Assembly: GCA_011389855.1 (NCBI GenBank)
Contig: JAABTM010000021.1
Coordinates: 1-33,915 of the forward strand
DNA length: 33,915 nt
Origin: Desulfobacteraceae bacterium
GTDB taxonomy: Bacteria > Desulfobacterota > Desulfobacteria > Desulfobacterales > JAABSP01
Direction of reading: 5' to 3'
Position 1 is the first letter of the stretch. Each line of letters begins with the position of its first letter. Position numbers and translations under genes: made by a program. Below the pieces are notes generated by a model, which saw nothing but the letters and a program-made list of their open reading frames with translations, did not search any database and was not told the DNA's origin. Shown in pieces: positions 1 through 33,915 of this stretch.

Positions 1-166
1 CATTTTTCCTGGCGGGGCATGGCCGCTTTTTGGCGGGTTTGGCGGGATATGATTTTTTTCTTTTTTTGCTTAGCGGGGTCTGCGGGTTACGCTGGATAGT
101 GGCAGCATAATATTACTCGCAACATAAAACCGCTGAATTCGTCGTTCAAAATGAGGAAGTTCGATT

Positions 167-877
167 ATGAATGATTCGAAACAGAAAATTGCCTTATTCA
201 TTGATGCTGATAACGCACCAGCGAACAAATTTGAAGATGTCCTCAGTGAAGTTGCAAAATATGGGGTTGTCACAATTCGAAAAGCCTACGGTAATTGGAA
301 AAGCCCAACACTCAAATCCTGGGAAGACCTACTACATGAATATGCTATACAACCTGTTCAACAGTATGACCTCTCAAAAGGAAAAAATGCTTCAGATATA
401 GCGCTTGTAATTGATGCAATGGACGTAATGTATACCAAAGACATCGATGTAATGTGTTTTCTTTCTTCAGACTGCGACTTTACACCCATGGTTACTCGAG
501 CACTCGCCGAAGGAAAAGTGGTATTAGGTTTCGGTGAGCGAAAAACCCCATCACCGTTTGTAAATGCGTGTTCAAAATTTCTATTTTTGGATGAACCTAC
601 TAAAAATGGCGGCAACACACAAGACCAGCCTAAGAATATCAAATCAGATACCAAACTTATAAATCTTCTTCGTCAAGCTATTGAGGCGACAGAAGATGAC
701 ACTGGGTGGGCTTCTTTAGGTGGTGTTGGTTCACATATCTCAAATAAAACATCCTTCGACAGCAGAAACTACGGTTACAAAAAGCTCAGTAGCTTATTCA
801 AGGCTATAGATTTATTTGAAGTTAAGCGAGGTCCGGGCAACTCTTATCTTGTTAGAGATAAACGAAAGAAAAAATGA
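167..877 (+). CDS. NYN domain (LabA/DUF88-like) protein with C-terminal OST-HTH/LOTUS-like domain
   Basis: N-term ALFIDADNAPANKFEDVL, SSDCDFTPMVTRALAEGKVVLGFGE typical of NYN/DUF88; C-term TGWASLGGVGSHISNK...GYKKLSSLFKAIDLFEV resembles OST-HTH. AT-rich relative to the rest of the window. Confidence 0.88.
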   Translation: MNDSKQKIALFIDADNAPANKFEDVLSEVAKYGVVTIRKAYGNWKSPTLKSWEDLLHEYAIQPVQQYDLSKGKNASDIALVIDAMDVMYTKDIDVMCFLSSDCDFTPMVTRALAEGKVVLGFGERKTPSPFVNACSKFLFLDEPTKNGGNTQDQPKNIKSDTKLINLLRQAIEATEDDTGWASLGGVGSHISNKTSFDSRNYGYKKLSSLFKAIDLFEVKRGPGNSYLVRDKRKKK

Positions 878-893
878 ACTTAATTCAAACAGG

Positions 894-965
894 CACTTCG
901 GCTTTGCCCCGAAAAACCTGGCCGAAACGATGATCAAGGCCCAAAAACTACATGAGGTTTTGTAG
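894..965 (+). pseudogene. Possible C-terminal gene remnant (HFGFAPKNLAETMIKAQKLHEVL*)
   Basis: Protein-like reading frame directly after the NYN gene with no start codon; ends in TAG at 963-965. Confidence 0.3.
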
Positions 966-983
966 AGCGACGACTGATATCCA

Positions 984-1813
984 ATGGCTTATCAAAAATA
1001 CACCTACTGGCTCACCGAAAACCGGTTTCGGGGGCTAAAAAACGATCTCGGCGCGTCGGGCAACGCTTTGTCCGAAGCCAAAAAGGCCGTCTGCCTTCCC
1101 CTGTCTCCCCGGATTCGGATCGGCCATGTGCCGCCGGCCGCCTGGAATGCCTACGACGTCTGCAGACGACAAGTCTCCTGGTATAAATATTCGCGGTTCG
1201 CGGGGCGCCATCTCGTGGTCAGCGACACCGACCTTTCCAGCTATGGATTGTCGCCCGAAACCGTCATCCGAAAAATCAAGTTCAAGCCGCCGGAACTGCC
1301 GGGAATGGGCAAGGGGAACCGGACCCGCCTCATCGATCAGGCGGCTTACCGGGGGGCGGCCCCCGCCGAATGGAGCGACATCGCGTCCGGGCCTCCCGGC
1401 ATCCGCGAAAAATGGCTCCGAACCATCGGCGTCCGGACCCTGACCTTCCCGGAGGTGTTCGTCACCCACTGCGCCAATCACGCCAATTTCATCGCGCCCC
1501 TTTACGCCATCCGCGAAAACGGCCGGACGATCCCCTACGCCATCGACAAGACCCGGCATCTGTGCTCGGCGTGCCTGGAATTTTACAACATCATCGGACG
1601 CCGCTTCGAGAAAAAACTTGTGGTCCCCTGCCCCGGCGCCGTCATGTTCGCGGGACTGGCCGCCAACCAGTATTACGAAGTCCTTTCAGGCGACGCCGTT
1701 TCCGCCTGAACGGGGTCGGTATTTCGTTCTTTCCCAAATACGCGTTCTGGATCGACGCGGAAAAGATCCCTCTCCTCCGCGACAAGCTGGCGGAAAAGGG
1801 GCGGGCGGATTGA
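984..1813 (+). pseudogene. Conserved hypothetical protein, apparently frameshifted near 1700-1709
   Basis: ORF 984-1709 stops after ...YYEVLSGDAVSA; the overlapping frame continues with protein-like LNGVGISFFPKYAFWIDAEKIPLLRDKLAEKGRAD to 1813. Restoring one C (GCC CTG AAC) gives a continuous frame. Confidence 0.5.
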
Positions 1814-1896
1814 TATCTGCAAAAATACGGTCGTTTCTCGATCAATGCACCAAATATCGAAGTGGAAACGTTAACGGACAAATAAAAGGAGACATC

Positions 1897-2871
1897 ATGA
1901 AAACGAAAATCCTGTGCATATTGATGATAGCGGCTCTATGGGTCAGCGCCGCCCTCCTTGACGGAATGGCGGCCGGCGATCCGCCGGTCCGGATGGCGGT
2001 CCTTCAGACGGACATCCACCAACTGGCCTTCTGGGTGGCCCGGGAAAAGGGGATGTTCGACCGCCAGGGGGTCCAGGTGGAACTGGCCGGCGTCTTCCGG
2101 GCCGGACCCGAGATCATGAGCGCCTTCGCGGCCGACAGCCTCGACATGGCCTATGTGGGGGAAGCCCCCGCCACCACCGCCGTGGCCAACCGGGCCGCCG
2201 ACGTGACGGCCGTGGCCCAGGTCAACACCGAGGGGTCGGCCCTGGTCATCGGAAAAACGGACAACCGGATCAAGACGGTAGCGGACCTGGCCGGCAAGAC
2301 CGTAGCCGTGCCCGGCCATTCCACCGTCCAGGACTTTCTTCTCCGCAAGGCATTGGCGACCCACAACGTCGATATTTCAAAGGTCAACATCATGGTGGTG
2401 AAGCCGCCGGAGATGATCGCCGCGCTGCGAACGGGTCAGATCGACGCTTTCGTGGCCTGGGAGCCCCATCCGTCCAAATCCGCCACCATGGGCGTGGGAA
2501 AAAACCTGATGACCTCCGGGGAGATGTGGCCGGCCCATCCCTGTTGCGTGCTGGTCTCCGACGCCGAATTTCTGAAAAATCATCGGAAAACCGTCAAATC
2601 CGTGCTCAAAGCCCATGTAGAAGCGACGCAATTCATTCGCGAAAAACGGGAAGCGGCCGTCAAGATCGGTATGACCTCGACGGGCATGGACGAGGAGACG
2701 GTGCGCCGGGCCATGGAAAACGTCACCTTCACCTACGATCTCAACATCGAAGGCGAAAAAGAATACGTTCAGTTTCTCTCGGAAATAGGCTATATAAGGG
2801 TTCCGGACATCAATCGTTTCGTGGACCGCTTTATCACGGAGGATCTGCTGAACGAAGTGCTGCATCCCTAA
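1897..2871 (+). CDS. ABC transporter substrate-binding protein, NMT1/SsuA/TauA-like
   Basis: Signal peptide MKTKILCILMIAALWVSAALLDGMAAG, then PVRMAVLQTDIHQLAFWVAREKGMFDRQGVQVEL...DMAYVGEAPATTAVANRAADVTAVAQVNTEGSALV; RBS aaaagga before ATG 1897. The track start at 1618 is over-extended. Confidence 0.85.
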   Translation: MKTKILCILMIAALWVSAALLDGMAAGDPPVRMAVLQTDIHQLAFWVAREKGMFDRQGVQVELAGVFRAGPEIMSAFAADSLDMAYVGEAPATTAVANRAADVTAVAQVNTEGSALVIGKTDNRIKTVADLAGKTVAVPGHSTVQDFLLRKALATHNVDISKVNIMVVKPPEMIAALRTGQIDAFVAWEPHPSKSATMGVGKNLMTSGEMWPAHPCCVLVSDAEFLKNHRKTVKSVLKAHVEATQFIREKREAAVKIGMTSTGMDEETVRRAMENVTFTYDLNIEGEKEYVQFLSEIGYIRVPDINRFVDRFITEDLLNEVLHP

Positions 2872-2890
2872 GAGAAGGAGATCATGTAAA

Positions 2891-3241
2891 ATGGCGGCAG
2901 AGAAAAAAGCCCTGTGGGTCGTATTTCGCCCTGAAACGCTTGAATCCACGGCCGAGATGCGAAAGAAATTTCTGGGATCATACCCCCACTTCAAAGAGAT
3001 GCCCGGTCTGTTCAGCAAATGCTGGTGGTGCAACCCGGAAAAAGGGGAGTGGGGGGCGTTGTACATCTTCAATTCAGACGAGGACCTGCAAGCCTACATC
3101 ACGTCCGAGCGATGGTTGAAGGTCGTGCCTGAAAAATACGGGTGCGAGCCCGAGATCGTGGCCGTTTTGGAACCCGGCCCGATTTTGTGCAACGCCGCGA
3201 TAACGGAAGGGGAAAATTCGTGGATAACGGAAACGGAATAG
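2891..3241 (+). CDS. Small YdhR-like (putative monooxygenase/ferredoxin-like fold) protein
   Basis: 116 aa; KALWVVFRPETLESTAEMRKKFLGSYPHFKEMPGLFSKCWWCNPEKGEWGALYIFNSDEDLQAYITSE resembles YdhR/ABM-type proteins; RBS gaaggag upstream. Confidence 0.6.
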   Translation: MAAEKKALWVVFRPETLESTAEMRKKFLGSYPHFKEMPGLFSKCWWCNPEKGEWGALYIFNSDEDLQAYITSERWLKVVPEKYGCEPEIVAVLEPGPILCNAAITEGENSWITETE

Positions 3242-3257
3242 AAAAAAAGGAGATGCA

Positions 3258-3854
3258 ATGGCACTGAAAATCATCGGCGCGTCATGCAGCCCGCGCAAGG
3301 GCAAATCCACCCGGTTCGCCCTGGACGCCGCTTTAGATGCCGCCAGGGAATCAGGGGCCGACGTGGAAGTGATCGATCTTGCTGAAATGACGGTCAATGG
3401 ATGCATCGCCTGCGGCAAGTGCAACAAGGAACTGGCGTGCAGCCAAAAGGACGATTTTCCGGATCTCATTCCGATGCTGTCCGGCCCCGAAGTGGGCGGC
3501 ATCATCATCGCCACCCCGGTCTATTTCGGGACCATGACCGCCCAGTGCAAGGCGTTTCTGGACCGGTGCGTCATGTTCCGGCGCAACGGGGCCCTGTTCA
3601 GCAACAAGGTCGGGGGCGTCGTCGCCGTGGGCGGGTTCCGCAACGGCGGCCAGGAGACCGCCATCCACGCGGTTCACGCCGCCATGCTGATCCAGGACAT
3701 GGTCATCGTGGGCGACGGGTTCAACACCTTCCACTTCGGCGGCACGGTCTGGAGCGGCTGCCCCGAGGGATACGAAAAAGACGACATGGGGCTGGCGTCG
3801 GCCCGGAACCTCGGAAAACGGGTCGCGGAACTGGCGGCAAGGATTCACAACTAA
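3258..3854 (+). CDS. Flavodoxin-family / iron-sulfur flavoprotein, NAD(P)H-dependent oxidoreductase
   Basis: LKIIGASCSPRKGKSTRFALDAAL...INGCIACGKCNKELACSQKDDF...GIIIATPVYFGTMTAQCKAFLDR; AAAAAGGAGATGCA RBS. Confidence 0.85.
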   Translation: MALKIIGASCSPRKGKSTRFALDAALDAARESGADVEVIDLAEMTVNGCIACGKCNKELACSQKDDFPDLIPMLSGPEVGGIIIATPVYFGTMTAQCKAFLDRCVMFRRNGALFSNKVGGVVAVGGFRNGGQETAIHAVHAAMLIQDMVIVGDGFNTFHFGGTVWSGCPEGYEKDDMGLASARNLGKRVAELAARIHN

Positions 3855-4159
3855 TGGCGGACATCGCCCTAAACGGAGACGCCTTGACGGTGGACGACTG
3901 GTGCGACCGGGGCCGGGAACTGTTTCAAGCCGGCAACTACGCTCAGGCGTGCGACGCTTTCGACCGAGCCGTTGCCCGCGACCCCCGCCGCGGGGACGCC
4001 TATTTTGGGCGGGGCGTTTGCCGCTATAAACTCAGGCGCTATCGTTTGGCCCGGTCGGATTTCGACGTCGCCACGCTCATGGGATGCGAAACCGGGCAGT
4101 TGTGGAGCAAATTCGACCGGGTGTCCCCCGAGGAGGAAGAGAACAGGGAAGGGGCTTAG
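3854..4159 (+). CDS. Small TPR-repeat protein
   Basis: TAATG overlap with preceding gene; DRGRELFQAGNYAQACDAFDRAVARDPRRGDAYFGRGVCRYKLRRYRLARSDFDVATLMG. Confidence 0.75.
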   Translation: MADIALNGDALTVDDWCDRGRELFQAGNYAQACDAFDRAVARDPRRGDAYFGRGVCRYKLRRYRLARSDFDVATLMGCETGQLWSKFDRVSPEEEENREGA

Positions 4160-4455
4160 CCGTCGCCGGCCGTCGCCCGTCGCACCATTTCCAAAGATGC
4201 GGTCAGATCCTCCGGGCTGAACACCTCCAGGTTAACGACGCCCCTGAAATCAGATGTCGTCAATCGGTCCATCCAGCACCGAACCCGCTCCAGCGGCAGG
4301 ACGTTCAGACCCAGATGTTCTTCATACCCGACCACTTTGCCAGAGCAACGCCATGAGGGCCGGGGTTCCACAAGGCCGGCCAGCCGCCGGACATTTTCCT
4401 TCGTGCCGGGACCAAAGACCATGGACGGCGTGCTCATGCGGAACCGCCCGATCAT
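4156..4455 (-). CDS. 99-aa hypothetical protein resembling the C-terminus of a sugar phosphate isomerase/epimerase-type TIM barrel
   Basis: MIGRFRMSTPSMVFGPGTKENV...FRGVVNLEVFSPEDLTASLEMVRR; ATGA start/stop overlap with the upstream DUF1638 gene. Confidence 0.5.
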   Translation of the reverse strand: MIGRFRMSTPSMVFGPGTKENVRRLAGLVEPRPSWRCSGKVVGYEEHLGLNVLPLERVRCWMDRLTTSDFRGVVNLEVFSPEDLTASLEMVRRATAGDG

Positions 4456-5054
4456 TGGCGGGCGCGGTCCAGGCAATCTTGCAATCGGGAAACCGACCCC
4501 TCGGCGGTTTCCAGCCGCAAATTGAACGCTTCGGCGATTTCCCGGGCTTTTCGCCGCAGATCCGCCGTCAGTCCGACCCCCGTGTCGATCAACAGCGCCC
4601 GGGTGTAGTTTTCCAGCATCCGGCGCGCCAACTTCAGGGGATCGACGCCCCTTTCCGCCATGCGCTCCAGTTGAAGCTCGCTGAAGACGAATTCCATTCC
4701 CAGTTCGGCCCACCCCGGCGTCAGAAACCAGGTGCCCGCTTCCTTCATCAATTCATCTTCATATCGCTGCTGGCCAAGCAACACGCCGATGCAATCTTCG
4801 CCCGGAGGCCGGAAGACCGGAACGGAAAAAGCCGGCAGCCGGTCCATGGCCTGGCATCGCCCGTACCCCAGCACAACGGCGTCCACCTCGACTTCAATGG
4901 ACCGGATTCGCTCGCAAACCGCCGCCAGGAGCCGGTCCGGCTTGGCGTGGAGCCCCCATTCCATCATTTCAATCCGGAAGGATTCCGGCGCATGCCGGGT
5001 CAACGCCCGGATCTCGCTTTCCAGCACCCGGCAGCACACCACGCCGATAGTCAT
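4452..5054 (-). CDS. DUF1638-family protein
   Basis: 200 aa; AVVLGYGRCQAMDRLPAFSVPVFRPPGEDCIGVLLGQQRYEDEL...GTWFLTPGWAE typical of DUF1638, which often occurs with corrinoid methyltransferases. Confidence 0.75.
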   Translation of the reverse strand: MTIGVVCCRVLESEIRALTRHAPESFRIEMMEWGLHAKPDRLLAAVCERIRSIEVEVDAVVLGYGRCQAMDRLPAFSVPVFRPPGEDCIGVLLGQQRYEDELMKEAGTWFLTPGWAELGMEFVFSELQLERMAERGVDPLKLARRMLENYTRALLIDTGVGLTADLRRKAREIAEAFNLRLETAEGSVSRLQDCLDRARQ

Positions 5055-5091
5055 GTTTCCACCTTAACACAAAGCACGCTATCCGTCCCGG

Positions 5092-5601
5092 TTAGTCGAG
5101 CAAAACCATGCTGTACCAGGCGGGCAACAATTTGCCTTCCCGATCGAATTCCACGTTGTCGAATCCCAGCGCCTCGACCGTTTTTCCGATGTCGATCCCG
5201 TAAGCGTCCATGGTGGGCCGGGCCAGATGCGGGTAAAGGCAGGGTTCGGGAAAAGCGCAGGTCTCACACTGGACGCAGAGGGCCATGGCGAAAGCGTACA
5301 TGCATCCGAAGGCCAGCATGGCCTCCTTTTCAATGGCCAGGGTCACTTCCTGGCTGATTTTGGGATCGACGCTCTTGATCATGATCGCGGTTCGATACCG
5401 GTCGAACGCTTCCATGAACCGTTCGGGAGACAGGTTCAAATTCGGAGGACAGGTCCAATTCCCGCCATAGCGATTGCAGCCGAAGCGGCATTTCAAGAAC
5501 GAGCGGGGGTCGAACACGATGGCGTCCGTCGTCAGGAGTTTGGCGTCCGACGCCCCGAGTTCAGCGGCCTTTTTTGTCAAATCATCGAATTGCGAGGTCA
5601 T
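5092..5601 (-). CDS. DUF2284 metal-binding protein
   Basis: MTSQFDDLTKKAAELGASDAKLLTTDAIVFDPRSFLKCRFGCNRYGGNWTCPPN...CVQCETCAFPEPCLYPHLARPTMDAYGIDIGKTVEALGF; start at ATG 5601 preferred over 5703. Confidence 0.85.
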   Translation of the reverse strand: MTSQFDDLTKKAAELGASDAKLLTTDAIVFDPRSFLKCRFGCNRYGGNWTCPPNLNLSPERFMEAFDRYRTAIMIKSVDPKISQEVTLAIEKEAMLAFGCMYAFAMALCVQCETCAFPEPCLYPHLARPTMDAYGIDIGKTVEALGFDNVEFDREGKLLPAWYSMVLLD

Positions 5602-5665
5602 ATTGTCATTCCAATGGTAAGGTGGATTTCGAAAATGAAGATCCCAATAAAAGTCCAACGCCCCG

Positions 5666-5822
5666 CCCGCGCCGCCTTGGGTTGAAACCCCAGGCTCAAT
5701 CATCCAAAACCGGCTAAAAGCCGGTTCAAATTGCAGACCGTCATCTCCCCATCGGCGGCCATAACCGGCTTCCAGCCGGTTTTATGGGTTCAGCCTGGGG
5801 TTTTAACCCAAGGCGGCGCGGG
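5666..5822. repeat. Long nested inverted repeat (31-nt outer arms with one mismatch, plus internal AACCGGCT..AGCCGGTT hairpins)
   Basis: Left arm 5666-5696 cccgcgccgccttgggttgaaaccccaggct; right arm 5792-5822 is its reverse complement with one difference. Inner hairpins aaccggctaaaagccggtt and aaccggcttccagccggtt. Confidence 0.9.
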
Positions 5823-5883
5823 CGCTCGACTTGGACTGGAATAAAATCGATTATCAACGGGAAGGCATCCGGATCGACCCCGG

Positions 5884-8103
5884 CTACAGGGTCAACCGCT
5901 TGTACAGCGCCGGCAACAAGGTGGGCAAAGATTCCACCCTGGGCAGCACGACGCTCTGGGTTTCGGTGGAAATCAGCTTCAAATACTCCGCGCCTTTCTG
6001 ATCCGAGGTGATGATGAAAGGATGAATTTTTTGGCGCCGGGCCTCCTGAATGGCCTTGCCGGTGTCGGCGATGGCGTAGTCCAGGTTCCCGTATTCCAGG
6101 TCGTAGGGGCGGCCGTCGGTCAGAATGATCATCAGCTTGACGGCGGCGGACAGTTGATTAAGCTTGAAGGCGGCGTGGCGCACCACGGCGCCCATCCGGG
6201 TCAGGCCCAGGGGCGACAGGTTGCCCAGCCGATGCCGGGCGGGCTGGTCGTAAGGATCGCTGAATTCCTTGACGCTGAACATGTCCACCCGGAACCGGCC
6301 GTCGGAGGTGAAGCCGTAAATGGCGTAAGGGTCGCCCAGGGCGTCCAGGGCTTCGGCCATCAGGGCCATGGCCTCCTTCTGGATGTCGATGACCCGGCGG
6401 CCGTTGACTTCTTCTTCGGTGGAACCGCTCAAATCCACCAGAAACAGAGCGGCCACGTCCCGGATGCGCTTGTCCCTGCGGATATAGACATTGTCCGACA
6501 CGGACGACCCGGAGCGACGGTCGACCATGGCCTCGACCAGGGCGTCGATGTCCAGGGCGTCGCCGGCGGGCTGGGCCCGGTATTTCCGGAACCGTTCCGG
6601 CTTGAGCCGGACGAACTGCCGGCGCAACAGCTTGATGATCCCGTCCAGCCGGTTCCTGAGATCTTCCACGAAATGGTTGGGGTCGCTGGAAAAAGGGCGT
6701 TGGCGCACCAGGCACCAGTCGAGTTTGTAATCGGACAGGGTTCTGTCCCATTCCTTGTAAAAAAAGGTTTTGGCCATTTGCCCCAGATCCTCGGCGTCCG
6801 GAGAACTCATCACCATGTTGTCCATGATGTCCCGGAACAGTTTCCACAGGGCGTCGTGTTCCCGCTGTCCTTCGGCCATCATGTTGGACAGCAGGGCTTC
6901 GATGAGCGATTCGGGGATGTCTTCCCACTCGTCGGCGGCCTTTTGTTTCAGGCTGTCCAGGGTGGTCCGGGTTTCATGCACCAGGTCCGGGAGAATGTCT
7001 CCCCACCAGGGCGGCGGCGGGACTCCGCCTTCATCGAAGCCGTCCGGATAGGCATCCGGAAGACGGCCGTCCGCGGCGGTTTTCATGGGATTCAGCAGGC
7101 CGGGGAGCTTTTCCAGCAACCGCCGGTCGGCGTCCAGGTGGAGAGAAACGGGATCCCGCCCGCCCTTGCCGCCGGCGGCCGCCGAACCCTGATCGATCAA
7201 CATGGCCTGGTGCAGGGCCATTAGTTTGAACAGGTCGAAACTCGGGGCCGTATCCGGCAAAAAAACCGCCCGGCCGTCGGTGGCCGAACCGCCGGTAAAG
7301 CCCTTTTGGCCGATCAGGGCGGTATTGGACTGGATGCCCAGGGGCTTGCCCAGGGCCGCCTCGCAGATCAGGGCCAGGGTGTTGGAACGATCTTTCAGGG
7401 CGATGCCGGTGGCCAGACCGTCCCGGGCCTCCAGGGCCTTTAAGGACGCCCCGCCGAAAAAATTGACCAGTTCGTCTTCGGTTTTAGCGGTTCTCAGGCC
7501 CTCATCCACCCATTGCTCGGTTTCTTCGTCCGTGAGCAGGACGCACATCCGGTTGCCTAGTTGCATAAAGGCTTCGGCCGCGGGGGGGGACGCCGCCGCG
7601 ATCCGGGCGGCCTGTTCCAGGAAAAACGCCCATTTGGAAAGGGAATAGCCGCACTGATAGGTCGCAGACTGTTCCAGATAGGCTTTGACCGCCTTCCACA
7701 GTTTCCCTGCCGCGGCGCCCGGCGACGACAGGGCCTCCAGGGCCAGCTCGCCCCAGGGCAGCAAGCCGGCGGGACCCCGGTTGTCCAGGGTCGCCGGGGT
7801 GTGATGTAAAAAGGCGACGCCCGCGTCGATGTCGAGGCTGGCCAGATCATGGGCCAGCCGACGCCATGGGGCGATCAAACCGTTTCCCCGGGGCAGTTTT
7901 TCCACGACATCCAGGTACGGCTGGATAAGGGCCCAGTTCAGGCTGCTCAGTTCCACCGCGCCCTCGAAGATTTCCTCGGCCCCGGGGGCTTTTGCCGCCG
8001 CTTCCAGCCGCGCCCCGACCTGGGCTGTGAACAGGGCCGCCTGGCGGGGTCTGAGATGGGAAGCGGCTTTCCGGATCGCCTGATACGCGTCGTCCCTGGT
8101 CAT
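5884..8103 (-). CDS. VWA-domain protein, NorD/CbbO-like
   Basis: 739 aa with C-terminal VWA: VAALFLVDLSGSTEEEVNGRRVIDIQKEAMALMAEAL...LMIILTDGRPYDLEYGNLDYAIADTGKAIQEAR; TAATG overlap with upstream AAA gene. Confidence 0.88.
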   Translation of the reverse strand: MTRDDAYQAIRKAASHLRPRQAALFTAQVGARLEAAAKAPGAEEIFEGAVELSSLNWALIQPYLDVVEKLPRGNGLIAPWRRLAHDLASLDIDAGVAFLHHTPATLDNRGPAGLLPWGELALEALSSPGAAAGKLWKAVKAYLEQSATYQCGYSLSKWAFFLEQAARIAAASPPAAEAFMQLGNRMCVLLTDEETEQWVDEGLRTAKTEDELVNFFGGASLKALEARDGLATGIALKDRSNTLALICEAALGKPLGIQSNTALIGQKGFTGGSATDGRAVFLPDTAPSFDLFKLMALHQAMLIDQGSAAAGGKGGRDPVSLHLDADRRLLEKLPGLLNPMKTAADGRLPDAYPDGFDEGGVPPPPWWGDILPDLVHETRTTLDSLKQKAADEWEDIPESLIEALLSNMMAEGQREHDALWKLFRDIMDNMVMSSPDAEDLGQMAKTFFYKEWDRTLSDYKLDWCLVRQRPFSSDPNHFVEDLRNRLDGIIKLLRRQFVRLKPERFRKYRAQPAGDALDIDALVEAMVDRRSGSSVSDNVYIRRDKRIRDVAALFLVDLSGSTEEEVNGRRVIDIQKEAMALMAEALDALGDPYAIYGFTSDGRFRVDMFSVKEFSDPYDQPARHRLGNLSPLGLTRMGAVVRHAAFKLNQLSAAVKLMIILTDGRPYDLEYGNLDYAIADTGKAIQEARRQKIHPFIITSDQKGAEYLKLISTETQSVVLPRVESLPTLLPALYKRLTL

Positions 8104-8948
8104 TAAAACACCCCTGAGGCGATCTCCTGGATGGATTCCTGCATTTCCGGATCATCGGACATGCAGGACGACACAGCCGCCCGGCAGGCGTCGGCGGGGG
8201 ACACGCCGTCGGCGATCAATTTTCCGGCATAGACCAGCAACCGGGTGCTCACCCCTTCCTCCAGCCCGTGCTGCCGCAGGTTGCGGACCATTTCGCCCAG
8301 CCGGACCAGCCGGCCGGCCGTGTCCGGATCGACGCCGGCTTCTTCCCTCACGATGGACTGCTCGTTTTCAGCGCTCGGATAGTCGAACTCGATGGCCACG
8401 AACCGTTGGCGGGTGGAATGCTTCAGATCCTTCATCACGCTCTGGTAGCCGGGATTGTAGGAAATCACCAGGTGGAATTCCGGTTGGGATTCCAGCAGCA
8501 AACCGCGTTTTTCCTGGGGCAGGATGCGCCGGTCGTCGGTGAGCGGATGGATGACCACGGTGGTGTCCTTGCGGGCTTCCACCACTTCGTCCAGGTAGCA
8601 AATGGCCCCGTGGCGCACCGCCAGGCTCAAAGGGCCGTCCTGCCACACGGTTTCGTCGCCCCGCAGCAGATAACGGCCAACGAGGTCGGAGGCCGTGAGA
8701 TCCTCGTGGCAGGCGATGGTGATCAGGGGCCGGGACAGCTTCCAGGCCATGTGCTCCAGAAACCGGGTCTTGCCGCATCCGGTGGGGCCTTTGAGCATGA
8801 CCGGCAGCTTGAGCCGGTAGGCGGATTCAAAAAGCCCGATTTCCTCCCCAAAAGGCAGATAATAGGGCTCCTCGACGATATGATAGCTTTCGATGGCGAT
8901 GCCGTTTTTGCTGCCGCCGGCGTTCGCCGGATTGATCGGTTCAGACAT
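8103..8948 (-). CDS. MoxR-type AAA+ ATPase, NorQ/CbbQ-like
   Basis: [26 protein letters not shown] (Walker A), [15 protein letters not shown] (Walker B), [32 protein letters not shown]. Confidence 0.92.
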
Positions 8949-8999
8949 ATTCTCTTTCTTTTACGGGATGTTATGATTTAACACCCTTTAACGAATTCT

Positions 9000-9054
9000 C
9001 CGTAAAAAACAGCCTTCCAGTCTGTCTCCAACAGCCTGGAAGGCTGTTTTACGG
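9000..9054. repeat. Imperfect inverted repeat/hairpin between two operonic genes (REP-like or terminator)
   Basis: ccgtaaaaaacagccttccagtctgt / acagcctggaaggctgttttacgg around a 6-nt centre. Confidence 0.7.
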
Positions 9055-9094
9055 GGAAAAACCGGATGAATTTCATTCATTCACGGGTGTTGTG

Positions 9095-10144
9095 TTATGA
9101 TCCGTTATACTTTCCGTAAAGCTCAACGGACTCCATCATGGCGATAGCGTTCATCAACGAGCCGTTGGGGGGGAATTCGCAGCCGGTGGTCAGAATAAAC
9201 CGGCCGCCTTCTTTCAGTTCTTCAATCTGCCGCTTGCACTCCTGCTTCATGTCTTCCGGGGTTCCCAGGAAGGCGTACTGGGCCGGATTGATATAGCCGC
9301 ATAAGGTTACCTTGTCGCCGTATTTCTTTTTTGCCTCCGTCATGTCTGCGCAGTCGTCCGGGCAGTAGGCATAGGAGAAGGCCACCGGATCCATCATTTC
9401 AATCTGAGCGTCGAAGTAAACGCCTCCGCCGCAGTTGTGGACCATCATCATGCAGCCGGCTTCCCGGATGGCGTCGGCGATGCGTTTGGCGTAGGGGCCT
9501 TCGATCTCTTTCCACATCTCCTTGCGCATGATGGTCTGGGACGCAAACAGGGTGTCCATAACGATGGCGTGAACCCCGGTTTTGGCCATGGCCTTGACGT
9601 AATCGATGAGCACCCCGGTAATGGTCTCCTGGGCGTGCATGACCTGTTCTCTTGCTTTGTAGCAGTCGCGGAACAGATTCTCCGCGCCGCGCATCATGGC
9701 CAGGATGCCCAGGGGGGCGTAAATGAACCCCATGATCGCGGTGGTGGCGGCCTTTTCGTTGCAGAGGATGTCCATATAGGTCAGGACTTCTTTCATCCGG
9801 GGCGACTTCGTGGGATCCACCGGCTCGATCTTGTAATAATCCTCCGGGATTTTGACAAACGCGTCATCATAATCGGGGTGGGCCGTGTCCTCGATGGGAT
9901 AGATCATCTTCTGTCCCAGATCCGCGGCCTCCACCGAGAGGTCCACCAGCCCCAGAATGCCGTCGAACCCGATCAGATCGTGGGCCTGGATCATGGACTT
10001 GGCCATAATTTCGCCGTCCTGGGACCATTCTTCATAGGTGACGCCGTACACCCGTCTGGAGGCGCCGCAAATCAGTGGCGCCGCGGGAACGCGGTCCGGA
10101 ATGCCGCCTTGAAGGACTGTGCCGATTCTTTCCAATGAGTTCAT
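9095..10144 (-). CDS. MtaA/CmuA/URO-D-type corrinoid methyltransferase
   Basis: 349 aa; MNSLERIGTVLQGGIPDRVPAAPLICGASRRVYGVTYEEW...CMMMVHNCGGGVYFDAQIEMMDPVAFSY...RFILTTGCEFPPNGSLMNAIAMMESV (HxC...C zinc motif); RBS AAGGAGA. Confidence 0.9.
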   Translation of the reverse strand: MNSLERIGTVLQGGIPDRVPAAPLICGASRRVYGVTYEEWSQDGEIMAKSMIQAHDLIGFDGILGLVDLSVEAADLGQKMIYPIEDTAHPDYDDAFVKIPEDYYKIEPVDPTKSPRMKEVLTYMDILCNEKAATTAIMGFIYAPLGILAMMRGAENLFRDCYKAREQVMHAQETITGVLIDYVKAMAKTGVHAIVMDTLFASQTIMRKEMWKEIEGPYAKRIADAIREAGCMMMVHNCGGGVYFDAQIEMMDPVAFSYAYCPDDCADMTEAKKKYGDKVTLCGYINPAQYAFLGTPEDMKQECKRQIEELKEGGRFILTTGCEFPPNGSLMNAIAMMESVELYGKYNGS

Positions 10145-10211
10145 GATTGTCTCCTTCTTTTGTTTTTGGGTTTAGAAAAACGGATTCCTGATTCGCGACC
10201 CGGCGGCGGCG

Positions 10212-10802
10212 TCACAGGCCGATGGCGGCGGCGATGGATTCGATGGCGGACCGGTCCAACCCCTGGACCGTCAACAGCCGATCGCCGCAACCGGAAAGCA
10301 TTTCCCGCAGGCGCGCCAGTTGTCCGTTATCGAGGGCCTCGGTTCTGTTGACGATCACCCAATCCGCGCCGTTGACCTGGTCGGATACCAGCCGGCGCCG
10401 CTCATTCCACAAGAATTCAAACTCGACGCCGTTTATCAGGGTTATGAGCGGTCCGGTCTCATAGCGAACATCCCGTTTCCCCATGGCGGTAACATTCCGG
10501 AGTTCCTGGGACGTGACCATCTCCGACGCCTCGATAAACAAAACATCCGGCGCCAACTTTCGTTTGGCTTCTTTCAGCTTGTCAACCAGACTGGCTGCCA
10601 GGGAACACCCCACTCATCCGCCGCGGATGAAAAAGGCGCCCAGTTCGTGCCGCCGGATAAAGGCGTCATCGTAAGGGGTTTCCCCGTCCTCATTGACAAT
10701 GACCGCCGTTTGCCGGCCTTTGTCGGTGGATATTTCCGTCAGGCCCCGGATCAAACGGGTTTTACCGCTGCCCCGGATGCCCGCTACGCACACAACCCGC
10801 AT
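10212..10802 (-). CDS. Candidate selenoprotein: CobW/UreG-like P-loop GTPase with Sec63 in the CxCC-type motif
   Basis: ORFs 10614-10802 and 10212-10613 are in the same frame, separated only by TGA (10614-10616): MRVVCVAGIRGSGKTRLIRGLTEI...VNEDGETPYDDAFIRRHELGAFFIRGG-U-VGCSLAASLVDKLKEAKRKLAPDVLFIEASEM... Aligns with neighbour CobW ...VKDIGGG-C-ICCEVASTFAKTIYRLFKDFKPDHVLVEPTG. Confidence 0.87.
10583..10597 (-). promoter_or_regulatory. SECIS-like stem-loop downstream of UGA (CAGCCA-GUC-UGGUUG)
   Basis: 6-bp stem including one G-U pair, loop GUC starting with G, 16 nt after the UGA codon. Confidence 0.6.
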
Positions 10803-10805
10803 TGA

Positions 10806-11321
10806 CTATTCCTCATTTTCGTCTGGATCGGCATCCAGCTGCTGTCTAAGCTGTTCGATATACTCCTGTTTGGACGCCACGAAATCGAATTCATCGAAAT
10901 AGGAATGCTCTTTCTCCTTGACCACGGTCAACCCGCGCTGGTTGGCCACTTCATGCATGCCTTCCAAAGTGGCCGCCTTGACGGCGTCTTCGGGTATGCC
11001 TTGGACGATGCTGTTGATGGCGATGTAGATATGGTCGACCGGCGCCGACAGCCCGCCGGTGGAATAAGACCCGTGCGCGACGCCGATGGTGTCGGCTTTG
11101 ATGGTTCCCGCCGATGTTTTCAAGTGGGACTTGATATGACCGATGCACTTGGCGCCCAGACTCATGCATTCCCTGGCGATGGAGAGCATCATCTTTTCCG
11201 CCATCTCCCGGACGAAGGCTTCGTTCATCGGCTCTTTGCGGCTCAATTCGGCGGCGACGCCGTATCCACTGACGCCGTGCTCGGTGTAGCATCCGGGCGT
11301 TTGAGGGGTGGATTCGTCCAT
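10806..11321 (-). CDS. Conserved hypothetical protein between two CobW-like GTPases
   Basis: 171 aa; EAFVREMAEKMMLSIARECMSLGAKCIGHIKSHLKTSAGTIKADTIGVAHGSYSTGGLSAPVDHIYIAINSIVQGIPEDAVKAATLEGMHEVA; starts where the upstream CobW gene stops. Confidence 0.75.
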   Translation of the reverse strand: MDESTPQTPGCYTEHGVSGYGVAAELSRKEPMNEAFVREMAEKMMLSIARECMSLGAKCIGHIKSHLKTSAGTIKADTIGVAHGSYSTGGLSAPVDHIYIAINSIVQGIPEDAVKAATLEGMHEVANQRGLTVVKEKEHSYFDEFDFVASKQEYIEQLRQQLDADPDENEE

Positions 11322-11941
11322 CAGCGCGCCTCCTTCCAGTCGAGAATGGTTTCGACCAGTCTATCGACGCCGGTATCGGTGAATGCGGAAAGCGCAACGA
11401 TGTCGGCGTCGGCGTTATAGGCCCGAACGCGGTTTGACGCGTCCTCGACCGCCCCCGGCTCCACCGCGTCGATCTTGCTGATGGCGATCACATCGGCGTC
11501 CTTCACCTGGGTGGTCACCAGTTGCCCCAGCATGTCCATATCCAGCAGTTCCGCCGGGCGGGTGGCGTCGAAGAGCACGATGGCCGGTCCCAGTTCGATT
11601 TTGGCGTCGCGCCCGCCCATTCGGGCCGCCAGCTTCACCTGGTGGGGGACGGCGACGCCGGTGGGTTCCACCAGCACATGGTCCGGTTTAAAGTCCTTGA
11701 AAAGCCGGTAAATGGTCTTGGCGAAGGTGGACGCGACCTCGCAGCAAATGCACCCGCCGCCGATATCCTTGACCTGCATGTCGCTTTCTTCCATGATTTT
11801 GCCGTCCACGGGGATCTCGCCGATTTCATTGACCACCAGCGCGATTTTTCGGTTGCCGCCATCGGACAGCGCCCTGGAAAGCTTCAGGAGCAGGGTGGTT
11901 TTCCCGCATCCCAAAAAGCCGGCGATTTGGGTAATCTTCAT
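11321..11941 (-). CDS. CobW-like GTPase
   Basis: MKITQIAGFLGCGKTTLLLKLSRAL...VVNEIGEIPVDGKIMEESDMQVKDIGGGCICCEVASTFAKTIYRLF...VLVEPTGVAVPHQ...ISKIDAVEPG. Confidence 0.92.
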   Translation of the reverse strand: MKITQIAGFLGCGKTTLLLKLSRALSDGGNRKIALVVNEIGEIPVDGKIMEESDMQVKDIGGGCICCEVASTFAKTIYRLFKDFKPDHVLVEPTGVAVPHQVKLAARMGGRDAKIELGPAIVLFDATRPAELLDMDMLGQLVTTQVKDADVIAISKIDAVEPGAVEDASNRVRAYNADADIVALSAFTDTGVDRLVETILDWKEAR

Positions 11942-12048
11942 AGTTTTTCTCCAGAGAACGAAAATTTAAAAAATAAATGCTATTTACTTCCGAAGGAGTA
12001 TATATGTCGCCGACCAAAGGTGTAAAGGATGATTGATGGGGATAATAT

Positions 12049-12066
12049 GGGTATTTTTATATACCC
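12049..12066 (-). terminator. Short hairpin downstream of the LuxR-type regulator
   Basis: GGGTAT-ATAAAA-ATACCC on the minus strand, just after the stop at 12076. Confidence 0.35.
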
Positions 12067-12075
12067 AATCGACAA

Positions 12076-12927
12076 TCAGGTGGTCCGCGGTTTTAAAAGA
12101 GACTCCGCGGAAAGCGCCGCATGCAGCCCGATCTTCCGGCCCTTGATCCCCAGCTTTTGACGAATATTTTTGCGGTGAGACTGGACCGTTTCAACGGACA
12201 GGTTCATCTCCGCGGCGATGTCCTTGGTGGCGTTGCCGGATTGAATGAGCCGGCAGATTTTCAGTTCCGTGCGGGTCAGGCTCAGAAATCGGGCGTCCAG
12301 TTCATGGCCGAATCCCTTGGTGAGCTGAATCAGTTGTTCCCGCAACAGGGCCACATAGGTGTTCCTTAAATCCGCCGACGGCTCCCGTTCGATCTTATGC
12401 AACGCCGGAAGAACCAGGGCTTCGATTTTATAGGAAATGTTTCCTTCAAAACCGCTTTTTTCCTTTTCAAAGGCTTTCATCACGTTTCGCAGGGTCACAT
12501 ACATTTCCCGGCGGTTCGTCTTTTCCTGGTGCAATTGTTGCCGCATCAGGTGGTATTCGGAAAGGTCCTTAATCACAACACAAAACAAATCCTGTTCGCC
12601 CTGCCGAAGCCGCTTGACGGTCATATCCAGGGGGATGGGTTTCCCGGCGCCTGAAACGCCGTTCCCTTCCACGCTGAAACATTCGTCGGCTTCCAGTTCC
12701 GCAAGAGCCCGATCGATATAGCGGCGGTCGGACGCCGCCAGCAGCCGCCGGCTATCCATGCCCAACAAGTCCAGGCGGTCTGTTCCGAATATGTCGCCGA
12801 CGCGATCATTGACCTCCATGATGAAGCCGTCGTTTCCCATAAACAAAACGCCGTCGCCGGTGTCGATGTAAAGAGCGCGCAGCAACGCCCGATACGATTC
12901 AAAGGTGAGGGTCGCCGGTTTATCCAT
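12076..12927 (-). CDS. PAS-domain LuxR-family transcriptional regulator
   Basis: PAS: GDGVLFMGNDGFIMEVNDRVGDIFGTDRLDLLGMDSRRLL; C-term HTH: LTRTELKICRLIQSGNATKDIAAEMNLSVETVQSHRKNIRQKLGI. Start MDKPATL at 12927 preferred. Confidence 0.88.
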   Translation of the reverse strand: MDKPATLTFESYRALLRALYIDTGDGVLFMGNDGFIMEVNDRVGDIFGTDRLDLLGMDSRRLLAASDRRYIDRALAELEADECFSVEGNGVSGAGKPIPLDMTVKRLRQGEQDLFCVVIKDLSEYHLMRQQLHQEKTNRREMYVTLRNVMKAFEKEKSGFEGNISYKIEALVLPALHKIEREPSADLRNTYVALLREQLIQLTKGFGHELDARFLSLTRTELKICRLIQSGNATKDIAAEMNLSVETVQSHRKNIRQKLGIKGRKIGLHAALSAESLLKPRTT

Positions 12928-14512
12928 GGTCTTTTCCCTGGCATGAGCCCGTGGCTCGCCGCAACCACAGGACCGCCTCTTCGATGTTCGCGGGAATGGC
13001 CTCATGTTCGCTGTCAAGGGGTTGCAATCGCTGAAACAACCGGGTCAAAATGGGCGGCTCCAGCCGGGCCGCCTGGAGAAGGGCCATGTCGGTCAGAATT
13101 TTTCTGGGCGGCCCGTCCGCCATGATCTCCCCCCCATTCAGCACAATGATCCGCTTGGCGATGTCGGCGGCCAGATTGATGTCGTGGGTAACGACGATCA
13201 GCGTGTAGCCGTGATGGCTGTTGAGGTGCCGGATGATATCGATGAGGTGGCGGGCCGACGCCGGGTCGAGGCTGGCGGTGGGTTCATCGAGCAGCAGCAA
13301 GGGGGGGCGCATGGCGATCAACCCGGCCAGTCCCACCCGCTTCATCTCTCCATGGCTCAGCTGGTGGATGGGACGATCCGCGAGGTGGGACACTTCCATC
13401 AGTTCCATGGCGGTGCAAACCAGGCGCTCGATTTCAGCGGCATCCAGCCCCAGATTCTTCGGACCAAACGCGATATCGGCCCGGACATGGGTGCAGAACA
13501 ACTGGTCGTTGGGATCCTGAAAGAGCATTCCCGTCCGGCGAAAGGCGTCCTTCAGGCGCTTCCGATCCAGTCTCCGCCCCAAATGGCGGACCTCGCCGTC
13601 ATGGGGCGTTATCAACCCGGCGATCAGCTTCAGCAGCGTCGTCTTGCCGGCGCCGTTGGGCCCGCACATCACCACGATCTCGCCTTTTTCGACGGTCATG
13701 GACACCGCCTTGACGGTTCGGTCGCCGCGATGAAAATGGGAGATGCGATCACACGCCAGCATCGGCCCCGCCGCATTCAGACCCGCTTCATGGGGGGCCA
13801 CCGGCGTGATGTCGCATCGGTTCGGGCAGCCGTCGGCGGCGTCGGAATCGGAGCTTTCGGTCTGGGAGCTGTGGTCGTCGCTGTTTTCGCCTCTCGCGGT
13901 CATGGCTTCCTGTATTCTCACGGTTCGATCATAGGATCTGAGAATGATCTGGGTCAAAATCAGTCCTGTGTTGCGGCATGTGCCGATGTAGCCGCGGAAT
14001 CCCCCTTTCATTCGGGCAACGGTTTTCATTCGGGCATATTCGTCCAGAAGCAAAAATCCGTAGCGATACGATATGGCCGCGGCATCCACCAGGACGACGG
14101 GGACGCGAAAGGATTTCAAAGCGGTTAAAACATCGGGAAAGGAGGTCGTCGTGAACACCGCCGCCAGCCAGGTCATGTCGCAGGCGACCCGGGCCGCTGC
14201 CGAAAGTCCCTGCCGGACACCTTCCCTGTAAAACGTCAAAGGCCCGATGTCGCCGATGGGGGAGACGCCGAATCCCGCTGAAAAACCGATAAAAACCAGC
14301 AGCGTGGCCCATGCCGGGGCAAGAAAATAGAAAGCGAATCGACGCCAGGGGATGCGCGACCACGCGGCCAGCGAGAGGCCGATAAAAAACAGAATCAGGG
14401 AAAGTTCGAGGCGGGCGACAACGATGTTGAGAGAGATGGCCGCCGCCATCAGCGCAAGTTTTACCCGTGGGTCCCATCGACTCAAGCCGCGGGACCGTCC
14501 CTTTCGGCCCAT
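12920..14512 (-). CDS. Fused energy-coupling-factor permease and ATPase (CbiQ-CbiO fusion) for cobalt/nickel import
   Basis: N-terminal CbiQ-like membrane region (SRWDPRVKLALMAAAISLNIVVARLELSL...ISYRYGFLLLDEYARMKTVARMKGGF) fused to CbiO ATPase (VVMCGPNGAGKTTLLKLIAGLI...GMLFQDPNDQLFCTHVRADIAFGPKNLGL...LSHGEMKRVGLAGLIAMRPPLLLLDEPTASLDP). Confidence 0.9.
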   Translation of the reverse strand: MGRKGRSRGLSRWDPRVKLALMAAAISLNIVVARLELSLILFFIGLSLAAWSRIPWRRFAFYFLAPAWATLLVFIGFSAGFGVSPIGDIGPLTFYREGVRQGLSAAARVACDMTWLAAVFTTTSFPDVLTALKSFRVPVVLVDAAAISYRYGFLLLDEYARMKTVARMKGGFRGYIGTCRNTGLILTQIILRSYDRTVRIQEAMTARGENSDDHSSQTESSDSDAADGCPNRCDITPVAPHEAGLNAAGPMLACDRISHFHRGDRTVKAVSMTVEKGEIVVMCGPNGAGKTTLLKLIAGLITPHDGEVRHLGRRLDRKRLKDAFRRTGMLFQDPNDQLFCTHVRADIAFGPKNLGLDAAEIERLVCTAMELMEVSHLADRPIHQLSHGEMKRVGLAGLIAMRPPLLLLDEPTASLDPASARHLIDIIRHLNSHHGYTLIVVTHDINLAADIAKRIIVLNGGEIMADGPPRKILTDMALLQAARLEPPILTRLFQRLQPLDSEHEAIPANIEEAVLWLRRATGSCQGKDHG

Positions 14513-14530
14513 TCCCCGAATCCCCGGCGG

Positions 14531-15553
14531 TCAACCGCCGTCGGCGGGCCCTCGCCGGTCTCCCCAGAGAAGATGCCACCACCTTCCCAGAATAAACCCG
14601 CAAACGCCGCCGGCGGCCAGGAGCAGAAGGTTCCACACGTCGCCCATGCTCTCTGTATCGATGTAGGGATCCCGGGCCGGCCGGCCGGCCGCCTCGGCCA
14701 GGCGTTCGTTGACCGCCTCGTCCATGCCGGCGAAACGGTCTCCATCTTCCGTTTCCCGCAAGCCGGCCGCCGCGTCGGACTTTTGGCCGGATGCCGGGGT
14801 CGCGCGGCCGACCGCCGGCGTCAGCGCCAGGAATAGCGGCAAGAGCATCAGGATCAAGATCTTTTTGGCGCCTGTTTTCCCACCTGGAAGAACGATCCCA
14901 AGGGATTCAAGCACTTCAGGCCTTTGGTTGAACGCGTGTTGAAGCGCCATACCGGTGATGAGCATTTCCCCCACCGCGATGGGCAGTTGCGTCGGCAGGT
15001 AAGCCGCATAGATGGCGACAAGGTAACCGGAAAAGGAATATTGGGGCGTCGCGGCGCCTGAAAGCGCGGCGCCCAGGATAAAGCCCGAACTCGCATAAAC
15101 CATGAGATCGCCGATCAAACCGCCCGCGAAACCCGCGGCCCACAGCGGCAATCCCATAAATCGGGCGAGCCTGAAAACAGCCCAACCGGAAAAGCATCCG
15201 AAAAACCCCAGGGCGACCACATTGGCGCCCCACGTGCCAAATCCGCCGTGAGCGAAAAAGGCGGCCTGAAGCAGCAGGCTGATCCCGGCCAATCCGCCGC
15301 CGATCAGCGGCCCCAGCAGAATGCCGATCAACGGCGTGCCGCAGGGGTGGGAACAGGTGCCGGTAAATGCCGGAATCGGAATCAACGATATAAAGAAAAT
15401 CAGGGCGCCGCCCATGCCCAGAAGCGGTTTTTTTTCAGGATGATCCGCGATGAATTTCTTCATGCGGATCGCGCCGCCTCCCACGATGGCCAGCCCCGCC
15501 GCCGTGTAGCCCACCGCGGCGGCCCCTGTGATGATGCCCTCGGCGATGTGCAT
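14531..15553 (-). CDS. cbiM: CbiM cobalt-transport component with C-terminal extension
   Basis: MHIAEGIITGAAAVGYTAAGLAIVGGGAIRMKKF...PIPAFTGTCSHPCGTPLIGILLGPLIG; extra soluble segment and a C-terminal TM (WNLLLLAAGGVCGFILGRWW). Confidence 0.9.
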   Translation of the reverse strand: MHIAEGIITGAAAVGYTAAGLAIVGGGAIRMKKFIADHPEKKPLLGMGGALIFFISLIPIPAFTGTCSHPCGTPLIGILLGPLIGGGLAGISLLLQAAFFAHGGFGTWGANVVALGFFGCFSGWAVFRLARFMGLPLWAAGFAGGLIGDLMVYASSGFILGAALSGAATPQYSFSGYLVAIYAAYLPTQLPIAVGEMLITGMALQHAFNQRPEVLESLGIVLPGGKTGAKKILILMLLPLFLALTPAVGRATPASGQKSDAAAGLRETEDGDRFAGMDEAVNERLAEAAGRPARDPYIDTESMGDVWNLLLLAAGGVCGFILGRWWHLLWGDRRGPADGG

Positions 15554-15555
15554 GC

Positions 15556-16485
15556 TTACCCCCGGGGCCTGTTTGCCGCGATGGACGCGGCGGCGTGTTT
15601 GGCGGCCCGGGCCCCGTCGGCGCAGGCCGTCAGCACCTGGGGCAGGTCCGTATCCCGGACGTCCCCGGCCGCGAAAAGTCCGGAGACCGAACTCATCAGC
15701 CGGTTGTCGGTCTTGATGTACCCTTCGGGCGTGATATCGACGGGAAAATCGATCATGTCGGTATTGGGCGTCCAGCCCACCGCGAGAAAGAGGCCGTCGA
15801 TGGGGATCTCCCGCTCGCCTTCAGCCGCCGACCGAACCGCGACAGCCTCGATGTCGTCGAGGCCGACGTATCGCACCACTTCGGTTTCCGGCAACACGCA
15901 CACATTTTCCAAGCCGGCCAGCAGCGCCGCGTGGGCCGCGTCCATGGCCGTCTCACGGCTCCGGTGAATGAGGTAAACCGTTTCGGCCACGGCCGACAGG
16001 GTCAGCACATGCTGGGCGGCGGCGTTGTCGCCGCCCACCACCGCCAGCACCGCACGCCGGTTCCTGTAAAGCGGCCCATCGCATACAGAGCAGAAATTGA
16101 TTCCTTTCAGGTGATCGCCCCCGGCCGCAAGCCGTTTCGGAACCCTGCCGCTGGCGACGATGACCGCCGGAGCGTCAAGGATCCGCCCATTGTTGTCCGT
16201 CGCCTGAAATCCGCCGCTATTCCTGGCAATGCGGTCAAGACGGGTCATGGTGAACCGCGCCCCCTCTCCCTGGGCCTGTTGAAACAGCTTGAGACCGAAT
16301 TCGGTTCCGCCCACACCGTCGACATAAGCGGGGAAATTATTCAAGCTGTTCACCATATAAAGATTGCCGCCCGGCGTGTCGCCGAAAACGACGGTCGAAA
16401 GCCCCAGTCGCCGGCCGTAAAGGGCCGCGGTGCAACCCGCCGGTCCGGATCCCACAATGATGATATCGATTCCGTCTTCGGACAT
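15556..16485 (-). CDS. Thioredoxin reductase-like FAD/NAD(P) oxidoreductase
   Basis: IDIIIVGSGPAGCTAALYGRRLGLSTVVFGDTPGGN...INFCSVCDGPLYRNRRAVLAVVGGDNAAAQHVLTLS...GLFAAGDVRD. Confidence 0.9.
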   Translation of the reverse strand: MSEDGIDIIIVGSGPAGCTAALYGRRLGLSTVVFGDTPGGNLYMVNSLNNFPAYVDGVGGTEFGLKLFQQAQGEGARFTMTRLDRIARNSGGFQATDNNGRILDAPAVIVASGRVPKRLAAGGDHLKGINFCSVCDGPLYRNRRAVLAVVGGDNAAAQHVLTLSAVAETVYLIHRSRETAMDAAHAALLAGLENVCVLPETEVVRYVGLDDIEAVAVRSAAEGEREIPIDGLFLAVGWTPNTDMIDFPVDITPEGYIKTDNRLMSSVSGLFAAGDVRDTDLPQVLTACADGARAAKHAAASIAANRPRG

Positions 16486-16524
16486 CTGTTGGCGTCCCTT
16501 CTGGTTTTCCGGGAATGGGGTGCT

Positions 16525-17550
16525 TCAGGCCTGATACGGCTGGTAAACGCCCAAACTGGCCCAGCCCCCTCCCCGGGTCAGGTTTTCGACCTGTTTGACG
16601 GCATCCGGCGGCCCGATAAAGACGACGACGTTCTGGTGCGTGATGCGTTCAGGCGGCAGGTGCGATTCCGTCAGGGTCCAGTCTCCCATTACATAGTTGA
16701 AAATCCGCTGTTTTCCGTTTTCCCGGATGAATCCCTTGGCCCGAACCAATGCCGCCGGCAGAGACTGAGCCATCTGTTCGATTTCCGCCAGATCGGTCCC
16801 CTTCCATTGATAGGCCGCGGATACCAGAAGATCGGGAGGGGTCATTTCCAGCTCGGGGCTGTCCAGAAGTTCATCGATGAAGGCATCCAGTTCTTCGGGC
16901 GACATAACGGCCATCGCTTCCCCAGTCAGCTTTTCCGGGGCAGAAGCATCATTGACGTCGAAGCTGAAAAACCGGTCCAGCGGGACGTCGGCGTATACGG
17001 TCTCGTAAAATACCGGATCCGGATGGAATTTCCTTATGACGTCTTTGGTTTCGGCAACTCTTTCCGGGGGCGCCATATCGGTTTTGTTAAGAATGAACAC
17101 CGTCGAAGAAGCGATCTGTTTTTCCAAAGACGCGTAAACATCATAAGCTTCCAGAAAATGGGCGGCGTCGATGAGGCAAAACTGCTCTTTGAACTGAAAA
17201 CGGTCGTTGAAAATCGGCAGTTTCAGATCTCTCTTGAGGTCCGTTGGATTGGCCACTCCGGTGGATTCGATGATCATCACGTCGGGTTTGACCGTTGTGT
17301 TGAGTTCGTACAAGCCTTTTATGAAATCGGTCTTGACGCAAACGCAAAAGATGGAGCCTTTGCTGATCTCCATCATGTCGATGTCGTCGCCCTCCACCAG
17401 AACGCCGTCAACGCCCACCTCTCCGAACTCGTTGACCAGAAGCGTCAACTTCAAATCTTTTGGAAAGGCGTGGATGACCCGGTTTAAAAAAGTGGTTTTT
17501 CCCGATCCGAGAAAGCCGGTGATCAGATAAACTTGAGTAATGTCCGACAT
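16525..17550 (-). CDS. CobW-like GTPase with altered CxCC motif (GSIFCVC)
   Basis: VYLITGFLGSGKTTFLNRVIHAF...LLVNEFGEVGVDGVLVEGDDIDMMEISKGSIFCVCVKTDFIKGL...MIIESTGVANPTDL...ILNKTDMAPP. Confidence 0.92.
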   Translation of the reverse strand: MSDITQVYLITGFLGSGKTTFLNRVIHAFPKDLKLTLLVNEFGEVGVDGVLVEGDDIDMMEISKGSIFCVCVKTDFIKGLYELNTTVKPDVMIIESTGVANPTDLKRDLKLPIFNDRFQFKEQFCLIDAAHFLEAYDVYASLEKQIASSTVFILNKTDMAPPERVAETKDVIRKFHPDPVFYETVYADVPLDRFFSFDVNDASAPEKLTGEAMAVMSPEELDAFIDELLDSPELEMTPPDLLVSAAYQWKGTDLAEIEQMAQSLPAALVRAKGFIRENGKQRIFNYVMGDWTLTESHLPPERITHQNVVVFIGPPDAVKQVENLTRGGGWASLGVYQPYQA

Positions 17551-17553
17551 GGC

Positions 17554-17799
17554 TTACATCCTCTCCTTTATCTTGGCGTCGATCGATTCCGAGGAAAGAA
17601 TCTTGCCGGTTGAAACCACCTCGCCGTCAATGACCAGCCCCGGGGTCATAAAAACGCCCTTTTTTGCAAACAAATTAATATCTTTTATTTTCGTTATCTT
17701 TATATTGACATTGGAATCAAAATTCGAAACCGCCTCCACGACGTTGTCATATAGTTGATCGCACCGGGCGCACCCCGGTCCCAAGACTTCTATGATCAT
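17554..17799 (-). CDS. Small thioredoxin-like protein (redox-active disulfide protein family)
   Basis: MIIEVLGPGCARCDQLYDNVVEAVSNFDSNVNIKITKIKDINLFAKKGVFMTPGLVIDGEVVSTGKILSSESI. Confidence 0.88.
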   Translation of the reverse strand: MIIEVLGPGCARCDQLYDNVVEAVSNFDSNVNIKITKIKDINLFAKKGVFMTPGLVIDGEVVSTGKILSSESIDAKIKERM

Positions 17800-17820
17800 A
17801 ATCTCCCCTCCTGTTTTCAA

Positions 17821-18144
17821 TCATACCGCATCGGACGCCGGGCAATCAGCGTCCAAAACCTCGGCGCAAGCGACATCCGAAGACAACCTCAGGGGGTTCT
17901 GGCAAAACTTGCACACACCCAGGATGTTCGACAGCGGGTTGAGCCGCTCCCAAAGTTCGGAGTAGACGTCTGCGCTGTCCCGGGCGAGACCTCCCTGAAG
18001 GCTTTCGGGGGCGTCGAGTTCGCGAATCCGGTCCGATTTTCCGCAGTAAGGACACCGTACGCCAAAAAGCGCCAAATCGGTGCGGGGCAGGTCATGCTCT
18101 ATGATGAGCATTCTCAACTTTTCTATGGCGGCATGGGTGTCCAC
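17821..18144 (-). CDS. Small zinc-ribbon-like protein with two CxxC motifs
   Basis: VRCPYCGKSDRIREL...NILGVCKFCQNPLRLSSD; GTG start at 18144 preceded by AAAGGA; the track start at 18183 lies inside a strong hairpin. Confidence 0.6.
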   Translation of the reverse strand: MDTHAAIEKLRMLIIEHDLPRTDLALFGVRCPYCGKSDRIRELDAPESLQGGLARDSADVYSELWERLNPLSNILGVCKFCQNPLRLSSDVACAEVLDADCPASDAV

Positions 18145-18167
18145 GGCGTCGGAAATCCTTTGTGATG

Positions 18168-18200
18168 ATCGGTCCGGGCCCACAGGGCGCCCGGACCGAT
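18168..18200. repeat. Perfect 12-bp stem hairpin between operonic genes
   Basis: atcggtccgggc (18168-18179) / gcccggaccgat (18189-18200), 9-nt loop; no T-tract. Confidence 0.7.
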
Positions 18201-18211
18201 AACCGGTTGAA

Positions 18212-18616
18212 TTATGACCTTTTGGAATCTGATCGGGTTGACAAGCCCGATCCTGCTTTTTCCAGATTCTCCGCGAGCTTATCGAAGTTAAACCCTTGAT
18301 CGCGAACGGACAAGAGGCGCTCTCTCAACGCATCCGTCGGCGCGCGTTTGGCCATTTCATCGATCAGTTCTTCGTACTGGGGAATGATGCTCTCGAACAC
18401 CAAGTCGTTTTCAATACAGATGGTCGGCAGGACTTTGCCTTTGAGTTCCATGAATTTGGCGACGCTGTCCTGGTTTTTAATCGACCATTCTTTATAAACA
18501 ATCATCTCTTGAACATCATCGGGCAACGCGGCGATGGATTCCATCATGTACCCGCAGGCCGCGCATTGCACGCTGTCCAAGGTCAAAACATCTATGTTGA
18601 TTTTGTCTTCAGACAT
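18212..18616 (-). CDS. Thioredoxin-like protein (CAAC motif), Cys paralogue of the UxxC protein at 29275-29583
   Basis: INIDVLTLDSVQCAACGYMMESIAALPDDVQEMIVYKEWSIKNQDSVAKFMELKGKVLPTICIENDLVFESIIPQYEELIDEM. Confidence 0.82.
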   Translation of the reverse strand: MSEDKINIDVLTLDSVQCAACGYMMESIAALPDDVQEMIVYKEWSIKNQDSVAKFMELKGKVLPTICIENDLVFESIIPQYEELIDEMAKRAPTDALRERLLSVRDQGFNFDKLAENLEKAGSGLSTRSDSKRS

Positions 18617-18643
18617 GATCCGAATCCTCCTGTATCTAATCTG

Positions 18644-19678
18644 TTACCATGAGTCCGGATACTTGGTATAATATTGATCGTACCAATCTCTGGCTTCAAT
18701 CGCTTGATCCATATGTTCCACCGGAACATCGTAGGGCATGTCTCACCCAGGGGCGAATGTGTAGCCGTGCTGACCGCCCGCGGCAAGGCTTACGATGGCG
18801 TCCTCCCGCGGCGAGAGCAGCCCGAGGCTCAGGGCCAGGGTCAGCTTCAGGTTGCCGCCGAAGCCGACTTTGTGTTTGAGGGCCAGGTCCCGGATGAAGT
18901 TCATGTTCATCTGCTCGTCGATGGCGAAACCGTGGGTCCCGATTTTACAGACTTCTTCCATGACCTTGGTGGCGTCTCCGCAGATGAAAAAGGACGAGGT
19001 CAACCCGGCATCCTTTATCACTTTGTTGGCGGCCTGGCTGTTGGGGGTCACGAACTTCCGGAAGGTTTCAGCCTTGATCTGGGAGGCCACGGGATCGACG
19101 TTGGCGATGATGTCGCACCCCATTTCAGCATAAAGCTCGGCCGATTTGGCGCCGACTTCCCCTGCGAACTTGCAGACTTCGGCGGCGAAATCCGGATGCT
19201 TATATACATCCGTAAAAATCCGGACGCCGGCCAGATGGGAAGCCAGGGTCAACGGGCCGCAGAACAAGCCCATCAACGCGCAGTCCAGTTCCTCCAATTG
19301 CGGTTTGGCGATCTTGGCCGCCTCGAAAATCACCGGCCAGCGGCCCGAATCCTTAGTGGGCAGTTGGAGGCCGGCCTCGGCCGGGGTCTTCTTGGAGCAA
19401 GGGTGATCGGTCACGGATGGAACGTTGTCGGGCCACCACTTCAGGCCGCAACCCACCGCGTTCGCCTCCACGGAAAGGTCGAACAAAAGCGGAATGCCGT
19501 CCGCCTTGTACCGTTTGGCGGTATGGACCACGCCTTTGGCTAACAGTTCAGGATCCTTTAGCATTTTATCAGCGGGTTCGTTAATGAGAAAAGCGCAATG
19601 GACCCCCGAATAGGGAACCCATGGCGCTTTAACGGTCTTCTTTCCTCGATAGGCATCAATCAGCATCTGCTTGGCCAT
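18644..19678 (-). CDS. Candidate selenoprotein: MtaA/URO-D-type corrinoid methyltransferase with Sec312
   Basis: Track ORF stops at TGA 18743-18745 after ...GGQHGYTFAPG. The same frame continues U-DMPYDVPVEHMDQAIEARDWYDQYYTKYPDSW* to TAA 18644-18646, matching the family C-terminal (A/P)GC(D/E)xP motif in paralogues (WPGCDLWPD, TTGCEFPPN). Confidence 0.93.
18713..18729 (-). promoter_or_regulatory. SECIS-like stem-loop downstream of UGA (AUGUUCC-GGU-GGAACAU)
   Basis: Perfect 7-bp stem with GGU loop, 13 nt after the UGA codon. Confidence 0.78.
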
Positions 19679-19786
19679 GAGGACGCTCCTTTCTCTTTCT
19701 GACGGTTAAGGTTCCAACTACCGAACAAAAATTGCCTGATTAATGTACCTCCTTTCCTCTTTAACATGTAGTGGTGACAAAACCTC

Positions 19787-20267
19787 TCATTCCAGGAGGA
19801 TAATGGCGTAATAGCTGAAAACGTCGTCGGCGTTTCCAGCCACCGCCGTCTCGATTCCCACATTTTTCAGGGTTCCGATGACATCGATGGAAAACGATTC
19901 CACCGAAGGTCGTTTTTCCTGTGGGAAGCGACAATCTGACCTGCATCGCCCGCTTGCGTTTGTTGTCGCGATAAAAATCCGGACATTTGGCGCTGCCCAC
20001 CAGCAACAGGGCGAGCTGGTATTCATCGAGGACCTTTCGGACCTTGTCGGGATTGGGGGTGGCCGGCGGGCAGCGCCGGTTGGTGTTGTATTTGGCGCAG
20101 CCGTAGCGGCATTTGAGGTGGACCCATTCGGCCACGAGAATTTTTTCGACGCCAATTGGGATCACCTCGTTCAATCCATATTTCCGGCTCTTTGCAAGCA
20201 GGCGGTCCAGCAGATGGTTTGAGACGCCCTTGTCATCTTTAAATCGGACGACCTTATTCGTCGCCAT
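19787..20267 (-). pseudogene. Disrupted DUF2284 gene (internal deletion plus frameshift)
   Basis: N-part VAEWVHLKCRYGCAKYNTNRRCPPATPNPDKVRKVLDEYQLALLLVGSAKCPDFYRDNKRKRAMQV; C-part in another frame DCRFPQEKRPSVESFSIDVIGTLKNVGIETAVAGNADDVFSYYAIILLE. The central Cys-rich block of DUF2284 is missing. Confidence 0.75.
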
Positions 20268-20628
20268 GATGGGGGGCCTTTTCACCTTCATCGAAACGGA
20301 GGGTCACATTCCGCGGCAGCGCCATGTCCATGGCGACTTCGGCGGTTTTCACAATCGCCAGTGGAATGCCGCAGGACGGGTGGCATCCCGACTGATCGGC
20401 GGCCCGGTAAACCGGATTCCGGGTCATGGGAAGGAAAACCTCCTTCAAGGTCAATTCCGTCAGCGTCCCGGACAGTTTTTGTATCTGGCGGCATTCAGAG
20501 CCGGTGATTGCGATTTTCACCGTCCTTTTGCCGTTTTTCCGAGCCGTGATCCGGCAAACGAAGCCGCAGACGCCGGGATCGACATGCATGCAAACGAATT
20601 CGGTCGTATCTGTTTTCGAAGATGTCAT
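20254..20628 (-). CDS. Conserved hypothetical Cys-rich small protein
   Basis: 124 aa; DPGVCGFVCRITARKNGKRTVKIAITGSECRQIQKLSGTL...GCHPSCGIPLAIVKTAEVAMDMALPRNVTLRF. Confidence 0.75.
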   Translation of the reverse strand: MTSSKTDTTEFVCMHVDPGVCGFVCRITARKNGKRTVKIAITGSECRQIQKLSGTLTELTLKEVFLPMTRNPVYRAADQSGCHPSCGIPLAIVKTAEVAMDMALPRNVTLRFDEGEKAPHHGDE

Positions 20629-20658
20629 GGCGCCGCGTTCCTATGCTAAAGTTGGGAG

Positions 20659-20694
20659 CCGCCGGCCGGCGATCGGTTCAACGCCGGCCGGCGG
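20659..20694. terminator. Strong GC-rich hairpin after the RACo gene
   Basis: ccgccggccggcg (20659-20671) / cgccggccggcgg (20682-20694), 10-nt loop; no clear U-tract, so terminator role is uncertain. Confidence 0.45.
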
Positions 20695-20721
20695 GAAGGA
20701 GGATCAAAAACAGGGCTAATG

Positions 20722-22809
20722 TTATTGATCCAGGATGTCGTCGGGAACTATGCCGCGCAGATGGGGAAAGTCGTCTTTCATGTGCGGCAACTGCATGGAT
20801 TCCATGAAATCCTGCTGGAAAGTGGACTCCACCGTCAACTCGATGTATTCCACGTTGCGCGAACACCAGTTGGCTTCGACGCGTTTTTTCCTGTCGAGAA
20901 GCGCCGCGCGGCATCCATCGCCGGCCGCGTTGCCGACCCCCATTATCTTTTCAATCTCGCAGTCCGGGAACAGTCCCATGGTCAGCGCTTTGGTCCGGTC
21001 CACATGGGTACCGAAAGCCCCGGCGATTTTCACCACATCCACCTTTTCCAGGCCCATGCGCTTGACCATCAGCTTGCAGCCCGCATACAGCGCGCCCTTG
21101 GCGAGCTGGATCTGACGAATATCCTTCTGGGTAATCACGATGTCCCGGTCAATGCTGGATTCCTTGGCCCAGGCCAGTACGAACTCGGGCTGATTGGTAT
21201 CCGGGTTCTTGCGGAACCGGGGAAATTCTTTCAGTTCTTTTTTGTTGAACACCCCGCTTTTGGTGATGACGCCGGAACTGTACAATTCAGCCAGAACATC
21301 CAGAATGCCGGAACCGCAAATCCCCTTGGCCTTCATTTCCTCGGGCTCGGAGAATTTGCGCCAGGCGTCGCGGCCGATCACCTTGTAATCCACTTCTTTG
21401 GTTTCCCGGTCGATGTTAATACGCTCGATAGCTCCGGGGGCGGCCCGCATGCCATAGGACAATTGAGCGCCTTCCAGGGCCGGACCGGTGGCGCAGGAAG
21501 AAGAGATCAGCTTATGCCGATTGCCCAGCACCAGTTCACCATTGGTGCCGATATCGATAATCAACTGGTTTTCCTCATGCTTGTAGGGTTCTTCCGCGAT
21601 CAGAACGCCCACGTTGTCGGCGCCCACGAAACCGGCTTCATTGGGCAGGACGAACATGTACGAGGAAGGATTGATCTTCACGCCCAGATCGCGGGCCTTG
21701 ATATCCATGCTGTGGTGAATGACCGGGGGAAACGGCGCCATGCCCACATATTCCGGATTCAAGCCGAGCAGGATGTGGTGCATGGCCGTGTTGAACCCGA
21801 TGGTGATATCTTCAACATCATCGATGGACAGACGCAGATATTCCTTGCCGTCTTCGATCACCTCGACGAACCCGTCATCTTCAATCACCTCCGCAGATTG
21901 GGCGGCCGCCTCTTCACCCTTCTTCTTTTTCTTCTTTTTCTTCTTGGGGTGGGTGGCGGCCACGGCCTTTTCGATGAGTTCGTTGAGCCCTTCGATGATG
22001 TCGTCGCTCATCCGTTTGAGGCCGTCCGGGGTGGTCATGTGGAAGGTGATCCGGGCCATGACGTCCTCGCCGTATTTGCACTGCGGATTCATCATGGAAA
22101 CGGTGTCGATCACTTCCATCGTGGTCAGATCGCAGAAATAGGCCGCCACCGTGGTGGTGCCCACATCGATGGCCAGACCATAGGATTTTTCGTGTTTTCC
22201 CGGTCGGATTCGAACGATTTCCTTATTGTTCCAGACGCTGACGGTCACCGCCCACTTACCCTCCCGCAATGCGTCGGGCAGGGTGCGGAGGGTGAAAATA
22301 TCGCAGGTCAGGTTCTGAAGGCCATAGTCCCGCTCCAGGCCCCGGCAGATCCGCTCGAAATCGCCGGTGGGTTCCTCGAAGGTAGGGGCGTCCACTTGCA
22401 CGTGGTACACCCGAACCGCGGGATCATGATCGATGGGGATGTCGCGTGCGGCTTTGCTGACCACCTGCTTGCCGGCCCGGGATTCCTCGGGAACGAAAAT
22501 CAGCATGTCGCCTTCGATTTTGGCCATGCATCCCAATCGGAAACCCTTCTCCCTCCGACCGGCGTTGATGAACTTTTCTTCCTCTTCCTGCCATGCGCTG
22601 CAATTGGCCTTGCTGGAGGTAATGCCGTATTTTTCAAAATGGCCTTCCTCCACCCGGACAATGCACTTGCCGCACACCTTTTTTTCACCGCACAGCGCTT
22701 CGATGTCGACACCGAGCAGGCGGGATGCTTCGATAATATTGATTCCCTTGGGAACTTCCCCCCTTCGGCCGGAAGGTTGAAAGATGACCATGGCTTTGTC
22801 GTCACTCAT
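20722..22809 (-). CDS. RACo-type corrinoid activation protein (2Fe-2S ferredoxin-like N-terminus plus ASKHA/DUF4445 ATPase)
   Basis: INIIEASRLLGVDIEALCGEKKVCGKCIVRVEEGHFE (2Fe-2S), GLAIDVGTTTVAAYFCDLTTMEVIDTVSMMNPQCKYGEDVMARI, QLIIDIGTNGELVLGNRHKLISSSCATGPALEGAQLSYGMRAAPGAIE. Confidence 0.94.
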   Translation of the reverse strand: MSDDKAMVIFQPSGRRGEVPKGINIIEASRLLGVDIEALCGEKKVCGKCIVRVEEGHFEKYGITSSKANCSAWQEEEEKFINAGRREKGFRLGCMAKIEGDMLIFVPEESRAGKQVVSKAARDIPIDHDPAVRVYHVQVDAPTFEEPTGDFERICRGLERDYGLQNLTCDIFTLRTLPDALREGKWAVTVSVWNNKEIVRIRPGKHEKSYGLAIDVGTTTVAAYFCDLTTMEVIDTVSMMNPQCKYGEDVMARITFHMTTPDGLKRMSDDIIEGLNELIEKAVAATHPKKKKKKKKKGEEAAAQSAEVIEDDGFVEVIEDGKEYLRLSIDDVEDITIGFNTAMHHILLGLNPEYVGMAPFPPVIHHSMDIKARDLGVKINPSSYMFVLPNEAGFVGADNVGVLIAEEPYKHEENQLIIDIGTNGELVLGNRHKLISSSCATGPALEGAQLSYGMRAAPGAIERINIDRETKEVDYKVIGRDAWRKFSEPEEMKAKGICGSGILDVLAELYSSGVITKSGVFNKKELKEFPRFRKNPDTNQPEFVLAWAKESSIDRDIVITQKDIRQIQLAKGALYAGCKLMVKRMGLEKVDVVKIAGAFGTHVDRTKALTMGLFPDCEIEKIMGVGNAAGDGCRAALLDRKKRVEANWCSRNVEYIELTVESTFQQDFMESMQLPHMKDDFPHLRGIVPDDILDQ

Positions 22810-22923
22810 GCGCAGATATCCTCCTGATCTTATGCTTAGTCCTCCGCTCCTGAAAGGGGTTAGGGGGCGGGTCCCGTTCCCGGAGGACGAGACCCGTTGC
22901 GGGCGGAGATGTTGATGGGGGTG

Positions 22924-23586
22924 CTACTTGTTTCGCATTTCCCTTAACCGGGCGATCATTTTGATGCCTTCTGAAACCGCGTTTCCGGCCGATTCGGCAT
23001 ACCCGTCGGCGCCGAACAGATTGGCGACGTCCTTGGTCACGGGCGCGCCTCCCAGCATGATGGCCACATTGGGATTCTTCTCCTTGATCATCTTGATGAC
23101 CTTTTTCATGCCCAGCATGGTGGTGGTCATCATGGCGGACATGGCGACCACTTCCGAGTCGGTGCGCAACTGCTCTTCGACGAATTTTTCAAGGGGAACA
23201 TCCCGGCCCAGGTCATGGACATCCCAGCCGGCCACGTCGAACATCATCTTGACCAGGTTCTTTCCGATGTCGTGAACATCGCCCTGAATCGAGCCGATGA
23301 CCACCTGGGCGTTGATCCCGTCCTCTTTCTTGGGAACATGGGGACGCAGAATCGCCAAACCGGCATAGAGCGCGTCCGCGCACATGAGAACCTCGGGGAC
23401 GAAATATTCGTTTTTGTCGTACAGTTCGCCCACGATCTCCATGCCCGCGGCCAGACCGTCCATGATGCCTTCCAGCGGATCGTAGCCCCCGTCCAGCCAA
23501 CCCTGGGCGGCTTCCCTGACAGTATCTTCCTCATATTCGACAACGCCGTTTTTCATCTGCTCCTGAAATTCTTCCTTGCTTGCCAT
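22924..23586 (-). CDS. Corrinoid (B12-binding) methyl-carrier protein, MtaC/MtbC/MtvC-like
   Basis: VVIGSIQGDVHDIGKNLVKMMFDVAGWDVHDLGRDVPLEKFVEE...NVAIMLGGAPVTKDVANLFGADGYAESAGNAV: DxHxxG corrinoid-binding motif. Confidence 0.95.
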   Translation of the reverse strand: MASKEEFQEQMKNGVVEYEEDTVREAAQGWLDGGYDPLEGIMDGLAAGMEIVGELYDKNEYFVPEVLMCADALYAGLAILRPHVPKKEDGINAQVVIGSIQGDVHDIGKNLVKMMFDVAGWDVHDLGRDVPLEKFVEEQLRTDSEVVAMSAMMTTTMLGMKKVIKMIKEKNPNVAIMLGGAPVTKDVANLFGADGYAESAGNAVSEGIKMIARLREMRNK

Positions 23587-23652
23587 TGAACCTTCCTCCT
23601 TTTCTGATTTTTTAAAAGTCGCATCCTAATGTCGTCGATGGACGATCGATGT

Positions 23653-24705
23653 TTACAGCCGACCGACCGCCGGGCTGGCCGGCTTGCCGTATTCGCGCAC
23701 GGTCTCCACGATCGCCCTCATATTGTCTTCCTTGATGTCCGGCCACAGGTCGCAACCGGGCCAGACGGCGTCCACCTTGCCGTCAATGTTCGTCTTGATG
23801 CCGGCAACGGCTTCCTCCACCGTGGTTTCTTCCTTGCAGGGAAGGGCGAACACGTCGAAGTTGCCCAGCACGAGGACGTCGTCGCCGACCTTTTCGCGGG
23901 TTTCCGTGAGGTTGTTCTTGATATCGACGCTCAGGGCATCGGCGCCGCAATCGTTCATCATCGGGATGATCAGGTCCGTGGCGCCGCAGATGTGAAGCAC
24001 CTTGGGGGATTCCCAGGATTCCAGGATTCTCATGACTCGGGGCTTGATCATTTCCTTCCAGGTTTTCGGGCTGATGAGGTCCGTGCCCGTGGCCATCTCG
24101 CGCAGGGTCATGTAATCCGCGCCGGCGGCCTTGTAGGCCCCGCTGACCTTGATGAGCATGTCGGTGATCTTGTCCAGAACCTCCTCCACCTTTTTCTTCT
24201 GCTTGAAGACGCCCTTGAGCAACAGGTCCAGCTCCAGGAGCTGACCCGCCATGGTGAACGGTCCCAGGACCCAGCTGCCGATGGCGCGATCCGGGGCCAG
24301 CTCCTTGGCCTTCCGGATGGCCTCGCATACCATGGGAACCCGACCCATCTCGGCGATGTTGTCGGGAAATTCCACATCGTCCATGGTTTGCCAGATCTTT
24401 TCCGGGATGGTGGGGTAGAGGATATCCATGGAATCCTCGTACAGGCTGATCTCGTTGCCCACGGCCTGGGATTCGACGGTCATGTCGAAAGGAACGACCA
24501 CGGAATCGAAACCGAACATCTCGCTGGTGGTGACGGCGGCTTTGGCCATCATCTCGGCATTGGTGTGCACCTTGGCAAACTGGTAACCGAGTTGGGTAAT
24601 GGCCGGCATGAGCACCATCCCCATTCCGCTGAAAAAGGGCATGGTGTCCACGGGTTCCTTGTTGAACATACGCATCACACGTTCTTTCGGGGTGAGTTCC
24701 GCCAT
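23653..24705 (-). CDS. MtaA/URO-D-type corrinoid methyltransferase
   Basis: MAELTPKERVMRMFNKEPVDTMPFFSGMGMVLMPAITQLGYQF...KVLHICGATDLIIPMMNDCGADALSVDIKNNL...AVWPGCDLWPDIKEDNMRAIVETVREYGK. Confidence 0.93.
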   Translation of the reverse strand: MAELTPKERVMRMFNKEPVDTMPFFSGMGMVLMPAITQLGYQFAKVHTNAEMMAKAAVTTSEMFGFDSVVVPFDMTVESQAVGNEISLYEDSMDILYPTIPEKIWQTMDDVEFPDNIAEMGRVPMVCEAIRKAKELAPDRAIGSWVLGPFTMAGQLLELDLLLKGVFKQKKKVEEVLDKITDMLIKVSGAYKAAGADYMTLREMATGTDLISPKTWKEMIKPRVMRILESWESPKVLHICGATDLIIPMMNDCGADALSVDIKNNLTETREKVGDDVLVLGNFDVFALPCKEETTVEEAVAGIKTNIDGKVDAVWPGCDLWPDIKEDNMRAIVETVREYGKPASPAVGRL

Positions 24706-24738
24706 TTGCTTCCTCCTTTTTGTCTTATGATAAATAGG

Positions 24739-25690
24739 CTACATGTTTTTGAGCTGTTCCACAAAGTCCGGCCACAATTTATAAAGCGGGTGGTCGGGCG
24801 CTTTCGGCAGCTCTTTGGTTTCGGCGAAAACCGCGGTCGCCAGGAAGGCCTTCGGCTTCGGCCACGGCCGGAATGATCCGCTCCGCGCCGGCCATGGGAC
24901 CTGAAAATATCATGTCGTGATAATAAAAAGCCGACAGACCCTCGAGAGCGGCATCCGTGGCGGCCCATCCATTGAAGCCCAACAACTCTCTGAAACGCTT
25001 CAAATCCATATAGGAGCCGTTGCTCGGCGCGCTGGATACCGGGAACCCCCATTTCTCCTTGATCATCCGGTTGGCGACTCCGCAAAAGGCCGCCGCGGGA
25101 CCGTTCATAACCGACGTATCCACGAAAATGGACTCGAATTCGGCGCCGACCTTGTCGATGGCGTCCAGCATTTTCTGGGTGCCGCTGATCCGTCCGGAGG
25201 GCATCTGGTCTTCCTGATCGAACGCAACCAGCAGGACGTGTTTTACGCCTATGTCGGCGATTTCCTTGACCTCGGTTTCCAGATCCTGTTCCCACACGGT
25301 CAGGCTGTTGTAAAACATCCGGTCCATCAGCCCTTTTTCAGCGCAATACTTGGCGCCCGCCAGTTTGGGCTTCATCACCCAGGCGTCGATGCAAAACGGC
25401 ATGGTGCTCTTTTCCGCCACAAAATCGATGTACCGTTCAAACTCCGCCCCGGTGTTGGCCACGATGTCGGCCATTCCCGGCACCCCGGTTTCCACGGAAA
25501 GGCGCTCCTGGTTCTTGAGCAATTCCTCGGCCCGCTTTTCATCGAACCCTTCCTTCCGCTTTCCCGAAAACACCTTGTCGCCCTTCTGAAAAATGGAACT
25601 GACGCAAACGCAGGGATACTCCCCGGGCTGCCCCCCGAATTTGACCCCGCCGACCTCGCATACTTTCTGCTCTCCGTCGATCCTGAACAT
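24739..25690 (-). pseudogene. MtrH-like methyltransferase with C-terminal +1 frameshift
   Basis: MFRIDGEQKVCEVGGVKFGGQPGEYPCVCVSSIFQKGDKVF...SGPMAGAERIIPAVAEAE, then a frame switch; the alternate frame reads AFLATAVFAETKELPKAPDHPLYKLWPDFVEQLKNM* to 24739. One extra G near 24847-24850. Confidence 0.8.
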
Positions 25691-25808
25691 CCTTGCCTCC
25701 TTGGTCTTGTGTTGCTCGGAATGGCGCTCGATGCGCTCTTGATACTATTTATACGTTACCCGTCTTATACCCCGCCACGGGAATGATGAATATCGTCTAA
25801 AAGTCGAT

Positions 25809-26429
25809 TTATTCGGACATGAAAGATGATTTAGAAGAACCGCCGCGACGATGGGGAGCGACGACGGACGGATATCGGGGCGCCACCTGAAACACGCAGG
25901 TCTCATCGCGCATCATTTTGCAATTCAGCTCCTCCACCCGGTAATACTCCGGGCACTGCTGGGCGATGACGGCCAGAACCCCGGCGATCCAGCCCCGGGA
26001 GAAATGACACCCCGGCGTATCCCGGCGGCCGTGTTTGGCCAGCCAGCCGGTCACATGGTGACTGGACGGGCTGACGATGCGCCATTGATCGGGTCCGTTT
26101 TTTTCGAAATGGATGATGCCCATTCCGCAATTCTGGTACAGGATCTCGGCCATTTCCAATCTGGATTTGACCGAGCGAATCATGGGATAGTCTCTCAGGT
26201 ACGCTTTAAAATCGCGATAAATGGCCTCCTCCGCCGACCGGCGGAGCAGATCGACGCCCGACTGTCCCAGGGCGTCTTCCAGGGTCTTTTGCAGGTTGAT
26301 GTTGTAATGGTGGCAATGCATGGCGATGGGTTGGCCCGACAGGACCACCCGGTGCGCATTCCGGTTCAGATCGCTTTTCCAGTTCGTCGTGGCCGTGCGC
26401 CGCCCATCCGACATCCGGGTGTTTGACAT
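25809..26429 (-). CDS. V4R/4-vinyl-reductase-like small-molecule-binding protein
   Basis: ALGQSGVDLLRRSAEEAIYRDFKAYLRDYP...EILYQNCGMGIIHFEKNGPDQWRIVSPSSHHVTGWLAKHG...RGWIAGVLAVIAQQCPEYYRVEELNCKMMRDETCVFQV. Confidence 0.65.
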   Translation of the reverse strand: MSNTRMSDGRRTATTNWKSDLNRNAHRVVLSGQPIAMHCHHYNINLQKTLEDALGQSGVDLLRRSAEEAIYRDFKAYLRDYPMIRSVKSRLEMAEILYQNCGMGIIHFEKNGPDQWRIVSPSSHHVTGWLAKHGRRDTPGCHFSRGWIAGVLAVIAQQCPEYYRVEELNCKMMRDETCVFQVAPRYPSVVAPHRRGGSSKSSFMSE

Positions 26430-26530
26430 GGCTTCCGTTCCTCTCTATATTTCTTTGCGCGCCGGGTCGGAAACGCCCGACCCGGAATGGTCGCCTTACG
26501 AATCGCCGTTGTAACGACTGGAGAAAAAAG

Positions 26531-27520
26531 ATGAAGACGCCGAACCGCGACGCCCATGACCCGTCCCACCCCGAAACGGCCTCGGTCCTCCTGCTCTCCG
26601 GGTTTCTGGGGTCGGGGAAGACCACCCTGCTGAAACGCATTCTCTCATGGCAAACGGACCTGTCGAATACCGTCGTTCTCGTCAACGAATTCGGCGATGT
26701 GGGCATCGACGGCGCGTTGCTGGAAGCGTCCGGATCGGGCGTCGTCGAACTGACCAGCGGGTGCATCTGCTGCACCCTGAGCGCCGATCTCCAACAGTCT
26801 CTGAGAGACATCCTCGACCGCTTCAATCCCCGGCGAATTTTTATTGAATCCACCGGGGTGGCCGACCCGACGGCCATCATCAGCGCCCTCGACGACGCGG
26901 ATCTGGCCGGGCGGATGAGATTGGAAAAGATCGTCACGGTGCTGGACGCCGATTACTGGGAAGCGCGGGAGAATTTCGGATCGCTGTTCTACCGTCAGCT
27001 GGAGACCGCTCACATGATTCTGCTCAACAAGATCGATCTCATCGCCCCGGAGATGATCCCCCGGTTCCTGGAAGAGATCCATGCTCTCCTGCCGGGCTGC
27101 CAGGTCGTGCCCACCGTCCGTTGCGCCATCGACCCGGAAACCCTCTGGACGCCCGCCGCGCCACGGAAAGCCTTCCTCAAGCCGATGCACCTTTTCCGGG
27201 CGTTCACCCCGGATCATGAGGAGGACAGCAGTTCATCGGCGGCGTCGGCCGCTCCATTTGCCACCTTCTCTTTCGAAGACCGCCGGATCATGGATGAAAC
27301 CGCCTTTCAGGGGTTTCTCGATGCGCTGCCGTGGGAGGTATTCCGGGTGAAAGGTCCGGTGCGTTTCTCTGATCGGATCCGACTGATCAATTTCGTCGGC
27401 GGCAAAGGCGAGTGGTCGGACTGGACCGGCGAACCCGTTACGCGGCTGGCCTTCATCGGGTGGCGGGTCGATGGCGAGGCGATCCAGGACCGTCTTGCCC
27501 GGTGCATCGCTGCCCCCTGA
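26531..27520 (+). CDS. CobW-like GTPase
   Basis: VLLLSGFLGSGKTTLLKRILSW...VVLVNEFGDVGIDGALLEASGSGVVELTSGCICCTLSADLQQSLRDIL...IFIESTGVADPTAIISAL...LLNKIDL; C-terminal CobW_C-like. Confidence 0.94.
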   Translation: MKTPNRDAHDPSHPETASVLLLSGFLGSGKTTLLKRILSWQTDLSNTVVLVNEFGDVGIDGALLEASGSGVVELTSGCICCTLSADLQQSLRDILDRFNPRRIFIESTGVADPTAIISALDDADLAGRMRLEKIVTVLDADYWEARENFGSLFYRQLETAHMILLNKIDLIAPEMIPRFLEEIHALLPGCQVVPTVRCAIDPETLWTPAAPRKAFLKPMHLFRAFTPDHEEDSSSSAASAAPFATFSFEDRRIMDETAFQGFLDALPWEVFRVKGPVRFSDRIRLINFVGGKGEWSDWTGEPVTRLAFIGWRVDGEAIQDRLARCIAAP

Positions 27521-27535
27521 CACACACCGACGGCA

Positions 27536-28282
27536 TCAAAACGGGGCCGTCGCCTTTGCCAGCAGTTTCTCCAGCCGGGCGTCGGATTTTTTTTGGATCA
27601 GATCCTTGATCACGGCGTACTTGTTGAGATCGGCCTTGAGGCGCCCCCATACCAACGAGGCCATGAGCATGCTGAAATCCGACCCATAGCCGTCTTCGAA
27701 ACAGCGTTTCATCTCCGGATGCGCGTCATCCAGTCCGTGGACCCGGGACAGGAGATCCATCAGCCGGGAATCCGGAGGCGGCGTGCTTCCCGACACCGTC
27801 ACCTTGTCGCAGTATTCCATTTCATGGGTCGCCGTTTCCTCCGGCAACTCGATGCCATAGCGTCGCCACATGGCGACGAGGGCCTTTTTGCCTTCCCGGC
27901 TCTGAGCCGTCCCCTGCCGGCCCCACTCGATGCTCCATATGCCGTAGGCCCGGCAGGCGAAGGGTCGGAACTCGTAATTCCCGCACCCGCCGTCATCGGC
28001 GAGAAACGGACAATGCCCGCGCCGCGCCGGATTGGAGAGGAAGAATCCGAGAAACCGCCGAACGGCGGCGTCCCGGTCCTCCCGCGGCAATTCGGCGATA
28101 CATCGAAACCATTGCAGGGCTTCCACCCAGGTCATCTGGGGTAAAAACAGGCAGCATTCCCCGGGGCGGTCGCAACGGCATTGGGTTTCCGGCAGCAAAC
28201 CATACAGGGCCTGCAATTTTCCAAATCGCGGCTCGGCCGCCTCGATTCCCGTCTGGATTTCCTCGACGCCGATCACCGTCAT
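27536..28282 (-). CDS. YkgJ-family cysteine-cluster protein
   Basis: CRCDRPGECCLFLPQMTWVEALQWFRC...GHCPFLADDGGCGNYEFRPFACRAYGIWS. Confidence 0.8.
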   Translation of the reverse strand: MTVIGVEEIQTGIEAAEPRFGKLQALYGLLPETQCRCDRPGECCLFLPQMTWVEALQWFRCIAELPREDRDAAVRRFLGFFLSNPARRGHCPFLADDGGCGNYEFRPFACRAYGIWSIEWGRQGTAQSREGKKALVAMWRRYGIELPEETATHEMEYCDKVTVSGSTPPPDSRLMDLLSRVHGLDDAHPEMKRCFEDGYGSDFSMLMASLVWGRLKADLNKYAVIKDLIQKKSDARLEKLLAKATAPF

Positions 28283-28304
28283 CGGCGCGCCTTTCCGTCC
28301 GTTT

Positions 28305-29294
28305 TCAGCAACATTTGTAAAGCCTCAACAGTTTCTTATCCATCAAAAAATAAAATTTCATAAAAGACGACCCGTCCGGCCGTGTGCGGACCCCGTGGAG
28401 GGAATCGGCCAGTTCGATGGTGGCGCGCAGATGGGTGATCATGATGAGTTGCGTACGGGTGGAAACGTCCTTCAGAAACGCCTGCATGGATTTATGGTGC
28501 GTGTAGTCCAGGGAGGGTTCCACTTCGTCCAGAAGATAGAAAGGGCTCTGGAGTTGCCCGAACAACGCCAGCTTCAGGGCAAGACTGGTGACGGCTTTCT
28601 GGCCTCCGGAAAGCTGGTGGGGCCGGAGTCGTCGGTCGCCCGACATGGACATCCGGAGGTCCAGACTTTTGTCGCCGTTCCGGGCGCTCAGATCCAGCGC
28701 GACCTCGGCCTCCGGCATCAGGTAGCCCATATACCGCTTCAGCCGGCGGGCGAGCCGGTCCTGCAAATCGCCGGGGAGATCCTCGCCGGCATCGAGATCC
28801 ATCAGGGAACAGACGGCCTCGAAGCGACGGCGGGGCGCCATGTAGAGCAGATCGTTGATCTGTTCCTGCCGGATAATGGTTTTGAGGGCGTCTTTTGTCT
28901 GAAAATCCGAGAGCCGCCCGCGATAGTCCTCGGGGGCGACCTCCTCGTCGTCAAGGGTGAACCGCTCACGGCCGTCCCGGGTCATTTCCCGGCTCACAGT
29001 CAGGCCGGCGGCGTCTTTTTCCTGACTTTCCTTAAAGGTCAAAAGGACTTTCACCCGAGGGGCGGGCGGTTGGGTTTTGTTCCCGCCGAAGAAAAGGTCG
29101 TCGGGCTCGTAGCAGCGCAGGCGAAAAAGGGAATCCTCCCCCATGGCCCAGACGATGGCGTCCAGGATGTTCGATTTTCCCACGCCGTTGTTGCCCATGA
29201 TGACGCTGATGCCGGGATGAAACCGCATTTCGGTTTCCTCGGAAAACGATTTGAAGCCCTCGATGCGCACATCTTCAAGATGCATGGTCGCCAT
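28305..29294 (-). CDS. Head-only SMC-like ATPase
   Basis: MHLEDVRIEGFKSFSEETEMRFHPGISVIMGNNGVGKSNILDAIVWAMGE (Walker A), LRPHQLSGGQKAVTSLALKLAL (signature), PFYLLDEVEPSLDYTHHKSM (Walker B); no long coiled coil between lobes. Confidence 0.88.
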   Translation of the reverse strand: MATMHLEDVRIEGFKSFSEETEMRFHPGISVIMGNNGVGKSNILDAIVWAMGEDSLFRLRCYEPDDLFFGGNKTQPPAPRVKVLLTFKESQEKDAAGLTVSREMTRDGRERFTLDDEEVAPEDYRGRLSDFQTKDALKTIIRQEQINDLLYMAPRRRFEAVCSLMDLDAGEDLPGDLQDRLARRLKRYMGYLMPEAEVALDLSARNGDKSLDLRMSMSGDRRLRPHQLSGGQKAVTSLALKLALFGQLQSPFYLLDEVEPSLDYTHHKSMQAFLKDVSTRTQLIMITHLRATIELADSLHGVRTRPDGSSFMKFYFLMDKKLLRLYKCC

Positions 29295-29583
29295 CCGTGT
29301 TTTTCTGGTGATAACGGCGTCGGATTTCCTCGGCCAGTTCTTCCTGCATGGGGATCTGAGACACATACACCAAGTCGTCGTCCAGGGCCACGCTGGGCAA
29401 GGACTTGGCCTTCAGCTCTCTGAACCGGTGAACGCCTTCACGGGTTCGCATATCCCATTCATGCACTTCCATCAACGCCTGAATGTCTTCCGGTAAAACC
29501 TTTACCGATTCCGCCATGTAGACGCAGGCGGTTCACTGCCTGAAATCGGTCAGCAACACATCCACGCACACTTTTTGCTCCAT
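29275..29583 (-). CDS. Candidate selenoprotein: thioredoxin-like protein with UxxC motif (Sec17)
   Basis: MEQKVCVDVLLTDFRQ-U-TACVYMAESVKVLPEDIQALMEVHEWDMRTREGVHRFRELKAKSLPSVALDDDLVYVSQIPMQEELAEEIRRRY; TGA at 29533-29535. Aligns over its length with 18212-18616 (VLTLDSVQ-C-AACGYMMESIAALPDDVQ...). RBS GGGGGAG before ATG 29583. Confidence 0.9.
29491..29507 (-). promoter_or_regulatory. SECIS-like stem-loop downstream of UGA (CGGUAAA-GGU-UUUACCG)
   Basis: Perfect 7-bp stem with GGU loop, 25 nt after the UGA codon. Confidence 0.73.
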
Positions 29584-29842
29584 AATCTCCCCCGGGGAAT
29601 CATTTGCAGGTCAAGGACGGTGGTTTTTCCGGCCAGATCGAACCGCAGCATCTGGGGGAGGCGCATGAGGCGATCCCTTTGGATGGGGTCCATTTTTGGC
29701 CAGCCGGGCGGTTCCGCTCCCTCGGCGAATCGCCAGTCCGCTTCCCCCTGAACGCACTGGACGCCTTGTTTGTCCAGCATCCGGATCATTTCTTTGTTTT
29801 GCGGGGCGTCGCCGGTGATTTTTCCGCGGAATTTTCAAACAT
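29550..29842 (-). pseudogene. Small conserved-looking ORF, probably frameshifted near its start
   Basis: ATG 29842 reads MFEN; the frame carrying FRGKITGDAPQNKEMIRMLDKQGVQCVQGEADWRFAEGAEPPGWPKMDPIQRDRLMRLPQMLRFDLAGKTTVLDLQ is restored by one T in AATTCC near 29826-29836. Confidence 0.45.
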
Positions 29843-29848
29843 GGCGGG

Positions 29849-30466
29849 CTAGTCCCCGACCCGGCCGAGCATGCCGTTCAAGCAGTCCCGCAGCTCATCC
29901 GTGCCCGGAATGTGGTCGAAGGCCAGCCGGCCGTCGATGAACAGAGAGGGGACCGGCGGCAGCTTCCCAAAAATCCGGGCCAGCTCATCGAATCGGACGG
30001 CCCCTTCCTTTCGGGTCAACACCACTTTTTCCCATTTCAAGGCGCCGTTGAACTCGGGGGCGACTTCCTCCACCACTCGGGTCATGTATTCGCAGGGCAC
30101 ACAGTGGGAACCTTCATGAAGAATTTCCAAATGGATGGCTTCTCTTTTCCCGATCGCCTCCTCAATGACTTCCTCCAGTTCAAACATGGGCGGAATCGCG
30201 TCAAAAACCAACTCGCCGTTAATAAACAGGGAAGGGACCGGGGCCACGCGGCAATGCTTATGCACCGCGTCTTCGCCGTAAAGTTCACAGGACAATTGAA
30301 GAAACCGCTTTTTTCCCTCGCCCTTCATGAAATCCACCCGGCGATAGTCCACGCGGTCGGCGTATCGGGGCAGGATTTCAAGGACGGTCTGATCCATATA
30401 AAAACAGGGGAGACAATAGTCGGCCTTGTACATCACCTCGATCACCACTTTTTTTCCCGGTTTCAC
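29849..30466 (-). CDS. Tandem double thioredoxin-like protein (CLPC and CVPC motifs)
   Basis: Two similar halves: VIEVMYKADYCLPCFYMDQTVLEI...VPSLFINGELVFDAIPPMFELEEVI and LEILHEGSHCVPCEYMTRVVEEV...VPSLFIDGRLAFDHIPGTDELRDCL. Confidence 0.85.
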   Translation of the reverse strand: MKPGKKVVIEVMYKADYCLPCFYMDQTVLEILPRYADRVDYRRVDFMKGEGKKRFLQLSCELYGEDAVHKHCRVAPVPSLFINGELVFDAIPPMFELEEVIEEAIGKREAIHLEILHEGSHCVPCEYMTRVVEEVAPEFNGALKWEKVVLTRKEGAVRFDELARIFGKLPPVPSLFIDGRLAFDHIPGTDELRDCLNGMLGRVGD

Positions 30467-30683
30467 GCCGGTTTTCCTTTCGGGTCGATTTTATGACAAC
30501 CCTTTAAATTTCCTATTGACCAATGCCGCTGTAAACGGCTTTGCACATCCCCGAAACGCCGCCCCTGATTCTTTTCCTGGAAATCTATATCACGGATGCC
30601 GATGCGTTGACAGTCAACCCGAAGTCGATTTTTTATCGTCTTCCGGTTGAATTTTGCCGTCTCCCATGGAAAGGGGCGGGCTG

Positions 30684-30721
30684 CTGATTGACAAATCCCC
30701 CGGCTTGAATTAGTCAATCAG
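30684..30721. repeat. Inverted repeat in divergent intergenic region (possible operator)
   Basis: ctgattgac (30684-30692) / gtcaatcag (30713-30721). Confidence 0.45.
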
Positions 30722-30798
30722 TGTCGCTCACCGCGGCCGATCTCTGTTGAGAGCGGATTCTTTTCGACATTCACAGAACGGGCAAGAAAATCAAATTT

Positions 30799-31737
30799 AT
30801 GGGAGCCATGCAAATGGGAACAATTCGGCACGCCGTCCAGCCGGCGGTGGGAGGGATGTGCCTGTGCCTCATCATCATGTTGGCGACGGTTTCAAACGGA
30901 TGGGCGCGGGAGATCATCGCCACCGATCAACGCGGCCGGGAAATCCATCTGGCCCATCCCCCCCGGCGAATCGTCACCCTGGCCCCCAGCATCACGGAAA
31001 TCGTTTTTTATCTGGGATTGGGCGACCGGGTAGTGGGCGTGACCCGGTTCAGCGATTATCCCCCCGAGGCGGGTCTGAAACCCAAAGTGGGCGCTTTCAC
31101 CGATTTAAATGTGGAGCGGATCATCACCCTGACCCCGGATCTCGTCCTGGGCACCAAAAACGGGAACCGTCCGGGGGCCGTTCGGCTGATGGAAGGGGCC
31201 GGATTGACGGTCTTCATCCTGGACGCCAAAGATCTGGAGGGGGTGCTGACGACCCTCGTGGCGGTGGGGCGACTGGGCGGCATCGCCGACACGGCGCACC
31301 GGATGGCCGGGGAATTGGAACAGCGCGTCGATCATATCCGGCGGAAAGTGCGATCAAAACCGAAACCCGGCGTCTTTTTCCAGGTCAGTCCCAGGCCCAT
31401 CATGACCATCAACCATGAGACGTTTCTCCACGATCTCATCTCCCTGGCCGGTGGGCGCAACATCGCCGCCGACGCCCCCATCAAATATCCCCGGTTCAGC
31501 ATCGAGGAAGTGATTCAACAAAAACCCGAGGTCATCATCATCGCCGGCATGAAGCAGGGACCACAGCTCGACGAAGCCCGGCGCCGGTGGTTGACCCTGC
31601 CCCTGATCCCCGCGGTGAAAAACGGCCGGGTGCATCTCATCGACTCCGATCTGACCAACCGGCCGTCGCCCCGCATCGTCCAGGGCCTGGAAATCCTGGC
31701 CCGCCTGATTCACCCGGAAATCCAATGGGACGACTAG
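30799..31737 (+). CDS. btuF: Cobalamin/iron-siderophore-type ABC transporter substrate-binding protein, BtuF-like
   Basis: Signal peptide, then PRRIVTLAPSITEIVFYLGLGDRVVGVTRFSDYPPEAGLKPKVGAFTDLNVERIITLTPDLVLG; followed by BtuC- and BtuD-like genes. Confidence 0.85.
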   Translation: MGAMQMGTIRHAVQPAVGGMCLCLIIMLATVSNGWAREIIATDQRGREIHLAHPPRRIVTLAPSITEIVFYLGLGDRVVGVTRFSDYPPEAGLKPKVGAFTDLNVERIITLTPDLVLGTKNGNRPGAVRLMEGAGLTVFILDAKDLEGVLTTLVAVGRLGGIADTAHRMAGELEQRVDHIRRKVRSKPKPGVFFQVSPRPIMTINHETFLHDLISLAGGRNIAADAPIKYPRFSIEEVIQQKPEVIIIAGMKQGPQLDEARRRWLTLPLIPAVKNGRVHLIDSDLTNRPSPRIVQGLEILARLIHPEIQWDD

Positions 31738-32771
31738 CGGATCGGACCGCCGCTGCAAAACCGCTGACCCCCTACCGGGTTTTACGGCTCTCGGCGATGA
31801 TGGGCCTGTTGCTGCTGGGGGTCGCGGGCCTGTCGATGGTCATCGGAACGGCGGACATTTCGCTGAAATCCATTCTGGACCTGTTTCTGGGGTCCGGGAC
31901 CTCGGGCGACCCAGCCGGCCTGATTCTGTTCCGGATACGCCTGCCCCGGATCATTCTGGCCGGATTCGTGGGGTTCGCCCTTTCGCTGGGGGGCGTCGTT
32001 TTCCAGGCACTTTTGCGCAATCCGCTTGCTGATCCTTATATTCTGGGAGTTTCCAGCGGATCAGCTTTCGGGGCGGTCGTGGCCATTGTCCTGGGCTTCG
32101 GCTTCAGCATCGGGGTACCGGTCATGTCCTTCGCCGGGGCGTTGCTGACGGTCTGGCTGCTGATGCAACTGGGCGCCCGGCGAATGGGGATGGAATCGAC
32201 CACGATCCTGCTCATGGGCGTCATCATCAACGCCTTTTTCACCGCCATCATCATGTTCTTCATCTCCACCGCCGCCGATGAACGGCTCCACTCCATGCTC
32301 TTCTGGCTCTACGGCGATCTGTCCCAGGGCCGGTACACCCATCTTTCCCTCATCGGGCCCGCCCTGCTGGGGGCACTGGCGATCCTATACCGGCATTCGG
32401 GCGCCCTCAACCTCATCACCGCCGGCGAGGAAACCGCCGCGCAACTGGGCGTCGAAGTGGATCGGATCAAAAAGATCTGTTTTCTGGTGGTCTCCCTGAT
32501 GATCGGCGTCGTCGTGGCCTTTTCCGGCCTCATCGGCTTTATCGGACTGATGGTCCCCCACCTGGCGCGAATGGTTTTCGGGTCCGATCACCGCCTGCTG
32601 ATCCCCATGGCGTCCCTGGGCGGGGCCGCCTTCCTGATCGCGGCCGACACCCTGGCCCGGACCCTCATCTCCCCCAGCGAACTGCCCGTGGGCGTCATCA
32701 CGGCGTTCATGGGCGCGCCTTTCTTCGTTTTTCTGCTCAGGGGCAAAGGAAGCCGATGGCGCCGACCCTGA
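31725..32771 (+). CDS. btuC: FecCD/BtuC-family ABC permease
   Basis: ILFRIRLPRIILAGFVGFALSLGGVVFQALLRNPLADPYILGVSSGSAFGAVVAI...LIGFIGLMVPHLARMVFGSDHR; start ATG 31725 overlaps the BtuF stop. Confidence 0.92.
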   Translation: MGRLADRTAAAKPLTPYRVLRLSAMMGLLLLGVAGLSMVIGTADISLKSILDLFLGSGTSGDPAGLILFRIRLPRIILAGFVGFALSLGGVVFQALLRNPLADPYILGVSSGSAFGAVVAIVLGFGFSIGVPVMSFAGALLTVWLLMQLGARRMGMESTTILLMGVIINAFFTAIIMFFISTAADERLHSMLFWLYGDLSQGRYTHLSLIGPALLGALAILYRHSGALNLITAGEETAAQLGVEVDRIKKICFLVVSLMIGVVVAFSGLIGFIGLMVPHLARMVFGSDHRLLIPMASLGGAAFLIAADTLARTLISPSELPVGVITAFMGAPFFVFLLRGKGSRWRRP

Positions 32772-33541
32772 CCCTGACGGATATCGGATTCGGATACGGA
32801 TACGGGGAGGCGCGAATACTGGAACACATCACGTTCCAGGTCCTTCCCGGAGAAATCATCGGAATACTGGGGCCTAACGGGTCGGGCAAGAGCACCCTTT
32901 TAAAGCTCATGGACGGCATCCTTTCGCCCCGTGAAGGGGAGATTTGGATCCGCGAACGGCGCCTGACCGATTTCAAACGGAGTGAACTGGCCAGGGAGAT
33001 GGCCATGGTGTCGCAGGAAAACCACTTCCGGTTCGCCTTTTCCGTCATGGAGGTGGTGCTCATGGGTCGTTTTCCCCACCTGGGAAAGATGGGGTTCGAA
33101 GGAAAGCGGGACGCGGCCGCGGCGATGGAGGCCCTGGAAGCCACGCATACGGAGCATCTGGCCCACCGTTCCGTCGAGGAACTTTCCGGCGGGGAAAAGC
33201 AGCGGGTTCTCATCGCCCGGGCCTTGGCCCAGGAACCCAAGGTGATCCTGCTGGACGAACCCACTTCCTTTCTCGATCTTAAATACAAGCGCGAGATGTT
33301 CCGCCTGATCACGACCCTGGGAAAAGACAAAGGACTGAGCGTGGTGGTCGTCTCCCACGACATCGACCTCGCCTCCCAATACTGCGACCGCGTCTTGCTC
33401 CTGAAGAACGGCGTCATCCATAAACTGGGGACGCCCGATGCGGTGATCACCGCGCCCGATATCGCCGAGGTCTATGACTGCCCGGTTCACGTGGACCAAA
33501 ACCCGGCGACGGGCAAGCCCCGGGTCAGCATCATCCGATAG
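32756..33541 (+). CDS. btuD: ABC transporter ATP-binding protein, BtuD/FecE-like
   Basis: GEIIGILGPNGSGKSTLLKLMDGIL...VEELSGGEKQRVLIARALAQEPKVILLDEPTSFLDLKYK...VVVVSHDIDLASQYCDRVLLLKNG. Confidence 0.93.
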   Translation: MAPTLTLTDIGFGYGYGEARILEHITFQVLPGEIIGILGPNGSGKSTLLKLMDGILSPREGEIWIRERRLTDFKRSELAREMAMVSQENHFRFAFSVMEVVLMGRFPHLGKMGFEGKRDAAAAMEALEATHTEHLAHRSVEELSGGEKQRVLIARALAQEPKVILLDEPTSFLDLKYKREMFRLITTLGKDKGLSVVVVSHDIDLASQYCDRVLLLKNGVIHKLGTPDAVITAPDIAEVYDCPVHVDQNPATGKPRVSIIR

Positions 33542-33585
33542 GACGGAGCGCATTAAAACCAATTCCCCTGAACGCGAGTAAGACC

Positions 33586-33607
33586 GCGCGGGAGTGAACT
33601 CCCACGC
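33586..33607. repeat. REP-like hairpin / possible terminator downstream of btuD
   Basis: gcgcgggagt-ga-actcccacgc, 10-bp stem with one mismatch. Confidence 0.55.
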
Positions 33608-33701
33608 TACTATGTGTCGTCCCTACAGGACTGGAATTGCAAAAAATGTCCAAGCAACAGGTGATCGATTCTTGAAAATCTCTTTTATTATGGAGACGAT
33701 A

Positions 33702-33915
33702 ATGAAAAAAATGAGCATAACAGACGAGGTCCGCCTGGGATGCGCGTCGGTGGCTGGAAAGGCGACGTTTGTCCGAATCAACGAGAAACAGATCCCGGAC
33801 TACGCGGCGACCCTGCCCCTCGGGGAGGTCGCATCGCCGGAACTCGACACGGACCGCCATTTTATCGGCGATCCAGCCGACACGGCCGCCTTTTTCCTCA
33901 CCTTGGACAGCATCA
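33702..33915 (+). CDS. Partial CDS, queuosine-salvage-like protein (N-terminus only)
   Basis: MKKMSITDEVRLGCASVAGKATFVRINEKQIPDYAATLPLGEVASPELDTDRHFIGDPADTAAFFLTLDSI...; runs off the window end; GGAG upstream. Confidence 0.6.
   Translation, partial: MKKMSITDEVRLGCASVAGKATFVRINEKQIPDYAATLPLGEVASPELDTDRHFIGDPADTAAFFLTLDSI

Follow-up and report, generated by a model that had tools for sequence, protein, structure and literature searches.

Does the TGA codon that interrupts a URO-D reading frame in a Desulfobacteraceae genome end the gene, or does it encode selenocysteine (Sec), and what might selenium do in an MtaA-like protein? The window, the whole 33,915-nucleotide stretch of DNA that was analysed, carries on its minus strand a frame (19678-18644) of 311 codons, a TGA (18745-18743), 32 further codons and a TAA. 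The original prediction held that this frame is read through to give a protein of 344 aa belonging to the MtaA/URO-D family. Frame translation and a URO-D profile match running across the TGA confirmed the frame and the family: the match to PF01208 reaches protein residue 331 and scores 153.5 bits against a gathering score of 23.9, which places the protein in the URO-D superfamily, and MtaA is its nearest neighbour in the PDB. In a search of the source genome, the match to this gene (18644-19678, minus strand), hereafter SelMT, contained one internal TGA, while the other four URO-D matches contained no internal stop.

Orthologues were collected from relatives and from GTDB 220, where each species was represented by one genome. 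They are 63-97% identical to SelMT and occur in Desulfobacterales, Desulfobulbaceae and Bacillota (Desulfotomaculum, Desulfofundulus, Pelotomaculum), most of the Sec relatives being found in sulfate-reducing bacteria. Codon 312, the UGA at 18743-18745 (minus strand), is TGA in 64 of 65 distinct full-length orthologues and TGC in the remaining one (L086); additional TGA members turned up in later searches, and neither TAA nor TAG was found at this codon among the orthologues. The near relatives have neither TGC nor TAA at the position. The motif APG-U-D(M/L/I)P(Y/F) runs on into sequence that is conserved up to the C-terminus. In the tree, L086 branches from inside the Sec clade at a well-supported place (starred node, 99/92), so that its Cys most simply replaced Sec. 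A second Cys orthologue, L146, carries TGT and is 65% identical; Cys at the aligned position is thus found in L086, in L146 and in the fusion proteins described below. Searches of viral contigs and of phage records found no SelMT relatives in either. An in-frame TGA in L019 was considered as a second Sec case but turned out to be the normal end of that gene.

The rival explanation is that the TGA is a genuine stop. The gene would then be cut short as a pseudogene or through an error in sequencing, or it would encode 311 aa and be followed by an incidental open frame. TGA is a stop codon in translation table 11, and the hairpin that follows it is not significant in the single sequence. However, the codon is kept across many genomes and phyla, the protein remains conserved past it, TAA and TAG never occupy the site, and homologues carry Cys there. 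In view of the conserved TGA and the conserved downstream protein, a plain stop, a pseudogene or a sequencing error was rejected, and we leave this reading only the slightest probability.

The hairpin that would serve as SECIS element was found exactly as it had been described: a perfect 7-bp stem with a GGU loop, AUGUUCC-GGU-GGAACAU (18713-18729, minus strand), begins 13 nt past the UGA, with the loop starting 21 nt after it. The bacterial SECIS model specifies a loop of 3-9 nt, a stem of 4-16 bp, a spacing of 16-37 nt and an MFE <= -7.5 kcal/mol, with a G among the first two bases of the loop (PMC13188914). The window hairpin agrees with all five features of this model (a 7-bp stem with the loop GGU, a spacing of 20 nt and an MFE of -10.2 kcal/mol). 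In isolation it is not significant (z = -1.13), and it was therefore tested by comparison of relatives. Of 66 distinct sequences, 63 have the loop at the same place. When codon entropy was set against background in the 192 conserved columns, Val318 (GTT in 61/61) and Pro319 (CCG in 64/65) gave the two lowest values, and both are stem codons; the neighbouring codons Asp317 (GAT in 59/60) and Glu321 (GAA in 61/64) are likewise constrained. This choice of codons at the hairpin indicates selection on the RNA. Covariation was also observed: a U-A pair is changed to C-G on both sides in L017, L082 and L083, and another pair has changed together in L147, L148 and L171-L173 (ACGUUC with GAACGU). Paired cells amount to 96% at the true register and to 22-54% in controls in which the partner was slid by 1-3 columns. 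In the Cys form L086, the hairpin is lost. The case for Sec is thus comparative, the single-sequence hairpin being unremarkable by itself, and from the sequences compared UGA312 of SelMT is very probably a Sec codon.

The source genome is equipped to read it. SelA is present, SelB scores over its cut-off, SelD has an in-frame TGA of its own and tRNA-Sec scores above the Rfam gathering score, so that all of selA, selB, selC and selD are accounted for. With these genes present, neither TGC nor TAA at the site in near relatives, and homologues with an aligned Cys, every refuting condition named with the prediction turned out in its favour. SelB was found in every Sec-carrying genome tested, and one genome without a SelB match has only a Cys fusion form. 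By its profile match, a CobW-related P-loop GTPase with an in-frame UGA (FFIRGG-U-VGC; 10212-10802, TGA 10614-10616, minus strand) is a second selenoprotein gene in the window and belongs to a known family, the CobW-related selenoprotein (NF041053, 240.3 bits, cut-off 180). Elsewhere in the window (29849-30466, minus strand), a HUIPC-type thioredoxin-like protein occurs in tandem (NF047660, 202 bits); its relatives in other loci have in-frame stops by tblastn and resemble the known selenoprotein form.

What kind of protein is made? The AlphaFold2 model of SelMT (pLDDT 93) has its best PDB matches in MtaA (4ay8 and 4ay7, TM 0.85), with uroporphyrinogen decarboxylases next. The NCBIfam cut-offs were not reached for MtaA/CmuA (132.9 vs 235.4 bits), MtaA (108.3 vs 400) or MtbA (88.6 vs 600). 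In the alignment to 4ay7, Sec312 falls on the Cys that serves MtaA as C-terminal Zn ligand, Cys233 on the Cys of the MtaA HxC motif and Glu255 on a Glu of MtaA. Alignment also bore out the earlier observation that both paralogues in the window have Cys at the place of Sec312. The UGA, kept as TGA in 64/65, thus very probably encodes Sec at the position of the MtaA ligand Cys, as predicted.

Residues were compared across 170 URO-D sequences, among them 104 members of the [F/L]xC family and 58 HxC paralogues; the outlier L178, which lacks these residues, was excluded from the family counts. The HxC zinc motif reads Phe231-Ile-Cys233 in SelMT (codons 18980-18988, minus strand). The position of its His is Phe in 101 and Leu in 3 of the family members, and Cys233 is present in 104/104. 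His148 (codon 19235-19237, minus strand) is His in 104/104 family members and in 0/58 HxC paralogues, and Glu255 (codon 18914-18916, minus strand) is Glu in 104/104 and 3/58, respectively. At the place of His148, HemE has an active-site Tyr, which we take to be Tyr164 of human UROD. In the model, residues 148, 233, 255 and 312 each lie just past the C-terminal end of a predicted strand, which is the active-site face of a TIM barrel. This pattern indicates that the classical site is gone and that another set of residues has been fixed in its place, a set that may bind a metal. The exchange of His for Phe or Leu is one trait shared by the subfamily rather than many independent events. On these alignments the subfamily may be defined by three traits: HxC has become [F/L]xC, position 312 is occupied by either Cys or Sec, and His148, Cys233 and Glu255 never vary.

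The original prediction had gone further in proposing that Sec replaces a catalytic zinc ligand. The alignment of Sec312 with the ligand Cys upholds part of this claim, whereas the intact His-Cys-Cys site that it presupposes is absent, the His being Phe or Leu in 104/104. UroD-superfamily S-methyltransferases bind zinc through His-Cys-Cys, which is their defining site (PMC10418091); in the SelMT family only Cys233 and the Sec or Cys at 312 are kept. The exact alignment of Sec312 and Cys233 with the two Cys ligands of MtaA, and of Glu255 with its Glu, would suit an enzyme in which Sec is simply a substituted ligand of a standard MtaA-type thiol-activating zinc site, yet with the defining His (PMC10418091) missing from all 104 members we consider such an enzyme unlikely. 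SelMT is, as judged from profiles and residues, a member of the URO-D superfamily and neither an MtaA/MtbA equivalog nor a His-Cys-Cys zinc enzyme.

Further clues come from genes that the original prediction did not include, namely a thioredoxin-like partner, a conserved gene cluster and Cys-containing fusions. The partner, TrxL, is a thioredoxin-like protein with a CAAC motif encoded 27 nt after the SelMT stop (18212-18616, minus strand). TrxL lies within 1.5 kb downstream of SelMT in 56 of the 61 loci examined, mostly at 20-40 nt, and is absent from the L090/L093/L094 subclade. It is homologous to the C-terminal domain of a group of fusion proteins: in Clostridia and in two Desulfobacterota-side genomes, the distant homologues of SelMT are single proteins of ~450 aa composed of a URO-D and a TrxL domain. 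These mostly have Cys at 312 and are often found beside CobW, a corrinoid protein or MtmB. The fusion constitutes direct sequence evidence that SelMT and TrxL work together. One Clostridial fusion, L154 (G594:C13:34719-36071), stands out from its Cys relatives by a TGA that coincides with the Sec position. No hairpin fitting the standard bSECIS model was found at the usual place in L154, so that its Sec assignment, based on position and SelB, is weaker; it may represent a separate change between the two residues, Cys and Sec.

The window cluster, all of it on the minus strand, runs in the order MtrH, MtaA, corrinoid protein, reductive activase, DUF6951, DUF2284, SelMT and TrxL, followed by a small CxxC protein, an ArsE-type thioredoxin, CobW and a thioredoxin-reductase-like gene. 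Upstream of SelMT, the MtrH-like methyltransferase (24779-25690; PF02007, 165.3 bits) precedes an MtaA-like methyltransferase with the canonical HxC...Cys residues, its His and Cys being present in the alignment (23653-24705; NF004889, 232.3 bits). Next come a corrinoid protein of the MtbC/MtgC-like type (22924-23586; TIGR02370, 202.9 bits; PF02310 and PF02607), an AcsV/Ram-like reductive activase of corrinoid proteins (20722-22809; NF040756, 443.9 bits, below the curated cut-off of 800) and a DUF6951 protein (20254-20628; PF22263, 98.3 bits). The DUF2284-like gene (19761-20291) lacks an internal stretch: compared with the 97%-identical locus L037, about 43 codons are gone, including a Cys-rich part, and the frame is shifted, while intact relatives occur in 33 loci. 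From its sequence it may be either a pseudogene or the result of an assembly loss. An apparent TGA in neighbouring DUF2284 genes, considered as a Sec codon, was an artefact of the frame-shifted window query.

Downstream of TrxL, the small protein has two CxxC pairs (17821-18183), recurs in 17 loci and matches nothing in NCBIfam or Pfam. It is followed by an 88-aa thioredoxin-like protein of the MTH895/ArsE family (17554-17820; TIGR00412, 77.9 bits, over the cut-off), a CobW/COG0523 GTPase of the metallochaperone type (16525-17550; PF02492, 129 bits) and a thioredoxin-reductase-like flavoprotein with a CSVC motif, read from its sequence and conserved in 23 loci (15556-16485). CobW is found within 7 kb downstream of SelMT in 31 of 34 loci, and it also adjoins the Clostridial fusions. 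At the far end of the window, 33587-33632 (plus strand) matches the Rfam Acido-Lenti-1 RNA (RF01687, 42.4 bits, gathering score 37).

In a second arrangement, SelMT comes after a corrinoid protein, and an MtmB homologue (PF05369) lies between them, as in L082, L084, L085, L089, L090, L093, L094 and L100. These MtmB homologues have no in-frame TAG, which indicates that they lack pyrrolysine. In two Bacillota loci (L197 and L198), SelMT is flanked by GcvH-like lipoyl proteins, lipoyl synthase, a lipoate ligase-like protein, a dihydrolipoamide-dehydrogenase-like protein and DGC-domain proteins, with a MIP channel in L198. A Type 1 mlp gene cluster combines several Mlps with a corrinoid protein and Ram/RACE (PMC10418091); of these, the window has the corrinoid protein, a RACE-like activase and the MtaA-like protein. 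Joint inheritance may account for the neighbours in sulfate reducers, which do not have to act in one pathway. The gene context puts SelMT where the second methyltransferase of a corrinoid system would be expected.

Taken jointly, these data have led us to a reading that we regard as likely: an MtaA-like protein with Sec at UGA312, inserted by means of the SECIS hairpin, would have a role in corrinoid methyl transfer with TrxL and CobW as partners. SelMT would serve either (i) a system of corrinoid protein, activase, MtrH and MtaA or (ii) one of corrinoid protein and a non-pyrrolysine MtmB homologue. As a second-type methyltransferase, it could move a methyl group, in one direction or the other, between the methyl-corrinoid and a soft acceptor or donor such as a thiol, a selenol or a metalloid. 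The reaction centre would be built around Sec312 and Cys233. These two could coordinate a metal at a rewired site (His148/Cys233/Glu255/Sec312), or they could form a redox-active pair; TrxL might act as reductant, loader or carrier for this centre, and the CobW GTPase might deliver the metal as a chaperone. The more specific proposal is of a Sec-centred enzyme of the corrinoid methyltransferase type in which the zinc site has been rebuilt, with His231 lost, His148 and Glu255 fixed and Sec312 and Cys233 kept, and which is coupled to TrxL, so that methyl transfer would meet selenol redox chemistry in one active site. This we advance tentatively, giving it a little less than an even chance.

The redox-active pair could also function with no stable metal at all. 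Glycine reductase is a thioredoxin-dependent enzyme and offers an analogy. Cys233 and Sec312 would then form a thiol/selenol pair, a selenenylsulfide when oxidised. Attacking as a nucleophile, this pair would cleave or accept the methyl group, and TrxL would afterwards reset it. The loss of the canonical His, the adjacent or fused TrxL and the presence in the cluster of thioredoxin-reductase-like and further thioredoxin-like genes all agree with such a pair, whereas a metal site would fit with the invariance of His148 and Glu255 and with CobW as a conserved partner; on balance we think a metal-free centre rather improbable, though deserving of consideration. As to the substrate, the cluster might methylate or demethylate arsenic, selenium or related compounds. 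It contains an ArsE-type thioredoxin, DUF2284 is a domain elsewhere fused to ArsM in a selenoprotein, a MIP channel and lipoyl proteins accompany SelMT in the two Bacillota loci, and arsenic methylation was reported as a side activity of methanogen MtaA (PMC13262295). However, ars genes proper were not found in the cluster and the neighbours fit thiol or sulfur chemistry too, so that organometal or metalloid chemistry appears improbable and the indication of arsenic or selenium substrates is weak. Methyl transfer centred on Sec312 and Cys233, with TrxL and CobW as partners, is the reading that we prefer.

Has such a protein been described? The prediction knew of no described case, and this held in every source searched. 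The URO-D/MtaA-type family is absent from the 2026 catalogue of 119 prokaryotic selenoprotein families and subfamilies (PMC13188914) and from an earlier review, and NCBIfam 20.0 has no selenoprotein model matching SelMT. Searches of full texts, main texts only and few of them from subscription journals, yielded no description of SelMT, so that a prior mention elsewhere is possible. Among URO-D enzymes of the corrinoid-methyltransferase type, SelMT apparently represents, by its sequence features, a new selenoprotein subfamily that has a thioredoxin-like partner of its own, the family having apparently gone unrecognised; in the papers and catalogues covered, there is no other Sec in a URO-D/MtaA-type fold. 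Annotation pipelines will cut such genes at residue 311, and the active-site residue is then lost. The gene is carried by the cultured organisms Desulfatitalea alkaliphila, Desulfocicer vacuolatum DSM 3385, Desulfofundulus australicus DSM 11792, Pelotomaculum propionicicum and Desulfotomaculum copahuensis, which makes the job of selenium in a methyl-transfer site directly testable. The natural Cys and Sec forms, and the split and thioredoxin-fused ones, provide ready comparisons.

With the catalogued bacterial selenoproteins (PMC13188914), SelMT shares the in-frame UGA, the bSECIS element, Cys homologues and the Sec machinery. With the MtaA/MtbA/Mlp methylcobamide:thiol methyltransferases (4ay7, 4ay8), it shares the fold (TM 0.85), the HxC-like and C-terminal Cys positions and the corrinoid-protein context, but it is only 25% identical, has Phe for His and Sec for Cys, an invariant His148 and a dedicated TrxL, and scores below the family cut-offs. 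The selenocysteine-assisted organometallic (Sao) and HgcA/HgcB selenoproteins, of which HgcA is a corrinoid protein, are, like SelMT, placed in organometallic chemistry; as far as a review table and citing papers describe them, their folds and genes are unrelated to those of SelMT. A further close parallel is offered by the Clostridial URO-D proteins fused to Trx (e.g., that of Subdoligranulum variabile, OY725850.1), which have the [F]xC motif, His148, Glu255, the CAAC domain and the CobW neighbour in common with SelMT, but differ from it in having mostly Cys at 312, in being fused, and in being ~36% identical.
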